Assembly: GCF_003610295.1 (NCBI RefSeq)
Contig: NZ_RAPV01000001.1
Coordinates: forward strand, 6,324,001-6,388,000
Direction: 5' to 3'
Origin: Paraburkholderia sp. BL23I1N1
Lineage (GTDB): Bacteria > Pseudomonadota > Gammaproteobacteria > Burkholderiales > Burkholderiaceae
DNA: 64,000 nt
In this document: in pieces, positions 1 to 64,000 of the stretch
How the letters are laid out: every line of letters begins with the position of its first letter
Position numbering within the stretch: position 1 is the first letter of the stretch
Made by a program: the position numbers and the translations under genes
The notes under the pieces: generated by a model
The model's database searches: none
What the model was told of the DNA's origin: nothing
The model's input: the letters and a program-made list of their open reading frames with translations, nothing else

Positions 1-1043
1 CCGGCACAGAAGAACATGCCGCAACCGATCAGAACGAGCTGCAACGGGCCGGCGGGCAGTTGAAAAGCGACGCCGAGCAGGACGCAGCACAACAGGCAGT
101 ACACGATCGCGGTCAGCCACTTTCTTTGTACGACCTTCCTGTTGAGACGGTCGGAGAGGCTTCCGCACGCAATCATGCCAAGGCCGGTCACGAGCACGAA
201 CACCGCGCCATGCACGGCCGCTTTACCGGGCGCCATGCCGTAATAGCGATTCAGGAAACTTGGCATCCAGGACCACACGGCCGCCGGGACCAGCAGATGC
301 ATACCGCTGCCCACGTAAGCGCACACGACGGACTTCGTGGAAAACAGGCCCTTCATCAGCGCGCGGAAACTCATGCGCACGCCAAAATTACTCTTCTGCC
401 CTGCAATCACCGGTTGGAGCGCCGCCAGTTTTTTCTCCGTGACAACACAACGGTAAATCACCACGAGCGCGATACCGACGCAGGCCATTGCACCAAACGA
501 CCAGCGCCATCCAAGATGGCTCGCGACCGCGCCGCCCAGCGCCATGCCCATCACGGAGCCAAACGCCCCACCTGCCATGAAGGTGGCGGTGAGCGTGGCG
601 CGCAGGCGCGCTGGAAAAATGCTCAGGACGAGCGCGATGCCCACACTGCCGTAAGCCGCCTCGCCGATACCGACGCAAGCACGCGCGATCAGCATCTCGC
701 CGTAGCTCGTCGAGATGGCACAGCCGAGCGTCGCGAGACTCCACAGCGCCGCCATCAGCACGATGCTCTTTACGCGGCCCCAGCGATCCGCGAGGACCGA
801 AAGCGGAAAGGTCAGCAGGCCAACCATCAGCGCCACCACGCTGCTGAGCGAGCCGAGCTTCGTGTCGGAGAGGTCCCACGCAGACTTGATAAACGGAAAG
901 ACCGCGTTCAACACCTGGCGCGACATATAGTCGGACAACAGCAGCCCGACCGTGAGCGCGCAGACCACCCACGCGTAGGCGGGTATGTCCGATTGCGTCG
1001 CCGAAACATCGCCCGTGGTGGGCTCAGCATGCTGTAAAAGCAT
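1..1043 (-). CDS. MFS transporter, 3' end outside window
   Basis: This gene reads on the minus strand from an ATG at 1043 and runs off the left edge, so only about the first 347 residues are present. It is a cytoplasmic-membrane major facilitator. The opening residues are MLLQHAEPTTGDVSAT, followed by repeated hydrophobic segments. A DRWGR motif between the second and third helices matches the MFS loop signature. The start is supported by an AAGGAGA ribosome site just upstream. It lies downstream of the BKACE gene in the same direction, with a strong hairpin in the 150-bp gap, so the two are probably one transcriptional unit with partial termination between them. Its substrate is plausibly an acid or amine handled by the BKACE enzyme; that is inference. 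The rest of the gene is not visible. Confidence 0.85.
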   Translation of the reverse strand, partial: MLLQHAEPTTGDVSATQSDIPAYAWVVCALTVGLLLSDYMSRQVLNAVFPFIKSAWDLSDTKLGSLSSVVALMVGLLTFPLSVLADRWGRVKSIVLMAALWSLATLGCAISTSYGEMLIARACVGIGEAAYGSVGIALVLSIFPARLRATLTATFMAGGAFGSVMGMALGGAVASHLGWRWSFGAMACVGIALVVIYRCVVTEKKLAALQPVIAGQKSNFGVRMSFRALMKGLFSTKSVVCAYVGSGMHLLVPAAVWSWMPSFLNRYYGMAPGKAAVHGAVFVLVTGLGMIACGSLSDRLNRKVVQRKWLTAIVYCLLCCVLLGVAFQLPAGPLQLVLIGCGMFFCA

Positions 1044-1151
1044 TTCGTCTCCTTCTCGTGTGGCGCTTCCTGCTCCCTTTTTCCGTAACGGATAAAAGGG
1101 GCCGATATGTGTGCCGGTCCCCGAAGCAAGCCGGGGCGTCTCCTCCTTCAA

Positions 1152-1185
1152 CCGCCATCGGCACGAGATGTCATGCCGATGGCGG
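1152..1185 (-). terminator. Intergenic hairpin between BKACE and MFS genes
   Basis: A perfect 12-bp inverted repeat (1152-1163 with 1174-1185, loop of 10) lies 12 nt beyond the BKACE stop codon. There is no T-run on the minus strand. It is therefore either a weak or Rho-assisted terminator, or an mRNA 3'-end stabiliser that lowers MFS expression relative to BKACE. Confidence 0.45.
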
Positions 1186-1196
1186 GTACCGCCCTG

Positions 1197-2252
1197 TTAC
1201 GCCGCGCGCAGCGGCAGGTTCTTCACGCCTGCCTTGCGATTCGGTGTCATGCCGTTGGCCGCGAGTGTTTCGTCGATCGTCTCGTACTGCACACCGATCT
1301 TGTAGATCTCGCGCGCTTCCTTGCCGCTCGCAATCTCGCGGCCCAGTTCGCGCGCCACGCGCACGCACTGTTCGATCTGCTGCACCGAGCTCATGCGATT
1401 GCCATGCTGGTCGATGATCGTATCCTCGATACCGCAGCGCGGGTGCAGACCCATGGACATCGCCATCATGTTGAACGGCAGGACGTTTTTCAGCAACGAC
1501 TCGGCCGTGACCGTACCGCCGTCCGGCGCACGGTGGACGAAGTTGAAGAAGTTGAACGGGTTCGGACCGTCGAAGCCACCGCCGATGCCGATCCACGTCA
1601 GGTTCAACGGCCCCTTGTAGACGCCCTTGCGCACCAGACGATCGAGCGTTTCGAGCGCATGAATACCGGTGAGCTGGAAGTGCGGCTGGATACCCGAGAC
1701 CTGCAGGCGGCGCAGGTGCTCCTCGACCCAGGCCGGACCCGCGGGCACCGTCATTTCGCTATAGGCCGCCATGAGCGCGGGATTGGCCAGCGAGGTACCT
1801 TCCAGGTACGCCGGATAGAGCAACTCCATGATGTTCATCTGCGTGGTGTTGATCGCGACCGTCACCTGATCGGGCTTCGGGTCGAGATCGGCCAGCATGT
1901 GACGCGTGTCGTCGGACAGCCACTTCGCGGCCTGGCCGTCGTCTTCCGGCGCAAACGAAATCGAGCCGCCCACCTGGATGATCATGTCCGGCACGGCCGC
2001 GCGCACGCCGGCGATCAGTTCATTGAACTTCGACAGGCGCTTTGAGCCCTTGCCGTCCAGTTCGCGCACGTGCAGGTGCAGCACGGTCGCGCCGGCGTTG
2101 TAGCAGTCGACGGCCTTCTGGATCTGCTCTTCCATCGTCACCGGAATATCTTCGGGAAAGTCTTCCGGCGCCCATTCCGGGCCGTACGGCGCGACGGTGA
2201 TGACTACCTTGTCCTGATTCTCCGGGTGCAGCGAGTCGTCGAGAAATTGCAT
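1197..2252 (-). CDS. BKACE family beta-keto acid cleavage enzyme (DUF849)
   Basis: This 351-residue protein belongs to the BKACE/Kce family. These are zinc-dependent TIM-barrel enzymes that condense a beta-keto acid with acetyl-CoA and split it into acetoacetate and a CoA thioester. The family zinc-ligand pair is visible as H59 and H61 in VLHLHVREL. A second glycine-rich loop, GIGGGFDGPNP, lies near residue 245. The ATG at 2252 has a GGAGG site 6 nt upstream, and the length is somewhat above the family's usual 270-310 residues. It is divergent from an AraC regulator and followed by an MFS transporter, which suggests a small inducible catabolic unit. The substrate cannot be read from sequence. 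Dehydrocarnitine is one known BKACE substrate, but the usual carnitine neighbours are absent. Confidence 0.88.
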   Translation of the reverse strand: MQFLDDSLHPENQDKVVITVAPYGPEWAPEDFPEDIPVTMEEQIQKAVDCYNAGATVLHLHVRELDGKGSKRLSKFNELIAGVRAAVPDMIIQVGGSISFAPEDDGQAAKWLSDDTRHMLADLDPKPDQVTVAINTTQMNIMELLYPAYLEGTSLANPALMAAYSEMTVPAGPAWVEEHLRRLQVSGIQPHFQLTGIHALETLDRLVRKGVYKGPLNLTWIGIGGGFDGPNPFNFFNFVHRAPDGGTVTAESLLKNVLPFNMMAMSMGLHPRCGIEDTIIDQHGNRMSSVQQIEQCVRVARELGREIASGKEAREIYKIGVQYETIDETLAANGMTPNRKAGVKNLPLRAA

Positions 2253-2342
2253 CGTTTCCTCCAGAAATAATTGGATGTTTTACCGCCGCGTCAGGCACAT
2301 ATCGGTGCGACGGGGGATGAGTCAGTGAGGCGAAGATACGGC

Positions 2343-2360
2343 AATCCGCTAATACGGATT
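2343..2360. promoter_or_regulatory. Palindrome in the BKACE/AraC divergent promoter region
   Basis: A perfect inverted repeat, AATCCG-N6-CGGATT, sits in the 231-bp intergenic region between the BKACE start (2252) and the AraC start (2484). Its position suits an operator for the adjacent AraC regulator. That assignment is inference; AraC proteins more often bind direct repeats. Confidence 0.35.
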
Positions 2361-2483
2361 TCGTTTTCGGTGACATTGTTTTATGATTTGACGACACTGA
2401 GCGTTAACACTGATGCAGCGACTAATGCAGCGACCGATCGCACCCGAAGGGGTTTTACACGCGAGAAAACGAAAGGAGACAGG

Positions 2484-3485
2484 ATGCAAAGCATGGTGAG
2501 ATCGTCAACGTTGCGCGGGTATTTCGACGTTGCGAGAGGCCTGGGCCTCAACCCGTACGAGCTCGTGCAGGAAGTCGGTCTCGACGCTGTGACGCTGGCG
2601 AACCCCGATGAGCGGATCCCGGCGGACGGCGCCTGCCGCCTGCTCGAAGTGACGGCGGAGAAGGCGTCGTGTGCGACGCTCGGGTTGCAGATCGCGCAGA
2701 CCCGCCAGCAGTTCGGCAGTGGCGTCGTCAACGTTCTGCTCGCCCACAAGCGCACGCTCCGCGAGGTGCTGCTGGCCGCCGCGCAGTACCGCTATCTGCT
2801 CAACGAAGCGCTGGGTGTCTACGTCGAAACGACCGGCGACACGGTAACGATCCGCGAAGAGATCGTCGCCGAACCGGGCACCCGGACCGTCCAGGCGATC
2901 GAACTGGCAGTCGGCGTGCTGTCGCGCCATTCCAGCGCGCTCCTCGGCGCCCACTGGAAACCGCACAGTGTTCACTTCACCCATTCCGCGCCGTCCGACC
3001 TCACCTTCCATCGCCGCTTCTTCGGCTGCCCGGTGGCATTCGAAAGCGACTTCAACGGATTCGTTTGTGCGGCGGCGGACCTCGACTATCCGAATCCGAA
3101 CGCGGACCCCGTACTGGTCCGTTATGCGGAAAGCCTCGCCAATCCGCTAAACGAAACAGTGGCGGATTCCATTGCGCTGGAGGTGCGCAAGACGATTTAC
3201 CTGCTCTTGCCCCTCAGTCAGGCTTCCATCGAACTGGTGGCGCGGCAACTGAATCTGACGGTGCGCACGCTGCAGCGCCAGCTTGATTCAGCCAGTTCCA
3301 GTTTCTCGGGCATCGTTGAAGAAGTGCGGCGTGATCTTGCCGTGCGCTATCTGCTCAACCCACGCTATCCGATCGGGCGGGTCGCCGCCCTGTTGGGCTA
3401 CACCAACCAGGGAGCATTTACGGTCTGGTTCCAGAAGCGTTTTGGACTGACACCCCGCGACTGGCGCAGCCGCCACCGAAAGTGA
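2484..3485 (+). CDS. AraC family transcriptional regulator (arabinose-binding type N-terminus)
   Basis: This 333-residue regulator has an N-terminal effector domain of the arabinose-binding type (about residues 20-200) and a C-terminal AraC double helix-turn-helix (about residues 235-333). The second helix-turn-helix region ends in FGLTPRDWRSRHRK, typical of the family. The start is placed at 2484 because AAAGGAGACAGG precedes it. An in-frame upstream ATG at 2271 would add 71 residues that do not look like protein and would cover the intergenic palindrome. It is transcribed away from the BKACE/MFS pair, so it probably controls that pair. The second AraC gene in the window (15632) has the same length and architecture. 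Confidence 0.88.
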   Translation: MQSMVRSSTLRGYFDVARGLGLNPYELVQEVGLDAVTLANPDERIPADGACRLLEVTAEKASCATLGLQIAQTRQQFGSGVVNVLLAHKRTLREVLLAAAQYRYLLNEALGVYVETTGDTVTIREEIVAEPGTRTVQAIELAVGVLSRHSSALLGAHWKPHSVHFTHSAPSDLTFHRRFFGCPVAFESDFNGFVCAAADLDYPNPNADPVLVRYAESLANPLNETVADSIALEVRKTIYLLLPLSQASIELVARQLNLTVRTLQRQLDSASSSFSGIVEEVRRDLAVRYLLNPRYPIGRVAALLGYTNQGAFTVWFQKRFGLTPRDWRSRHRK

Positions 3486-3564
3486 AAATGCGCAGGGTCG
3501 CCATTGCGGCCCGAATCGACACCCGTTGCGCGAGTTGAAGCGCGCGGCGCGATCCGAGCATGCT

Positions 3565-3585
3565 CCCCCTCCCATACGGAGGGGG
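3565..3585. promoter_or_regulatory. GC palindrome CCCCCTCC-N5-GGAGGGGG
   Basis: A perfect 8+8 palindrome with a 5-nt spacer lies between the AraC gene and the small ORF at 3639. It resembles the palindromes at 10775, 13628 and 24671, which sit upstream of the LAL-regulator/porin genes. No T-run follows, so it is not a typical terminator. Unlike the others, no TACGTAT-like box is seen at the matching distance. Confidence 0.4.
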
Positions 3586-3638
3586 GCGACCGGAAACGGC
3601 CCGCCCCAGACTTCACTCAAGCGATAAGGGAGAGCGCC

Positions 3639-3887
3639 ATGCAAAACGATGTGAGTTCTTTGCGCAGGTTGATCGACAAGTGGCTTGGCCACTGTTGCGA
3701 CGGGACTGTCCAGGTGATCGGGTTCAGCCGCACATCGTCGAATCGGCGCCGCTACATACGCGTCGGCGTAGGCCATAGCGATAGTTTCCTGGCTATTACT
3801 TTCTTCCGGCATGGCGACGGTTCGTGGAACGTGTATCCACCGAGGCGGGAAGCACCCATGATGGGCACGTCCAGTTTCGCGGCATGA
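3639..3887 (+). CDS. Small hypothetical protein, 82 aa
   Basis: This is a small ORF with a good ribosome site (AAGGGAGAG) 6-8 nt before the ATG at 3639. The product is basic in its first half (SSNRRRYIRVGVG) and contains an aromatic stretch, AITFFRHGDGSWNVYPP, that reads like the edge strands of a small beta fold. I do not recognise a named family, although short proteins of this general appearance are common in Burkholderia. It lies alone between the AraC gene and the phaJ promoter element, and is preceded by the palindrome at 3565. Function unknown. Confidence 0.5.
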   Translation: MQNDVSSLRRLIDKWLGHCCDGTVQVIGFSRTSSNRRRYIRVGVGHSDSFLAITFFRHGDGSWNVYPPRREAPMMGTSSFAA

Positions 3888-3941
3888 CCGCATCGGGCCT
3901 GACAAGTTTGCGCATCGCGCGATTCGTCTCATTCGCAAGCC

Positions 3942-4027
3942 GTGGCCGACTTTGTCAATAGATGGGCCGATTCAGGTAGTCGATCAACGTCGAATTGAGA
4001 CTACGATCGTTTCAACGGTTATCGCGG
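3942..4027 (+). promoter_or_regulatory. 86-bp duplicated promoter element, copy A (upstream of phaJ)
   Basis: This 86-bp stretch aligns without gaps to 16732-16817, with 73 of 86 positions identical by my count. Copy A ends 64 nt before the phaJ ATG; copy B ends 62 nt before the acyl-CoA dehydrogenase ATG. Shared landmarks are TTTGTCAATAGATGGGCCGA near the left end and an imperfect dyad GTAG[TC]C-N17-GACTAC followed by GATCG. It is the probable promoter/operator of phaJ-phaC. The binding protein is unknown; the two LAL regulators and the AraC regulator nearby are candidates. Confidence 0.75.
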
Positions 4028-4091
4028 CGGCAGCGCTTCGGGAACATACAGGGTCAGTCCATCCATGCGGTAATAACGAGTTGAGCGACAG

Positions 4092-4589
4092 ATGAACGAA
4101 ATCGGCGGTTACGACATTGAAGATCTGGAAGCCGGCATGAGCGCCACTTTTGCGAAAACCATGACGGAGTCGGACATCCTGTTCTTCGCGGCCGCATCGG
4201 GCGATAACAACGCAGTCCATATTAACGAGGAATTCGCGCGCACTACCCCGTTCAAAGGGCGCATTGCGCATGGAATGCTGAGCGCAAGTGTGATTTCCGC
4301 GACCCTCGCCAGTCGGCTCCCGGGCCCCGGCACCGTCTACCTCGGACAGAACCTGCGTTTCAAGGCACCGGTCCGGCCTGGCGATACGGTGCATGCAACA
4401 GTCGCCGTGAAAGAACTGCAGCCGGAAAAGTGCCGCGTCGTGATGTCGACAGTCTGTACGGTTGAAGGAAACGTGGTGATCGACGGCGAAGCGGTCGTCA
4501 TGGTCACGTCCCGTGCGCGGCGTCTGGCTGAACGCGCGGCCAGCGCCGAACCATCCGCAAACGTGAGTCAGTCAATCGAGGCGGTGTGA
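4092..4589 (+). CDS. phaJ: MaoC-like (R)-specific enoyl-CoA hydratase
   Basis: This 165-residue single hot-dog-fold hydratase converts trans-2-enoyl-CoA from beta-oxidation to (R)-3-hydroxyacyl-CoA, the monomer for PHA synthase. The hydratase-2 motif is present as FFAAASGDNNAVHINEEFA, with the catalytic pair D38 and H43 at the usual spacing of 5. It is slightly longer than PhaJ of Aeromonas (about 134), mainly through a polar C-terminal tail rich in Ala and Ser. The stop codon overlaps the possible GTG start of phaC, so the two are cotranscribed and probably translationally coupled. Expression is expected from the 86-bp element at 3942. Confidence 0.9.
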   Translation: MNEIGGYDIEDLEAGMSATFAKTMTESDILFFAAASGDNNAVHINEEFARTTPFKGRIAHGMLSASVISATLASRLPGPGTVYLGQNLRFKAPVRPGDTVHATVAVKELQPEKCRVVMSTVCTVEGNVVIDGEAVVMVTSRARRLAERAASAEPSANVSQSIEAV

Positions 4590-4591
4590 CC

Positions 4592-6466
4592 ATGCCGTTA
4601 AACGTACCCGCTGAATATGTCCAGGGATTCATCAAGTCCGGGCAGCAGTTCTGGCACGCCCTGGCCGGTCTGGAGGCGAATGGCGATCCGCAGGACGATA
4701 CGCACACTGGCGCGGCGCCCCCGGAAGCACTAGCCGCTCCCGTGGCACTGCTCGAGGCGCACTCCGCGTACTGGCCACAGTTGGCGTCGGTTTGGACGCG
4801 AACGCTGGCCAGCACAATGGGCGCGGAAACCGAGCCCGTGATTGCCCCGAAGCGAGGCGACCGCCGCTTTCTCGCCGAAGACTGGCACAAGAATACCTGG
4901 TACAGCCTGCTCAAGCAGAGCTACCTGCTCAATGCGCGGCTGCTTGAAGATGTCGTCGACGCGGTTGTTCTAGACGAAAATGACAAACGGAAACTCGAAT
5001 TCTTCACGCGGCAGTTCATCGATGCTCTAAGCCCAGCCAATTTCGCCGCGACCAATCCCGAGGCGCTCAAGCTCGCGTTCGAATCCAGCGGCGACAGCTT
5101 GCGTGACGGCTTCGCGAATCTGCTTGCCGATCTGCAGCGCGGCACCATTTCGATCACGGACGAGACCGCTTACGAGGTCGGGCACAACGTGGCGGCGTCC
5201 CAGGGCGCGGTCGTGTTCGAGAACGATCTGTTCCAGTTGATCCAGTATGCCCCGCTCACCGACAAGGTCGCCAAACGCCCGCTGGTGATCGTGCCGCCTT
5301 GTATCAACAAGTACTACATTCTCGATCTGCAACCTGAAAATTCCTTTGTGCGTTTTGCCTGCGAACAGGGGATGACGGTGTTCATGGTGTCGTGGCGCAA
5401 CCCCGATGCCGCCATGGCGCACACGACCTGGGACGACTACGTCGAACAGGGTGCGTTGACGGCCCTCAACGTTGCGCAGGCGATCACTCGCGCCGACCGG
5501 GTCAACGCGGTGGGCTGGTGCGTGGGCGGCACCATTCTGTCATCGGCCACGGCGATCTCCCGGGCACGCGGCGACGACACGGTGGCCAGCCTCACGTTGC
5601 TCACCACGATGCTGGACTTCGAAGAACCTGGCGAGCTGGGCTTCTTCATCGACGAAGCGGGCGTCGCACAGCGCGAGGGTGCCATCGGCCGGGGCGGAAT
5701 CTACTCCGGCAAGGAACTTGGGTTCACGTTCCAGATGTTGCGGGCAAACGATCTGATCTGGCCTTACGTCATCGATAACTACCTGAAAGGCAAGTCGCCG
5801 CCGGCATTCGATCTGCTGTACTGGAACGCCGACAGCACGAATCTGCCGGGCCCCATGTACACCTGGTATTTGCGCAACATGTACCTGGAGAACAACTTGT
5901 GCAAACCGGGGCGGTTGACCGTGTGCGGCACGCCAGTCGACCTGGGACGCATCGACACCCCGACCTACGTGCTGGCAACCGAAGACGATCACATCGTGCC
6001 GTGGCGATCGGCTTATCGATCCACACAACTGGTGAAGGGGGTTAAGGGGGTTGATGGGGTTGATGGGGTTGATGGGGTTGATGGGGTTGATGGGGTTGAT
6101 GGGGTTGATGGGGTTGATGGGGTTGATGGGGTTGATGGGGTTGATGGGGTTGATGGGGTTGATGGGGTTGATGGGGTTGAGGGCCCGGCTCAGTTCGTTC
6201 TCGGCGCGAGCGGCCACATAGCGGGGGTCGTCAATCCCGCGTCGAAGAACAAGCGAAGTTTCAGGGTCGGTGGCGATTCGACCGGCGATCCGGATGCGTG
6301 GCTGGCGACGGCCGAAACACGGCCGGGCAGTTGGTGGCCCCATTGGATCGAGTGGCTGAAACCGTACGCGGGCGAATCGGTCAAGGCGCGCACGAAGCTG
6401 GGAAGCGCCCGTCATCAGCCGGTCGAACCGGCGCCCGGGCGCTATGTGAAAGTTCGCACGACATAG
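4592..6466 (+). CDS. phaC: Class I poly(3-hydroxyalkanoate) synthase with an in-frame VDG tandem repeat
   Basis: This 624-residue alpha/beta-hydrolase-fold polymerase builds PHA from (R)-3-hydroxyacyl-CoA at the granule surface. The lipase-like box GWCVGG holds the catalytic C310. D466 (EDDHIVPW) and H542 (ASGHIAG) complete the triad. In Cupriavidus necator PhaC the triad is, from memory, C319-D480-H508, so Asp and His are 28 residues apart. Here they are 76 apart, exactly 48 more, matching a 16-unit tripeptide repeat at 6041-6184 (VKG, 14 VDG, VEG). ATG 4592 is preferred because GAGG lies 10 nt upstream; GTG 4586 is the alternative and overlaps the phaJ stop. Outside the repeat the protein looks intact, including the N-terminal region starting PLNVPAEYVQGF. 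Whether the inserted loop affects activity or granule association is unknown. Confidence 0.93.
   Translation: MPLNVPAEYVQGFIKSGQQFWHALAGLEANGDPQDDTHTGAAPPEALAAPVALLEAHSAYWPQLASVWTRTLASTMGAETEPVIAPKRGDRRFLAEDWHKNTWYSLLKQSYLLNARLLEDVVDAVVLDENDKRKLEFFTRQFIDALSPANFAATNPEALKLAFESSGDSLRDGFANLLADLQRGTISITDETAYEVGHNVAASQGAVVFENDLFQLIQYAPLTDKVAKRPLVIVPPCINKYYILDLQPENSFVRFACEQGMTVFMVSWRNPDAAMAHTTWDDYVEQGALTALNVAQAITRADRVNAVGWCVGGTILSSATAISRARGDDTVASLTLLTTMLDFEEPGELGFFIDEAGVAQREGAIGRGGIYSGKELGFTFQMLRANDLIWPYVIDNYLKGKSPPAFDLLYWNADSTNLPGPMYTWYLRNMYLENNLCKPGRLTVCGTPVDLGRIDTPTYVLATEDDHIVPWRSAYRSTQLVKGVKGVDGVDGVDGVDGVDGVDGVDGVDGVDGVDGVDGVDGVDGVDGVEGPAQFVLGASGHIAGVVNPASKNKRSFRVGGDSTGDPDAWLATAETRPGSWWPHWIEWLKPYAGESVKARTKLGSARHQPVEPAPGRYVKVRTT
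6041..6184 (+). repeat. 9-bp coding tandem repeat (GTTGATGGG)n inside phaC
   Basis: Sixteen consecutive 9-bp units are present: one GTTAAGGGG, fourteen GTTGATGGG and one GTTGAGGGC, encoding VKG, VDG x14 and VEG. A degenerate GTGAAGGGG (VKG) precedes them at 6032. The near-perfect copies imply recent expansion. Unit changes keep the reading frame, so copy number can vary without inactivating phaC. The coding strand presents runs of four G separated by TTGAT. Confidence 0.97.
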
Positions 6467-6498
6467 TTTCCGCTCTGGTTTCCACTCTGAGCAGAGCG

Positions 6499-6530
6499 GC
6501 CCCGGCCGGACACGATCCGTTCGCCGGGGC
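6499..6530. terminator. Hairpin between convergent phaC and GGDEF-EAL genes
   Basis: A perfect 8-bp inverted repeat GCCCCGGC/GCCGGGGC (6499-6506 with 6523-6530) fills the short gap between the phaC stop and the stop of the convergent gene. It probably acts as a bidirectional terminator, although U-runs are weak on both sides. Confidence 0.55.
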
Positions 6531-6532
6531 TG

Positions 6533-9247
6533 TCACTCCCGGCCTGTCGCCAGACTCAGGGAGCCACGAGATTCGGGCGGTCTCGCCGGCGGCGACACGC
6601 AAACGGTGTGCTCGCGGATAAACGCCGCAACCTGATCCTCCGGCATCGGGCTCGCGATCAGGTAGCCCTGCACTTCGTCGCATTCCAACTGCCGCAGGCA
6701 CGCGAGCGTTGCTTCGTCTTCGACGCCTTCCGCTGTCGTGCGAAGGTTAAGTGCGCGAGCCATCTGGATGATGGCACGTACGATCGACTCGTCATTGGCG
6801 TTCCGACAAACGTCGCGCACGAACGCCCGGTCGATCTTCAGCTTGTCGACATCGAACCGCTTGAGATAGGCCAGACTCGAATAGCCTGTGCCAAAATCGT
6901 CGACGGACACCGTCACGCCAAGCTGCTTCAGACGCTGCACGGTAGCCAGCGCCTGTTCGGTGTTTCGAATCAGGACCGACTCCGTCAGTTCCAGTTCCAG
7001 ATAGCCAGGATTGAAACCCGATTCGGTCAGAGCGCGCAGGATTGTCTCCACGATGTCGCCCTGCGTGAATTGCACCGCCGACAGGTTCAACGCAATGCAG
7101 ACATCCGGAATTCCGGCGTCTTGCCACGCCCGCCCCTGCCGGCAACATTCGCGCGCAACCCATTCGCCAATCGGCACGATAAGACCGCTTTGCTCGGCGA
7201 TCTGGATAAACTCTCCGGGCAGCAGCAAGCCTTGCTCCGGATGCCGCCAGCGTAGCAATGCTTCGACACCCCGTACGGCACCGCTGCGAAGATCGATTTG
7301 CGGCTGATAGTGCAATTCGAATTCACCCTTCTCCAGCGCTTTACGCAATCCGGCCTCGATGCGCAAACAGGCCGTCGCTTCCCGGCCAAGTTCATCGTCG
7401 AAGAAGCGGCATGCGTTGCGGCCATCGCCTTTCGCACGCGACATGGCCGCGTCGGCTTTGCGCAAAAGCGTTTCGAAGTCCTCACCATCTTCGGGATACA
7501 GGGCCACGCCCATCGTCGCGGACGTGTACACCTCCTCGCCGCCGATTTCCATGACGGCGGATACGCTGGACTGAATATCGCCCAGGACCGCCTGAATTTG
7601 CGCCAGCCCTTCAAGGCCCGACAGAAACAGGAGAAACTCATCGCCCCCCTGGCGGCTCACGGTGTCGGCGTCGCGTATGCAGTCTTTCAGGCGGCAGGCC
7701 ACGACTTTTAGCACCGCGTCACCCGTAGCGTGTCCGAGTGACTCGTTGATCGCCGTGAAGTTGTTCAGGTCCAGCATGATGACCACCTGCCTTGGTCCTT
7801 TGGCGCGTTCGAACCGGTCGCGCAACAGCGACCAGTTCGGCAGGCCCGTCAACGCATCCCGCGAGGCAAGGTACTCCGCCCTGGCTTCCGCTTCCTTGCG
7901 CCGCGTGATGTCCATCGCCATCGTCAGGTAGCCGGTGATCGCACCGCTCGCGTCGCGCAAGGGCGCCTGCGTCGCGCTGATATTGACGGGATGCCCGTCC
8001 CGGTGCGAACGAACAACCTCCCGGTCTACCAGGGTTTCGCCCGCGAGCGCCTCATGACGGAGATGCTCGATCTCTGTTGCCATGCCGGGAAGCAGGTCCG
8101 GCAGCGTTTTCCCCACGAGTTCATCCGCGGGCCATCCCAACAATTTCTCCGTCGCCTCATTCACCGACGTCACGACGCCTGCGGAGTCGCGCGTCACGAT
8201 GGCAATGGGCGACTCATCGATAATGGTCTGGTTAAACCGGCGCTCGGCGTCCCGGGTCCGATAGGCGGCCTGCTCGGCATTCATGGCGTCGAGCTGCTTA
8301 CCCCAGGCCCGATAGGTCAGATACCACAATAGCCAGGTCAGCAAGGTAAATAGCACAACGGAGCAAACAATCAGGCGACGCTCGGCGACCCACGGCGCGA
8401 GATAGGCCTCGAGCCCGACTCCCACCAGAACGCACAACGGCTGCGTTTCCATACAGCGATATCCATACGAGCGCATCACGCCGTCTTGCGGCGCGACATT
8501 GACGAATTTTCCCGCCAGCCGGGAAAATCGCCGCGCAATAAACATGGGAGCATCAGGGCGAACGACGAGTGATTCCCCCGGTGTAACAATCCCATTGGGG
8601 TACCGGGCAATGAAAGTCATGCTCCTGTCATTAAAGATGCTGAAGGAATCGGTGGGTCCGTTGGAAAGCGCCGCAAAGCGTTCGTTTAGTGAACTGACCG
8701 GCAGCACGAGCGTCACGATGCCGGCAAACTTGCCTTGCGGCGTACGGATGGCGCGAGCAAAAACGATGTCCCATGACTTGTTGATGCGGCCAAAAACAGG
8801 ACGGCCGAATGCCATACCGACGTCGGGATGGTCACGTAATTGCTGAAAGTAATCTCTGTCGGCAATGAGAACGCCGGACTTCCCGCCGGAACCGAAGATA
8901 AGCTCGCCGCTTGCGTTCGCCACGCGCATTCCCGACATGGATGGGAGCACGAAGAGGTGTTGACTCAAAACCGGTTCGACGAGCTCGGCGCGCAGCGCCC
9001 CGAATGTTCGCTGGCGCTCGAATTCGGTGACCACGGCGGCAAGCGTACGGTCGATACTCTCAAGCCGGCTGGCAAAGTCCGAATAAAGCAACTGCGCCAT
9101 GTTGTCGGCCTGGACTGAGGCCTTCTCCTCGTACTGCTTGCGACTTCCCTCCAACCAGCTCCACGCTGCGACCCAGATAATCAGGTCGATAAGAAGCAGC
9201 CCAAGGAGTAGCAATGCGCCGCCACGGTTGATGCGGTTGAAAGTCAT
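6533..9247 (-). CDS. Membrane sensor diguanylate cyclase/phosphodiesterase (Cache-PAS-GGDEF-EAL)
   Basis: This 904-residue protein has an N-terminal transmembrane helix (about 9-29), a periplasmic Cache-like domain (about 40-285), a second helix near 300-315, a PAS domain (about 340-455), then GGDEF and EAL domains. It makes and/or degrades cyclic di-GMP in response to a periplasmic signal. The GGDEF motif (RQGGDEFLLF) and the EAL signature (GVEALLRWRHPEQG) are both intact, so either activity is possible. I chose ATG 9247; a TTG at 9277 would add 10 residues. It is convergent with phaC and downstream of a porin gene on the same strand, with hairpins between. Any link to PHA or porin control is inference. 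Confidence 0.9.
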   Translation of the reverse strand: MTFNRINRGGALLLLGLLLIDLIIWVAAWSWLEGSRKQYEEKASVQADNMAQLLYSDFASRLESIDRTLAAVVTEFERQRTFGALRAELVEPVLSQHLFVLPSMSGMRVANASGELIFGSGGKSGVLIADRDYFQQLRDHPDVGMAFGRPVFGRINKSWDIVFARAIRTPQGKFAGIVTLVLPVSSLNERFAALSNGPTDSFSIFNDRSMTFIARYPNGIVTPGESLVVRPDAPMFIARRFSRLAGKFVNVAPQDGVMRSYGYRCMETQPLCVLVGVGLEAYLAPWVAERRLIVCSVVLFTLLTWLLWYLTYRAWGKQLDAMNAEQAAYRTRDAERRFNQTIIDESPIAIVTRDSAGVVTSVNEATEKLLGWPADELVGKTLPDLLPGMATEIEHLRHEALAGETLVDREVVRSHRDGHPVNISATQAPLRDASGAITGYLTMAMDITRRKEAEARAEYLASRDALTGLPNWSLLRDRFERAKGPRQVVIMLDLNNFTAINESLGHATGDAVLKVVACRLKDCIRDADTVSRQGGDEFLLFLSGLEGLAQIQAVLGDIQSSVSAVMEIGGEEVYTSATMGVALYPEDGEDFETLLRKADAAMSRAKGDGRNACRFFDDELGREATACLRIEAGLRKALEKGEFELHYQPQIDLRSGAVRGVEALLRWRHPEQGLLLPGEFIQIAEQSGLIVPIGEWVARECCRQGRAWQDAGIPDVCIALNLSAVQFTQGDIVETILRALTESGFNPGYLELELTESVLIRNTEQALATVQRLKQLGVTVSVDDFGTGYSSLAYLKRFDVDKLKIDRAFVRDVCRNANDESIVRAIIQMARALNLRTTAEGVEDEATLACLRQLECDEVQGYLIASPMPEDQVAAFIREHTVCVSPPARPPESRGSLSLATGRE

Positions 9248-9554
9248 TACCCATCCCCAGCCATTTTTTTCGTGCAAGCCTGAACTGCTTCACAGCAGGT
9301 GGGTGAAACTACCTGCTGAGACGTGCGAAAGACCCGCGCGCTATGACTAGCGAAGCGGGTCCATTTCTGTAAAGTCAGGCGAGAACAGCGGCTGACCTTA
9401 CTTCATTTCGATGGTTTCTTCATACCATGCTCTCGCCCGAGCCTCAAGCTCGTATATTTACGCATTCAGGGCCGCCGCCATTCATCGGGCATACTGAATC
9501 TGGCCCGGATTGACGCGCGGCTGTCCCGCACAAAGCACAGCCGGCATGCTCCGC
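9248..9554. other. Intergenic region between porin 1 and the GGDEF-EAL gene, three hairpins, no gene
   Basis: On the minus strand, in order: GGCTGT/ACAGCC (9519-9542) right after the porin stop; a longer imperfect stem at 9331-9361 (GACCCG and CGCTA paired with their complements) followed by TTTC, which looks like the porin terminator; and a perfect 8-bp stem CAGCAGGT/ACCTGCTG (9293-9318) that would fall in the leader of the GGDEF-EAL mRNA. No convincing ORF is present. Confidence 0.45.
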
Positions 9555-10679
9555 TCAGAAGCTATGACGCAGGCCGATCATGGCCGCCGTTGTTGTCACG
9601 CCGGGTGCCACCGGCTGACCGTAGACGATCGTCTGATTCATTGTTCCCCTGTTATTGACGTGTCCGACCTGTGCGTAAGCCATGGTTCTGACGGAGAGCT
9701 TGTATTCGGCCCCGAGTGCAATTTCGGTCGAACGATTGGCCGAATTGTTCTTGTCTTTCAGGTAGTAAAGTCCCGAGGTCACCTGCAACGCCGGGGAGAA
9801 GCGATAACCCAATCCCGCGGAATAGAGATCGATATTGACCTGATTGGAATGCGCGGGATTCTTGCCGTTGCTGTAAGACGCCGACACCGAGAAGCCATGG
9901 GTCGTATAAAGCGCGCCGAGATAAACGAACCGGTTATTGTCGAGTCCGGTCAATGGCGCGCCGGGAGCCGGATTCGTATCGTGCCCGTTGTAATACACAG
10001 CGGAGAGGCTCAGACCGTAGTTCGAGTACTTGAGTACCGCCGACTCGCGCGTGCCCCCCTGAAACTGGCCCGCTACGTCACCGGGCGCGTATTCCAGTCC
10101 GACCGAAGCGCCGCCGAACGATGGCGACTGGTACACCAGCGCGTTGCTGTCATACAGTGCGCCGATTGGGGCGTTGGTGCTGGTGCCCGGCCAACCGGCA
10201 GCCTGGTTCATGCCCAGCCACGCGGTCAGAATACTGCCGAAGTATTGGGAGGACCGTACATCCGTCTCGGCCATGGCATAGATCATCGGGACAATTTGCC
10301 GGCCCGCATTGAACGTGCCGAACGGTCCCGATACGCCGATCGTCGCAAACTGATTGAACTGAGCCGCAGCGCCGGGTGTATCGCTCAGGCCGGATTTGCC
10401 GGTGCTACTGTCGAACGAACCCTGGAGCTTGAAATTGACATGGTAGCCACCGCCAATGTCTTCGCTCCCCTTGATGCCCCACAGGCTCGAATAGATGCCG
10501 CCGTCCTTCAGCCGGTACACCTTTCCCGTATTCGGCGCCTTCGGATTAAACGACGCGGCCGAGCTGCTCTGGTACAAGAAACCCGAATCGACGATACCGT
10601 AAAGCGTCACCGAGGATTGCGCATGAGCGGCGCTCGCGAATGCAATGAGCGCTGCCGCTCCAATCAGTTTCACCTGCAT
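9555..10679 (-). CDS. Gram-negative general porin (porin 1)
   Basis: This 374-residue outer-membrane beta-barrel of the Burkholderia general-porin type allows passive diffusion of small solutes. A signal peptide (MQVKLIGAAALIAFASAAHA) is followed by the family opening QSSVTLYGIVDSG. The chain ends in a C-terminal Phe (GLRHSF), required for barrel assembly. AGGAGAC precedes the ATG. It is closely related to porin 2 (24796): both share GGTRESAVLKYSNYGL and NRGTMNQ/NRGAMNQ blocks. It is transcribed from the same strand as, and just downstream of, the LAL regulator at 10832. Its promoter carries the palindrome at 10775 plus a TACGTAT box, so LAL control is likely. Confidence 0.93.
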   Translation of the reverse strand: MQVKLIGAAALIAFASAAHAQSSVTLYGIVDSGFLYQSSSAASFNPKAPNTGKVYRLKDGGIYSSLWGIKGSEDIGGGYHVNFKLQGSFDSSTGKSGLSDTPGAAAQFNQFATIGVSGPFGTFNAGRQIVPMIYAMAETDVRSSQYFGSILTAWLGMNQAAGWPGTSTNAPIGALYDSNALVYQSPSFGGASVGLEYAPGDVAGQFQGGTRESAVLKYSNYGLSLSAVYYNGHDTNPAPGAPLTGLDNNRFVYLGALYTTHGFSVSASYSNGKNPAHSNQVNIDLYSAGLGYRFSPALQVTSGLYYLKDKNNSANRSTEIALGAEYKLSVRTMAYAQVGHVNNRGTMNQTIVYGQPVAPGVTTTAAMIGLRHSF

Positions 10680-10751
10680 TTTGTCTCCTGATAGTTTTGT
10701 TTCGACTGCGGCCAGGAATTCGCGGCATAGTGGCGCGTCGTGCAGGTAAGA

Positions 10752-10795
10752 ATACGTAAAGCAGCGCGTTCAGACCCCTCCCAAAGCGGGAGGGG
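10752..10795 (-). promoter_or_regulatory. Putative LAL-regulated promoter of porin 1
   Basis: A perfect palindrome CCCCTCCC-N5-GGGAGGGG (10775-10795) is followed on the minus strand, 16 nt later, by TACGTATTCT (10749-10758). That could be the -10 region, 73 nt before the porin ATG. The same arrangement occurs before porin 2 and the LAL gene itself. The G-rich arm resembles the MalT box core (GGGGAKGAGG), and MalT-type activators bind at this distance from the -10. Confidence 0.55.
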
Positions 10796-10831
10796 CGGAA
10801 GATCAAAGTGAACGGCACAGCGCGCGCCAAC

Positions 10832-13531
10832 TCATGCGCCTTCGAGCAAACCCAGCACCAACGCTCGTCGAACAGCATGCTTGCGTGAACCGGCGTCGAG
10901 CTTGCCAAAGAGATTCTTGAGGTGCCACTTCACCGTGCCCTCTCCCACCGCGGCCGCAACCGCGATCTCCTTGTTCGACATATTTCTCGCCAGTAGCTCC
11001 AGGATCTCGCGCTCTTTGGGCGTGAGCACAACGCTCGGCACCGCCCGCGGCACCGTGGCCTGACGGCCCAACGGCGGCACGGCGATGCGAGCCGCCGCAA
11101 TCGCGCGGGTGGCTTCGCCGGAATCAGGCTGCTCGTCGCTGACTCTCCGCGCCCAGTCCGCGAGAGCAGGATGGGCGTCGGCCAGAGTGCGAGTCAAACG
11201 GAACGTTTGCGCGAGGTTCATCGCCTCGCGAAGCAGCGCCAGCCCGTTCGCGCCGGACTGCTCCAGCGCGAATGCGCGCATCGCCATGATTTCGATCTGG
11301 TATCGACCGAGCTTCATCGCCTCGGCGGCAACGCCTGCCGTCGCGAGGTCGTCGAGAGCCTGCTGCCAGCGTCGCGATGCAATGGCAGCACCGGCATGCG
11401 CCAGGCCGACCAGCAACCCGACCGACTGTCTCCACAGCGGCCCCTTGCCCGGCTCCTCCTCGGCCACCATGTTGTCGATACGCCGCACCAGGGCGTCGCA
11501 CATTTGCGTGCGATACCGGCCGGCATGAATACGCACCTGTTCAGCCAGGCTCGCGATACACAGGCGCGGCAGGCGCCGGCTCACCCCCATGGCGTGCATG
11601 GCCTCGAGGAGATCGAGGGCCCGGTGTTCGCTGCCTTTGACCGCGGCGATGCGCGCCGCCGTGCGGTAGGCGAGCAACACGGTGTCCGGCGTGCCGCCCC
11701 GCTCCAGAATGTCCAGCCGGTTGGCCAGCAACGCGGCGGCCTCGTCGACACGATCGGCTTCGTAGCTGAGCGCGGCGCATGCCGCGGCAAACATGCACGA
11801 GAGCGGATGACGGCGGCCAAGGTCCGCTTCCGCGCTCGCCAGTGCCGGACGGAGCACCTCCTCGGCAAGCACGAATTGTCCTTCCCATACGTAGCTGATG
11901 CCGACAAAGTGATCGCCCCAGCGCACCACGTAGCCGATCCCTTTGCCGACTTCGGCCCGCTCGACCGCCGACTGGAACCGGCGCGCCTGCGCGGGCTGTC
12001 CGAGGAGAATCGCGCGTGCGGCGAGGCGGTTCGCGTGAACCTGGGCGAGCCAGGTATCGCCGGCGGGAACGAACGACACCCAGGGCGTGAACAGGTCCAC
12101 GAACCGGTCGATCTCATCGGCGTAATAGGCGGCGGCGGAGAGGATGAGCGCGCATTCGTAGCGCAGTTGCGCTTCGGCATTCGGACTGGCAAGAACGCGC
12201 TGCACCTGCAGTTCCGCTTCCTTGTGCCGTTCGCCAAGCGCCAATGCCCAGGCCGCTGCCAGCAACAAACGCGGACGCCGCTCGACTTCATCCGCCGGTA
12301 GCAGATCGAGCCATTCGAGAACCGCGCTCAGGCGTCCCTCCTTGACGGCGTCAAGCAGGCAACGCTCCGCCAGCTCGTAGGCGGTCTGGTGCTGACCTGC
12401 GGCGTGAGCATGCCGGGCTGCCTGTTCAATCATGCCCTGCCCGTTCAGCCAGGCGGCAGCACGGCCATGCAGCGCGTCCCGTTCAGCGGCGGGCACATTC
12501 GCGAGGCGGCCATGCAGCACGTCGCGTACGAGCGTATGAAGCCAGCACCAGGCGCCGTCCTCCGCGGTAACGAACACGGGCGTTTCGCGAACGAGCCGCG
12601 CCAGCCGCTCCGGCGCCTGCGGGTCGCCGGTCAATGCCTGGCAGAGTTCCGGGTGCAGCGAATCCAGCAGACTGGTGTGGGTCAGGAAATCGGTATCTTC
12701 CGGCGAAAGCTCCGCGATCAACGTCCCGACGAGGTGTTCACGCAGTCCGCCCTGATTGGCCGCCATGGTCTCCACGACCTTGCGGGGATCCGGGGCGCGC
12801 GCCATGGCCGCCATCGCAAGCTGCAGCCCGAGCGGCCAGCCGTCCGTCAGTTCGAACAGCCTCGCGCACGCGTCGGCGTCGAAACGCGATCCGAACCGGT
12901 TGGCGATCAGTCCAATCGTCTCTTCAAGACGAAAGCGCAGCATCTCGGGATCGACCAGAATGCATTGCCCGTAGGCAAGCAGATCGGCCACGGCCGCATC
13001 CACGCTGCGGCGCGCCGCGACGGCCACGCGAAGATTCTGCGGCGCATTGTGCAAGACATAAATCAGCGCGGCGAGGCCGGGCTCGGGTAGACGGTCGGCC
13101 TCGTCGACGATCAACAGAACATCCAGAGAAAACTGTGCGACTTCCGCGAGCCAGGCGGTCACGCCATCCAGTTCGCCGACCGATCCCATGGCGCCGTCGA
13201 GCAGCACGCGTCCGAAAGCGGGACGGGCGCAACCTGCCCGCATGGCATGGACGAGTCCCTGGAGGAGCCGCTGCGGGTCATCGCGCTCATCCACCGAAAG
13301 GAAGGCGACCGCGGCACCGCGCGCGAGGTATTCCCGGCGCCATTGAGCCAGCAAAGAGGTCTTGCCGTATCCCGCCGGCGCCTGCACGAGGGCGACCGAT
13401 TGCTCGCCGAAGTGCAGCGCGTGCGCGGCCAGCCGGTCGCGAACCAGCAAATGGGCCGGCGCGCGCGGCGCGATGGTCTTCAGGACAAGCCCGGTGGCTA
13501 CGCTACCGGCGCCTGGAGGGGTTGATGCCAT
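10832..13531 (-). CDS. LAL-type (MalT-like) LuxR family transcriptional activator 1
   Basis: This 899-residue regulator belongs to the signal-transduction ATPase LAL/STAND class. A Walker A loop, APAGYGKTSLL (about 51-61), and Walker B, LLIVDEADRL (about 139-148), are followed by a long helical-repeat sensor region. The C-terminal LuxR helix-turn-helix (about 835-899) begins LTPKEREILELL and contains NKEIAVAAAVGEGTVKWHL. LAL proteins bind an inducer, oligomerise with ATP and activate nearby promoters. ATG 13531 is preferred because the Walker A then sits at the usual distance from the N-terminus. ATG 13564 is possible; longer starts would run through the palindrome at 13628. It is paralogous to the regulator at 21812, and each precedes a porin gene on its own strand. 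Confidence 0.88.
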   Translation of the reverse strand: MASTPPGAGSVATGLVLKTIAPRAPAHLLVRDRLAAHALHFGEQSVALVQAPAGYGKTSLLAQWRREYLARGAAVAFLSVDERDDPQRLLQGLVHAMRAGCARPAFGRVLLDGAMGSVGELDGVTAWLAEVAQFSLDVLLIVDEADRLPEPGLAALIYVLHNAPQNLRVAVAARRSVDAAVADLLAYGQCILVDPEMLRFRLEETIGLIANRFGSRFDADACARLFELTDGWPLGLQLAMAAMARAPDPRKVVETMAANQGGLREHLVGTLIAELSPEDTDFLTHTSLLDSLHPELCQALTGDPQAPERLARLVRETPVFVTAEDGAWCWLHTLVRDVLHGRLANVPAAERDALHGRAAAWLNGQGMIEQAARHAHAAGQHQTAYELAERCLLDAVKEGRLSAVLEWLDLLPADEVERRPRLLLAAAWALALGERHKEAELQVQRVLASPNAEAQLRYECALILSAAAYYADEIDRFVDLFTPWVSFVPAGDTWLAQVHANRLAARAILLGQPAQARRFQSAVERAEVGKGIGYVVRWGDHFVGISYVWEGQFVLAEEVLRPALASAEADLGRRHPLSCMFAAACAALSYEADRVDEAAALLANRLDILERGGTPDTVLLAYRTAARIAAVKGSEHRALDLLEAMHAMGVSRRLPRLCIASLAEQVRIHAGRYRTQMCDALVRRIDNMVAEEEPGKGPLWRQSVGLLVGLAHAGAAIASRRWQQALDDLATAGVAAEAMKLGRYQIEIMAMRAFALEQSGANGLALLREAMNLAQTFRLTRTLADAHPALADWARRVSDEQPDSGEATRAIAAARIAVPPLGRQATVPRAVPSVVLTPKEREILELLARNMSNKEIAVAAAVGEGTVKWHLKNLFGKLDAGSRKHAVRRALVLGLLEGA

Positions 13532-13601
13532 CTTGCGAGGCCTGTCGAGACTCCTGCCGGCCATAACGGGCTGCCGCAGGGAGCGAATTAGGGGAAGGTT
13601 G

Positions 13602-13674
13602 AAGCGTACCACCCGAACACCCGACGCCCCCTCCCTTCGTGGGAGGGGTAAGCGAATCGACCGCGGACTAAGAT
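13602..13674. promoter_or_regulatory. Divergent promoter region with GC palindrome (LAL 1 / Usp-hemerythrin)
   Basis: The palindrome CCCCTCCC-N5-GGGAGGGG spans 13628-13648. On the minus strand TACGCTT follows 19 nt later (13602-13608), towards the LAL gene. On the plus strand TAAGAT follows 20 nt later (13669-13674), towards the Usp-hemerythrin gene. The central site could serve both genes and allow autoregulation of the LAL protein. Confidence 0.5.
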
Positions 13675-13766
13675 GCGTTCGAACAGACCTCCAGGGCGCG
13701 GCCAGCTGGTGAGTTTCAAGCCGGTCGGAAGGACCTGCGCACGTCGAATGCAGCACAAGGGATACC

Positions 13767-14729
13767 ATGTATCGACACTTTCTCGTCCCTGTGGGCGACA
13801 TTGATTCATGCATCGAAGCAACCGGTCACGCCATCGCGTTTGCCCAGTCGATGGGTGCCCGCATCACCTTTCTGCCCATCCTGTATCAACAAGCTTCCAC
13901 GCTGCAGCACGAAGACTCGCGCGAACCGGGTATGGCCGATGCCGCCCAGAGCGCATGCGACGCCAGGGAGCGCGCATTGGAACTGCTGGCGCGGGCCGAG
14001 GCAGCGGCGCGCGCGCAGGGCGTACCGTATTCGTCCGTCGCCGCCAGCGGCGAAACGCCGTTCGACAGTATCGTCGCGGCGGCAGTCAAATTTGAGTGCG
14101 ATCTGATTTGCATCGCGCCGGGCCAGTGGCTGGCCGAGGCGGACGACGTCGTCGTTGCGCCGTCCGATGGTTCTGATGCGGGTAACGTGGCTGTCCTGAT
14201 CGGTGCAGCCGATCGTCGACCGGCGACCTCGCGCGCAATCGGCGTACTTCTCGACCAGCACCGCACCATCGCCGACACCGTCCACGCGCTGCTGGACTGC
14301 GTCCGCATCGCCCGAGCGGCCGGCCAGCAGCCCGAGCCGATATTCATGCGTGAGGCGCTCGAACGCCTGCGCGATCTTCAGGTGCGCCGGCATCGGCTTA
14401 AAGAAGATGTCCGGTTTTTTCAGCGGCTGCGCGAATGCACGTCCGTTGCGGACGCTGAACTTGATGAACTCGAATGCCAGCATCAGCGCGACGAGCAACT
14501 GCTGTATGCACTGGCCGAACTCGTCGAACGTGATGCGGAACCGGGCGTTCCAATTGGGCGACTCGAACAGGCTCTCGACGTTTATGCGCAATTTACGTGG
14601 GAGCATCTGGGGCGGGAAGAAGGCGTGGTATTGCCGGCTGCACGGCGCTATTTGCGCGACGAGGACTGGAACGAAATCGCAACGGCATTCGACGCAACGG
14701 CTGCGGATTGGGCCACGCCGAAAAAATGA
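13767..14729 (+). CDS. UspA-hemerythrin fusion protein
   Basis: This 320-residue soluble protein joins two modules. Residues 1 to about 145 form a universal stress protein fold, starting YRHFLVPVGD. Residues about 155-315 form a hemerythrin HHE-type four-helix bundle. Candidate di-iron ligands are visible in DQHRTIAD, RRHRLKED, CQHQRDEQ and WEHLGREEG. Usp domains respond to starvation or anoxia, and hemerythrin domains bind O2, NO or iron, so a redox or oxygen stress role is likely. The start at 13767 follows AAGGGATACC. It precedes a BON-domain gene by about 40 nt on the same strand, probably as an operon. The second half of a typical nucleotide-binding Usp motif (GxxGxxG) is not apparent. 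Confidence 0.82.
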   Translation: MYRHFLVPVGDIDSCIEATGHAIAFAQSMGARITFLPILYQQASTLQHEDSREPGMADAAQSACDARERALELLARAEAAARAQGVPYSSVAASGETPFDSIVAAAVKFECDLICIAPGQWLAEADDVVVAPSDGSDAGNVAVLIGAADRRPATSRAIGVLLDQHRTIADTVHALLDCVRIARAAGQQPEPIFMREALERLRDLQVRRHRLKEDVRFFQRLRECTSVADAELDELECQHQRDEQLLYALAELVERDAEPGVPIGRLEQALDVYAQFTWEHLGREEGVVLPAARRYLRDEDWNEIATAFDATAADWATPKK

Positions 14730-14766
14730 TGGGCTGTGCTATCGATAACAAACTGGAGACACAACG

Positions 14767-15141
14767 ATGAAAAAAGCAGATGTAATCAAACTGGCGGCGA
14801 GCGGAATGATCGCCCTGATGTCTATCAGCGCGTGGGCTCAGCCTGGCGGGGCAAGCGCGGCTTCAACCGGATCCGCAAAAGCGGCATCGGCGGGAGACGA
14901 TGCCAAAGCCGCTAAACGCGCGAATCGCGAACTGGCCAGGCAGGTTCGCACGGCTATTGTCAAAGAGAAGAGCATCAACGCCGCAAACATCAGCGTGCGA
15001 GCGAAAAGCGGCGCGGTCACCCTTTATGGAACCGTGCCGGCAGCGTCTCAGATCGACGCAGCGGGCGCAGTGGCTAAAGCAGTGCCTGGTGTGACGTCGG
15101 TCAAGAATCAGATCGTGATTCAGAAGACCTTCGACCAGTAA
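14767..15141 (+). CDS. Periplasmic BON-domain protein
   Basis: This 124-residue exported protein has a signal peptide cleaved near AWAQ (about residue 25), an Ala/Ser-rich linker, and one BON domain (about 52-122) with VRAKSGAVTLYGTVP and a conserved VPGVTSVKNQI segment. BON domains bind phospholipid or help maintain envelope integrity, and OsmY-like proteins carry two of them. The start follows CTGGAGACACAACG. The gene follows the Usp-hemerythrin gene by 37 nt and is probably cotranscribed as part of an envelope/stress unit. Confidence 0.85.
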   Translation: MKKADVIKLAASGMIALMSISAWAQPGGASAASTGSAKAASAGDDAKAAKRANRELARQVRTAIVKEKSINAANISVRAKSGAVTLYGTVPAASQIDAAGAVAKAVPGVTSVKNQIVIQKTFDQ

Positions 15142-15306
15142 TCGCCTTGCGGGGAATACGCATTGGGTCCGCGGAATTGAAACCATTCCGTGGACTTTCG
15201 CGATGCCTCCCTCCCCATGGCACGGGGCGATGTTACTTGCATACCTCGCCTCGCGACACTGGCGCCAATGCGCCGTCGATCAAATTCACTTTTTTTGCTG
15301 ATTATT

Positions 15307-15549
15307 ATGGATTTCAAATCACTTGCATCTGATCCTGAACGGGACGAAGTCACGGCAAGCTCAAGTGCGACCAGCCTCCACTCCGTTGCAAAAGACAATC
15401 CCAAAGAAAACGCGCGGCAAACAGAAACGCCGGCCACCCGCGCGCCAAAAGCAAACTGGGCCTGGGCCGAAGGTTCCGGACACTTCGACTGGATGGACTG
15501 GCATACTCCCTCGACCCTCCTCCCATCCCTCGCTGACTTCGATCTGTAG
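15307..15549 (+). CDS. Possible small protein, 80 aa, unrecognised
   Basis: This is an open frame from ATG 15307, polar at first (many Ser, Asp, Thr), then ending in an aromatic acidic tail, WAWAEGSGHFDWMDWHTPST. No ribosome site is clear and no family is recognised. It fills most of a 490-bp gap between the BON gene and the second AraC gene, where nothing else is visible except a short CCCC-N7-GGGG repeat at 15213-15227. It may not be a real gene. Confidence 0.25.
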   Translation: MDFKSLASDPERDEVTASSSATSLHSVAKDNPKENARQTETPATRAPKANWAWAEGSGHFDWMDWHTPSTLLPSLADFDL

Positions 15550-15631
15550 GCGCACGAGGGCTTGTTACCGGGTCTGGACGGTGCCTTACAATGACACGCG
15601 CAACCGACATCAACGAGCCTCGTCAACGCCC

Positions 15632-16633
15632 ATGCATTCGCCCAGCGCCACCGTCCCGATCTCACTCGTCAACGGTTTCCTTGCCGCTGCGGGCGCACGG
15701 CCGGGCGTGGTCGGCAAATACCTGAACGAGGCCAGCATCTCCCCTGCGCTCCTCGCCGAACCGGGCGCGCGAGTCACAGAGGAACAGTTTTCCACCTTAT
15801 ACCGCGCCCTCGCGATTGAATTCGACGATGAAATGCCGGGCATCTTCGCCCGCCCGTTGCGCAGCGGCACCCTGAAATTCCTTTGCCTGAGCCTGCTCGA
15901 TGCGCCCAACCTTGAAATTGCCATGCATCGGTTCGGGCAGTTCTTTCACATCGTTCTCGATGACTTCAGGTTCGAATCGCGCCGGGACGGTTTGATCGCG
16001 TGCGTTGCCCTTCATCCTGATCCATCGTCAACGGTCAGCATGCTTGGGCAGCAGCTCATGCTCAAGCTCGCTCACGGCGTGGCATCGTGGCTGATCGGTC
16101 AGAAGATCCCCTTGCTGCAGGTCGAATTCGCGTTTTCCTGCCCACCGCACACGGTGGATCATCTGTACCTGTTTCCCGGCCCGGTTCATTTCGACTGCCA
16201 GCAAACGCAGATGCGCTTCAGCGCCGTGTATTTCGACATGCCCATTCGCCAGCGCAAGACGAATTTACGCAAGTTTCTCGCCCGGGCGCCCGAGGACTGG
16301 ATCTTTGTTTCCTTTAGCGAGCAGCTCATCAGCCATCGCATCCGGCAGTACCTCGCATCCTGTTTGCCGGACGTGCCGACCGTTGAAGACGCCGCGCGAA
16401 GTCTTCACTGCTCGGTCCGCACCTTGTGCCGCCGCCTCGCCGGCGAGGAAACCGCATTTCAGACGCTGAAGGACGAATTGCGGCGTGACATCGCGATCCA
16501 GCGTCTCACCGGCACTAGCGACCCGATCGCCGCGATCGCGGGCGATGTCGGCTTTGACGACCCCACTGCGTTTCATCGGGCCTTCCGGCACTGGACCGGC
16601 AGCACGCCTGGCGAGTATCGCCGCCACCCCTGA
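15632..16633 (+). CDS. AraC family transcriptional regulator 2
   Basis: This 333-residue regulator has the same layout as the gene at 2484: an N-terminal arabinose-binding-type domain (about 15-200) and a C-terminal AraC helix-turn-helix (about 240-333). The latter has LHCSVRTLCRRLAGEE in the first helix-turn-helix and GFDDPTAFHRAFRHWTGSTPGEYR in the second. I placed the start at ATG 15632, where conserved sequence begins; no strong ribosome site is visible, so the start is uncertain. It lies immediately upstream of the acyl-CoA dehydrogenase operon, in the same direction, separated by the 86-bp element. It is therefore a candidate controller of that operon. Confidence 0.85.
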   Translation: MHSPSATVPISLVNGFLAAAGARPGVVGKYLNEASISPALLAEPGARVTEEQFSTLYRALAIEFDDEMPGIFARPLRSGTLKFLCLSLLDAPNLEIAMHRFGQFFHIVLDDFRFESRRDGLIACVALHPDPSSTVSMLGQQLMLKLAHGVASWLIGQKIPLLQVEFAFSCPPHTVDHLYLFPGPVHFDCQQTQMRFSAVYFDMPIRQRKTNLRKFLARAPEDWIFVSFSEQLISHRIRQYLASCLPDVPTVEDAARSLHCSVRTLCRRLAGEETAFQTLKDELRRDIAIQRLTGTSDPIAAIAGDVGFDDPTAFHRAFRHWTGSTPGEYRRHP

Positions 16634-16731
16634 GCGCGCCTGCTCGCTTCGCCGGGCCATCGAACGGCAACCGGATCCGCTGACCCGCGCGATCGGGTAA
16701 ACGCGGGGCGGCGCCCCTCCGCTTCGTCAGT

Positions 16732-16817
16732 CGTGGCCGATTTTGTCAATAGATGGGCCGATTTAGGTAGCCGATTCTCGTCCGATCGGGACTACGATCG
16801 GCTCAACTGTTATCGCG
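16732..16817 (+). promoter_or_regulatory. 86-bp duplicated promoter element, copy B (upstream of acyl-CoA dehydrogenase)
   Basis: This is the partner of 3942-4027, ungapped and 73/86 identical by my count. It ends 62 nt before the acyl-CoA dehydrogenase ATG. The conserved core includes TTTGTCAATAGATGGGCCGA and the dyad half GACTAC followed by GATCG. It is the probable control region of the acyl-CoA dehydrogenase-ETF-QO-bktB operon. A short GGGGC-N3-GCCCC hairpin (16705-16717) just upstream may end the AraC transcript. Confidence 0.75.
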
Positions 16818-16879
16818 CCGGGCCACCAAGTCTGCCCTGCCCGCGTCCCCTTTCTTAGATCGCCTTTCTGGAATCCATC

Positions 16880-18682
16880 ATGAGCTATACGGCGCCCGTC
16901 AAGGACATGCTGTTTGTCATCAATGAACTTGCCCACCTCGATCGCGTGTCGGCGCTCGCCGGTTTCGAAGACGCTACGGCCGACACCGCGCAGGCGGTGC
17001 TCGACGAAGCGGCGAAGTTCAATGCGGACGTGATCGCACCGTTGAATTTCGAAGGCGATAAAAATCCGAGCACCTGGCGCGACGGCGAGGTGTACGCCAC
17101 GCCGGGCTTCAAGGACGCCTTCCGCCAGTTTGCCGAAGGCGGCTGGCAAGGCGTCGTGCATCCCGTCGAATACGGTGGCCAGGGCTTGCCTAAACTGCTG
17201 GCGACACCGTGCATCGAGATGCTGAATGCAGCAAACCTCTCGCTTGCCCTGTGCCCGCTGTTGACCGACGGCGCGATCGAGGCGCTCCTGACAGCCGGCA
17301 CTGAAGCACAGAAGCAGGCCTATGTGCCAAAGCTGATCTCCGGCGAGTGGACCGGCACGATGAACCTGACCGAACCGCAAGCCGGCTCCGATCTCGCGCT
17401 GGTACGCACACGCGCCGAGCCGCAAGGCGACGGCTCCTTCAAGCTGTTCGGCACCAAGATCTTTATCACGTGGGGCGAGCACGACATGGCGGACAACATC
17501 GTCCATCTCGTGCTGGCTCGTACACCCGATGCGCCCGAGGGCGTCAAGGGCATCTCCCTCTTTGCCGTACCGAAGTTTCTCGTCAACGAAGATGGCTCGT
17601 TGGGCGAGCGCAACGACGTACACTGCGTCTCGATCGAACACAAGCTCGGCATCAAGGCGAGCCCGACCGCGGTGCTGCAATTCGGCGACCATGGTGGCGC
17701 AATCGGTCATCTGATCGGCGAAGAGAATCGCGGCCTCGAATACATGTTCATCATGATGAACGCGGCCCGCTTTGGCGTGGGTGTGCAGGGTATCGCCGTT
17801 GCTGAACGCGCGTATCAGCAGGCCGTAGCCTACGCAAAGGATCGCGTGCAAAGCCGCCCGGTGGATGGCTCGGCGAAGCAATCGGTCACGATCATCCAGC
17901 ACCCGGACGTGCGCCGCATGCTGTCGACCATGCGCGCGCTAACCGAGGGTGCGCGTGCGCTCGCCTACGTCGCAGCCGCGCATAGCGACATCGCGCATCG
18001 CCACGCGGACGAAGCCGTGCGCGCGGAACATCAGGCGATCTACGAATTTCTCGTGCCGGTTGTGAAAGGCTGGAGCACGGAAAACTCGATCGAAGTGGCC
18101 AGCCTGGGCGTGCAGGTTCACGGCGGTATGGGCTTTATCGAGGAGACAGGCGCAGCCCAGTACTATCGCGACGCCCGCATCCTGACGATCTACGAAGGCA
18201 CCACGGCCATTCAGGCGAACGATCTGATCGGGCGCAAAACCTTGCGCGACGGCGGTGCGGTGGCGAAGACCATCCTCGCCCAGATCGATCGAACGCTGGC
18301 AGAACTGCAAGACTGTGCTTCGTTCTCCGCAAGTCCTGCGTTCCAGTCGCTGCATAAGCGGCTCACGACAGGCCGCGACGCTCTCGCGAACGTAGTGGCA
18401 TTCATGCTCGCCAATGCCAAAAGCGATCCGAATGCGGTATTTGCCGGTGGCGTGCCTTACCTGAAGCTGGCCGGCATCGTACTGGCAGGCTGGCAATTTG
18501 CACGCGCCCTGCTGGTGGCTGCTAAGAAACACACTGAAGACAAATCGTTCTACGACTCGAAGATCGCAACGGCTCACTTCTTTGCCGATCACATCCTGCC
18601 CCAGGCCGTCGCGCTTGAGGCCTCCATTGTCAGCGCGAAGAACAACGAAGGCATGTTGGCGCTGAGCGAAGATCAGTTCTAG
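16880..18682 (+). CDS. Acyl-CoA dehydrogenase (large, DmdC-like subfamily)
   Basis: This 600-residue FAD enzyme carries out the first oxidation of beta-oxidation, acyl-CoA to trans-2-enoyl-CoA. The N-terminal helical, middle beta and C-terminal helical acyl-CoA dehydrogenase domains occupy about 35-460. An extra C-terminal domain (about 465-595) is typical of the long Burkholderiales/DmdC-like forms. Signature segments are NLTEPQAGSDL and, near 445, YEGTTAIQANDLIGRKTL, whose Glu is in the position of the catalytic base. It heads an operon with ETF-QO (16-nt gap) and bktB. The product is the substrate of PhaJ, encoded 12 kb away behind the same promoter element. Chain-length specificity cannot be judged. 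Confidence 0.92.
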   Translation: MSYTAPVKDMLFVINELAHLDRVSALAGFEDATADTAQAVLDEAAKFNADVIAPLNFEGDKNPSTWRDGEVYATPGFKDAFRQFAEGGWQGVVHPVEYGGQGLPKLLATPCIEMLNAANLSLALCPLLTDGAIEALLTAGTEAQKQAYVPKLISGEWTGTMNLTEPQAGSDLALVRTRAEPQGDGSFKLFGTKIFITWGEHDMADNIVHLVLARTPDAPEGVKGISLFAVPKFLVNEDGSLGERNDVHCVSIEHKLGIKASPTAVLQFGDHGGAIGHLIGEENRGLEYMFIMMNAARFGVGVQGIAVAERAYQQAVAYAKDRVQSRPVDGSAKQSVTIIQHPDVRRMLSTMRALTEGARALAYVAAAHSDIAHRHADEAVRAEHQAIYEFLVPVVKGWSTENSIEVASLGVQVHGGMGFIEETGAAQYYRDARILTIYEGTTAIQANDLIGRKTLRDGGAVAKTILAQIDRTLAELQDCASFSASPAFQSLHKRLTTGRDALANVVAFMLANAKSDPNAVFAGGVPYLKLAGIVLAGWQFARALLVAAKKHTEDKSFYDSKIATAHFFADHILPQAVALEASIVSAKNNEGMLALSEDQF

Positions 18683-18698
18683 GAAGAGGCATCGCATC

Positions 18699-20372
18699 GT
18701 GACAGACGCAAGTCTCATTGAGCAATACGGTCCACGCGAGTCGATGGAATACGACGTCGTGATCGTCGGCGGCGGCCCGGCAGGCCTCGCCGCAGCGATC
18801 CGCCTGAAGCAGCTGGCGGCTGAACAAGGCGCTGAAACAAGCGTGTGCGTACTGGAAAAAGGCTCGGAGATCGGGGCGCATATCCTGTCGGGCGCGGTGA
18901 TGGATCCGCGCGCGATCACCGAACTGATCCCCGACTGGAAGGAAAAAGGCGCGCCGCTGACGGTCGACGTGACCGAAGACAGGTTCCTCTTCCTCACCGA
19001 AACCGGCTCGAAGAGCGTGCCGACCTGGGCGTTGCCGGACAACTTCAAGAACCACGGCAACTATGTGATCAGCCTCGCGAATGTCACGCGCTGGCTGGGT
19101 CAGCAGGCGGAAGCCCTGGGCGTCGAAATCTTCCCGGGCTTTCCGGCTGCCGAGATTCTGTACAACGACGATGGCTCGGTTAAAGGCGTCGCCACCGGCA
19201 ATCTGGGTATCGGCAAGGACGGCGAGCCGACCGAAAACTTCCAGCTCGGCATGGAGTTGCACGCGAAGTACACGCTCTTCTGCGAAGGCGCGCGTGGGCA
19301 CCTCGGCCGTCAACTAAACGACAGATTCAAGCTGCGCGACGGCGTCGATCCGCAGGTGTACGGCATCGGCATCAAGGAACTGTGGGAAATCGATCCGTCG
19401 AAGCACAAGCCGGGTCTGGTGATGCACACCGCCGGCTGGCCGCTGGAAAACGACACCTACGGCGGTTCGTTCCTCTATCACATGGACAACAACCAGGTGG
19501 TGGTGGGCTTCGTGGTAGGCCTCGGCTACACGAACCCGTACCTGTCGCCCTTCGAGGAATTCCAGCGCTACAAGACGCATCCGGCGATCCGCGCGGTGCT
19601 CGAAGGCGGCAAGCGGGTGTCGTACGGCGCGCGGGCGATTACCGCGGGCGGCCTGATGTCGCTGCCGAAGCTGGTGTTCCCGGGTGGCGCGCTGGTGGGC
19701 GACGATGCGGGCTTCCTGAACGCATCTCGGATCAAGGGTTCGCACGCGGCGATCAAGACCGGGATGCTGGCGGCCGAAGTGGCATTCGACGCGGTGCAGG
19801 CGGGACGCACCAGCGATGAACTCACGGCCTATCCGGAGTCATTCAAGACCTCGTGGCTGCACACCGAACTGCATCGTGCGCGCAATTTCAAGCAGTGGAT
19901 GAGCAAGGGTCTGTACCTCGGCACGCTGATGGTGGGCATTGAGCAGAAGCTGCTGGGCGGCAACGTGCCCTGGACGCTGCATCACCAGCATTCCGATCAC
20001 GAGATGCTGAAACCCGCTTCGCAGAGCAAACAGATTGTCTATCCGAAGCCGGATGGCAAGCTGACGTTTGACCGGCTCTCCTCCGTGTTCATCTCGAACA
20101 CCAACCATGAAGAGAATCAGCCGGCTCATCTGACACTGAAAGATCCGTCGGTGCCGGTGAGCGTGAACTGGCAGACGTACGCCGGTCCGGAGTCACGCTA
20201 TTGCCCGGCTGCGGTGTACGAGTTCGTGAAGAACGACGACGGCAGCGAGCGGCTGGTGATCAACGCGCAGAACTGCGTGCACTGCAAGACCTGCGATATC
20301 AAGGATCCGACGCAGAACATCGTGTGGGTCACGCCCGAGGGCGGTGGTGGGCCGAACTATTCAAACATGTGA
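18699..20372 (+). CDS. Electron transfer flavoprotein-ubiquinone oxidoreductase
   Basis: This 557-residue membrane-associated FeS flavoprotein passes electrons from ETF, reduced by acyl-CoA dehydrogenases, to ubiquinone. An N-terminal FAD-binding motif, DVVIVGGGPAGLAAAI, lies at about residues 19-34. A C-terminal 4Fe-4S ferredoxin-like domain carries cysteines in YCPAAVYE and CVHCKTCDIKDP. The start is GTG 18699, with GGAAGAGG upstream in the 16-nt gap after the acyl-CoA dehydrogenase stop. A dedicated copy next to its acyl-CoA dehydrogenase gives this operon its own electron outlet. The ETF alpha and beta subunits are not encoded in the window. Confidence 0.94.
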   Translation: MTDASLIEQYGPRESMEYDVVIVGGGPAGLAAAIRLKQLAAEQGAETSVCVLEKGSEIGAHILSGAVMDPRAITELIPDWKEKGAPLTVDVTEDRFLFLTETGSKSVPTWALPDNFKNHGNYVISLANVTRWLGQQAEALGVEIFPGFPAAEILYNDDGSVKGVATGNLGIGKDGEPTENFQLGMELHAKYTLFCEGARGHLGRQLNDRFKLRDGVDPQVYGIGIKELWEIDPSKHKPGLVMHTAGWPLENDTYGGSFLYHMDNNQVVVGFVVGLGYTNPYLSPFEEFQRYKTHPAIRAVLEGGKRVSYGARAITAGGLMSLPKLVFPGGALVGDDAGFLNASRIKGSHAAIKTGMLAAEVAFDAVQAGRTSDELTAYPESFKTSWLHTELHRARNFKQWMSKGLYLGTLMVGIEQKLLGGNVPWTLHHQHSDHEMLKPASQSKQIVYPKPDGKLTFDRLSSVFISNTNHEENQPAHLTLKDPSVPVSVNWQTYAGPESRYCPAAVYEFVKNDDGSERLVINAQNCVHCKTCDIKDPTQNIVWVTPEGGGGPNYSNM

Positions 20373-20434
20373 TTCGATAAGCGGCGGCATCGAAAACGAT
20401 GCCTGCATGCGCCATCTAAATCAAGGAGTGCAAC

Positions 20435-21622
20435 GTGCAAAGAGAAGTCGTTATTGTGAGTGGTGTGCGCACCGCCATTGGCAAGTTCGGTGGAAGCCTG
20501 AAAGACGTACCGCCAACGGAGCTTGCAGCACTGGTAGTGCGCGAGGTATTGGCGCGGGCCCAGCTTGCCGGCGACCAGGTGGGACACGTTGTTTTCGGCA
20601 ATGTCATTGCGACCGAACCCAAAGACATGTACATGGCGCGTGTGGCCGCCATTAACGGCGGTGTCTCCGAGGCAGCGCCGGCACTAACCGTGAACCGCCT
20701 GTGCGGTTCCGGATTGCAGGCCATCATCTCCGCCGCGCAAACCATTCTGCTCGGTGACGCCGACGTCGCCATTGGCGGCGGCGCGGAAAACATGAGCCGC
20801 GCGCCTTACGTGACACCCGACACACGCTTTGGCGTACGAATGGGTGATGCACGTCTGATCGACATGATGCTGGGCGCGCTGAACGACCCCTTCCATACGG
20901 TTCCGATGGGGATCACCGCAGAAAATGTCGCCCAGAAATATGGCATCACGCGCGAGCAGCAGGATGCATTGGCGGTGGAATCGCACCGTCGGGCAGCGCG
21001 CGCGATCGCCGAAGGGCGCTTCAAGGAGCAGATCGTTCCTGTGGTGCGTCGAGTCAAGGGGAAAGACGTGTCGTTCGACACGGACGAACACGTGCGTCCG
21101 GACGTCTCCCTCGACGACCTTTCCGGTATGCGACCCGCTTTCCAGAAGACCGGTGGCACCGTGACGGCAGCCAACGCATCCGGTATCAATGACGCTGCCG
21201 CCGCCGTCCTGATGATGGAGCGCGGTGCTGCCGAACAACGCGGGCTCAAGCCGCTGGCCCGCCTCGTGTCCTACGCTCATGCCGGCGTGGATCCGCTCTA
21301 CATGGGCATCGGTCCCGTGCCGGCCACGCGCATCGCGCTTGAACGCGCGGGCCTGGATATTCAGGACATCGACGTGATCGAGGCGAACGAAGCGTTCGCC
21401 GCGCAAGCCTGCGCCGTCGCCCAGGAGCTCAAGCTCGACGCCGACAAGGTAAATCCCAACGGGTCCGGCATTTCCCTGGGTCATCCGATCGGCGCAACGG
21501 GCGCGTTGATCACCGTCAAGGCTATCCACGAACTGAAGCGTATTAACGGCCGCTTCGCGCTGGTGACCATGTGCATCGGTGGCGGTCAGGGTATCGCGGC
21601 TATTTTCGAAAATCTTCAATAG
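20435..21622 (+). CDS. bktB: Beta-ketothiolase, BktB type
   Basis: This 395-residue thiolase II condenses acetyl-CoA with acetyl-, propionyl- or longer acyl-CoA, or cleaves 3-ketoacyl-CoA. The catalytic residues fall at C90 (NRLCGSG), H350 (GHPIGATG) and C380 (MCIGGGQG), the positions I recall for BktB of Cupriavidus necator. Overall wording (REVVIVSGVRTAIGKFGG, EANEAFAAQACAV) is also BktB-like rather than PhaA-like. AAGGAGTGCAAC precedes the ATG. It is the last gene of the acyl-CoA dehydrogenase operon, followed by a hairpin. It may supply C5 or longer monomers for PHA, or complete beta-oxidation. No 3-ketoacyl-CoA reductase or hydroxyacyl-CoA dehydrogenase lies nearby. Confidence 0.9.
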   Translation: MQREVVIVSGVRTAIGKFGGSLKDVPPTELAALVVREVLARAQLAGDQVGHVVFGNVIATEPKDMYMARVAAINGGVSEAAPALTVNRLCGSGLQAIISAAQTILLGDADVAIGGGAENMSRAPYVTPDTRFGVRMGDARLIDMMLGALNDPFHTVPMGITAENVAQKYGITREQQDALAVESHRRAARAIAEGRFKEQIVPVVRRVKGKDVSFDTDEHVRPDVSLDDLSGMRPAFQKTGGTVTAANASGINDAAAAVLMMERGAAEQRGLKPLARLVSYAHAGVDPLYMGIGPVPATRIALERAGLDIQDIDVIEANEAFAAQACAVAQELKLDADKVNPNGSGISLGHPIGATGALITVKAIHELKRINGRFALVTMCIGGGQGIAAIFENLQ

Positions 21623-21638
21623 TCGCAAAGAACCGGTT

Positions 21639-21674
21639 GACTGCCTGAGATCGAATTCGCGAGAACAGGCAGTC
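21639..21674 (+). terminator. Hairpin after bktB
   Basis: A perfect 9-bp inverted repeat GACTGCCTG/CAGGCAGTC with an 18-nt loop begins 17 nt after the bktB stop. There is no U-run, but the position between bktB and the next promoter suits a terminator or mRNA 3'-end structure. Confidence 0.45.
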
Positions 21675-21744
21675 CCGTACCGCTGTCCCTTACCCCAATG
21701 AGTACTGCCAGCCGCAAACACTTTCCCGGCACCCCGCTCTATCT

Positions 21745-21773
21745 TTGACAGTGCGATCCCCCTGGGATAATCT
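21745..21773 (+). promoter_or_regulatory. Sigma70-like promoter of LAL regulator 2
   Basis: TTGACA (21745-21750), a 17-nt spacer, and TAATCT (21768-21773) make a good housekeeping promoter. Transcription would begin near 21780, which favours the regulator start at 21812 over the ATG at 21785. The GC palindrome found at LAL 1 is not present here. Confidence 0.55.
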
Positions 21774-21811
21774 GCCCCTCGCGAATGCGAAGCATCAAGG
21801 CGATCTTCACG

Positions 21812-24475
21812 ATGGAACTCACCCTCAAGATCAGTCCACCGCGAACCTCGCGGCACATGCTTGCCCGCACGCGCCTGAGCTCGGGCAGCGAGCGCTTTCG
21901 TGACCGGCCAGTGGCGATCGTACAGGCACCGCCAGGCTTCGGCAAAACCTCGCTCCTGGTGCAATGGCGCCACGAGCATTTGATGCGGGGCTGCGTAGTC
22001 GCGTGGCTCTCGCTCGACGCACGCGACGGTCCGAGGCGTCTGTTCGTGGACCTGACGCTTGCCGTGCGCGCGGGCTCCGGGCGGGCAGCATTCGGCAAAC
22101 ACCTGCTCGAAGGCGGCGCGGCGCCCGATGCGCCGCTCGACGCGATCACGGCCTGGCTGGCCGAGGTCGCGCGCACGGCATTCGATATCGTTCTGATACT
22201 CGACGAAGTAGAAGCGCTTGCGCAGGCGAGCCACGAAGCGCTGGTTTACCTGTTCGAGCACCTGCCCGCCAATCTGCGCGTCGTACTTGCCTCGCGCGGC
22301 GGATACGACAGGCTTATCGCGCGCCTGATCCCCTATGGCCTGTGCACGGCGGTCGACGCCGCCACGCTTCGCTTTCGCCTCGACGAAACCCTCTCGCTGC
22401 TCGGCAATCGGTTTGGCACCGATGTCGATGCCGACACGAGCGCAAGATTGCACGACCTTACGGAGGGCTGGCCGCTCGGCCTGCAACTCGCGCTCGACAC
22501 GATCGTCGATTCGCACGATCCGGTCGCGGGCATCCACGCTTTCGAGAGCAGCACCGGCGACGTCCCGAAACGGTTCGTGAATGCGCTTTTTGAGAGGCTC
22601 GACAGCGACGACACCCATTTCCTCACGCTCGTCTCGATCGTCGACCTGCTGCACGGGGACCTTTGCACTGCGCTCTCAGGATTTCCCGATGCAAGGCAAC
22701 GGTTACAGCGCCTGGCGGCCGAGACCCCGCTTCTTTGCAACGCGCAGGGTCGCAGCGGTTGGTACCGGCTGCACGCCATGGCGCGCGAGGTGCTGCGCGA
22801 ACGCCTCGCCGATCTACCTCACGACGGGCTGACTCGCTTGCATTTGTGTGCCATGCACTGGCTGGCCGACAATGGCATGACCGAGGCGGCAGCGCGGCAC
22901 GCATTGGCGTGTGGCGAGGAGGAGACTGCCTATCGGCTCGCGCAACGAAGCCTGCATGAAGCCGTGACCCAGGGCCGCCTTGTTGACGTGGCCGGGTGGC
23001 ACGAATGGCTGCCTGAAGCGGTGCTGGAACGGCATCCGCAATTGCGCCTCGCCATCGCATGGGCACTCGCCATGAGCGACCGGCACCAGGACGCCGAGGC
23101 ACAAGCTCGAGCCATACTGGCGAGCACGCAGCCAGACGAGGCGACACGCTATGAAATCGATCTGATTCTAAGCGCCGCCGCGTATTTCGCCGACGATCCC
23201 GATCGCGCAGGATTCCTGATGGACAAATGGGGCGACACGTCTCCGGTAGGCGACGCGTGGCTGCAACAGGTACACGCAAACCGGCTTGCCGCTCGGGCGC
23301 TCATGAACGGCGATTACGCGGCGGCCCGTGGATTGCAGCGGCGCGCTCTGCATGGAAAAACCAGTGCCGCCTGTCGATACGTGAGTCAATGGCGTGACTA
23401 CATGACCGGCCTCGGGTATCTGTTCGAAGGGCAAATGCTGCTAGCGGAACGCACACTGCGCCCGGCGCTCGAACGTGCCGACACGGAGCTGGGCCGGCGG
23501 CACCCGTTTTCCTGCATCATCGCCGCACTTCTCGCCACGACCCGATTCAAACGAGGCGACTTCGCGGAAGCGACGTCCATGCTCGCAAACCGCCTCGACG
23601 TGCTCGAACGCCGGGGCACGCCCGACGCCGTGATCCTCGCATACCGCACAGCGGCGCGCATCGCGGTCGCGGCGGGTATGGAGCACCGCGCCGTCGACCT
23701 GCTTGGCACGCTGGATGCCATCGGCGCCATGCGCGAGATGCCGAGGCTGCGCGTGGCAAGCTTGACGGAGCAGATCCGCTTGCACAGTGGCCGCTTCCGT
23801 TCCGCCACATGCCAGACACTTGTCCGGCAACTCGACCGAATCGTCGCGAGGCACGCGGTATCCGATGCGCCCGTTACACATCGCACCCTGGTCTTGCATC
23901 AGGAGATTAGCCACGCTTACGCGGCTATCGCCGCTCAGGACTGGCGTACGGCCGGGCACGCGCTCAGTCGCGCGCAACGGGGCGCCGAAGAGATCAGCCT
24001 TGGTGCGGCGCGCGTCGATATCATGACGTTGCGCGCCTTTGTTCTGGATCGCGCCGGGGAATCGGCTACCGCGCTGCTGCGTGAGGCCGTGTGCCTCGGA
24101 GCGGCGTGCGGGATGAAGCTGGTGCCTATCGACCTGCATCCCGCCATCGCTCTCTGGATAGACGCAGCCGACGGCGCAGTGCGCCTTGCTTCGTCTCCTG
24201 AACCGCCATTGTCGACCGTGACCACAACACCGGCGCCCGAGCGTCGTGATAGCCTGCGCGCGACCCCCAGCACGGCCTTGACACCGAAGGAGCGTCACGT
24301 GCTGGAACTGGTTACCCGCCACCTCACCAATAAAGAAATCGCACTCGCCATGGGGATTGGCCAGGAGAAGGTGAAGTGGCATCTGAAGAACCTCTTCATC
24401 AAGCTCGACGCAACGTCGCGCAAACAGATTGTTTGCCGGGCTCAGCTTATGGGCCTGCTGCAAGAAGCCGCCTGA
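21812..24475 (+). CDS. LAL-type (MalT-like) LuxR family transcriptional activator 2
   Basis: This 887-residue paralog of the regulator at 10832 has the same layout. Walker A is APPGFGKTSLL (about 39-49) and Walker B is VLILDEVEAL (about 127-136). A helical-repeat sensor region (about 330-790) follows, then a C-terminal LuxR helix-turn-helix starting LTPKERHVLELV with VKWHLKNLF in the recognition part. ATG 21812 (MELTLK) is chosen because of the promoter just upstream and the AAGG site; ATG 21785 would add nine residues. It sits between bktB and porin 2 on the same strand. It likely activates porin 2 and possibly the lipid genes, responding to an unknown ligand or nucleotide-bound effector. 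Confidence 0.88.
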   Translation: MELTLKISPPRTSRHMLARTRLSSGSERFRDRPVAIVQAPPGFGKTSLLVQWRHEHLMRGCVVAWLSLDARDGPRRLFVDLTLAVRAGSGRAAFGKHLLEGGAAPDAPLDAITAWLAEVARTAFDIVLILDEVEALAQASHEALVYLFEHLPANLRVVLASRGGYDRLIARLIPYGLCTAVDAATLRFRLDETLSLLGNRFGTDVDADTSARLHDLTEGWPLGLQLALDTIVDSHDPVAGIHAFESSTGDVPKRFVNALFERLDSDDTHFLTLVSIVDLLHGDLCTALSGFPDARQRLQRLAAETPLLCNAQGRSGWYRLHAMAREVLRERLADLPHDGLTRLHLCAMHWLADNGMTEAAARHALACGEEETAYRLAQRSLHEAVTQGRLVDVAGWHEWLPEAVLERHPQLRLAIAWALAMSDRHQDAEAQARAILASTQPDEATRYEIDLILSAAAYFADDPDRAGFLMDKWGDTSPVGDAWLQQVHANRLAARALMNGDYAAARGLQRRALHGKTSAACRYVSQWRDYMTGLGYLFEGQMLLAERTLRPALERADTELGRRHPFSCIIAALLATTRFKRGDFAEATSMLANRLDVLERRGTPDAVILAYRTAARIAVAAGMEHRAVDLLGTLDAIGAMREMPRLRVASLTEQIRLHSGRFRSATCQTLVRQLDRIVARHAVSDAPVTHRTLVLHQEISHAYAAIAAQDWRTAGHALSRAQRGAEEISLGAARVDIMTLRAFVLDRAGESATALLREAVCLGAACGMKLVPIDLHPAIALWIDAADGAVRLASSPEPPLSTVTTTPAPERRDSLRATPSTALTPKERHVLELVTRHLTNKEIALAMGIGQEKVKWHLKNLFIKLDATSRKQIVCRAQLMGLLQEAA

Positions 24476-24670
24476 GTAGCCCACACCACGCCTGAACGGC
24501 GAACGCGGATAGCGCGAAGGTTCCTGGCAACCAGGTTGTCACGCAGGTACAACACCCGATCGGATGGCACGGGCTCGTCGGCACGGCTTCATGGTCTTCG
24601 AACCGGCTGCGGATCTAGCTATAACGCATCGCCAGGCATTTGCGCCATAGCGGTATTCCTGAAAACCCGC

Positions 24671-24713
24671 CCCCCTTCCGTGAGGGGGACGCGGCTGCGG
24701 CTCGAGTACGTAT
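24671..24713 (+). promoter_or_regulatory. Putative LAL-regulated promoter of porin 2
   Basis: CCCCCT-N6-AGGGGG (24671-24688) is followed 18 nt later by TACGTATGCT (24707-24716), 83 nt before the porin ATG. This matches the porin 1 promoter in order and spacing, although the palindrome spacing differs. The rest of the 320-bp gap after LAL 2 (24476-24795) shows no gene. Confidence 0.5.
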
Positions 24714-24795
24714 GCTCTCGACCCAGATGCAACGTGGCCTCCATGACACCAGGCCGTGATGCCTCTCGTTAGAACAACGTTGCACAGGAGACCGC

Positions 24796-25980
24796 ATGAC
24801 CTTGAGAACCACCGGGCTGGTAGCATTTTTGGCATTTGCTGGTGCCGCACAGGCCCAATCATCCGTTACGCTGTACGGCACAGTCGACTCGGGCCTGCTC
24901 TGGCAGGATACCTCCGCATCAGGAGCCGCCCCCTTCCTCCCGAACAGCAAACTTAACCCGAACACCGGATCCGTGTTCCGGCTCAAGGACGGCGGCATCT
25001 ACTCCAGCGTCTACGGCTTGAAGGGTACGGAGGACATCGGCGGCGGCTACACGGTCAACTTCCGGCTCCAGGGGTCGTTTGACAGTGGCACCGGCAAGTT
25101 CCAGCTAAGCGATACCGCGGGTACCCCTGCGCTGTTCAACCAGATTGCAGAAGTCGGCATATCGGGGGCCTTCGGCCGGATTGACGCGGGTCGGCAACTC
25201 GCTCCGATGGCTTACGCGTTTGCGGAAACAGACGTGCGCAACGCGCAGTTCTTCGGTAGCGTTCTGACCGCGTGGCTCACCATGAACACGGTGGGCGGGT
25301 GGCCTGGCAACAGCACGAATGGCCAGATCGGCGCACTGTATGACAGCAATGCGCTGGTCTACAATTCGCCATCGTTCTATGGCATATCAGCCGCGCTGGA
25401 ATACGCACCGGGCGGCGTGGCCGGCCAGATCCAGGGCGGCACGCGTGAGTCGGCAGTGCTCAAGTATTCGAACTACGGTCTGACTGCCGCAGCTGTCTAC
25501 TACAATGGACACGACGCCAGTCCCTATACCTATGCGGCGCCCACTACCGCGGCTCCTGCAACCGGCCTGAACAACAACCGCTTCGTCTACTTCGGCGCGA
25601 AGTACACGTGGCGCAACCTGTCCGTCTCCGGGTCCTTCAGCAACGGACGCAACCCGGCAAACGAGAACGGCACCCCCAAACTTTTCGCCGTATCGGGGGA
25701 CTTCAACATGTGGACGGGTGGCATCGGGTATCGCTTCTCACCGGCGTTCGATATCACGTCGGGCGTCTACTACGTGAAGGACGAAAAGCACTCCCAAAAC
25801 CAGTCGACCGCGTATGTGCTGGGCGCCGACTACAACCTGTCCAAGAGCACCATGCTTTATGCCGAGTTCGGCTACGTGTCGAACCGTGGCGCGATGAACC
25901 AGGAGCTTGTCTACGGTCAACCTACCGCAGTCGGCATGAACACCGCTGCCGGCATGCTCGGCATTCGTCACTCCTTCTAA
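24796..25980 (+). CDS. Gram-negative general porin (porin 2)
   Basis: This 394-residue outer-membrane porin is paralogous to the one at 9555. A signal peptide, MTLRTTGLVAFLAFAGAAQA, is followed by QSSVTLYGTVDSG, and the barrel ends in GIRHSF with the C-terminal Phe. It is 20 residues longer than porin 1, with an insertion near 22-45 and a Thr/Ala/Pro-rich loop near 240-255 that is probably surface-exposed. CACAGGAGACCGC precedes the ATG. It follows LAL regulator 2 on the same strand, and a good terminator lies 65 nt after the stop. Its substrate is unknown; pairing with a fatty-acid/PHA region suggests uptake of a short organic acid or ester, which is inference. Confidence 0.93.
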   Translation: MTLRTTGLVAFLAFAGAAQAQSSVTLYGTVDSGLLWQDTSASGAAPFLPNSKLNPNTGSVFRLKDGGIYSSVYGLKGTEDIGGGYTVNFRLQGSFDSGTGKFQLSDTAGTPALFNQIAEVGISGAFGRIDAGRQLAPMAYAFAETDVRNAQFFGSVLTAWLTMNTVGGWPGNSTNGQIGALYDSNALVYNSPSFYGISAALEYAPGGVAGQIQGGTRESAVLKYSNYGLTAAAVYYNGHDASPYTYAAPTTAAPATGLNNNRFVYFGAKYTWRNLSVSGSFSNGRNPANENGTPKLFAVSGDFNMWTGGIGYRFSPAFDITSGVYYVKDEKHSQNQSTAYVLGADYNLSKSTMLYAEFGYVSNRGAMNQELVYGQPTAVGMNTAAGMLGIRHSF

Positions 25981-26045
25981 AGCCGGCGCCCCGCGCGGTG
26001 CGCAGCATTGCCGTCGCGAGGCTGATCAGGAAGCCGGCTTCCGTG

Positions 26046-26076
26046 GCCGCCCCGCCGCGCGCGAGGCGGCATTTTT
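26046..26076 (+). terminator. Rho-independent terminator of porin 2
   Basis: GCCGCC (26046-26051) pairs with GGCGGC (26065-26070), with further GC pairs inside, and is followed by ATTTTTA. It lies between the porin 2 stop and the chemoreceptor start. Confidence 0.75.
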
Positions 26077-26101
26077 ATGTCATTTCCGCACGTAAATTGC
26101 C

Positions 26102-27313
26102 GTGAACAAATTCCGCATCAAGACCCGATTGATCACACTTGTTGCTGTTCTGCTTGCGCTCGTGTTGCTGACCTCTGTCATGGGCACCATTCGCCTGCGG
26201 CAGGCCGATGCCTCGATCGAGACCATTTACAACGATCGCGTGGTTTGTCCTGATCAACTCAAAGGGGCCAATCCGCAGATCGAAGAGGCTCGGCACGAAT
26301 ACACCGAGGCGCATCACATGGTCAAACGGTTCATGGTGGTGAACGGGCTTGTGACAGAACTCACACTCTGTGCCGCTGTGCTGACTTGCTGGATGCTGAT
26401 ACGCTCGATTACAAACCCGCTTTCTGAAGCGGTAAAGATTGCGGAAACCGTAGCATCCGGCGACCTGACATCGACAATCTCCGTGACCGGACGCGATGAA
26501 ACAAGCGAGTTGCTGACCGCCCTTAAGCATATGAACGATCGTCTGGTTGATATCGTGGGTGGAGTGCGCTCAAGCAGTGAGGCTATCGGGTCCGCCACGA
26601 AGCAGATCGCGGCAGGAAGCATTGACCTCTCCTCTCGCACAGAACAGCAGGCAGCCTCTCTCGAAGAAACGGCCGCCAGCATGGAGCAGCTAACAGGTAC
26701 CGTCCGGCACAATGCCGACAATGCACGTCATGCGACTGCCCTGGCTGGCAACGCGTCTGACATTGCAGCCCGCGGTAACGAGGTCGTGGAGCGCGTGGTT
26801 GGAACAATGAGCGAGATCAGCGAGAGCTCCGCGCGGATCGCCGACATCATTGGAATAATCGAGGGCATCGCTTTCCAGACCAACATTCTCGCGCTCAACG
26901 CCGCGGTTGAAGCGGCACGCGCAGGTGAACAGGGGCGCGGTTTCGCGGTCGTTGCGCAGGAAGTTCGCGCGCTCGCTCAGCGCTCGTCCAGCGCCGCCAA
27001 GGAAATCAAGGAATTGATAGGCACGTCGGTTGTCCGCGTGGCAGCAGGCACCGGGCTTGTCGGCGAAGCCGGGCGCACAATGCAGGAGATCACTACAGCC
27101 GTGTCTCGTGTGACGGATATCATGAGCGAAATCGCAGCAGCATCGGACGAGCAGAGTAAGGGTATCGATCAGGTTGGACAGGCAGTCACGCAGATGGACG
27201 AAGTCACGCAGCAGAACGCCGCTCTCGTCGAAGAGGCAGCCGCAGCAGCACAATCATTGCAGGATCAGGCGCTCAAACTCAATGCGGCCGTAGCGGTCTT
27301 CAGCATGGTGTGA
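26102..27313 (+). CDS. Methyl-accepting chemotaxis protein with a collapsed periplasmic domain
   Basis: This 403-residue inner-membrane chemoreceptor has TM1 at about 8-28, TM2 at about 80-100, a HAMP domain at about 100-155 and a cytoplasmic signalling domain to the end. The highly conserved hairpin tip is intact ([24 protein letters not shown]). Family members of this type are usually about 510-560 residues with a four-helix periplasmic sensor of about 150 residues. Here only about 50 lie between the two membrane helices, so the ligand pocket is largely missing while signalling parts are kept. The start is GTG 26102; the ribosome site is weak. It could be a deletion derivative, a ligand-independent modulator of receptor arrays, or partly degraded. 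Confidence 0.85.
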
Positions 27314-27388
27314 GGACAAAACAGGCCGCCACGCTAACCGATTCGTTGAACGCTATTTGCATGACAGCCCGTCAAGCGACGCGGAAAC

Positions 27389-28327
27389 CTAGCGGCCTTT
27401 CATTGCCTGAATAAGCTGCTTCCAAAGCGCTTCGGCCGCGGGTGACAGGCGCCCGCCTACGCGTCTTATCACCTGGCTATTGAATTCACGCGCAATGGGA
27501 TGGTCGATTTCCAGTGCCACAAGTTTTCCCGCTTCCAGATAAAGCCTGGCCGCATCCGTCGACATGAAAGCCACCCCTAGCCCAGCCGCTGCGATCGCCA
27601 GCGCGGCCGAGAGACGATCGCACCGATAGGACGGCGTCAGATTGAGTCGATCGGCACGGAGGATCGAGTCGACGTATTGTTGAACCTTGTAGTGGGCAGG
27701 CATGAAAATCAGGCGTTCGTCCTGTAACTGCCTGAAGTGGATCGTCCGTTTGGCCGCGAGCGGATGATGCGGACTCACCAGCGCGCAACACGGCGCCGCA
27801 CGGAACGTGCGGGTCCGTATCGCCGGGTCGTTGCCGCCGCCCGTGCAGAGCCCCAGGTCTGCGTCGCCGTTGCGCACCATGGTGACGATTTCCGCCGTCG
27901 TGCCGCTGCGCAGTTCTATCATGATGTCGGGGAATTGAACGCTGAACGGTTCAAGCACGGTCGCAATCAGCGTCTCCATGCGCCCCTCTCCAACGCCAAC
28001 GCCCAGCCGCCCACGTCGCAGTCCGCGATAGTCCTCCAGTTGGGCGAGCATCTGGGCGTCGCGCCGGCAACTCTCACGGTAATGCTCAACAAGGCCGAGG
28101 CCGACCTCGGTCAGCGCCACGCGCCGGCCACGCCGCTCAAGCATCGTGACGCCATGCTCGCGCTCAAGCTGCGACACCTGGCGGCTGATAACGGACGCGT
28201 TGATGCCCAGCGCGTCCGCTGCCGCACGCACGCCGCCGTGAATCTCAATCTCATGCAGATACCGCAAACTTCGGGTGCTCAGCGCGTTGGGGCCGTTCTC
28301 GCGAGGCTCATCTGAACCATTCTTCAT
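27389..28327 (-). CDS. LysR family transcriptional regulator 1
   Basis: This 312-residue regulator has an N-terminal winged helix-turn-helix (about 15-75; GVRAAADALGINASVISRQV) and a C-terminal periplasmic-binding-like effector domain (about 105-305). I chose ATG 28327; the alternatives at 28345 and farther upstream would extend into a palindromic operator and past the divergent promoter. It is divergent from the M20 amidohydrolase gene, which, with the MHS transporter, is its likely target. Confidence 0.88.
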   Translation of the reverse strand: MKNGSDEPRENGPNALSTRSLRYLHEIEIHGGVRAAADALGINASVISRQVSQLEREHGVTMLERRGRRVALTEVGLGLVEHYRESCRRDAQMLAQLEDYRGLRRGRLGVGVGEGRMETLIATVLEPFSVQFPDIMIELRSGTTAEIVTMVRNGDADLGLCTGGGNDPAIRTRTFRAAPCCALVSPHHPLAAKRTIHFRQLQDERLIFMPAHYKVQQYVDSILRADRLNLTPSYRCDRLSAALAIAAAGLGVAFMSTDAARLYLEAGKLVALEIDHPIAREFNSQVIRRVGGRLSPAAEALWKQLIQAMKGR

Positions 28328-28337
28328 ATGAAAATAT

Positions 28338-28355
28338 GTTGACATCGGAGTCAAC
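28338..28355. promoter_or_regulatory. Palindrome GTTGAC-N6-GTCAAC in the LysR/M20 intergenic region
   Basis: A perfect 6+6 inverted repeat lies just upstream of the LysR start and about 90 nt from the amidohydrolase start. It fits a LysR operator for autoregulation and divergent activation. Binding is inferred from position only. Confidence 0.45.
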
Positions 28356-28441
28356 ATTATCTGCCTAATAACGTCATTGATCGTGAATTTTCGGGTTGGG
28401 ATACTGGCTTGATCAAATCCACTCATCTTTACGCGGCGACT

Positions 28442-29644
28442 ATGCGATCAACCCGTACCTGGTGCACCCTCGACGAAACGAGAGACCTCGCAGAGGAACT
28501 GAAAGACATCCGTCATCATTTGCACCAGCAACCCGAACTGGCTTACGAAGAGTTTCAGACCTCGGATTTCGTCGCAGAAACGCTTGAGCGCTGGGGTTAC
28601 GACGTGACACGCGGCCTGGCGGGAACCGGTATGGTGGCGTCGCTGAAAGCCGGATCGTCGAGCCGCGGGGTCGCTGTCCGGGCGGATATGGACGCGCTGA
28701 AAATCGCCGAGCAAACCGGGCTGCCCTACGCCAGTGTCAGGCCAGGGCAGATGCACGCGTGCGGTCACGACGGTCACACAACAATGGTCCTGGGCGCTGC
28801 CCGTCATCTTGCGCGCACCCGCCGGTTCGACGGCACCGTTCATCTGGTGTTTCAACCCGCCGAGGAGATCGGCGGTTCAAACAGCGGCGCAAGCCGGATG
28901 ATTGCCGACGGCCTGTTCGAGCGGTTTCCATGCGATGCGATTTTCGGATTGCACAATCATCCGGGTTACCCCGCAGGCACCTTCATGTTCCGAAGCGGCC
29001 AGTTCATGTCGGCCTCCGACATTGTGGACATCGTCATACGCGGACGCAGTGGCCATGCGGCACGCCCCCACCTCGCGATCGATCCCGTGATGATTGGTGC
29101 CATGCTGGTCGTCGCGCTCCAGTCGATCGTAGCGCGCAATGTAGATCCCATGCAGACGGCCGTGGTGACCGTGGGGGCGTTCAACGCGGGGCACGCCGCT
29201 AATGCGATCCCCGAAAAAGCACACTTGCGTCTGAGCGTGCGATCGTTCGACCCCGAGGTGCGTCAGCAACTTGAGACACGCATCCGTGCACTGGCGCAAT
29301 CCATTGCGGAAGGTCATGGCGCAGAAGTCGAGATCAACTATGTAGCCGGTTACCCGACGGTCATCAACAGCGCGGCCGAGACTGAACTGGCGGCGCAAGT
29401 GGCGCGAGAGCTGGTGGGCGATGCATGCGTCATCGATCCATTCGAACGGATAGCCGGCAGCGAAGACTTCGCGTTCTATTTGCAACACAAGCCCGGATGC
29501 TTCCTGCGGCTGGGAAACGGCGAAGGCGCACCCATGCTGCACAACGCTTCCTATGATTTCAACGACCAGAACCTGACCGTAGGCGCGGCCTACTGGACGC
29601 GACTCGTCGAACGCTTTCTCGCGCCGGGTCAACCCGGTCTATAA
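28442..29644 (+). CDS. M20 family metallo-amidohydrolase (hippurate hydrolase-like)
   Basis: This 400-residue cytoplasmic peptidase-family amidohydrolase hydrolyses N-acyl amino acids or related amides. Metal-binding and catalytic segments visible are RADMDAL, MHACGHDGHTT and VFQPAEEIGG, plus HNHPGYPAG and the late GSEDFAFY. A dimerisation domain sits near 185-300. ATG 28442 is chosen; a TTG at 28409 would add 11 residues and no ribosome site is strong. It is followed 90 nt later by an MHS transporter gene that probably imports its substrate, and both are under the divergent LysR regulator. The exact substrate is unknown. Confidence 0.88.
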   Translation: MRSTRTWCTLDETRDLAEELKDIRHHLHQQPELAYEEFQTSDFVAETLERWGYDVTRGLAGTGMVASLKAGSSSRGVAVRADMDALKIAEQTGLPYASVRPGQMHACGHDGHTTMVLGAARHLARTRRFDGTVHLVFQPAEEIGGSNSGASRMIADGLFERFPCDAIFGLHNHPGYPAGTFMFRSGQFMSASDIVDIVIRGRSGHAARPHLAIDPVMIGAMLVVALQSIVARNVDPMQTAVVTVGAFNAGHAANAIPEKAHLRLSVRSFDPEVRQQLETRIRALAQSIAEGHGAEVEINYVAGYPTVINSAAETELAAQVARELVGDACVIDPFERIAGSEDFAFYLQHKPGCFLRLGNGEGAPMLHNASYDFNDQNLTVGAAYWTRLVERFLAPGQPGL

Positions 29645-29734
29645 GCATCGGCAATCACACAAAAAAGAGAACCGTCCTGCGTGGTGTCACGCCGGGCCGG
29701 CACATCGGAAATACCCGAACCAGGAGCGCAACGA

Positions 29735-31030
29735 ATGTCAGCCACATCCTCATCGACTGCCACGTCCCCAACTACGTCCAGTTCCACCTCCTCGACCCGA
29801 ATCGTCATTGCTGCCACCGTCGGCAACCTGCTCGAGTTTTACGACTTTACGGTCTACAGTTTCTTCACTTTGACAATCGCCAAAGTGTTTTTCCCGGCGA
29901 GCGATCCGATTGTCTCCACGCTACTTGCGCTTTCCGCATTTGCGATCGGATTTCTGGCTCGCCCGCTCGGTGGCTTCGTGCTCGGTCACTATGCCGATAA
30001 GCGGGGGCGTCGCGCGGCATTGACGTTGACGATCTTCCTGATGGCAATCGGCTCGGCGGTCATTGCACTGGCGCCCAGCTATGCATCGATCGGACTGGCC
30101 GCGCCTGTGCTGGTCATTCTTGCCCGGCTGTTGCAAGGCTTTGCCCAAGGCGGCGAATTTGGTGCGGCTACGGCGACATTGCTGGAGACCGGCTCGGATA
30201 GCGCCCGCGGCTTTCGTGCAAGCTGGCAGCTCGCCAGCCAGGGTGCCGCCGCGCTGCTGGGCTCCGGCACTGCCGCCCTGCTCACCTATTCGCTCACGGA
30301 CAGCCAACTGCTGGATTGGGGATGGCGCGTGCCGTTCCTGATCGGTACGCTTATCATGCCAGTCGGTATCTATTTGCGCAGGCATGTGGTCGACGAGCCG
30401 CACCAGGCACATGCAGAAAAGATCGCCGTTTTTGAACCGGCACTGGTGCGCAAATGGTTTCTTGTCGTATTTACCATCATGGGCACCACGGTCGCCACCT
30501 ATGTGCTGACCTACTACATCCCGGTCTACTCAACCCAATATCTCAAGTTGCCGCATAAGCTCTCGATGTTGACCTCGATCGGCGCGGCAATCTGCTCGTT
30601 GGCGTTGTGTCCGATATGGGGCGCGCTCTCCGATAAGCTACAGCGCCGCAAGCCGCTGATTGTGTATGGACGCCTTGCGCTTATCGCTCTCCTCCATCCG
30701 GCATTCTGGTTGATGAACCAGTTCCCGATACTGCCGGTTGTCGTCGGCATGGTCATCATCATGATGTTCTTCTACACCATGGGCTCCGCGCCTGCCTATG
30801 CGCTGATGCCCGAGAATTTCCCCAAGCATGCGCGGGCCGGCTATCTGGGTAGCGCCTATGCCGTGGCCGTGGCGTCGTTTGGCGGCACGGCTCAACTCGT
30901 GGCGGCCTGGTTGATCAAGGTGACGGGGAACGTGATGGCGCCCGCCTGGTACATGATCGCCTGCCTCGCGATTTCCCTGCTCGCGGCATGCATGCTCACC
31001 GAGACCGGCAACACGAACTTGCGTCAGTAG
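29735..31030 (+). CDS. MHS-type MFS transporter (organic acid/amide:H+ symporter)
   Basis: This 431-residue, 12-helix transporter belongs to the metabolite:H+ symporter branch of MFS. Family landmarks are GNLLEFYDFTVYSFF in helix 1, RPLGGFVLGHYADKRGRR at the helix 2-3 loop, and LLQGFAQGGEFG. The ATG at 29735 has AGGAGCG upstream; an in-frame upstream ATG (29681) lacks that support. The short N-terminus is rich in Ser and Thr. It follows the M20 amidohydrolase gene and is probably cotranscribed, importing an acylated amino acid or similar substrate. Confidence 0.9.
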   Translation: MSATSSSTATSPTTSSSTSSTRIVIAATVGNLLEFYDFTVYSFFTLTIAKVFFPASDPIVSTLLALSAFAIGFLARPLGGFVLGHYADKRGRRAALTLTIFLMAIGSAVIALAPSYASIGLAAPVLVILARLLQGFAQGGEFGAATATLLETGSDSARGFRASWQLASQGAAALLGSGTAALLTYSLTDSQLLDWGWRVPFLIGTLIMPVGIYLRRHVVDEPHQAHAEKIAVFEPALVRKWFLVVFTIMGTTVATYVLTYYIPVYSTQYLKLPHKLSMLTSIGAAICSLALCPIWGALSDKLQRRKPLIVYGRLALIALLHPAFWLMNQFPILPVVVGMVIIMMFFYTMGSAPAYALMPENFPKHARAGYLGSAYAVAVASFGGTAQLVAAWLIKVTGNVMAPAWYMIACLAISLLAACMLTETGNTNLRQ

Positions 31031-31099
31031 TGACGTGGCATCGACCCGGCAAATGCATCAAGCGGCTTTAATCTTCCGGGCGAACCCGTCGCCTGTTAC

Positions 31100-32755
31100 T
31101 CAATCGAGACCGCCATACACGGCCTCGCCTTCGAACAGCGTCAGTTCCACCTCCACCTCCGCCAGCCGATGCGGCTCCACCGCACGGAGGTCATGCGACA
31201 ACACCGCGAGCGACGCGGGCCGGCCGGTTGCGATGTGCCCGGCCTGATCGTCGAAACGCAGACTGAAGGCGGAGTGATGGGTGTACGCCTGCATCATCAC
31301 ATCGAGGCTGACGCGCTGCTCCGGGAGAAACACGGGCGCGTCCGGCTGGCCGGCGCGCGCGCGGCGTACCGCGTGCTCCATCGCGACCATTGGATTTGGC
31401 GTCGAGACGGGCCAGTCCGAGCCGCCGGAGAGCCTCACTCCGGCCCGAACCAGATCGCCGAACACATACTGCCGCGCGATGCGCGCATGGCCGACACGTT
31501 GCCGGTAAAGCGCCAGCAGGTCCGGCGAGACATCGGCCCAGACGCCCTGAACCGAGGCGATCGCGTCGACTTGCGCGAACCGTGCGACATCGGCCTCATC
31601 GATCATCTGCACGTGCGCGAGTTGCGGGCGACTCTCGCGGCTGGGGCGCTCGCGCTTCAGCGCGGCGAGCACGTCGAGCGCCATACGCACGGCGCGATCG
31701 CCAATCGTGTGGAAGTGCAGATCGAAGCCCTCGGCGTCGGCGGTGAACACCGCCTCGCGCAACTGCCGCGGCGTCCAGTGCGCGTTGCCGCTATGCGCGA
31801 CGTCCGCATAGGGTTCGAGCAGCGCGCCGGTATGACTTTCGATCACGCCGTCGATAAAGATCTTCGCGGTATGCAGCCGCAGACGCCCGCCATGGTATGC
31901 CGCTCGCCATTCGCAGAGCTTGTCGATCTGCGAGCCGAGCGGCAGATTCGGCGACACCAGCAAGCCGAGGCTCACGTTTGCTTTCAATTCCCCGGCATCG
32001 CGCGCGCTCGCATAGGCATCCACGAGCCGTTGCCCGGCCATGGCCTCGAACCACCCCGTAATGCCGAACCGATGCGCCTGCTGTTGCGCTTTTTTAAGCG
32101 CCAGCACCGATTCCGCCGGACTCATTTGCGGCAGATGGCGAAACATCGCATACAGCGCCGCCTCGTGTACGACGCCGGTGGGCTCGCCGCTCCCATCGCG
32201 CTCGTAGATGCCGCCTTCGGGGTCGGGCGTCGCGGCATCCACACCCAGCGCGCGCAGTGCGGCGCTGTTCACGCAACCCGAGTGGACGTCGTGACCGATC
32301 AGCATCAGCGGACGGTCGGCAACGAACGTGTCGAGCGCCTCGCGGTGCAGCTTCGATCCCATGGCTTCGAGCGACACATTGCCGGCCATCACCCAGCTCC
32401 GCTCAGGATGCTCGCGCGCGCAGCGGCGCACCGCTTGCGCGATGGCCTCGAACGAATCCGCCGCGCCAAGATCCCCGTCGCAGGTTAACTGAAAGCCTTC
32501 CGCGGGGTGCGCGTGAGAATCGGTAAACGACGGCACGATCATGCGGCCGCGCAGATCGATCGTCTCGTGATCCCCGAACGCGCGAGGGCAATCCGAATAA
32601 GCGCCGAGCCACGCAATGCGCCCGTCCCGAATGACAACGCAGTCGACGCAGCGCGGCTTTGCGCCGCCGGTGTACACCACGCCGTTGCGCAATGTGCAGT
32701 TCTGGTAACGCTGCGCATCATGAGTCTGCTGCGAGTATGTCCTCGGTGAAAGCAT
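31100..32755 (-). CDS. YtcJ-like metal-dependent amidohydrolase (amidohydrolase 3)
   Basis: This 551-residue member of the amidohydrolase superfamily uses a TIM-barrel metal centre. The metal-binding HxH is in SFTDSHAHPAEGF. Later ligands are likely in HFHTIGDRAV and the terminal SGGSDWPVSTPNP. Such enzymes cleave N-substituted formamides or other amides; the substrate here is not predictable. ATG 32755 has GGAGAACG upstream; ATG 32767 is the alternative. It is divergent from a LuxR regulator, with a 24-bp box between them that also occurs before potF. It probably belongs to the same amine-catabolic regulon. Confidence 0.88.
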   Translation of the reverse strand: MLSPRTYSQQTHDAQRYQNCTLRNGVVYTGGAKPRCVDCVVIRDGRIAWLGAYSDCPRAFGDHETIDLRGRMIVPSFTDSHAHPAEGFQLTCDGDLGAADSFEAIAQAVRRCAREHPERSWVMAGNVSLEAMGSKLHREALDTFVADRPLMLIGHDVHSGCVNSAALRALGVDAATPDPEGGIYERDGSGEPTGVVHEAALYAMFRHLPQMSPAESVLALKKAQQQAHRFGITGWFEAMAGQRLVDAYASARDAGELKANVSLGLLVSPNLPLGSQIDKLCEWRAAYHGGRLRLHTAKIFIDGVIESHTGALLEPYADVAHSGNAHWTPRQLREAVFTADAEGFDLHFHTIGDRAVRMALDVLAALKRERPSRESRPQLAHVQMIDEADVARFAQVDAIASVQGVWADVSPDLLALYRQRVGHARIARQYVFGDLVRAGVRLSGGSDWPVSTPNPMVAMEHAVRRARAGQPDAPVFLPEQRVSLDVMMQAYTHHSAFSLRFDDQAGHIATGRPASLAVLSHDLRAVEPHRLAEVEVELTLFEGEAVYGGLD

Positions 32756-32814
32756 CTCGTTCTCCATTATTCAGTCATCCATCGCACTCCGACTCTAGCG
32801 ATAGAGGCATGCCC

Positions 32815-32838
32815 TGTCTGTCCCCGAAAGACGGGACA
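32815..32838. promoter_or_regulatory. LuxR-type box, copy 1 (amidohydrolase/LuxR intergenic)
   Basis: TGTCTGTCCC is followed after 8 nt by GGGACA; the inner palindrome TGTCCC-N8-GGGACA spans 32819-32838. The same 24-bp arrangement occurs at 44985-45008 before potF. It lies about 60 nt from the amidohydrolase start and about 95 nt from the LuxR start. Confidence 0.7.
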
Positions 32839-32933
32839 AGAACGCCGACGCATTCCCGCCAAAACAGGGCTTTCCAGCATAGGTGCGGGGGTTTTGTCGT
32901 GGTACATCTAGTGTCAGCCGTGCCCTGAAACAA

Positions 32934-33782
32934 ATGGACTCCATGAAGACAGCCCAATCCTCCACCGACATCCTCCTGAACCAGCTCGCTCTCACGACAG
33001 AGGCTCTGGGTCCCGCCGTGGAAGCTGTCGGCTCCGCCCAATTTCTCCCCACGCTGTACGAGGGCCTCGTGCGATTCGTCGATTTCGACGCACTGCATCT
33101 CGATTACGATCAGAGCTCGCCGAGAGGCCGCCGCGTCGGCTGGATAGGCAGCTTCGGCAAGAATCCGGAGTTGATCCAGCAGACGATGGAGCTCTATTAC
33201 CGCAGCTACGCGAACGACGACCCGACCTTCGGAGAAGGCGGATACGGCAAGGAAGTGCAGTTGCTCCAGGTGTCCGCGCAACGGGTCGACGCCGAACTCA
33301 GGCGTGCGTTCTACGATATCGGGGACATTCACGACGAATGCGTCGTGGGCAGTGCCTTGCAGGACATGACGTATGGAATGTCGGTGTGTCGCACACGGCG
33401 GCTTCCACCGTTTTCGCTCAAGGAATTGAGCATCGTGAAACACCTCGCCACCCTTGTTTTACCGCTCGCCGCATTGCATAAGCGGCTGGCCGGCGCCATC
33501 TCGACAGACACAGGAACCAGCGGAATTCCCGACAGCCTGGTTGCCCAATGGCTCGGGCAATCGCGCGCGAAATTGACGTCGCGCGAAGCAACGGTGTGCT
33601 CCGCCTTCATTCAGGGCATGACGACTCAGGCCGTCGCGGTCTCGATGGGTGTGAAGCCTTCAACGGTGGAAACCTACGCGAAACGCGCTTTCGCAAAACT
33701 CGAAATCGCGTCGCGCAGGCAATTGCTGGCGTCTTTCGTCAGGAGTGTTCCGCTTCGCGAGCAGAGCCTGCACGCGAATTGA
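32934..33782 (+). CDS. LuxR family transcriptional regulator of the amine locus
   Basis: This 282-residue regulator has an N-terminal sensor region (about 25-180) resembling autoinducer-binding/GAF-like folds, and a C-terminal LuxR helix-turn-helix (about 210-275) with LTSREATVCSAFIQGM and VSMGVKPSTVETYAKRAF. There is no luxI-type gene nearby, so a metabolic ligand is more likely than a homoserine lactone. ATG 32934 and 32943 are both possible. It is divergent from the amidohydrolase and convergent with the symporter gene, overlapping its 3' end by 44 nt. The shared 24-bp box suggests it controls the amidohydrolase, itself and the potF operon. Confidence 0.85.
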   Translation: MDSMKTAQSSTDILLNQLALTTEALGPAVEAVGSAQFLPTLYEGLVRFVDFDALHLDYDQSSPRGRRVGWIGSFGKNPELIQQTMELYYRSYANDDPTFGEGGYGKEVQLLQVSAQRVDAELRRAFYDIGDIHDECVVGSALQDMTYGMSVCRTRRLPPFSLKELSIVKHLATLVLPLAALHKRLAGAISTDTGTSGIPDSLVAQWLGQSRAKLTSREATVCSAFIQGMTTQAVAVSMGVKPSTVETYAKRAFAKLEIASRRQLLASFVRSVPLREQSLHAN

Positions 33783-35173
33783 TGTCGTGGCTCACCGTGC
33801 GCGTTCCCGTTGCGCGCAGCAAATAATGGATTGCCGCGACAGTCACGACATTGGCGATCAGGCAAGGCAAACCAGGATTGATGCCACCCAGGCTGAACTT
33901 GCCAAGATATAAGGCGACGGCGAGGCCTTGCCCGACGAGAATACCGGCCGTGACCGCGACCGGTTTGACGCGCAGCGAGAACAGCACCGCGATCAACCCC
34001 GGAAAGAACTGGCCCACGCCGTAATACGTCGTGTTGAACAGCGTGAGCATCAGAGTCGGTGTTGCCGACGTCATGACGATCGAAGCGGCGAGATAGAGCA
34101 CGATCACTATTTTCGCGGCCGTTTTTTTGCCGTTGCCCCGACAGCGTCGGCAACAGATTGCGACTCACAATCGGCCCGATCGCGAGACACATGCCGGTCA
34201 GGACGAGCAACCCGGAGAGTGCCGCTGCCGCGGCGACGAGTCCGAGGAGCCACGAAGGCAGCAAGTCGTTCGCCGCGACGAAGAACGCCTCGTTCGCCGA
34301 ATTCAGGTGATAGTGCTGGCTGATCGCGTAGTACGAAGCCACGACCAGAAACGGATACATCAGCATGTACAGCGGCATGGCGATCTGGGTGCGCCGGATG
34401 GTGTTGCCGCTCTTCGCTGTAAAGTATATCTGCACACCGAACGGCATTGCCATGAAGCCCAGCGACTGGAACAGGATCGTGCTCATCGCGAACCGCAACT
34501 GTTCAGCGTTCATCCGGTTGCTGACCTGCAGGCCCGCCTCGTGGAACACCGTTGTCACGCCGACGCGTTGCGCGACGGCAAGACCGGTCACCACGATAGC
34601 CACGACCATCAGGATATCCGTCAGCACTGCGACATAGGCAGACGACCGGATACCCGCGATCATGATATAGGCGAACGCTAGCACGGCCGCGATCGTAACC
34701 AGATGGAGCGGTTCGAATTGCCATCCGAGGCCACGGAACGCCGCCACCAGTCCGGTGAACTGCAGTTGCGCCATCGGCAGCAGAAACAGGATGGAGGTCA
34801 GCGCGACAACGACCTCCAGGGTGCGGCTCTGAAAATGTCCCTTGAACAGATCCGGCAGCGTGATCGCATTGAAGCGCTTGCCCGCCTCCCAGATTTCCGG
34901 CCCGAGGAAATAGCCCAAAGGATAGGCGAGCAGAATATAGCCAAGGAACCAGATGCCGTAGGTCGGTCCTTTGGCATAGATCCCGCCTGCAAAGCCCACC
35001 ATGGTCGCCACGCTGTAGATCTCCCCTGCAGCGAGGAAAAATACGAGAAACGTGCCGAACTGGCGCGACGCGACGAAGAAGTCGTGGACGCTCTGCGCGC
35101 CCACGCCCTGCCGCGAGCGCAACGCGAGGACAAACGAAAAAAGGATGAAGCCGGCGAATACCACGGTTGACAT
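33739..35173 (-). pseudogene. Sodium:solute symporter (SSS family) broken by a frameshift
   Basis: Two reading frames together give a normal SSS-family symporter of about 477 residues. The first (from ATG 35173) encodes the N-terminal helices up to LLPTLSGQRQ. The second, ending at 33739, continues with IVIVLYLAASIVMT and the last helices. The switch is needed at a run of seven A on the coding strand (T7 at 34122-34128); six A would restore the frame. Without correction, translation continues in a nonsense frame to 33674. This is a sequencing error, a true mutation, or a site where RNA polymerase slippage could restore the frame. It follows a DUF3311 gene, the usual small partner of such symporters. 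Confidence 0.85.
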
Positions 35174-35191
35174 GCAGGTGCTCCCGTCTAA

Positions 35192-35401
35192 TCAGGCATC
35201 GGGTGAAGCGGCGTCGCCGGCACGCCTGTCGAAGCAATGCCAGCAGATGAACAGACAGACGGATGTCAGTCCGAACCAGAGGAACATCCAGGCGTAGATG
35301 AGGGGCACGCCCACCACGTCGACATCCGTGGAGGCGATCCAGGGCAGGAGCCCCAGAACGCCGATATAGGGCAACCCCAGGCCGATCAGGACCTTCATCA
35401 T
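35192..35401 (-). CDS. DUF3311 small membrane protein
   Basis: This 69-residue protein has two hydrophobic segments, GLGLPYIGVLGLLPWIA and a second around PLIYAWMFLWFGLTSV, ending in a charged tail. DUF3311 proteins are regularly encoded directly before SSS-family symporters, as here (18-nt gap). The start MMKVLIG at 35401 lies 4 nt after the amidase stop codon, indicating translational coupling in one operon. It is probably an accessory subunit of the symporter. Confidence 0.85.
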   Translation of the reverse strand: MMKVLIGLGLPYIGVLGLLPWIASTDVDVVGVPLIYAWMFLWFGLTSVCLFICWHCFDRRAGDAASPDA

Positions 35402-35405
35402 CGCG

Positions 35406-36836
35406 TCATCCCGCGCGATGGGCCGTATCGTTGACCGGATCGATCGGCGTAAAGACGCCGGCGCGCGCCTCGATCGCCTCGCCTGCCGCGAGGCAGAGCG
35501 CCTCGCCAAAACGGCCGGCAACGATTTGCACGCCTGCCGGCACCCCTTCGCGAACGGGCGTCGGCACGGAGAGACCCGGCAAGCCGAGAACGGCCGTTGC
35601 GAGCAGCGGACCCTGCGCCTCGAGGATGCGGCGCATCGCGGCGTCGCCGTTCTGATCCGCATCGATTGCGAACGGGCGCTGACAGGAGACCGGCATCAAC
35701 AGCAGCGGATAGCGCTCGAAGAAAGCCTGCCATTCGCGCAGCAATCCGGTGCGTTGCGAGAGACCGTTCATGTAGCCGGTCATATCGAGCGGCGGTGCGA
35801 TGCGCCGCTGACTGCCGAATGCGGTGCGAAGCGCTTCGTCGCCGTAAGCCTGAATGGTCTCTTCGAGCCCGCTCAGCGATTCATTGGTGACCAGCTTCAA
35901 CCACAGCTCGCACGCTTCCTCGAAGCGCGGCGGCACCACCTCCTCGACCACACAGCCGGCGTCTTCCAGCCAGCGTGCTGCCTGGTGGATGGCCTTGACG
36001 ACGACGTCGTCAGTGGGAATGCCCGGCAGCCGTGCGCAGACGGCGACACGTGTGGGAAACGGCGCCTCGTTGCCGGTCGGCGGAACCGGCATCCACCAGA
36101 CATCGCGCTGATCCGGCGCTTCCATGGCCGCCAACGCAAGCCGCAGGTCACCGACGGTGCGTGCAAGCGGACCCTGAACCGAGGCGAGCTGGACCGCTAG
36201 CGTCCGGTCGCGGCTTTGCGTCGAATTGTAGGCAGGAACGCGGCCCGTGGTGGGGCGCAGCCCCGCCACACCGCATGCATAGGCAGGATACCGAATCGAT
36301 CCGCCGAGGTCGTTGCCATGCGCGATCGCGCCAATGCCCGCTGCCACAGCGGCCGCGGCGCCGCCGCTGGACCCGCCTGGCGTCAGACCGGCATCCCAGA
36401 GGTTCAGCGTTCTGCCATAGAGATCGTTGTCGGTAAACCACCGGTACGAAAACGCCGGCGCATTGCTGCGCCCGATAATGACGGCACCTGCCTTTCGCAG
36501 ATTCGCCACGACCGGGCTGTCGTCGTGCGCAATGAGGTCCTTGAATGCGGTGACGCCGTTGGTGGTCGCAAAACCCGCCATGTCGACGTTCACCTTCACC
36601 GTGACCGGTACACCGTGCAGCACGCCCGGCGTTTCGCCGCGACCGATGGCGGCGTCGGCTGCCGCGGCGGCCTCGAGGGCGCTGTCAGCGAGCACGTCGA
36701 CAATCGCGTTGATGTGCGGATTGACTTCCTCCATCCGCTTCAGGCTGCTTTGAACAAGCTCCGTCGACGAGACGTCGCGGCGCGCGACGAGAGCCGCCAT
36801 TTCAGTTGCGCTCAGGCGCCACAATTCCTGGTTCAC
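35406..36836 (-). CDS. Amidase signature family enzyme
   Basis: This 476-residue Ser-cisSer-Lys amidase hydrolyses an amide to acid and ammonia or amine. The catalytic residues visible are K81 (TVKVNVD), the cis-serine S156 in [16 protein letters not shown], and S180 in [10 protein letters not shown]. The start is GTG 36836, with GGAGGAGC 6-8 nt upstream; an ATG-type extension to 36959 would add non-conserved sequence. It lies in the long pot-puuB-like run, between the cupin and the DUF3311/SSS pair. In the Puu pathway the last step needs hydrolysis of gamma-glutamyl-GABA. This amidase could take that role or act on a different amide; that is inference. Confidence 0.88.
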
Positions 36837-37016
36837 TTGTGCTCCTCCATGCTTTTTATGTCGATTGAATCCGTGGGACGCTCGATCGCCGCCACGCTGG
36901 AAACAGGCTAACCGGGCCCGCGTGATCGTAAAAGACGATCTTTTCTTCAAGGAGCCCACCGGAGGTTGTCACCCCCGGCGGAGCCGCTTGTCGTCCATGT
37001 ACCGAGGCAATCCCCG

Positions 37017-37424
37017 TTACTGTGCGTTGTTGTCGGTCGAAAACGGCCCGGATGAAGCATCCGCACGCGGCGCATGCGATACGTAGATCTTGCGGCACGA
37101 CTCCACCACCTCCCACGTGCCAGAAAATCCGCACGGGATCACAAACCGGTCGCCCGCGCGAAACACCTTTTCTTGCCCTGCCCGGTCGCGGACCACGGAC
37201 GTACCGCTCAAGATTTCGCAGTATTCCTCTTCGTCGTATTCCACCTCCCAATGCCCCGCGGTGCTCTCCCACGTACCGCAGCTAAATCGTCCGCACGGGC
37301 TGATGAAGCGATGCGTCAAGATCTGCATGGGATTGCCCGACAACAGCTTCCCGCGCGGCACGCGATACTGGATCAGTTCGCCTTCTTCCTTGCTGAATTC
37401 AACGATGTTCGAGATGTCTGCCAC
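37017..37424 (-). CDS. Small cupin protein (DUF861/EutQ-like)
   Basis: This 135-residue single-cupin beta barrel belongs to the cupin_3/DUF861 type. Landmarks are ESTAGHWEVEYDEEEYCEILSG and FRAGDRFVIPCGFSGTWEV. The usual metal histidines are mostly replaced by acidic residues, as in many DUF861 members. Such cupins are commonly encoded beside FAD-dependent amine oxidases of the PuuB type, and that is the case here. The biochemical role is unknown. Confidence 0.85.
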   Translation of the reverse strand: MADISNIVEFSKEEGELIQYRVPRGKLLSGNPMQILTHRFISPCGRFSCGTWESTAGHWEVEYDEEEYCEILSGTSVVRDRAGQEKVFRAGDRFVIPCGFSGTWEVVESCRKIYVSHAPRADASSGPFSTDNNAQ

Positions 37425-37503
37425 GATCGGCCTCCGTCAATTGAGTGTTCGAGAATGTTCCGGCGCGTCTGGGTGCGCGCCCACAGTTAGGTGTCTTGTG
37501 CGC

Positions 37504-38796
37504 TCAATGTGCGTCGCGCATCGTGTTCCAGGCCATTGCCAACGCGAGCATCGGCGCGCGCAACATACGCCCTCCCGGGAAGTCGCGATGCCGGATCTTC
37601 TCGAACAGGTCGAAGCGCGCGGCTTGGGCATCGATTGCCTCCGCGATCAACAAACCCGCGAGCCCTGTCACGTTCACCCCATGTCCTGAGAAGCCCTGCG
37701 CGAAATACACGGTCGGCTCGATCCGGCCGAAATGCGGCGCACGGTTCATCGTGATATCGACAAAGCCGCCCCACGCGTAGTCGATCTTCATGTCGGCGAG
37801 TTGCGGAAAGGTCTTCAGCATGTCGCCACGCATTGCCTCGACGAGCCTCGCCGGCATGCGCGTGGAAGGGCTCGCCTTGCCGCCCCAGAGCAGTCGGCGG
37901 TCCTTCGAGAAACGAAAATAGTCGAGTGGGAACTTGGTGTCGCAGACTGCCGCGTTCGTCGGCAATAGCGCCTGCGCCCTCGCCTCGTCGAGCGGCTCGG
38001 TGGCGATCACGAAGGTCCCCGCCGGCATGATCTTGCGGGCGAGCGCAGGCGCAAGACTGCCGAGATAGGCGTTGCATGCGAGCACCACGTAACGTGCGTC
38101 GACATGCCCGTGCTCGCACGTGACCCGGTGCCCATGGGCCGTTTTTTCCACCGACGACGCGCAGGTGGCCTCGTAGATGTAGACGCCCGCTTCATGCGCC
38201 GCGCGAGCGAGCCCCAGCGTGTAGTTGAGCGGATGCAGGTGGCCGCTGTTATCGTCGTAAAGGCCACCGACGTACCGGTCCGAATCGACGAAGCCGGACA
38301 GTTGGCCGCGCTCGACATAGCGGTACCCGTGATAGTCGAAGCGCGATGCCGCTTCGTCGCGCCACGCGCGCAATTCGTCGGCGTGACGTGGCTTGTTCGC
38401 GGCGGTCAGAAAACCACTGGTCAGGTCGCAGTCGATGCCATGCTTCTGCACCCGTTCCCGAACCATCCCGGCCGATTCGAGGCCCATGGTCCAGACGCGC
38501 TGAACATCTTCGCGCGGCATGTATTGCGCAAACGTGTCGATCCCGCACGCATAGCCGCCGATCAGCTGGCCGCCATTGCGTCCGCTGGCACCCCAGCCGA
38601 TCTTCGAGGCTTCAAGCACGACGACCGAATAGTCGCGTTCGGCGAGGTTCAGCGCCGTTGAGATGCCGGTGAGCCCACCGCCGATGACGCACACGTCGGC
38701 GGAGATCGCCCCCTGAAGCGACGGATGACGTGTGGAATCGTTGGCGGTGGCTGCGTAATACGAAGGAACGTGCGGCTGATACGCGAATTTGAGCAT
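37504..38796 (-). CDS. FAD-dependent amine oxidoreductase, PuuB/OrdL-like
   Basis: This 430-residue oxidoreductase belongs to the DAO family. The N-terminal Rossmann motif VCVIGGGLTGISTALNLAE is at about 36-54. WGASGRNGGQLIGG (about 68-81) is characteristic of the gamma-glutamylputrescine oxidase/OrdL group, and GFSGHGVNVTGLAG near the C-terminus completes the FAD site. It would oxidise an amine to an aldehyde with release of ammonia and H2O2, feeding the aldehyde dehydrogenase encoded at 45138. It sits in the operon that starts at potF. The genes for gamma-glutamylation (puuA) and final hydrolysis (puuD) are absent, so the true substrate may be a free or N-acylated amine. Confidence 0.87.
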   Translation of the reverse strand: MLKFAYQPHVPSYYAATANDSTRHPSLQGAISADVCVIGGGLTGISTALNLAERDYSVVVLEASKIGWGASGRNGGQLIGGYACGIDTFAQYMPREDVQRVWTMGLESAGMVRERVQKHGIDCDLTSGFLTAANKPRHADELRAWRDEAASRFDYHGYRYVERGQLSGFVDSDRYVGGLYDDNSGHLHPLNYTLGLARAAHEAGVYIYEATCASSVEKTAHGHRVTCEHGHVDARYVVLACNAYLGSLAPALARKIMPAGTFVIATEPLDEARAQALLPTNAAVCDTKFPLDYFRFSKDRRLLWGGKASPSTRMPARLVEAMRGDMLKTFPQLADMKIDYAWGGFVDITMNRAPHFGRIEPTVYFAQGFSGHGVNVTGLAGLLIAEAIDAQAARFDLFEKIRHRDFPGGRMLRAPMLALAMAWNTMRDAH

Positions 38797-38860
38797 GGGC
38801 GAAAAACGTGAGTTGAAGAATGGCAGCGGCGCCCCTTAAGCGGGCACCGCCGGCCATTCG

Positions 38861-40435
38861 TTAGAACGAGTAGATGAATTGCGCCGCGAGCAGGTCGTTC
38901 GATTTCGAGTACGAACCGTCGTCACGCAGGAATACTCTGTTGTTGGCCCAGTCGTGCCGGTATTCGACCTTCACGATGATTTGCTGGGTCGGAAAGAACA
39001 ACAGGTCGAGCGCGACGTCCTGGCGTGTCGCGCCCTTGCACTCGAAGCCGGCCCCGCCGTTGGCCTTCGAGTTCGAGAGACAGTTCGAGTCGATGCCAAA
39101 GCCGTTATACGGATCCATGCCGTTGCCGTTGAGGCCGATGCCGCCCCCACCGCCGCCGTTCTTGCTGTCGACGAGCAGGTCGTATCGGGCCGTCACGCCC
39201 ATATGGCCGACCACCGGCATCGTGAACTTGCGGTGCGCGAGCAATGACAAGCCGTACCACTGCGCGAGCCCGCCATTGAAGGCCGCGTGCTGTTGCTGGC
39301 CGTAGTCGAGCTCGGCGTTGTACTGCACGTCGGCCAGCTGGTAGGTTGCATCCATCTCGGTGAAATAAAAGGTGCCATAGGCGCTCGGGGCCTGGCCCCC
39401 GGAACCGTAGACCACGGTGCCCGTCGCCGGATCAAGACCGCTAGGCAGCGTTTGCCGCCCGATGTTGAACGAGCCGCCGATATCGAGTTGACTGCCATGC
39501 AGGTAGTCGACCCGCGCACTGAAGGTTGGCATCTTGTTGCTCGTCGTGATCGGATCGCCCAGCGCGTTCACGCCGGTCTGTGTGACGGCGCCGTTCGTGC
39601 GGAGCTGCTCATTGCCAAGCAGGAACTTCCAGGCCCAGTGATCACCCAGGTAGTTGACGCCCGCGCCGATATAGCTGCCCGGATCCGAGAAGTCATAGAG
39701 CATGTTGTGCGTGAGGGTCAACATCAGGTTCGAAGGCTGGCCCTCATAGCCGCCAAGCGCCGGCATGAGACCCGCCACGACCGAGGTTGTGTTGGTCAGC
39801 GGCACGGTCGCGACCGCTGTGTTCAGAATATTGAACCCGCTGTTGCTATGCTCGTTCATCAAGTACATGCCGGCGCCGCGATTGGGCATCAGCGTGATTT
39901 CCGCAGACGGCGCCGTCGGCCCCACGCCGAAGGTCTTCTTGATGTCGAGATACACGTCGCCGAACGTGCTGTTGAAATAGTTGTAGGCGTTATCGTGGTT
40001 CGCGAAGAGGAACGACGACGTGCCCGCCGCACGGTTGTAGATGTAGGTCGGATCGATGTAGCCGGTGATCGACAGGCCCGCGATCGGCCCGGTGGTGGCC
40101 GCGTCCGTGAGCGAATCCACCTTGAGTTGCTGGTTCGCCATCTGCTGCTTCATCTGCGTCACTTCGTCGTTCGTCAGCCGCGCGGGCGCGGTGCCATAGC
40201 CGGGCGACGTGACATCAACTACCGGCGCCACTACAGGCGCCACAGCGGGCGCCTTGGCAACGGACTGACTCTTCGCCGCAGGTTTCGCCGCGAGCTCGGA
40301 CTTGAGCGCCTTCACTTCTTTTTGCATCGCGTCCAGCTGGGCCTGCATCGCCTTGATCTGGTCGCTGGTCGCGTTCGCCGCGGCAAGCCCTGGCAGAGTC
40401 CCCGCCACCAGCAGGCAAATCAACTTCTTCGTCAT
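38861..40435 (-). CDS. DUF3138 family outer-membrane protein (porin-like)
   Basis: This 524-residue exported protein has a signal peptide (MTKKLICLLVAGTLPGLAAANA) and a short coiled-coil segment (about 25-55; QIKAMQAQLDAMQKEVKALK). An Ala/Pro/Val-rich linker follows, then a beta-rich domain ending in the aromatic barrel terminus AAQFIYSF. DUF3138 proteins are found in Burkholderiales and are thought to be outer-membrane channels; that role is inferred. A GGGGGGIG stretch near residue 425 is probably a loop. ATG 40435 is preferred over 40453 because it starts the signal peptide. It sits between potI and the amine oxidase gene, so it probably lets the amine substrate cross the outer membrane. 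Confidence 0.85.
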   Translation of the reverse strand: MTKKLICLLVAGTLPGLAAANATSDQIKAMQAQLDAMQKEVKALKSELAAKPAAKSQSVAKAPAVAPVVAPVVDVTSPGYGTAPARLTNDEVTQMKQQMANQQLKVDSLTDAATTGPIAGLSITGYIDPTYIYNRAAGTSSFLFANHDNAYNYFNSTFGDVYLDIKKTFGVGPTAPSAEITLMPNRGAGMYLMNEHSNSGFNILNTAVATVPLTNTTSVVAGLMPALGGYEGQPSNLMLTLTHNMLYDFSDPGSYIGAGVNYLGDHWAWKFLLGNEQLRTNGAVTQTGVNALGDPITTSNKMPTFSARVDYLHGSQLDIGGSFNIGRQTLPSGLDPATGTVVYGSGGQAPSAYGTFYFTEMDATYQLADVQYNAELDYGQQQHAAFNGGLAQWYGLSLLAHRKFTMPVVGHMGVTARYDLLVDSKNGGGGGGIGLNGNGMDPYNGFGIDSNCLSNSKANGGAGFECKGATRQDVALDLLFFPTQQIIVKVEYRHDWANNRVFLRDDGSYSKSNDLLAAQFIYSF

Positions 40436-40487
40436 GAAAGTTCTCCGAGTCATTTGTTATTGGGGTATTTCGGCGAGAGGGTAAAAA

Positions 40488-41414
40488 TCAGATCGCGCGG
40501 CGACGTGCTGCCTCGCCGCCCGGTTGCGCGGAGGTTGGCCGAACGACTGACGGCCTGGGGGGATCGGCTTGCTTTTCGGCTTGGCTCCCGGCGATGTGAA
40601 CGTCCCGCGCAAGGCGGCGTTCGCGCGCCAGTATCACGCGATTGGCGGCCACCACGCCGATCGTCACGACGGTGATGAACATCGTGGCGATCGCATTCAT
40701 TTCCGGATTCAGCCCCATTCGGACACGCGAGAACACGACGAGCGGCAGCGTGGTCCAGCCCGGCCCGGAGAGGAACGCGGACAGGATCACGTCGTCGATC
40801 GAAACGGTGAACGAAAGCAACCAGCCAGAGACCAGTGCCTGCGCGATCAGCGGCAGCGTGATCGCGAAGAACACCTTGAGGGGTGTCGCGCCGAGATCGA
40901 GCGCGGCCTCCTCAAGGGAGCGGTCCAGCTCCTTCACGCGCGATTGCACGATGATGGCGACGAAGGACACGCACAACATCACGTGACCGATCCAGATCGT
41001 CAGCAAGCCGCGCCCGGCGGGCCATCCGAACAACTGCTGCGTGGTCACGAAAAGCAGCAGCAGCGAGATACCCTGAATCACTTCGGGGATCACGAGCGGC
41101 GCATTGATCATTGCGGTGAAGAACGTGAACCCGCGAAAGCGCCCCATGCGCGCGAGCACGAACCCCGCCCACGTACCGAGCACGACTGACGCGCTTGCGG
41201 TCATCAAGGCGATCTTCAGCGACAACCAGGCGGCCGTCAGCAACTCGGCATCGTGCATCAGGACGCCGTACCATTTCAGCGAGAAGCCCGACCAGACGGT
41301 GACGAGCTTCGATTCGTTAAACGAATAGACGACGAGGCTGACGATCGGGATATAGAGAAACAGAAATCCGACCGTGAGGATGCTGGTTGAAAGAATTCGG
41401 TTCGGCTTGATCAT
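40488..41414 (-). CDS. potI: Polyamine ABC transporter permease
   Basis: This 308-residue inner-membrane permease of the spermidine/putrescine importer has six predicted helices. The ABC permease EAA loop is visible as EEAALDLGATPLKVFFAITLP. A polar C-terminal extension rich in Arg, Pro and Ala (about 270-308) is longer than in E. coli PotI (281). The ATG overlaps the potH stop by 4 nt, indicating translational coupling. Confidence 0.92.
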   Translation of the reverse strand: MIKPNRILSTSILTVGFLFLYIPIVSLVVYSFNESKLVTVWSGFSLKWYGVLMHDAELLTAAWLSLKIALMTASASVVLGTWAGFVLARMGRFRGFTFFTAMINAPLVIPEVIQGISLLLLFVTTQQLFGWPAGRGLLTIWIGHVMLCVSFVAIIVQSRVKELDRSLEEAALDLGATPLKVFFAITLPLIAQALVSGWLLSFTVSIDDVILSAFLSGPGWTTLPLVVFSRVRMGLNPEMNAIATMFITVVTIGVVAANRVILARERRLARDVHIAGSQAEKQADPPRPSVVRPTSAQPGGEAARRRAI

Positions 41415-42385
41415 TGCGCCTCCTCCATTTCCTTGACCTGGTAGTACTGAAATACCGCCATGGGCAGAAGGAGCAGCATCACCATCGCCACGGTAACGGC
41501 GGAGGCCATCGGCCAGTCCATGTTGTTGAAGAACTCATCCCACATCACGCGGCCCAGCATCAACGTGTCGGCGCCGCCGAGCAGTTCGGGGATCACGTAC
41601 TCGCCCACCGCGGGGATATACACGAGCAGGCTGCCTGCGATGATTCCGTTCTTCGACAGCGGCAACGTGATACGCGTGAACGCCACCCACGGTTTTGCGC
41701 CGAGGTCGTACGCGGCTTCAAGCAGCGTGAGGTCCATCTTCACGAGATGCGCGTAAAGCGGCATCACCATGAACGGGAGATACGAATAGACCATGCCGAT
41801 ATACACGCCCGCATTGCTGTGATAAAGGCGCAAAGGCGTATGAATCAGACCGATCACCATGAGTGCGTGATTGAGCAGGCCGTCGTCCTTGAGAATGCCG
41901 ACCCACGCATAGACACGAATCAGGAACGACGTCCAGAACGGCAGCATCACGGCCATCATCAGCAGGTTGCGGGTGGCGGGCGCCGAACGCGCAATGTAGT
42001 AGCTGATGGGATAGCCGATCACGAGACACAGGACGGTTGAAATCGCCGCCGTCTTGAGCGAGCTGATGTAGGTGGCGATGTACAGGTCGTCCTGCAGCAG
42101 GAACGCGTAGTGACTGAGCTGCATGGCGAAGTGCACCATGCCGTCCTTGACCGTCACAAGATCCGTGTACGGCGGAATGCCCAGGCGCAGATCGGCGAAG
42201 CTGATTTTCAGCACCAGCACAAACGGCAACGCGAAGAACACGAAGAGCCACAGGAACGGGATGCCGATGACCGCGTTGCGGCCCGAAGGCAGCAACCTGG
42301 CGGCAGAGCGTCTCAACGCGACGGCGAGGCCAGCGCGGCGCGAGGCTTCGTTCGCGGCAATGGCGCGGTTGGCGGACGGATTCAT
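41411..42385 (-). CDS. potH: Polyamine ABC transporter permease
   Basis: This 324-residue first permease of the PotFGHI-type importer has an EAA loop, EAAYDLGAKPWVAFTRITLP (about 225-244), and several membrane segments. ATG 42385 overlaps the potG stop (ATGA), which supports this start over 42418. A basic cytoplasmic N-terminus of about 35 residues precedes the first helix. Confidence 0.92.
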   Translation of the reverse strand: MNPSANRAIAANEASRRAGLAVALRRSAARLLPSGRNAVIGIPFLWLFVFFALPFVLVLKISFADLRLGIPPYTDLVTVKDGMVHFAMQLSHYAFLLQDDLYIATYISSLKTAAISTVLCLVIGYPISYYIARSAPATRNLLMMAVMLPFWTSFLIRVYAWVGILKDDGLLNHALMVIGLIHTPLRLYHSNAGVYIGMVYSYLPFMVMPLYAHLVKMDLTLLEAAYDLGAKPWVAFTRITLPLSKNGIIAGSLLVYIPAVGEYVIPELLGGADTLMLGRVMWDEFFNNMDWPMASAVTVAMVMLLLLPMAVFQYYQVKEMEEAQ

Positions 42386-43532
42386 TGCGTCACCACCACG
42401 CTGCTCGCGCTCGACCACGAAACGAACACCTCGTCGTTCCAGGCAGGAGCGTCCTCCTTCATCAGGCTGGCGCTGTCGAGATTCGACACCACGGTCTTTC
42501 CGCCCGGAAGCCGCACGTGATAGAGCGAATAGCTGCCCATGTAGGCGATGTCCGTGACCACGCCGCGCGCCCAGTTGTGGAGCGCCTCCGGTCTTGCGTG
42601 CGAGACGCGCACCCGCTCTGGCCGCACGGAAATGCCTACGGGCATGCCAATCGGTCCCGTCACGCCGTGACTGATGTACAGGAGATTTTCGAGCTCCTCG
42701 CTTTCCACGACGATGTGATCGGGTTCGTCCTCGACCACGGTCCCTTCGAACAGATTGGTCGAACCGATGAACCCGGCACTGAAACGGCTGTTGGGGTACT
42801 CGTAGACTTCGCTGGGCGAACCGATCTGCACGATGCCGCCTTCGCTCATTACAGCGAGGCGGCCAGCCATCGTCATCGCCTCCTCCTGGTCGTGCGTCAC
42901 CATCACGCAGGTCACGCCGACTCTCTCGATGATGTTGACAAGCTCCAGTTGGGTCTGACGGCGTATCTTCTTGTCGAGCGCGGACATCGGCTCATCGAGC
43001 AGGAGCAGCTTGGGACGCTTCACGAGCGAGCGGGCCAGCGCCACGCGTTGCTGCTGCCCACCCGAGAGTTGATGGGGTTTTCGCTGCGCGTACCCGCTCA
43101 TTTGCACGAGTTCGAGTGCGCCGGCAACGCGTTCGTGAATCTCGTTGGCAGGCGTTCCCTCCTGCTTCAGCCCGAATGCAATATTCGCCTCGACACTCAT
43201 ATGCGGGAACAGCGCATACGACTGAAACATCATGTTGATGGGCGGTGGTACGGCGGCAGCGTCGCAAGATCTTCGCCGTCGACGAAAATGCGTCCGGACG
43301 TAACCGTCTCGAGGCCGGCCAGCATGCGCAGTAACGTGGACTTGCCGCAGCCGGAACTGCCGAGCAGCGCGAACAGCTCGTTCCTGGCGATGCTCAGGCT
43401 GACATCGTCGACGGCGACGCTGTCGCCGAACTTTTTGACGACGTTCTCGATACGGACGAACTCATTCGGATTGCCATGGCCACTGCGCGAAACACCGCGC
43501 ATTTCGCGCGTGTCGATAACGGGTTTTTCCAT
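42382..43532 (-). pseudogene. potG: Polyamine ABC transporter ATPase, split by a frameshift
   Basis: The gene is in two frames. The first (43532-43230, 100 aa) contains Walker A, GSSGCGKSTLLRML, and ends YHRPST. The second (43233-42382, 283 aa) starts MMFQSYALFPHM and contains the signature LSGGQQQR, Walker B LLLLDEP and the C-terminal TOBE region. Family members read YHRP-INMMFQSYALFPHM without a break, so one base is missing in or near the C-run at 43240-43242 (coding strand CCC). The first ORF's TGA overlaps the second ORF's ATG (ATGATG), so re-initiation could make two separate chains. Either a sequencing error or a real split; neither chain alone can be a working ATPase. Confidence 0.88.
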
Positions 43533-43736
43533 TCTCGGAAAAATATAATTTATTTAGTTAAACTAACTTTACTGTCTGCGCAATTGCCGTTTTATTTGTG
43601 GCATTAGCGGACGCTTGAATTGCAGCGCCTGCTCACCTCATGCACGGCCTCGTGCCAGCGCAAACAGACCCAGATCTCAGGCAGGCGGCGGCACCCTGCG
43701 ATGCACGCCTGCGTCAGATGTCACGCACTTCCCCTT
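43533..43736 (-). other. potF-potG spacer with a 7-bp hairpin
   Basis: This 204-bp non-coding gap inside the pot operon contains an inverted repeat GCAGGCG/CGCCTGC (43681-43687 with 43706-43712) about 25 nt after the potF stop. Such spacers after binding-protein genes often protect the upstream mRNA, giving more binding protein than membrane subunits. Confidence 0.35.
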
Positions 43737-44858
43737 TCAGCCGCCCGACTTGAGTTGCAACCACAAGCGGTTCAAAAGGCGTGAGATTTCAGGTGTATGC
43801 GCCTTCGCCAACGTCATCCTGCGCAGCACGTCGTCGGGGAGATAGACGTTGGGGTCCTGCGCGATCGCCGGGTTCACGAGCGCGCGCGCGGGCTTGTTCG
43901 CGGTCGGATAGTAAATCTCGTTCGTGATCGCGGCGTTCACCTTCGGATCCTGGATGTAGTTGATCCACTTCATCGCAGCCTCCGGATGCGGCGCGTCTTT
44001 CGGCACCGCCATGACGTCGAACCACACCGCGCCACCTTCCTTCGGGTTCGAGAACCGGATCTCGTACGAGCGCTTCGCATCCAGTGTGCGCCGGCGCGCC
44101 AGGCCCACATCGCCCGACCAGCCAAGCGCGAGGCACACGTCGTTGTTCGCGAGGTCGTCTGCGTAAGCGGTCGAGTTGAACTGTGTGATGTACGGACGGA
44201 TTTTCTTCAGCACCTCGTAGGCGGCCTGATAATCGGCCGCATTCTTGCTGTTCTCGTCGAGGCCCATGTACTGCATCGCGGCGCCAAACACGTCGTCCGG
44301 GGCGTCGAGAACCGACACGCCGCATCCCTTCAGTTTCGATACGTTCTCCGGATTGAACAGCAGCGCCCAACTGTCGAGCGGCGCGTTCTCGCCAAGACGC
44401 TTTTTGACCGCCTGGACGTTGTAGCCCAGGCCATCCGTCCCCCATGCCCAAGGCACGCCATACTGGTTGCCCGGATCGCCGTCGGCGATCTTGCTCATCA
44501 GCGCGGGATCGAGGTTCGCGAGGTTCGGAATCTTCGACTTGTCGAGCTTCTGATACACGCCGGCCTGGATCTGTCTCGACATGAAGTTCGACGTCGGCAC
44601 GACGATGTCATAGCCCGAGCTGCCGGCGAGCAGTTTGGTCTGCAGGGTGTCGTCGCTGTCGTAGCTGTCGTAGTGCACCTTGATGCCGGTCAGCTTCTCG
44701 AAGTTCGGCACGGTGTCCTTCGCGATGTACTCGGACCAGTTATAGATGTTCAGCTCGGTATCCGCGGCATATGCCGACGGGTTCGCGATGGGCGTGAGAC
44801 CGGCGGTTACAGCAAGCGCCGCGATGGAGATGGCATGACGACGAAAACGGGTACGCAT
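43737..44858 (-). CDS. potF: Periplasmic polyamine-binding protein
   Basis: This 373-residue solute-binding protein of the spermidine/putrescine type has a signal peptide ending near SAYAADTEL (about residue 31), followed by the family opening LNIYNWSEYIAKDTVPNFEKLTGI. WGTDGLGYN and DVMAVPKDAPHPEAA segments match PotD/PotF folds. It is the first gene of the long minus-strand run, with the 24-bp LuxR-type box at 44985. Ligand identity (putrescine, another diamine or an amine conjugate) cannot be fixed from sequence. Confidence 0.92.
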   Translation of the reverse strand: MRTRFRRHAISIAALAVTAGLTPIANPSAYAADTELNIYNWSEYIAKDTVPNFEKLTGIKVHYDSYDSDDTLQTKLLAGSSGYDIVVPTSNFMSRQIQAGVYQKLDKSKIPNLANLDPALMSKIADGDPGNQYGVPWAWGTDGLGYNVQAVKKRLGENAPLDSWALLFNPENVSKLKGCGVSVLDAPDDVFGAAMQYMGLDENSKNAADYQAAYEVLKKIRPYITQFNSTAYADDLANNDVCLALGWSGDVGLARRRTLDAKRSYEIRFSNPKEGGAVWFDVMAVPKDAPHPEAAMKWINYIQDPKVNAAITNEIYYPTANKPARALVNPAIAQDPNVYLPDDVLRRMTLAKAHTPEISRLLNRLWLQLKSGG

Positions 44859-44984
44859 AACGAAGTCTCCTGATAGTGTGTTTCAGCGGTGCCCTGGCGC
44901 GCGATCGCGGCGGATAGGCAAAGCTGGTATGAAATCTCGCTACTGGTCCATTGCATGACACACTCTATCGCCCGAAAAATACGA

Positions 44985-45008
44985 TGTCTGTCCCTGGAAC
45001 ACGGGACA
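44985..45008 (-). promoter_or_regulatory. LuxR-type box, copy 2 (upstream of potF)
   Basis: TGTCTGTCCC is followed after 8 nt by GGGACA, the same 24-bp pattern as 32815-32838 (about 21 of 24 positions shared). It lies about 130 nt before the potF ATG in the 279-bp gap after puuC. No gene is seen in that gap. Confidence 0.7.
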
Positions 45009-45137
45009 GCGGTGTTCGCGCGCGCCAGTCTCTTTCGTGGGTTTTGTGTAGGCGCGGGTAAATTGCCGTAATAAGCGCGAGTGTTCGTCAGCACGCACGG
45101 CGAGCGTGTAAGGAGCAATCGCGCACATCATGCGTGG

Positions 45138-46631
45138 CTAGCGCAGCCGGATGACCGTCGACTTCAGCTCGGTGTATTTCTCCAGCGCGTGCAGCGACTT
45201 GTCGCGCCCATTGCCGGACTGCCCGTAACCGCCGAAGGGGAAGCTCATGTCGCCGCCACCTTCGTTGTAGCAGTTCACCCAGACGGTGCCCGCGCGCAGG
45301 CGCCTTGCCACCTCGTGCGCGGTGGTCACGTCGGCGGACCAGACGGCGGCGGCGAGTCCGTATTCGGTGTCGTTGGCGATTTGCACGGCCTCGTCGACCG
45401 TGTCGAACACGATCACCGACAGCACCGGCCCGAAGATTTCCTCGCGTGCGATCCCGGCGTCCGGACTCACTTCGAACACCGTCGGCTCGATGTAGAAGCC
45501 GCCCGTCTCCTCCTTGACCCGCGACCCGCCAGTAACGAGCTTGCCCTCTTTCCGGCCAGCTTCGATGTACTCCAGCACCCGGTCCAGCTGGATCCGGTCG
45601 ACAATCGCGCCCATCGTCACGCCAGGGTCGAGCGGATGTCCCGGCGCATAGGAACGTGCCGCCTCAAGCAGCTTCTCCATGAACACGCCCTTGATGTCGC
45701 GATGCACGAGCAGGCGCGAACCGGCCGTACACATCTCACCCATGTTGAAGAAGATCGCGTCGGCAGCCGCTTTGGCCGCGCGATCGAGATCCGGACAATC
45801 GGGCAGCACGATATTGGGCGACTTGCCGCCCAGTTCGAGCCAGACGCGCTTCAGGTTGGATTGCGCGGCCTGCTGCATGATGAGCTTGCCGGTCCGTGTC
45901 GAGCCGGTGAACGCAATACAGTCAACATCGCCATGCGCCGCCAGCAGCCTGCCCGGCTCGGCACCGCCCGGCACGACGTTGAATACCCCAGGCGGCAACC
46001 CCGCCTCATGCGCGAGCTGCGCGATGCGAATCGCCGTAAGCGGCGATTTCTCCGAGGGCTTGAGCACGACGCTGTTACCCGCGGCGAGCGCGGGGCCAAA
46101 CTTCCATGCCGCCATCAGCAGCGGGAAATTCCACGGCACGACGGCGGCCACAACGCCCATCGGCTCGCGCGTCACGAGACCGACGAGGTGCTGATCGGCG
46201 GGCACAACCTCGCCGCCCACCTTGTCGATCGCCTCCGCGTACCACGCCACACAGTGTGCCGCGGCCGGCACGTCGATCATGGTCGTGTCGCCGATCGGCT
46301 TGCCCGAATCGAGCGTTTCCAGCAAGGCGAGTTCCTCGAGATGCTCGTGCATCAAGGCCGCCCAGCGAAGCAGCACAGCTTTACGCTCGCGCGGATTCAA
46401 ACCCGCCCACACTCCTTCGTCGAACGCGCGGCGAGCGGCGGCAACGGCCGCGTCGATGTCGGCCTCGCCGCAATCCGCCACCCGCGCGAGCTCGCGGCCG
46501 TCGATCGGGCTTGCGCATAGAAAAGTCTTGCCGTCGCACGCATGGCTCAGTGCGCCGTTAATGAATGCACGCCCCTCGATTGCGAGGGTAGCGGCTTTGT
46601 CCTGCCAGTCAGCGAAGGTCTTCTTGTTCAT
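45138..46631 (-). CDS. puuC: Gamma-glutamyl-gamma-aminobutyraldehyde dehydrogenase-like
   Basis: This 497-residue NAD(P)-dependent aldehyde dehydrogenase has catalytic C301 (GEMCTAGSR) and general base E266 (WLELGGKSPN), with the nucleotide loop FTGSTRTGK near 241-249. The N-terminus (FADWQDKAATLAIEGRAFING) and C-terminus (GYGQSGNGRDKSLHALEKYTELK) closely follow E. coli PuuC. ATG 46631 is preferred over 46679 for that reason. It would oxidise the aldehyde made by the PuuB-like oxidase. It lies upstream of potF on the same strand, and divergent from a LysR regulator. Confidence 0.92.
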   Translation of the reverse strand: MNKKTFADWQDKAATLAIEGRAFINGALSHACDGKTFLCASPIDGRELARVADCGEADIDAAVAAARRAFDEGVWAGLNPRERKAVLLRWAALMHEHLEELALLETLDSGKPIGDTTMIDVPAAAHCVAWYAEAIDKVGGEVVPADQHLVGLVTREPMGVVAAVVPWNFPLLMAAWKFGPALAAGNSVVLKPSEKSPLTAIRIAQLAHEAGLPPGVFNVVPGGAEPGRLLAAHGDVDCIAFTGSTRTGKLIMQQAAQSNLKRVWLELGGKSPNIVLPDCPDLDRAAKAAADAIFFNMGEMCTAGSRLLVHRDIKGVFMEKLLEAARSYAPGHPLDPGVTMGAIVDRIQLDRVLEYIEAGRKEGKLVTGGSRVKEETGGFYIEPTVFEVSPDAGIAREEIFGPVLSVIVFDTVDEAVQIANDTEYGLAAAVWSADVTTAHEVARRLRAGTVWVNCYNEGGGDMSFPFGGYGQSGNGRDKSLHALEKYTELKSTVIRLR

Positions 46632-46818
46632 TAGGATACCTCTATAGAATGACGTGAGCCGGGCCACCTCGCCACGCATGTGCGTGACGCGGCGGCCCGG
46701 CCGGTGCGGAAGCCGTGACAGCGTACTCAGATAAAATTCGGATCAGAAGACGATAAATTATTGACGGAGACAACCCTGCGTTGTCACGCGCAAGGCGTTG
46801 AAACAAGGCGAACGAGAC

Positions 46819-47766
46819 ATGAAAGACCATTACCTGAAAGCCTGGCTTGCTCTCGTGGAAACGGGCAGTATCCGCGGCGCGGCACGCCATCTGCATCTGA
46901 GTCAGGCCGCCGTCACCAAGGCCGTGCGGGAACTCGAACAGGACCTCGATGCGCCGCTGATCATGCGCAGTTCGCGCGGCGTGACGCTGACCGAGTGCGG
47001 CCATCAACTCACGGTGCGCGCGCGCCTGGCGCAATCTCAGCTGGCGCTGGCACGCCAGGACATCCAGCAGATTCTGGGCGGCAAGCGCAGCCACGTTTCG
47101 ACGGCGGTCACGCCCATGGTGTTCCTCGGCGTGCTGCCCGACGTGATCGAACGCTTTCGCAAAAGCATGCCCCTCGCGGAGCTCACCTTCGAGGAAGGCC
47201 TGATGCCTCACGTGCTCCATGCACTGCGCGATGGCTCGATCGATTTCGCCGTTGCCGCGCCCGCCGAAGAGGAGGTCAGCGTCGAGTTCGATTTCGAACC
47301 GCTGCAGACGCTCGAAACAATCGTGGCATGCCGGCGGGGGCATCCGCTGGAAAAGGCGACCGAATGGCGGCAATTGCTCGACTGCAAGTGGGTCATGAAC
47401 CTCTCGCCCGGCAGTCAGCACAGCAATCTGCTCGACTATCTGCGCCGAACGCGGCAATCGCTGCCCACGCGCATCATCCGGACCAACACGTTCGGCGTCA
47501 GCTGGAGTCTGATGGCGCGCAGCGACGCGCTGCTCGTGTGCCCGGCCGGCATGCTCAATACGGAACCGTACGGGCAGCAGGCGAGTCGCGTGCCTTTACA
47601 GATGGCATTGCCGCCGCTCAAGCTCGGCATCCTGAAGCTACGCGACGCGCCGCTTTCGCTTGCGGCGGACAAGCTCGCTGAACTCTTCCGGCAGGAAATT
47701 ACGTCGAACAGGTATGGCCTCGCTCCAACCAGCGGTAAACGCACCAGGCCGGCGGCGGGTCACTGA
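46819..47766 (+). CDS. LysR family transcriptional regulator 2
   Basis: This 315-residue regulator has an N-terminal helix-turn-helix (about 5-62; GSIRGAARHLHLSQAAVTKAVREL) and a substrate-binding domain to about 295. ATG 46819 has AAGGCGAACGAG upstream; the TTG at 46798 is less likely. The intergenic region to puuC contains two related AT-rich stretches (GATAAAATTC and GATAAATTAT, 46726-46760) that may be binding half-sites. It is divergent from puuC and probably controls it, although the LuxR regulator is a rival controller for the potF operon. It is followed 68 nt later by the dehydrogenase gene. Confidence 0.87.
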   Translation: MKDHYLKAWLALVETGSIRGAARHLHLSQAAVTKAVRELEQDLDAPLIMRSSRGVTLTECGHQLTVRARLAQSQLALARQDIQQILGGKRSHVSTAVTPMVFLGVLPDVIERFRKSMPLAELTFEEGLMPHVLHALRDGSIDFAVAAPAEEEVSVEFDFEPLQTLETIVACRRGHPLEKATEWRQLLDCKWVMNLSPGSQHSNLLDYLRRTRQSLPTRIIRTNTFGVSWSLMARSDALLVCPAGMLNTEPYGQQASRVPLQMALPPLKLGILKLRDAPLSLAADKLAELFRQEITSNRYGLAPTSGKRTRPAAGH

Positions 47767-47834
47767 TCATGCGCCGAGCCGCTCAACGGCCCTGCTGAGA
47801 TAATTGATTCCCTCTCTCTCCCCAGCCACGAGAA

Positions 47835-48758
47835 ATGCCAATGAACGCTCCATCCCCCCTCTCTTCGAGCGACGCCGTGCGCCGCGTCGCCTTTCTCGGC
47901 CTCGGCGTCATGGGTTATCCGATGGCCGGGCATCTGGCGAAGGCCGGCCTCGATGTAACGGTCTACAACCGCACCGCGCAAAAAGCTGAGCAATGGGTCG
48001 CCGAGTACGGCGGGCGCGCTGCACACACGCCCCGCGAAGCCGTGGACGGCGCCGAACTGGTGCTGGCCTGCGTGGGTAACGACGACGATCTGCGCGAGAT
48101 CACCCTGGGCGACCACGGCGCGTTTGCGGGCATGGCGCGCGGCACGCCCTTCGTCGATCACACCACCACCTTGGCGAACGTCGCCCGGGAACTCGCGGAT
48201 ATCGCAACCACGCAGCGTTTGCACTTCATCGACGCGCCGGTTTCAGGCGGCCAGTCCGGCGCGCAAAACGGCAAACTGACCATCATGTGTGGCGGCGACG
48301 CGGCTGCATTCGAGCGTTGCGCGGCAACGCTGCACCATTACGCAGCCGCCGTCACGCTGATTGGCCCGACCGGCGCCGGCCAACTGGCCAAAATGGTCAA
48401 TCAGATCTGCGTCGCCAGCATCGTGCAGGGGCTGTCCGAAGCGATCCATTTCGGCGAGAACGCAGGCCTCGATATGACCCGCGTCCTGGAGGTGATCGGC
48501 AAGGGCGCGGCGGCGAGCTGGCAGATGGAGAACCGCGGCAAGACCATGATCGAGGGCAAGTTCGATCACGGCTTCGCTGTCGACTGGATGCGCAAGGACC
48601 TCGGTTTCTGCCTCGACGAAGCGAAGCGCATTGGCGTGTCGCTGCCCGTGACCGCGCTGGTCGATCAGTTCTACGGCGACGTTCAGGCGCTGGGCGGCTA
48701 CCGCTACGACACATCAAGCCTCATCTGGCGTCTGCGCAAGCTCACGCCTGCCAGCTAA
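47835..48758 (+). CDS. NAD(P)-dependent beta-hydroxyacid dehydrogenase (HIBADH family)
   Basis: This 307-residue member of the 3-hydroxyisobutyrate/tartronate semialdehyde/succinic semialdehyde reductase family has a nucleotide motif, VAFLGLGVMGYPMAGHL (about 18-34), and the substrate loop DAPVSGGQSGAQNG. The catalytic Lys is in GAGQLAKMVNQ. Family members interconvert beta-hydroxyacids and semialdehydes. Next to an amine-to-aldehyde pathway it could reduce a semialdehyde product; that is inference. The ATG could also be 47841. Confidence 0.85.
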   Translation: MPMNAPSPLSSSDAVRRVAFLGLGVMGYPMAGHLAKAGLDVTVYNRTAQKAEQWVAEYGGRAAHTPREAVDGAELVLACVGNDDDLREITLGDHGAFAGMARGTPFVDHTTTLANVARELADIATTQRLHFIDAPVSGGQSGAQNGKLTIMCGGDAAAFERCAATLHHYAAAVTLIGPTGAGQLAKMVNQICVASIVQGLSEAIHFGENAGLDMTRVLEVIGKGAAASWQMENRGKTMIEGKFDHGFAVDWMRKDLGFCLDEAKRIGVSLPVTALVDQFYGDVQALGGYRYDTSSLIWRLRKLTPAS

Positions 48759-48832
48759 AAACGGGCGGCATTGACGAGCGAGCGAGTGGACACCTGGCGT
48801 TGGCTCCCTCGGCCCGCTCGCCCAGGCACGAC

Positions 48833-50215
48833 TTATCTGCGCCAGCGCAGTGGACGACGCAGATGGTGCCGCTCCAGCCGCACCCCGGCGCTCGCCGGGA
48901 GAAACGCGGGCATGCCGTCCAGCGCTCTGCCGTCGAGCCGTTCGCGCTCCTCGTCGGCCTCGACCGTTCTCGTCGGATCGATGAACAGCGCGGCCACGAT
49001 CCCCACCCCCAGCAAACACGCGGAAATCGTGAACGGCACGTTATAACTGCCGGTTGTCTCGATCAGATAGCCGAACACCACGGGCGATATCATGCCGGCC
49101 ACGCCGAAGCCCGTGTTCATCATGCCGCCCGCCGTCCCGGCGTATCGGCCGCCAATGTCGAGCGGCAAGGTCCACAACACAGGATTCGTGATCTCGAGAA
49201 AGAAGAACGACGCCGACAGGAACAGCACCGCCATCAGCGGATTGGTGGCGAACACCATCGGCAGCAGGAATACGAGCGAACCACCCATGCCTGTTACGAG
49301 CACGGCGCAGCGTGCAAAGCGCAGGCGGCCGGTGCGCTTGTAGAGCCGATCCGAGACAACGCCGCCCAGCGTATCGCCGATCACGCCCGCGAGCAGCGGC
49401 AGCGCCGTGAACAGCGCCAGTTGCTTGAGATCGAAGCCGCGGGCTTCCTTCAGGTACGAAGGCAGCCAGGTCAGATAGACCCACAGCAGCCAGCCGTAGC
49501 AGAAGTCGACAAACGTGACGAGCCACATGCGGCGAATCAGTTTGCGCCACGGCGTGGCCGCACGCTTGGCGCGTTCGCAGTCGCCGGCGCGGTAGCCGAT
49601 CTCGGCCGTTTCCTCGGGCGTCACGCGCCGGTTCTGCTCCGGCGAGTTCGTAAAGACGCACAGGTACAGCACCGTCCACGCGAGGCTCGCCACGCCGAGC
49701 AGGATGAACGCGTCGCGCCAGCCGCCCGCCACTACCACCGCGAGCACGAGCGGCGGCGTGACCGCGCCGCCGAGGCGGGCGAAGCTATGGGTGATGCCCT
49801 GAGCGAAACCGCGCTCCGCCGCCGGCATCCAGTAGGTAAAGGCACGCGTCGCGGTCGGGAACGCGCCGCCCTCGCCGATGCCAAGTGCGAACCGCAACGC
49901 GACGAGCATCGCGACGCTGCCGGCGAAGCCGGTGGCGAGCGTCGCCGCCCCCCAGATCAGCGATAGCACCGTCAGCACCAGTTTCGGCCCGTACTTGTCG
50001 GACAGCCAGCCGCCGATAACCTGCATGAACGCGTACGGATAAGCGAAAGCGGAAAACACGAGGCCGAGCTGAACCGTCGTCAGCCCCATTTCGTGGCGGA
50101 TGATGGGGCCGGCCACGGCAATGTTCACGCGGTCGATGTACGAAATGAAATACATCAGGCACATGACGGCCAGGATGATGTGGCGCGTCTTCACGCGCCG
50201 CTTGTGCGTTTGCAT
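48833..50215 (-). CDS. sauU: Sulfoacetate MFS transporter candidate
   Basis: This 460-residue, 12-helix transporter of the anion:cation symporter type opens with RRVKTRHIILAVMCLMYFISYIDRVNIAVA. ATG 50215 has CAGGAGACAGC upstream and is preferred over 50293. It is third in the order SauS-SauT-SauU on the minus strand, the arrangement I know from Cupriavidus necator, where SauU is the proposed sulfoacetate importer. The family alone does not prove the substrate; the neighbours do most of the work. The polar C-terminal tail of about 50 residues (Glu/Arg-rich) is cytoplasmic. Confidence 0.75.
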   Translation of the reverse strand: MQTHKRRVKTRHIILAVMCLMYFISYIDRVNIAVAGPIIRHEMGLTTVQLGLVFSAFAYPYAFMQVIGGWLSDKYGPKLVLTVLSLIWGAATLATGFAGSVAMLVALRFALGIGEGGAFPTATRAFTYWMPAAERGFAQGITHSFARLGGAVTPPLVLAVVVAGGWRDAFILLGVASLAWTVLYLCVFTNSPEQNRRVTPEETAEIGYRAGDCERAKRAATPWRKLIRRMWLVTFVDFCYGWLLWVYLTWLPSYLKEARGFDLKQLALFTALPLLAGVIGDTLGGVVSDRLYKRTGRLRFARCAVLVTGMGGSLVFLLPMVFATNPLMAVLFLSASFFFLEITNPVLWTLPLDIGGRYAGTAGGMMNTGFGVAGMISPVVFGYLIETTGSYNVPFTISACLLGVGIVAALFIDPTRTVEADEERERLDGRALDGMPAFLPASAGVRLERHHLRRPLRWRR

Positions 50216-50371
50216 GCTGTCTCCTGTGTTTCTTGTGTGACGCCGGTGGCGTCTGTGGTCGTTCGATCCGTACGTCGTATTGCGGTGAGCCACGCGTAAC
50301 TCGGCGCGCCCTCCTCCTGAGCTGGCCGGCGCGATCCGGGCGTGCCGAGGCCTGTGCCGATGAACGCGCCG

Positions 50372-52048
50372 TCAGGTGGGCACGAGCTTCAGGCGCTGGA
50401 CCTTGCCCGAGGGTCCACGGGGCAGTTCGGCGACGAAGCGAAACTCCTTCGGCGTCTTGTAGCGGCCCAGTTCGCGCAGACAGTGTTCGCGCAAATCGGC
50501 GATGTCGAGCGCGCCTTGCCCCTGCCCCTGATCCACGCGAGGCACGATGAAGGCGACGATCTCCTGCCCGTAGGCGGCATCCGGCACGCCCACCACCGCC
50601 GCATCCAGCACGCCGGGGTGTTTGAGCAGCGCTTCATCGATCTCGCGCGGGGCAATGTTTTCGCCGCCCTTGATGATCAATTCCTTCGCACGGCCGTTGA
50701 TGTAGAAGTAGCCGTCGCTATCGCGATAGCCGAGGTCGCCGGTGCGCAGCCAGCCGTCCGCGGTGAAGGCCGCACGCGTTTCCACAGCGCGCTTGTAATA
50801 GCCGCGCATGACCTGTTCGCCACGCAGCACCAGTTCGCCGCACTCGTTGGGCGCGCATTCGCGGCCGTCACGATCGATCACTTTCGCTTCACCGCCCGAA
50901 GGCAGACCGATGCTGCCGATTCTTCGGCTCTCTGGATCGTATGGATTGCTGAACACTGGCGCGGCGGTTTCGGTCATGCCCATCGTTTCGATGATGCCGA
51001 CCCCGAAGCGCGCCTCGAACGCGCGGTGATGATCGACGGGTAGCGCCGCCGACGCACTGCGGCAGAACCTCAGCGCCGACAGGTCGAACGTGCAGGGTTC
51101 GTCGTTGTTGAGCAGATAGGCGACGATCGTCGGCACCACGTTGATCCAGGTGCAACCGTGGCGCGTGACATCGCGCCAGTAGGTGCGCGCGGAAAACCGC
51201 GGCGCCATGACCACCGAGCCGCCATGAAAGAGCGGCGCAAGCAGCGTCACGACGAGACCGTTGATGTGGTAAAGCGGCAAGGCGGCAAAAACCCGGTCGC
51301 TGGCGCCGAGCCGGTGTTCGTGCGAGATGTTGCGCGCATTGGCGAACAGGTTTCGATGGTCCAGCAGGACGCCCTTCGGTGCGCCCGTGGTGCCGGATGT
51401 GTACATCAGCAGCGCCACGTCGTTTTGATCTGGTTCTCCGTGTGGTAACGATTCGGAATCCCAAGCGCTTATAGATGGAGATTGCGTACAGGGCGCACCC
51501 TCTGCCGACGCCCCTTGCGCGGCAATACCACCTGTCGTTTCCATCAGTGCAGCTTCCACGCAAACCGGCACAGGCACCGGCGCCACCGCACCATCGGGCT
51601 CGGTACGAACCAGCGCAACGGTGCGGGTAATGCCTTGCTCGCGCAAGCCTTCGATCGCGTTCGACATCGCCGCGTGCGTATCGCTGGAAACAAACACCAT
51701 GCGCGTGTCCGAATGCTCCACGATATAGCGCAACTGCGACGGCTGGCACAGCAGATTGAGCGGATTGGCAACGAGCCCGCTGTACATGGCCCCAAGCAGC
51801 AGCCTGGCCGTATGGATACCGTTGCCCATAAAGACCGAAACAACATCGCCGGCCTGCAAGCCTGCTTCGTGAAAGACCGTCTCAAGCGCGCGGCAGTCGT
51901 CGCGCAGTTGCGCGAAGGTCAACACGTCGGCATGCGCGGCTGCGCCGCCCTCGTCGGGAGATTCAGGGGCCGCCAGCAGGAACGGCTTGTCGGGAAACTG
52001 CGCGGCGCGCGCGTCGATCAGGGCGCGAATCGTACGAGGCGTCTTCAT
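50372..52048 (-). CDS. sauT: AMP-forming acyl-CoA ligase, sulfoacetate-CoA ligase candidate
   Basis: This 558-residue ANL-superfamily ligase would activate sulfoacetate with ATP and CoA to sulfoacetyl-CoA. The AMP-binding loop is LLMYTSGTTGAPKGV, followed by MGMTETAAP and the hinge/TGDLGYRDSDGYFY region. The acyl-adenylate lysine is likely in GPSGKVQRLKL. An unusual low-complexity insert (about 190-205 of non-conserved residues, then Ser/Gly/Ala-rich sequence near 210-235) precedes the AMP-binding loop. ATG 52048 overlaps the sauS stop (ATGA), so the two are coupled. The assignment rests on the sauS neighbour and gene order; the sequence alone says only acyl-CoA ligase. Confidence 0.78.
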   Translation of the reverse strand: MKTPRTIRALIDARAAQFPDKPFLLAAPESPDEGGAAAHADVLTFAQLRDDCRALETVFHEAGLQAGDVVSVFMGNGIHTARLLLGAMYSGLVANPLNLLCQPSQLRYIVEHSDTRMVFVSSDTHAAMSNAIEGLREQGITRTVALVRTEPDGAVAPVPVPVCVEAALMETTGGIAAQGASAEGAPCTQSPSISAWDSESLPHGEPDQNDVALLMYTSGTTGAPKGVLLDHRNLFANARNISHEHRLGASDRVFAALPLYHINGLVVTLLAPLFHGGSVVMAPRFSARTYWRDVTRHGCTWINVVPTIVAYLLNNDEPCTFDLSALRFCRSASAALPVDHHRAFEARFGVGIIETMGMTETAAPVFSNPYDPESRRIGSIGLPSGGEAKVIDRDGRECAPNECGELVLRGEQVMRGYYKRAVETRAAFTADGWLRTGDLGYRDSDGYFYINGRAKELIIKGGENIAPREIDEALLKHPGVLDAAVVGVPDAAYGQEIVAFIVPRVDQGQGQGALDIADLREHCLRELGRYKTPKEFRFVAELPRGPSGKVQRLKLVPT

Positions 52049-53490
52049 TTGCCATACCTCACGAAGAAATCCCCGAGTACGTCGTCCAGTTCCGGGACAC
52101 GCTCCTCGATCGGATAGGCCACGCGCGTAATATTCAGGTAATGATGAAAGTTGAGATTGCTCGAAAAATTGTTGCGGCCCCACGTTCCGCATCCCATTGA
52201 AAGCGAGAATGGCAAGCCGTTATCGAAGTTGCCGCCGGTCGCGAGGCAATGCGCCTGATTCACGATCACGCGCGCCACCGGCAGCGTCGAGCCGAGTTGC
52301 ACCGCCTGCCCGGGGTCGGTGGAATGCAGGCCGACCGAGTGCCCAGCTCCCATGTACGCGTAGATGCCGCGCACAATGCCGGCAGCGGCATCGAAGGTTT
52401 TCGCGCGATAGACGGTCAGCACCGGCGCGAGCTTCTCCCCTGAGAACGGGTAGTCAGCGCCGAAGCCGGTTTCTTCCACCATCAGGAATGCGGGCTCACG
52501 TGCCGCAATGTCGTCGAGGCCCGCCGCCCGCGCAATGAATGTGGCCGAATGTGCGGTGCAGTGTGCCGACAGCTTGCCGTTCGACCACAGGGCGGCCTGC
52601 AGCTGCGCCTTTTGCGCGGCGTCGAGCATCACGCCGCCGCAGGCGCTCAGTTCGGCCAGCATGTTCGCGTAGACCGCAGATTCGATGACCACACTGTTTT
52701 CCGACGAACAACTGGTCGCGTTGTCGAACGTTTTCGAACGCGCAATCTTGTGCGCTGCATCGTGCAAATCGGCCGACGCGGTGACGATCGACGCCACGTT
52801 GCCCGCGCCCACGCCGAACGCGGGCGTCCCGCTTGCGTAAGCCATCCGCACATTCGCCTGCGACCCGGTCGCCACGACCAGATCGCACTGCCGCATCAGT
52901 TCGGCGGTGGCCGCCTTGCTGATCGGCGCGGGCAGCATCTGGACGAGTTCGGGCGCGAGCCCGACTTTGGCGAATTGCGCGTGAATGAATTCGATCAACA
53001 ACGCGCACGACGAATAACCCTTGGGCGAAGGCGCCACGATCACGGCATTGCCGCATTTGAGGGCGTTGACGATCTTGTTGATCGGCGTGGCCGCCGGATT
53101 GGTGGACGGCGTGATCGCCGCCACCACGCCGACTGCCCGTGCAATCTCGACGATACCGGTGGCGTCATCGCGCTCGATCACCCCCGTGGTTTTCTGCCCG
53201 CGCAGATCGCGCAATAGTCCGAGCGTCTTACGAAAGTTCTTGCGGAACTTGTCGTTGGCGTTGCCGAGACCGGTGTCGCGCACCGCCAGCTCGGCCAGTT
53301 GCCGGTTGCGGGCGGGTTCCATGATCGCCCACGCGGCGGCGTCGGCGGCGGCATCGAGCACCGCCTGCCCCGCAGACTCGAATTCGCGCTGTGCGGCACG
53401 CGCACGGGCAACGAGTGTCGCGACAACGCGCTCACCTTCGCTCTGCGCGCTCGCGTGCGCAGCTTCGGCTTCTGTGGCCCTAACGTTCAT
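52045..53490 (-). CDS. sauS: CoA-acylating sulfoacetaldehyde dehydrogenase candidate
   Basis: This 481-residue enzyme of the acylating aldehyde dehydrogenase group would reduce sulfoacetyl-CoA to sulfoacetaldehyde with NADPH. The catalytic Cys is C261 in NATSCSSENS. The lack of the general-base Glu of hydrolytic enzymes fits a CoA-acylating mechanism. ITPSTNPAATPINKIVNALK near 126-145 and CGTWGRNNFSSNL near the C-terminus are typical of the AdhE/SauS-like group. ATG 53490 has GGAGTG upstream. It heads sauSTU and is divergent from an IclR regulator, as in the known sauRSTU cluster. Its product is the substrate of Xsc, encoded at 61943. Confidence 0.82.
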   Translation of the reverse strand: MNVRATEAEAAHASAQSEGERVVATLVARARAAQREFESAGQAVLDAAADAAAWAIMEPARNRQLAELAVRDTGLGNANDKFRKNFRKTLGLLRDLRGQKTTGVIERDDATGIVEIARAVGVVAAITPSTNPAATPINKIVNALKCGNAVIVAPSPKGYSSCALLIEFIHAQFAKVGLAPELVQMLPAPISKAATAELMRQCDLVVATGSQANVRMAYASGTPAFGVGAGNVASIVTASADLHDAAHKIARSKTFDNATSCSSENSVVIESAVYANMLAELSACGGVMLDAAQKAQLQAALWSNGKLSAHCTAHSATFIARAAGLDDIAAREPAFLMVEETGFGADYPFSGEKLAPVLTVYRAKTFDAAAGIVRGIYAYMGAGHSVGLHSTDPGQAVQLGSTLPVARVIVNQAHCLATGGNFDNGLPFSLSMGCGTWGRNNFSSNLNFHHYLNITRVAYPIEERVPELDDVLGDFFVRYGK

Positions 53491-53612
53491 ACGGTTCACT
53501 CCGGACGGAAAAGATGGGTGTGGATACCAATCTAGTGAGCCGTAGCTGCTTCGGAGTCCCGTTTTTTGAACTATCCCTTGCGCCGTGCCGCCGAGAATCG
53601 AAAAGTGCAATA

Positions 53613-53636
53613 TTCGGGACTTTCCATAGTCCCGAA
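53613..53636. promoter_or_regulatory. Operator palindrome of the sau divergent promoter
   Basis: A perfect 9+9 inverted repeat TTCGGGACT-N6-AGTCCCGAA lies 56 nt before the IclR GTG and about 120 nt before sauS. A second half-site AGTCCCG occurs at 53555-53561, 73 nt away, closer to sauS. A TATAAA at 53666-53671 may be the -10 of the IclR gene. The adjacent IclR regulator is the obvious candidate binder. Confidence 0.7.
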
Positions 53637-53691
53637 AACTAAACAGTCCGATGCACAATCCAACTTATAAATACGATGTTGAGGAGACAGC

Positions 53692-54453
53692 GTGTCGACT
53701 TCGAATCAATCGAATGCAGCGGCCGTGCGTGCATTTCGCGTACTCGAAACGTTGGCTGAGGCAAGCAGCCCGCTTTCCATGACCGATCTCGTCCATGCCC
53801 TCGAACTGCCCAAGCAGACCGTGCATCGCATCCTCGTGCAGTTGATGGATGCATGGCTTGTCACGCGCAGCGCCGACCGGCTGTATGAGTGTTCGCCGCG
53901 CGTGCGGATGCTGGCGGTCAATGTGCTGATGCATGCGGGGCCGGCCGCAGCCCGCCATGTGCTGCTTGAACAACTGGTGGCCAAAATCGGCGAAACCTGC
54001 AATCTGACGATGCTAGCCGGCAACGACGTGGTCTACGTCGACCGGGTGGAAACTGAGTGGCCGCTGCGCATGCATCTTCAACCGGGCTCGCATGTGCCGC
54101 TGCACTGTTCGGCAAGCGGCAAGCTGCTGCTCAGTTTCCTGCCCAAGGACCGGCGCGAACGGGTCATCGAAACCTTGCCGCTACGCGCCTATTCTGAACG
54201 GACGATTACGGATCGCGGCGAATTGCGCAAGGAACTGACCGTGACGCGGCGGCGTCAGCTCGCGATCAACAATCAGGAGCATTTGCAGGGGCTCATCGCG
54301 ATCGCAGTGCCGGTCATGCTGGACCGCAATCGCGCATGCGCGGCGATCGCCGTCCAGGCGCCGGTCGGGCGGGTCGTGCTCGACGATCTGCTGGCCTTCC
54401 TGCCCGATCTGCGCTTTGCCGCGGAGGAAACCGCCAAGACGTTCCGGCAGTAG
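53692..54453 (+). CDS. sauR: IclR family regulator of the sau genes
   Basis: This 253-residue regulator has an N-terminal winged helix-turn-helix (about 8-65; MTDLVHALELPKQTVHRILVQL) and a C-terminal GAF-like effector domain (about 80-250) containing HVPLHCSASGKLLLS. The start is GTG 53692, with GAGGAGACAGC upstream. It is divergent from sauS with the perfect palindrome between. I use the name sauR from gene position relative to sauSTU. The next gene is a second IclR of similar sequence, so which one senses sulfoacetate or sulfoacetaldehyde is unproven. Confidence 0.75.
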   Translation: MSTSNQSNAAAVRAFRVLETLAEASSPLSMTDLVHALELPKQTVHRILVQLMDAWLVTRSADRLYECSPRVRMLAVNVLMHAGPAAARHVLLEQLVAKIGETCNLTMLAGNDVVYVDRVETEWPLRMHLQPGSHVPLHCSASGKLLLSFLPKDRRERVIETLPLRAYSERTITDRGELRKELTVTRRRQLAINNQEHLQGLIAIAVPVMLDRNRACAAIAVQAPVGRVVLDDLLAFLPDLRFAAEETAKTFRQ

Positions 54454-54677
54454 CGCGGGTGAAATAGGCGTAGCGTCCCGGCACGCAGCGCCGAAAACGG
54501 GCCCGCCACCGCTGCAAATGTGCATTCATGCGCCGTGCAGTTGCGCCGCGATGCATTCCGAAAAACGGGACGGCTCACGCTGAAATACGGCCCTGGAATC
54601 GCTGCGATCCGGCGAAAACCACCACCGGCAAGGCCACGCGGTACAATGACGGCGATCCATTTTCCGGAACGGCCGAC

Positions 54678-55430
54678 ATGACTACAGCGGATACTCCCAC
54701 CCTGCGTGCCTTCGCGCTGCTCGAACATCTCGTGCGCGCCGAAGGTCCGGTGTCGCTGGCCGACATTGCCCAGGACGTCGACTTGCCAAAGGCTTCGCTG
54801 CATCGCATGCTCGCTTCGCTCGAGGCCGGTGGGCTCGTGATCCGCGAGCCGGGCCAGAAGAACGCCTATGTGATCGGGCCGCGTCTCGCGCAACTCGGTC
54901 TGGGCGTCATGATGCATTCGGGTGCCCGCCGGCTGCGCCATGCGATCCTGTCGAACCTGGTGGCCGATCTCGGCGAGACTTGCAACCTCACGATGCTGCA
55001 CGAAACCGAGGTGCTCTATCTCGACAGGCTCGAAGCGCCCTGGCCGTTGCGGCTCGATCTCAAGCCCGGCTCACACGTGCCGGCGCATTGCAGCGCAAGC
55101 GGCAAGCTGTTGCTGGCCATGCTGCCGCGCGAACAACGCAGCGCCCTCGTCCACACGCTGAAACTCGAACGCTTCACGCCGAATACCATCACCGATCCCG
55201 AACTGCTCGAAGCGGAACTCGACCGCACCGCGCACAAGCGCATTGCCATCGACAATGAGGAATTTGTCGCCGGCATCGCGTGCGTGGCCGCGCCGGTAAT
55301 GGATGAGAACAACACCTGTATTGCGGCGATCGCCGTTCACGCGCCGGTTTCGCGGGCGCCGCTCTCGCGCGCCCTGGAGTTTGTACCGCGTTTGCAGGAA
55401 GCGGCTCAGCAGCTTGCTAAAACGTTCTAG
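54678..55430 (+). CDS. IclR family regulator 2
   Basis: This 250-residue paralog of the preceding regulator has a helix-turn-helix at about 5-62 (SLADIAQDVDLPKASLHRMLASL) and an effector domain with HVPAHCSASGKLLLAML. ATG 54678 is preferred; the longer frame from 54528 has no family sequence. The upstream 224-bp region holds two near-identical repeats, CCGAAAACGGGCCCG (54491-54505) and CCGAAAAACGGGACG (54558-54572). Candidate targets are itself and, because two matching operators flank that promoter, xsc. The target assignment is speculative. It is convergent with tauR. Confidence 0.85.
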   Translation: MTTADTPTLRAFALLEHLVRAEGPVSLADIAQDVDLPKASLHRMLASLEAGGLVIREPGQKNAYVIGPRLAQLGLGVMMHSGARRLRHAILSNLVADLGETCNLTMLHETEVLYLDRLEAPWPLRLDLKPGSHVPAHCSASGKLLLAMLPREQRSALVHTLKLERFTPNTITDPELLEAELDRTAHKRIAIDNEEFVAGIACVAAPVMDENNTCIAAIAVHAPVSRAPLSRALEFVPRLQEAAQQLAKTF

Positions 55431-55471
55431 CAGGCTTATTCCACTGCTTATTAAGCTGCTCGTTCCACCGC

Positions 55472-56998
55472 CTAAGCTTCGGGCTCCTGCGCACGCACGA
55501 GCTCCGCGAGCAGACGCACGCCCTCGTCGATCTTTTCGAGCTTGATGGCTGAAAAACCCATCCGGAAGCAATGGTTCTGCTCCAGTCCGGTCATGAAAAA
55601 GACGCGCCCCAGTTCGATCAGAATCCCGTGTGCCTGCGCGTCCGCGGCGAGGCGGGTCGCATCGAGCCACGGCGGTCCCTCGACCCAGCACGACGCGCCG
55701 CCGCCCACCGGCAGATAGCGCGCTTCGGGAAGGTGCGTGTCGAGCGCTGTCATCAGCGCCTGGGCACGCTCCCGATAGGCGTGAGCGAGCCGCCGCAGCA
55801 GCGCATCGTGGTGGCCGAGCGCCAGAAAGGTGGCGAAGGCGCGCTGAATATAAGCGGCCGGGTGCCGCACCATCAGGCGCCGCAACGCACGCAGTTCGCG
55901 GACCAGTTCACGCGGCCCGACGATATAGCCCAGCCGCAGCCCCGGTGCAAAAGTCTTGGACAGGCTGCCGATATAGATCACCCGGTCCGCTGTATCCAGG
56001 CTCTTCAACGCCGGGTGCGGCATGCCTGAGAAGTTGTTTTCGCTCTCGTAGTCGTCTTCGATCAGTACGAAATCGTGAGCCTGCGCCTGTTCCAGCAGCG
56101 CATGGCGCCGCTCGATCGGCATGGTGGCCGTGGTCGGGCACTGGTGGCTTGGCGTCACATAGACGTAGTCGCATTGCGCGAGCAGATCGGCGTCTTCGAC
56201 CGGGCGCACGCCGCCGCTATCGACAGGCAGCGGTTGCAGCCGCGCATTGCGGTTCTCGAAGATATTACGGGCATCCGGATAGCCGGGGTTTTCAAAACCG
56301 ATCGTCGTCCGCTCGCTCGCCAGCAGATCCGCGATCAGATAGAGCGCCTGCTGGCAGCCGATCGTCACGACGATTTCGTCCGGCATGGCAAACACGCCGC
56401 GCCGCGGCAACACGCGCGTGCGGATCTGCTGGATCAGCGTATCGTCGTCGCGCTCGATCAGGTCCGGCGCCCAGTTGCGGATCTCCATGACCGACAGCGC
56501 CTTCATGCAGCATTCGCGCCAGTCGTTGGTCGGAAACAGCGACTGGTCGAATTGTCCGTAGATAAAGGGATATTCGTAAGTCAGCCAGTTCCCCGGCTTG
56601 ACGATGTTGCGCTGCGACGAGGGTCGTCTTTTAACGCGCTGATCCCAGTCCGGCCTTGCTAGCGCCTCATTGGCCGCCTGCCCCGGGACGGTTTGCAGCG
56701 GCGCAAATTCGTGCCGCCCTTCGAGGATGGCCGGGTTGACGAAATGCCCGCTGCGCTCGCGCGAAATCAGATAGCCCTCCTCAACCAGTTGCTGGTACGC
56801 GAGCACGACCGTATTGCGGGCGACGCTCAACTGGTCGGCGAGCTCCCGGCTCGACGGCAATGCGTGCTCCGGCAGCAGTTGGCCGTCCAGAATCGCGGCC
56901 ACCAGCATCTGGCGAATTTGACCCTGGAGGCTCATGTTCGACTCGGGTGAACGCTGGAACCGCTGGCTCCATAAGGCCACCGAGGTGCGACTTGCCAT
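55472..56998 (-). CDS. tauR: MocR/GabR-type regulator, TauR
   Basis: This 508-residue regulator has an N-terminal GntR winged helix (about 15-85; ALPSSRELADQLSVARNTVVLAYQQLVEEGYL) fused to a fold-type I aminotransferase-like domain (about 125-505). The PLP lysine is in IYIGSLSKTFAPGLRLGY. MocR proteins bind PLP and sense an amine; TauR senses taurine and activates its uptake and breakdown. ATG 56998 has CAGGAGAAAG upstream, whereas the longer frame from 57148 would cross the terminator-like hairpin. It is divergent from tauA, with TauR-like repeats between them. Confidence 0.88.
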   Translation of the reverse strand: MASRTSVALWSQRFQRSPESNMSLQGQIRQMLVAAILDGQLLPEHALPSSRELADQLSVARNTVVLAYQQLVEEGYLISRERSGHFVNPAILEGRHEFAPLQTVPGQAANEALARPDWDQRVKRRPSSQRNIVKPGNWLTYEYPFIYGQFDQSLFPTNDWRECCMKALSVMEIRNWAPDLIERDDDTLIQQIRTRVLPRRGVFAMPDEIVVTIGCQQALYLIADLLASERTTIGFENPGYPDARNIFENRNARLQPLPVDSGGVRPVEDADLLAQCDYVYVTPSHQCPTTATMPIERRHALLEQAQAHDFVLIEDDYESENNFSGMPHPALKSLDTADRVIYIGSLSKTFAPGLRLGYIVGPRELVRELRALRRLMVRHPAAYIQRAFATFLALGHHDALLRRLAHAYRERAQALMTALDTHLPEARYLPVGGGASCWVEGPPWLDATRLAADAQAHGILIELGRVFFMTGLEQNHCFRMGFSAIKLEKIDEGVRLLAELVRAQEPEA

Positions 56999-57064
56999 GC
57001 TTTCTCCTGTTTTTTTAGGCGGGGTCCGCCCGCACGAAGGCGGACACCGGCATTGTGGACGCAC

Positions 57065-57103
57065 AAAAAAACGCCTGCCAGCCGCCCCCGGGCGGCTGCC
57101 GGC
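57065..57103 (-). terminator. Terminator-like hairpin in the tauR leader
   Basis: On the minus strand CAGCCGCC (57098-57091) pairs with GGCGGCTG (57086-57079), extended across a small internal loop by GCC/GGC, and is followed directly by G and seven T (57071-57065). It has the form of an intrinsic terminator but lies between the tauR start and the tauA/tauR operator, facing tauR. It could attenuate tauR expression. Confidence 0.55.
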
Positions 57104-57138
57104 CGAACCGGCGCTACGGCCCATCCTGGTGCAGCGGT

Positions 57139-57171
57139 GTGGACTCAACGATCAGCCACGTCTGGCCCTAA
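57139..57171 (+). promoter_or_regulatory. TauR-like operator, copy A (upstream of tauA)
   Basis: GTGGACTCAA (57139-57148) and CTGGCCCTAA (57162-57171) form a direct repeat with 23-nt start-to-start spacing. TauR of Rhodobacter capsulatus recognises CTGGAC[CT]TAA direct repeats. The block aligns with 60231-60263 at 25 of 33 positions with identical spacing. It lies 126 nt before the tauA ATG. Confidence 0.72.
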
Positions 57172-57296
57172 CCTGCAACATTTTTTACTGACGATACTCG
57201 CATCAACCCATTGCCGGCGATTGGGACAAGCCCCCGTCGGCGTGCGTTGAATTCACGTGTATTCGCGTACCTACACGGCTATTCTGGAGACCTACG

Positions 57297-58355
57297 ATGA
57301 AAAGCGACACACACCCGAAGTTGTCCCGCTGGTTCGGCAATCTGACGCGCCGCGTGACTGTGGCGGCCTTGGCCGCGCTGGCCTGCGCGGTGGCGCCCGC
57401 CAGTTACGCGCAGGACAAGGAGGTCACGATTGCCTATCAGCAGATCGTCGACCCCTGGGTCGTCGCGATCGCGAGCGGCTCGATCGAGAAAGACACGGGC
57501 TACAAGATCAACTGGCGGCAGTTCGAATCCGGCGCGAAGGTCGCGACCGCCATGGCCTCGGGCGACGTGAAGGTCGGCGTGATCGGCTCGAGCCCGCTCG
57601 CGGCGGCGGTGAGCCAGGGGCTCGACCTGCAGCTCTTCTGGATTCTGGACAACATCAACCAGGCCGAAGCGATGGTTGTACGCAATGGCTCGGGCATCAC
57701 CAAACCGTCTGATCTGAAGGGCAAAACGATCGGCGTTCCGTTCGTCTCGACGACGCACTATCACACCATGTTCGCGCTGCAGCATTGGGGCATCAATCCG
57801 TCCGAGGTGAAGATCCTCAACATGCAGCCGAACCAGCTGGTCGCGGCGTGGGAGCGCGGCGATATCGACGCCGCCTACGTGTGGGACCCGGCGCTCGCCC
57901 AGTTGAAGAAAAACGGCAAGGTCCTGATCACATCCGGCGACCTGTCCAAGCTCGGCAAACCGACCTTCGACGGCATTGCGGTCGATCGCCAATGGGGCGA
58001 GGCGCATAAGGACTTCATGGCCAAGCTCGTGAAAGCCATCGCCAATGCGGACGATCAGTACCGCAAGAACGCGGCGCAATGGAACGCCACCTCGCCACAG
58101 GCCGCGGCCATCGCGAAGATGATCGGCGGCTCGCCCGCCGACGTGCCGGAATCGCTTTCGCTGTATGCCTTCCCGACACTCCAGGAACAGGCCTCCGCCC
58201 AATGGCTGGGCGGCGGCAGTGCAGGCCGCGCAACGTTCGCGCTGAAGGACACGGCCAACTTCCTGAAGGATCAGAAGCAGATCAGCGCGGTGTTGCCCGA
58301 CTACTCGAAGTTCGTGACCCCCGCTTATGCCGAAGCGGCCATGAAACTCAAATGA
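57297..58355 (+). CDS. tauA: Taurine-type ABC transporter substrate-binding protein
   Basis: This 352-residue periplasmic protein of the TauA/SsuA family has a signal peptide ending around SYAQDKEV (about residue 38). The opening is VTIAYQQIVDPWVVAIASG, with the family segments MASGDVKVGVIGSSPLAAAVSQGLD and AYVWDPALAQL. It binds taurine or a related sulfonate and delivers it to TauBC. ATG 57297 follows CTGGAGACCTACG. It is the first gene of tauABC, under the TauR-like operator. Confidence 0.9.
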   Translation: MKSDTHPKLSRWFGNLTRRVTVAALAALACAVAPASYAQDKEVTIAYQQIVDPWVVAIASGSIEKDTGYKINWRQFESGAKVATAMASGDVKVGVIGSSPLAAAVSQGLDLQLFWILDNINQAEAMVVRNGSGITKPSDLKGKTIGVPFVSTTHYHTMFALQHWGINPSEVKILNMQPNQLVAAWERGDIDAAYVWDPALAQLKKNGKVLITSGDLSKLGKPTFDGIAVDRQWGEAHKDFMAKLVKAIANADDQYRKNAAQWNATSPQAAAIAKMIGGSPADVPESLSLYAFPTLQEQASAQWLGGGSAGRATFALKDTANFLKDQKQISAVLPDYSKFVTPAYAEAAMKLK

Positions 58356-58394
58356 CGTAAGACGTAAGCGGTTTCTGTCGAATCAGGAGGCAAC

Positions 58395-59202
<808 letters not shown>

Positions 59203-59210
<8 letters not shown>

Positions 59211-60123
59211 TTCAAAACGGGCTCATGTCCTTGCGCAAGGCCATGACGCCCCGCTGGGATCCGACACGCCGATCGAGCCGCCACGCACGCCCGGTCGACG
59301 TCCACGGCTTCTCGCCAAGAAACCCGCGAAGCCAGGCGACACGTTCGGCGTACCCGGCCAGGGCAGCAGTATCGTTGCGAGCCTCGCGACGGTCGCGCTA
59401 TTCGTCGGGCTATGGTTTGTCGCGACGAACCTGCACTGGATCAAGCCGCTCTTTTTGCCGTCGCCGCAAGCGGTGTATGCCAAGTTCGTGTTTGTCGCCA
59501 CGGAGGGTTTCGCCGGTTCCACGCTCATTCAGCACACTGGTATCAGCTTGCTGCGCGTGTTCGGCGCCTTCGCGCTCGCCTGTGTGACCGCGATTCCAAT
59601 CGGCGTGATGATGGGTGTCTCGCGTTTTGCGCGCGGCATCTTCGATCCACCGATCGAGTTCTACCGCCCGCTTCCGCCGCTCGCCTATTTGCCGCTCATC
59701 ATCATCTGGTTCGGCATTGGTGAATTCTCCAAGGTCTTTCTCATCTATCTGGCCATCTTCGCGCCGCTCGCCATTGCGGCACGATCCGGCGTGCGATCGG
59801 TGTCGATCGAGCAGATTCATGCAGCCTATTCGATGGGCGCCTCACGCACACAGGTGGTGCTGTATGTGATTCTGAAGTCTGCGCTACCGGAGATTTTCAC
59901 GGGGATGCGGATCGGCATCGGCGTCGGCTGGACGACGCTCGTCGCCGCGGAAATGGTGGCGTCGACCAGCGGCCTCGGTTTCATGGTCCTCAACGCCGCG
60001 GAGTTTCTTGCGAGCGACGTGGTGATCATGGGCATTGTCGTAATCGGCTTCTTTGCTTTGTGCTTCGACTTGCTGATGCGCCATCTCGAACGCGTGCTGG
60101 TGCCGTGGAAAGGCCGGGTTTGA
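59203..60123 (+). CDS. tauC: Taurine-type ABC transporter permease
   Basis: This 306-residue permease has about six membrane helices. The ABC permease loop lies near [20 protein letters not shown], and the later motif is [18 protein letters not shown]. An N-terminal polar extension of about 55 residues precedes the first helix. Its start overlaps the tauB stop. With TauA and TauB it forms the sulfonate importer. Confidence 0.92.
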
Positions 60124-60230
60124 CCCGCGAGTTTGATTGATTTAGCGCGGCCCAATAGCGGCCGCGTTTGTCTTATGGCGCCGCATTGCACCATGGGGCG
60201 CCGTGGAACGCCATACAGCCCCCCGCCCGC

Positions 60231-60263
60231 GTGGACTCAGCGATTGGCGGCGGCTGGCACTAC
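60231..60263 (+). promoter_or_regulatory. TauR-like operator, copy B (upstream of the aldehyde dehydrogenase)
   Basis: GTGGACTCAG (60231-60240) and CTGGCACTAC (60254-60263) repeat the layout of 57139-57171 with the same 23-nt spacing and 25 of 33 matching positions. It lies 56 nt before the aldehyde dehydrogenase ATG, in the 195-bp gap after tauC, implying a separate TauR-controlled promoter. Confidence 0.68.
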
Positions 60264-60318
60264 TCGGCTAGCCGCACCCTCCGCAATACTTCAGCTATCG
60301 GTTATCGCTGGAGGCAGC

Positions 60319-61773
60319 ATGAATTCGATCGCGGAAGTACGGCAGTGGCAGGTCCGTCATGAAGCGCTGCGCATCGGCGGAGAAAAAATACGGCGTGCGG
60401 AGATCATCGAAGTCTTCAACCCCTATAACGGCGAACTGGTGGGCACGGTGCCCAAAGCGACGCTGGCGGACGTGCAACACGCGTTTGCCTGGGCACACGC
60501 ATATCGGGCGCGGCTCACACGCTACGAGCGCTCGCAGATCCTGCTGCGTGCCGCGGACATAGTCCGTCGGCGTACTGAAGAAATTGCCGGCCTGATCACC
60601 GCCGAGTCCGGCCTGTGCATGAAAGATTCGCTATACGAAGCAGGCCGCGTCGCCGACGTCCTGACGTTCGGCGCCCATGAAGCGCTGAAGGACGACGGCC
60701 AGGTGTTTTCCTGCGATCTCACGCCGCACGGCAAAAAGCGCCGCGTCTACACCCAGCGTGATCCGTTGCTCGGCGTGATCTCCGCGATCACCCCGTTCAA
60801 CCATCCGATGAATCAGGTCGCGCACAAAATCGTGCCCGCCATCGCAACCAACAACCGCATCGTCGTCAAGCCCTCCGAGAAGGTGCCGCTGTCCACCTAC
60901 CTGCTCGCGGACATCCTTTACGAAGCCGGCCTGCCGCAAGAAATGCTGCAGGTCGTCACCGGCGACCCGAAAGACATCGCCGACGAACTGATCACGAATC
61001 AGCACGTCGATCTGATCACCTTCACCGGCGGCGTGCAGATCGGCAAATCTATCGCCAGCAAGATGGGCTATCGGCGCGCGGTGCTCGAACTCGGTGGCAA
61101 CGATCCGATCATTGTGATGGAAGACGCCGACCTGGAAGAAGCCAGCACGCTCACCGTTGCCGGCTCCTACAAGAACTCCGGCCAGCGGTGTACCGCGGTC
61201 AAGCGGATTCTGGTGCATGAAGCGGTGGCCGATCGCTTCGTCGAACTGCTCGTGGAGAAGACCCGGGCCATCCGTTATGGCGACCCCGCCGATCCGGCAA
61301 CCGACATGGGCACCGTTATCGACGAAGCCGCGGCGACCTTCTTCGAAGCTCAGGTGAACGATGCGATCAGCCGCGGCGCGACGTTGCTGCTCGGCAATCT
61401 CCGCGAGGGCGCGCTGTATTCGCCAACGGTCCTCGATCATGCGACCCCCGACATGCCGCTCGTCAAATACGAAACCTTCGGGCCGGTGTCGCCGGTGATC
61501 CGCTTTCACGATATCGACGACGCGATCCGGATTTCCAATTCGACTGACTACGGGCTCTCGTCTTCGGTCTGCACGAACCGCCTCGATTACATCACGCGCT
61601 TTATCGCCGAACTGCAGGTGGGCAGCGTGAACGTGCGCGAAGTACCCGGCTACCGGCTCGAGTTGACACCGTTCGGCGGCATCAAGGATTCGGGTCTTGG
61701 CTACAAGGAAGGTGTGCAGGAGGCGATGAAAAGCTTCACCAACGTGAAGACCTATTCGCTGCCGTGGGATTGA
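60319..61773 (+). CDS. PhnY-like aldehyde dehydrogenase (phosphono-/sulfoacetaldehyde)
   Basis: This 484-residue NAD-dependent aldehyde dehydrogenase has catalytic C291 (NSGQRCTAVKR) and base E257 (VLELGGNDP). The overall wording and C-terminus (VKTYSLPWD) are of the phosphonoacetaldehyde dehydrogenase (PhnY) type. Its anionic two-carbon substrate is structurally close to sulfoacetaldehyde. ATG 60319 has GGAGGCAGC upstream; the long frame from 60133 covers the operator. It sits between tauABC and xsc under a TauR-like operator, so oxidation of sulfoacetaldehyde to sulfoacetate is plausible. Phosphonoacetaldehyde is the alternative. Context favours the sulfonate role; biochemistry is needed to choose. 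Confidence 0.8.
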   Translation: MNSIAEVRQWQVRHEALRIGGEKIRRAEIIEVFNPYNGELVGTVPKATLADVQHAFAWAHAYRARLTRYERSQILLRAADIVRRRTEEIAGLITAESGLCMKDSLYEAGRVADVLTFGAHEALKDDGQVFSCDLTPHGKKRRVYTQRDPLLGVISAITPFNHPMNQVAHKIVPAIATNNRIVVKPSEKVPLSTYLLADILYEAGLPQEMLQVVTGDPKDIADELITNQHVDLITFTGGVQIGKSIASKMGYRRAVLELGGNDPIIVMEDADLEEASTLTVAGSYKNSGQRCTAVKRILVHEAVADRFVELLVEKTRAIRYGDPADPATDMGTVIDEAAATFFEAQVNDAISRGATLLLGNLREGALYSPTVLDHATPDMPLVKYETFGPVSPVIRFHDIDDAIRISNSTDYGLSSSVCTNRLDYITRFIAELQVGSVNVREVPGYRLELTPFGGIKDSGLGYKEGVQEAMKSFTNVKTYSLPWD

Positions 61774-61817
61774 ACCACGTCCCATACATTCCACGCAGCA
61801 TCGCATTCATTAATTTT

Positions 61818-61914
61818 CGAGACAAATTGTACCGTTTATCCAGCATCACCTATTGACCATCGCGGGTGCATGCTCTACATTTTAGATAATCACTTTTCGG
61901 AACAAAATGTTCCG
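61818..61914 (+). promoter_or_regulatory. xsc promoter flanked by two 17-bp operators
   Basis: The operators are CGAGACAAATTGTACCG (61818-61834) and CGGAACAAAATGTTCCG (61898-61914). They match at 13 of 17 positions; the second is a perfect 7-3-7 palindrome, and both follow TTTT. Between them lie TTGACC (61853-61858), a 17-nt spacer and TACATT (61876-61881). The downstream operator would overlap or follow the transcription start, a layout typical of repression with looping. The binding protein is unknown; it differs from the TauR-like repeats. Confidence 0.7.
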
Positions 61915-61942
61915 GTTTCATTAAACAGCGGAGACAAGCCTC

Positions 61943-63745
61943 ATGAGCGATCACACCCCCATCAGCGGCCCGCAGGCCATGACCCCGTCGGAAGCATTCG
62001 TCGAAACCCTGGCCGCGAACGGCGTGACCGACATGTTCGGCATCATGGGCTCGGCCTTCATGGACGCCATGGACATCTTCGCGCCGGCCGGCATCCGTCT
62101 CATTCCCGTGGTGCACGAGCAGGGCGCTGGCCATATGGCCGACGGCTACGCCCGCGTGTCGGGCCGCCATGGCGTGGTGATCGGCCAGAACGGCCCGGGC
62201 ATCAGCAATTGCGTGACCGCCATCGCCGCGGCCTATTGGGCACACAGCCCCGTGGTCATGATCACGCCCGAGGCGGGCACCATGGGCATCGGCTTGGGCG
62301 GCTTCCAGGAAGCGAAGCAGCTCCCCATGTTCCAGGAGTTCACCAAGTATCAGGGCCACGTCACCCATCCCGCGCGCATGGCGGAATTCACCGGCCGCTG
62401 TTTCGACCGCGCGCTGGCCGAGATGGGCCCGACCCAGCTCAACATTCCGCGAGACTACTTCTACGGCCAGATCAAGGCCGAGATTCCGCAGCCGCAGCGC
62501 CTCGACCGCGGCCCCGGCGGCGATCAACGCCTGAACGAAGCGGCCGAACTCCTCGCCGAGGCTAAGTTCCCGGTCATCATCTCCGGTGGCGGTGTAGTCA
62601 TGGCCGATGCGATCGAGGAGTGCAAGGCGCTGGCCGAACGCCTGGGCGCACCGGTCGTCAACAGCTACCTGCATAACGACTCCTTCCCCGCCAGCCACCC
62701 GCTGTGGTGCGGCCCGCTCGGCTATCAGGGCTCCAAGGCGGCAATGAAACTGATCCAGCGCGCCGACGTGGTGATCGCGCTCGGTTCGCGCCTCGGACCG
62801 TTCGGCACGCTGCCCCAGCACGGCATGGACTACTGGCCGCAGAACGCCAAGATCATCCAGATCGATGCCGACCACAAAATGCTCGGCCTCGTGAAGAAGA
62901 TCTCCGTGGGCATTTGCGGCGACGCCAAGGCCGCCGCGGTTGCACTCACGCAGCGGCTCGAAGGCCGCACCCTCGCCTGCGACGCCTCGCGTGAAGACCG
63001 CGCCGGCCACATCGCCGCGGAGAAGGCTGCATGGGAGAAAGAACTGGATGGCTGGACGCATGAGCGCGACCCGTACAGCCTCGACATGATCGAGGAGCAG
63101 AAGCACGAGCGCACGCCCGGCGGGGGCACCTATCTGCACCCGCGCCAGGTATTGCGCGAACTCGAAAAGGCCATGCCGGACGACGTGATGGTCTCCACCG
63201 ATATCGGCAACATCAACTCCGTGGCCAACAGCTACCTGCGGTTCAACAAGCCGCGCAGCTTCTTCGCCGCGATGAGCTGGGGTAATTGCGGCTACGCGTT
63301 TCCCACCATCATCGGCGCCAAGGTTGCGGCGCCCCATCGCCCCGCTGTCTCGTACGCCGGCGACGGCGCGTGGGGCATGAGCCTGATGGAAACCATGACC
63401 TGTGTGCGTCACAACATTCCGGTCACGGCGGTGGTTTTTCACAACCGGCAATGGGGCGCCGAGAAGAAGAACCAGGTGGACTTCTACAACCGCCGCTTCG
63501 TGGCCGGTGAACTCGACAACCAGAGCTTTGCCGGGATCGCTCGCGCGATGGGCGCCGAGGGGGTCACCGTGGATCGGCTCGAGGACGTCGGCCCCGCGTT
63601 AAAGCGTGCGATCGATGCGCAGATGAATCACGGCAAGACCACCATCATCGAGATCATGTGCACCCGCGAGCTCGGCGATCCGTTCCGCCGCGATGCGCTG
63701 GCCAAGCCGGTGCGTTTGCTCGACAAGTACAAGGACTATGTTTGA
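61943..63745 (+). CDS. xsc: Sulfoacetaldehyde acetyltransferase
   Basis: This 600-residue thiamine-diphosphate enzyme converts sulfoacetaldehyde and phosphate to acetyl phosphate and sulfite. It is the central desulfonation step for taurine, sulfoacetate and isethionate. The catalytic Glu is in VVHEQGAGHMADGYARV. The ThDP/Mg motif is GDGAWGMSLMETMTC with the downstream Asn in VVFHNRQWG. The long N-terminus, starting GPQAMTPSEAFVETLAANGVTDMFG, is typical of Xsc. GGAGACAAGCC precedes the ATG. It connects the sau and tau pathways and is followed by pta. Confidence 0.95.
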   Translation: MSDHTPISGPQAMTPSEAFVETLAANGVTDMFGIMGSAFMDAMDIFAPAGIRLIPVVHEQGAGHMADGYARVSGRHGVVIGQNGPGISNCVTAIAAAYWAHSPVVMITPEAGTMGIGLGGFQEAKQLPMFQEFTKYQGHVTHPARMAEFTGRCFDRALAEMGPTQLNIPRDYFYGQIKAEIPQPQRLDRGPGGDQRLNEAAELLAEAKFPVIISGGGVVMADAIEECKALAERLGAPVVNSYLHNDSFPASHPLWCGPLGYQGSKAAMKLIQRADVVIALGSRLGPFGTLPQHGMDYWPQNAKIIQIDADHKMLGLVKKISVGICGDAKAAAVALTQRLEGRTLACDASREDRAGHIAAEKAAWEKELDGWTHERDPYSLDMIEEQKHERTPGGGTYLHPRQVLRELEKAMPDDVMVSTDIGNINSVANSYLRFNKPRSFFAAMSWGNCGYAFPTIIGAKVAAPHRPAVSYAGDGAWGMSLMETMTCVRHNIPVTAVVFHNRQWGAEKKNQVDFYNRRFVAGELDNQSFAGIARAMGAEGVTVDRLEDVGPALKRAIDAQMNHGKTTIIEIMCTRELGDPFRRDALAKPVRLLDKYKDYV

Positions 63746-63765
63746 TTCAACCGTTGTCTGACGGT

Positions 63766-63840
63766 CCGGGCGCGGGAGGCACATTTCCTCGCGCCCGGCA
63801 GGCCGGAAACGGGATTTCCCCTGCCGTTTCCGGTTTTTTT
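63766..63840 (+). terminator. Double hairpin terminator after xsc
   Basis: The first stem is CCGGGCGCG/CGCGCCCGG (63766-63774 with 63790-63798). The second is CCGGAAACGG/CCGTTTCCGG (63803-63812 with 63824-63833), followed by seven T. The second is a strong intrinsic terminator. Confidence 0.88.
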
Positions 63841-63931
63841 GTTTTCGCGCCGCGTTCGTTTGGTGCCTGCTTCGTCTCTGGCCGCCTTCGTTCGCGGCTC
63901 CCTTTTTCAACCGTGATCGCCGCCCCGTGCC

Positions 63932-64000
63932 ATGAAAGCCATCAACCGCATCATCGAAAGCGCCCGCACTTCACCGAGACGCATCGTGCTCTGCGAGGCG
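63932..64000 (+). CDS. pta: Phosphate acetyltransferase, 5' end only
   Basis: Only the first 23 codons are in the window, reading MKAINRIIESA and then RRIVLCEA, the usual opening of short (about 330-residue) Pta enzymes (RIVLPEx). Pta would turn the acetyl phosphate made by Xsc into acetyl-CoA, and xsc-pta pairs are common. It lies 186 nt after xsc, beyond a strong terminator, so it may have its own promoter. No ribosome site is obvious. The identification rests on a short N-terminus plus context. Confidence 0.72.
   Translation, partial: MKAINRIIESARTSPRRIVLCEA

Follow-up and report, generated by a model that had tools for sequence, protein, structure and literature searches.

A direct-repeat promoter element shared by phaJ-phaC and an acyl-CoA dehydrogenase operon in Paraburkholderia, with the AraC-type regulator AraC2 as its probable activator

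The DNA analysed is a 64,000-nucleotide stretch of Paraburkholderia sp. BL23I1N1 (contig NZ_RAPV01000001.1, positions 6,324,001 to 6,388,000; hereafter the window). It carries a phaJ-phaC operon and a beta-oxidation operon, each behind a copy of the same promoter element, together with two AraC-type regulator genes:

4092..4589, plus strand: PhaJ-like R-specific enoyl-CoA hydratase with a MaoC domain, phaJ (Pfam)
4586..6466, plus strand: class I PHA synthase, phaC (NCBIfam TIGR01838, above cut-off)
16880..18682, plus strand: acyl-CoA dehydrogenase (ACAD), first gene of the beta-oxidation operon (Pfam)
18699..20372, plus strand: ETF-ubiquinone oxidoreductase, ETFQO (Pfam)
20435..21622, plus strand: beta-ketothiolase BktB (NCBIfam NF042999, above cut-off)
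15632..16633, plus strand: AraC2, AraC-type regulator (PF12625 and HTH_18), proposed activator of both elements (Pfam, co-occurrence, conserved position before the ACAD promoter)
2484..3485, plus strand: AraC1, a further AraC-type gene directly before the phaJ element; it shares about 24% identity with AraC2 and is not likely to be the shared regulator

The start of AraC2 was picked from the conserved N-terminus of its orthologues, which are 97 and 95% identical in P. haematera and P. domus, and the protein carries the C-terminal double helix-turn-helix AraC domain. Two genes for LAL (MalT-like LuxR) regulators, LAL1 and LAL2, sit between or beside the two operons. LAL2 (21785-24475) may be the last gene of the ACAD operon and belong to the regulon, because in one relative (G386, L122 15849-18692) the element stands directly before the LAL2 orthologue; at that locus the ACAD operon is absent and an AraC2 remnant lies alongside. 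A BKACE (beta-keto acid cleavage enzyme) gene (1197-2252, minus strand), at least 90% identical in many relatives, is a frequent neighbour of AraC1 and also neighbours AraC2 in several Cupriavidus loci. Within phaC, a 9-bp tandem repeat (6040-6183) adds about 48 residues (KGVKGVDGVDG...VEG) as an in-frame expansion, and the PhaC proteins of nine relatives (578-580 residues) have no tandem-repeat insert there.

A repeat search of the window returned an ungapped 99-nt pair (3932-4030 and 16723-16821, 83% identical), within which the original prediction for this DNA had described two 86-bp copies of a shared promoter. The gapless alignment and the first copy (3942-4027) hold; the partner, placed at 16732-16817, where just 17 of 86 positions match, in fact lies one base later, at 16733-16818, with 72 of 86 positions identical in register (73 had been counted), and the copies end 64 nt before the phaJ ATG, as proposed, and 61 nt, not 62, before that of ACAD. 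When the 99-nt sequence was used as a BLAST query against the whole genome (9.12 Mb, four contigs), the two copies were retrieved with E=1.2e-45 and 8.9e-23 and the next match with 0.78, so that the repeat is not due to chance; the genome-wide search proposed with the prediction thus gives two copies. The flanks are unrelated within the window, as claimed. The downstream edge is nevertheless not a functional boundary, since in several relatives the similarity continues through the ACAD leader into the ACAD coding sequence.

The second copy was used as seed against 299 Burkholderiaceae genomes, and further promoters were taken from fetched AraC2 orthologue loci. The seed search matched 17 other genomes in two other genera, always upstream of an ACAD orthologue (in three loci that end at a contig edge, ACAD is seen by its first 31 to 62 residues alone). 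The 36 ACAD promoters that were lined up share one layout: GTGGCCnGATTTGTCA, 5 nt, TGGnCCGGTTTGGACA, 23 nt (22 in four promoters) and TACGAT or TAGGAT. The half-sites are 16-nt direct repeats of the TGGCC-N5-TGTCA type, 21 bp apart, and in the window they correspond to the following features:

3942..3957, plus strand: half-site 1 of the phaJ-phaC operator (GTGGCCGACTTTGTCA), column conservation 0.98 in 11 phaJ promoters against 0.54 upstream, and repeat register
3963..3978, plus strand: half-site 2 of the phaJ-phaC operator, direct repeat 21 bp from half-site 1 (conservation 0.93, 21-bp self-similarity)
3979..3984, plus strand: would-be -35 position of the phaJ promoter, 17 nt before the -10 box and abutting half-site 2, a poor match to consensus with an inferred role
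4002..4007, plus strand: predicted -10 box of the phaJ promoter, TACGAT (spacing rule of 22 or 23 nt after the operator)
16733..16748, plus strand: half-site 1 of the ACAD operator (ACAD promoter line-up, repeat register)
16754..16769, plus strand: half-site 2 of the ACAD operator (ACAD promoter line-up, repeat register)
16793..16798, plus strand: predicted -10 box of the ACAD promoter, TACGAT (line-up, repeat register, -10 spacing)

The identity between the two window copies is concentrated in the operator and the -10 box (half-site 1, 15/16; spacer, 5/5; half-site 2, 15/16; 23-nt gap, 15/23; -10 box, 6/6; following 23 nt, 19/23; rest of the leader, 13/61). Direct-repeat symmetry was measured on 114 distinct sites with a PWM score of at least 25: half-site identity at a shift of 21 is 0.60 against 0.26 expected, a value reached in none of 3000 column permutations, and the next best self-similarity is 0.45, at a shift of 20. 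With further loci added, the set grew to 139 distinct sites, over which the best inverted symmetry is 0.53. The spacing to the -10 box was measured with a 37-nt operator PWM that leaves out the -10 box, on 105 distinct operators that all differ from the training rows. In 97 of the 105, a -10-like hexamer from a set of seven follows the operator at 22 or 23 nt (81 times at 23 nt, 16 times at 22 nt); one more lies at 24 nt, and none occurs at any other distance between 5 and 49 nt. As 17 nt separate the -35 position from the -10 box, the -35 position abuts half-site 2; the region 3850-4100 around the phaJ copy contains no sigma70-type hexamer pair.

AraC-family class II promoters have direct-repeat half-sites, the proximal one at a weak -35. 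The same arrangement is found here, with half-sites about two helical turns apart, the proximal one abutting a weak -35, and a fixed distance to the -10 box, and, judged by its sequence, the element is an activator-type promoter in AraC-family class II form. The original prediction had not recognised it as a sigma54 site, and a sigma54 promoter was rejected: the consensus TGGYA-N7/8-WTGC has no match in either promoter region, and the bare GG-N10-GC occurs once, in the ACAD copy. Variations on the layout were seen in other loci, namely an additional TGGCC-N5-TGTC-like half-site about 20 nt past the -10 box (L051, L053 and L055) and, in three Cupriavidus loci (L230, L231 and L247), a reverse half-site pair about 53-55 nt before the forward element and without a -10 box, which might act as an additional site in looping or autoregulation.

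We built a model, R1, from the 36 ACAD promoters of other genomes, excluding the window copies. In the window's genome it retrieves the ACAD promoter (E=1.6e-11) and, as second best match, the phaJ copy (E=4.0e-9), followed by a third match at 0.35; the predicted regulon of this genome thus consists of two promoters. Among 144 Paraburkholderia genomes, R1 (E<=0.001) identified 142 sites in 85, of which 81 follow AraC2 at a distance of 37-370 nt, 21 (in as many genomes) precede a phaJ orthologue by 83-247 nt and 40 lie elsewhere. These 40 were classed by reading gene maps and coordinates, and 32 precede genes of acyl-CoA oxidation (13 bktB, nine ACAD, one of them cut by a contig end, four 3-hydroxyacyl-CoA dehydrogenase, three ETFQO and three EtfB); bktB behind the element is often accompanied by a 3-hydroxyacyl-CoA dehydrogenase gene. 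The remaining sites comprise the one before LAL2, two before bktB remnants, three unclear ones and two at contig ends. Outside this survey, three loci (from a C. basilensis, a Rhodoferax-labelled MAG and 'Burkholderiaceae bacterium 16') have a back-to-back site facing a divergent acyl-CoA ligase gene, 23 nt from a TAGAAT. The operator scan of AraC2-orthologue loci took in 28 of 70 loci. Since the sites precede genes of oxidation and electron transfer and also phaJ, the regulon seems to comprise acyl-CoA oxidation, electron transfer and, repeatedly, PhaJ-PhaC.

That the element is a mobile or dispersed repeat, placed near these genes by chance, could be suspected from its two copies and their sharp downstream edge in the window, and the original prediction would have fallen with a widespread repeat unrelated to genes. 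The distribution refutes this reading, to which we give practically no weight: two copies were found in 9.1 Mb, and in the relatives the element occupies a promoter position, with genes of related function downstream at most of the classified sites.

The prediction had left the regulator among the two LAL and the AraC genes, and AraC2 is the one that tracks the element. With an AraC2 threshold of E<=1e-110 (93 of the 144 genomes), 84 genomes have both AraC2 and the element, nine AraC2 only, one the element only and 50 neither, numbers that are inflated, as are those for AraC1, by shared ancestry and by linkage, 81 of the 142 sites being next to AraC2. The operator therefore occurs with AraC2 in 84 of 85 genomes, the single exception being 85% complete, and of the 56 sites that lie over 3 kb away from AraC2, all but one are in AraC2-positive genomes (55 of 56). 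The ACAD promoter retains its operator where AraC2 is distant (1.1 Mb in G141 and 70 kb in G252), which makes action in trans plausible. From this pattern, AraC2 (15632-16633) is most likely the shared regulator. An AraC2 orthologue (61%) also adjoins ACAD (66%) in Pseudoxanthomonas sangjuensis, labelled a gammaproteobacterium (L268); the site search of that locus found no element, and horizontal transfer or a contaminated assembly is suggested.

AraC1 adjoins the phaJ element in the window and in seven further loci (L117, L118, L141, L143, L145, L147 and L154), and it also correlates with the element (E<=1e-80; 64 genomes with both, 12 with AraC1 only, 21 with the element only and 47 with neither, out of 144). 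This correlation is weaker than that of AraC2, as AraC1 is absent from 21 of the 85 element genomes, against one for AraC2, and the element is absent from 12 of 76 AraC1 genomes, against nine of 93 AraC2 genomes. In L119, L122, L124 and L126 the phaJ element is kept and no AraC1 match was found in the mapped stretch, a homologue or fragment lying elsewhere in the genome. Given also its low identity to AraC2, we rejected AraC1 as the shared regulator and consider this alternative quite unlikely. A role for LAL1 or LAL2 in binding the element is less probable still, at the level of a few chances in a hundred: a 21-bp direct repeat is the form of AraC-family sites, and LAL homologues (E<=1e-150) do not occur wherever the element does, being found in 29 of 144 genomes, 25 of 85 with the element and nine of 21 with a phaJ element, for which they were rejected. 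The points in favour of LAL are the location of the two genes by the operons, the element before LAL2 in G386 and the activation of hexanoate genes in C. necator by the LuxR-family protein H16_B1342 (PMC12285253). AraC2 thus remains the preferred candidate, and the proposal of one shared promoter under one regulator is strongly supported by the comparison of genomes, the architecture being conserved across genera, tracking AraC2 and having recruited phaJ-phaC in several arrangements.

In 11 genomes, including that of the window (group A), the element and phaJ-phaC precede the ACAD element by 3.7 to 12.8 kb, with AraC2 in between, except in G386, where AraC2 and its element are on a separate contig. 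We compared the phaJ leaders of the window and its ten relatives with ACAD (that of L122 with the window's ACAD, since its own lies elsewhere). In seven of the 11 (L117-L122 and L127) the leader aligns with ACAD coding sequence over up to 92 nt; in L124 a match of 21 nt alone may be chance, and the leaders of the window, L125 and L126 contain no such stub. In G383 and G364 an internal gap of about 160 nt precedes the ACAD coding piece. These stubs indicate that the group-A phaJ promoter is a duplicated ACAD promoter, which explains the long similarity between the window copies; the window's own phaJ copy has lost its stub. A promoter duplicated together with a coding stub is a clean case of a regulon gaining a member. 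In G329 (L127 13821-14048) phaC matches over just 12% of its length behind phaJ, and most of the synthase gene is apparently lost; the phaJ element is kept there, at 33 bits.

The 86-bp length is, on this comparison, largely inherited from the promoter duplication, and about 66 bp (two half-sites and the -10 box) are conserved as architecture. We accordingly rejected 86 bp as a unit of function, and also a constraint on the similar distances to the ATG, as the element lies anywhere between 83 and 247 nt before phaJ in 21 genomes. Since the likeness of the window copies is partly due to recent descent, it is in itself no proof of selection, and the copies could be a recent duplication only, with the phaJ copy a relic that has no regulatory role. 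The coding remnants do show that the copy arose by duplication, and the leader behind it is still conserved. Over the 11 group-A phaJ promoters, conservation is 0.98 in half-site 1, 0.93 in half-site 2, 0.98 in the spacer, 0.86 in the 23-nt stretch, 0.95 in the -10 box, 0.87 in the 20 nt after it, 0.80 in the leader and 0.96 at the phaJ start, against 0.54 on the upstream side. Because the leader is fairly conserved (0.80 to 0.87), the footprint is sharp and its contrast clear only upstream, and it is modest downstream. Nevertheless, the half-sites and the -10 box are kept where the upstream sequence has diverged, and the element recurs before phaJ in a second group of genomes and before a distantly related MaoC-PhaC pair, so a relic seems very unlikely.

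That second group (group C, ten genomes) has the element 97-110 nt before phaJ, with quite a different sequence and the same layout in those of its rows that can be read in register. In a further group (group B, nine mapped genomes), AraC2, the element and ACAD are followed by phaJ-phaC on the same strand, with EtfB between in eight; the elements of two of these loci (L193 and L194) come from R1 matches, as the PWM map does not contain them. G351 has the element before EtfB and phaJ-phaC behind. Among the Cupriavidus-labelled loci, an element-led ACAD has a phaC match behind it in 10 of 12, and by Pfam domains the gene order in one of them (L231) is ACAD, MaoC, PhaC, phasin and hydrolase, while in G286 ACAD is missing and the element immediately precedes a MaoC-PhaC pair. 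The MaoC-PhaC pair of Cupriavidus and G286 is only distantly related to the window's phaJ-phaC. These several gene arrangements with phaJ-phaC under the element lend strong support to the proposed tie between the production of enoyl-CoA and its capture by PhaJ. Of a total of 63 phaJ matches, 21 have the element at most 400 nt away, nine come after an element-led ACAD, 31 could not be tied to an element in the loci inspected, and the other two are those of G351 and of G310, which has a weak element alone. G136 and G157 carry AraC2 and a phaJ (85-87% identical) with no element at phaJ, G207 carries phaJ and AraC2 with no element at threshold, and P. xenovorans LB400 has a weak site alone, before ACAD (18.8 bits). 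The coupling is therefore common, not universal.

Our explanation, which we regard as highly probable as a whole, is that AraC2 binds both elements and activates both operons, the phaJ copy having come from duplication of the ACAD promoter. An AraC2 dimer would bind the two direct-repeat half-sites, 21 bp apart and on one face of the DNA, where the promoter has a poor -35 and TACGAT as its -10 box, with transcription expected to start about 7 nt after that box. As the proximal half-site abuts the -35 position, AraC2 would recruit RNA polymerase by class II activation. AraC2 would turn on ACAD-ETFQO-bktB and phaJ-phaC in the presence of an inducer, which is probably a medium-chain fatty acid or the corresponding CoA ester. 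PhaJ could then hydrate the enoyl-CoA made by the dehydrogenase, and PhaC could store the product. In this group of Paraburkholderia the phaJ promoter arose when the ACAD promoter was duplicated together with the 5' end of its gene.

Promoters of this kind are well known. Those of araBAD and XylS-Pm (AraC/XylS, class II) likewise have 21-bp direct-repeat half-sites, the proximal one at the -35, a weak -35 and a regulator with a double helix-turn-helix, and differ from the promoters described here in half-site sequence and in their targets, here beta-oxidation and PHA synthesis, binding and ligand being predicted in our case. PsrA, FadR-type regulators and PhaR make fatty-acid oxidation or PHA synthesis responsive to metabolite levels, through palindromic sites that are relieved by acyl-CoA or polymer. 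They are set apart by these descriptions, belonging to other protein families, whereas the site here is a direct repeat of activator type. PsrA is in fact listed as a regulator of fatty-acid or PHA genes in the same source that describes PhbR of Azotobacter vinelandii, an AraC-family activator of phbBAC (PMC9049629). PhbR is the nearest match in the literature listed, being, like the proposed AraC2, an AraC-family activator of PHA synthesis genes; it is distinguished, by its description, in that it controls phbBAC, whereas the predicted AraC2 regulon joins ACAD, ETF, ETFQO and thiolase with phaJ-phaC. Among the matches listed, no title, abstract or passage names an activator of PHA synthesis from fatty acids in Paraburkholderia or Cupriavidus, and no paper describes an AraC2-type regulator by title or abstract; within these matches, the regulon and its regulator were not found described.

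The only expression data found come from C. pinatubonensis JMP134, in which a fadE-phaJ-phaC2-phaP-phaZ operon was described as co-transcribed (PMC4636328). On octanoate its phaC2 transcript was about 240-fold above that of phaC1, a figure from another genus that compares two genes and not induced with uninduced cells, and on meta-nitrophenol about 70-fold below (PMC4636328); the word 'AraC' is absent from the main text of that article. In strain HN-2 of the same species, from which we read the element, the expression data being those of JMP134, ACAD and matches to MaoC and PhaC follow AraC2 (66%) and the element (R1 E=1.8e-4). The JMP134 operon resembles the element-led loci in this gene order, shared with HN-2, and its phaC2 dominates over phaC1 on octanoate; it differs from the window, where phaJ-phaC and ACAD are separate operons, PhaC is of class I and MaoC is distantly related. 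From the octanoate expression we infer that a medium-chain fatty acid or its CoA ester is the likeliest class of inducer.

On a wider scale, we find it rather likely, with less confidence than in the explanation for the window, that an acyl-responsive AraC activator governs a 'storage-coupled beta-oxidation' regulon across Burkholderiaceae, into which two distant PHA synthase lineages were recruited several separate times, the coupling having been repeatedly selected. The recruited modules would be PhaJ with class I PhaC, and MaoC with PhaC2, and the routes of recruitment would be a position further down the ACAD cluster, a duplicated ACAD promoter that carries a piece of its gene, and loss of genes between the promoter and phaJ. 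The analysis yields a candidate gene with an exact predicted operator, the probable class of inducer and a predicted regulon of ACAD, ETF, ETFQO, thiolase and PhaJ-PhaC. If the proposal is true, the promoter would be a fatty-acid-responsive part for bioplastic engineering, and a single activator would set the share of enoyl-CoA that these bacteria burn and the share that they store.
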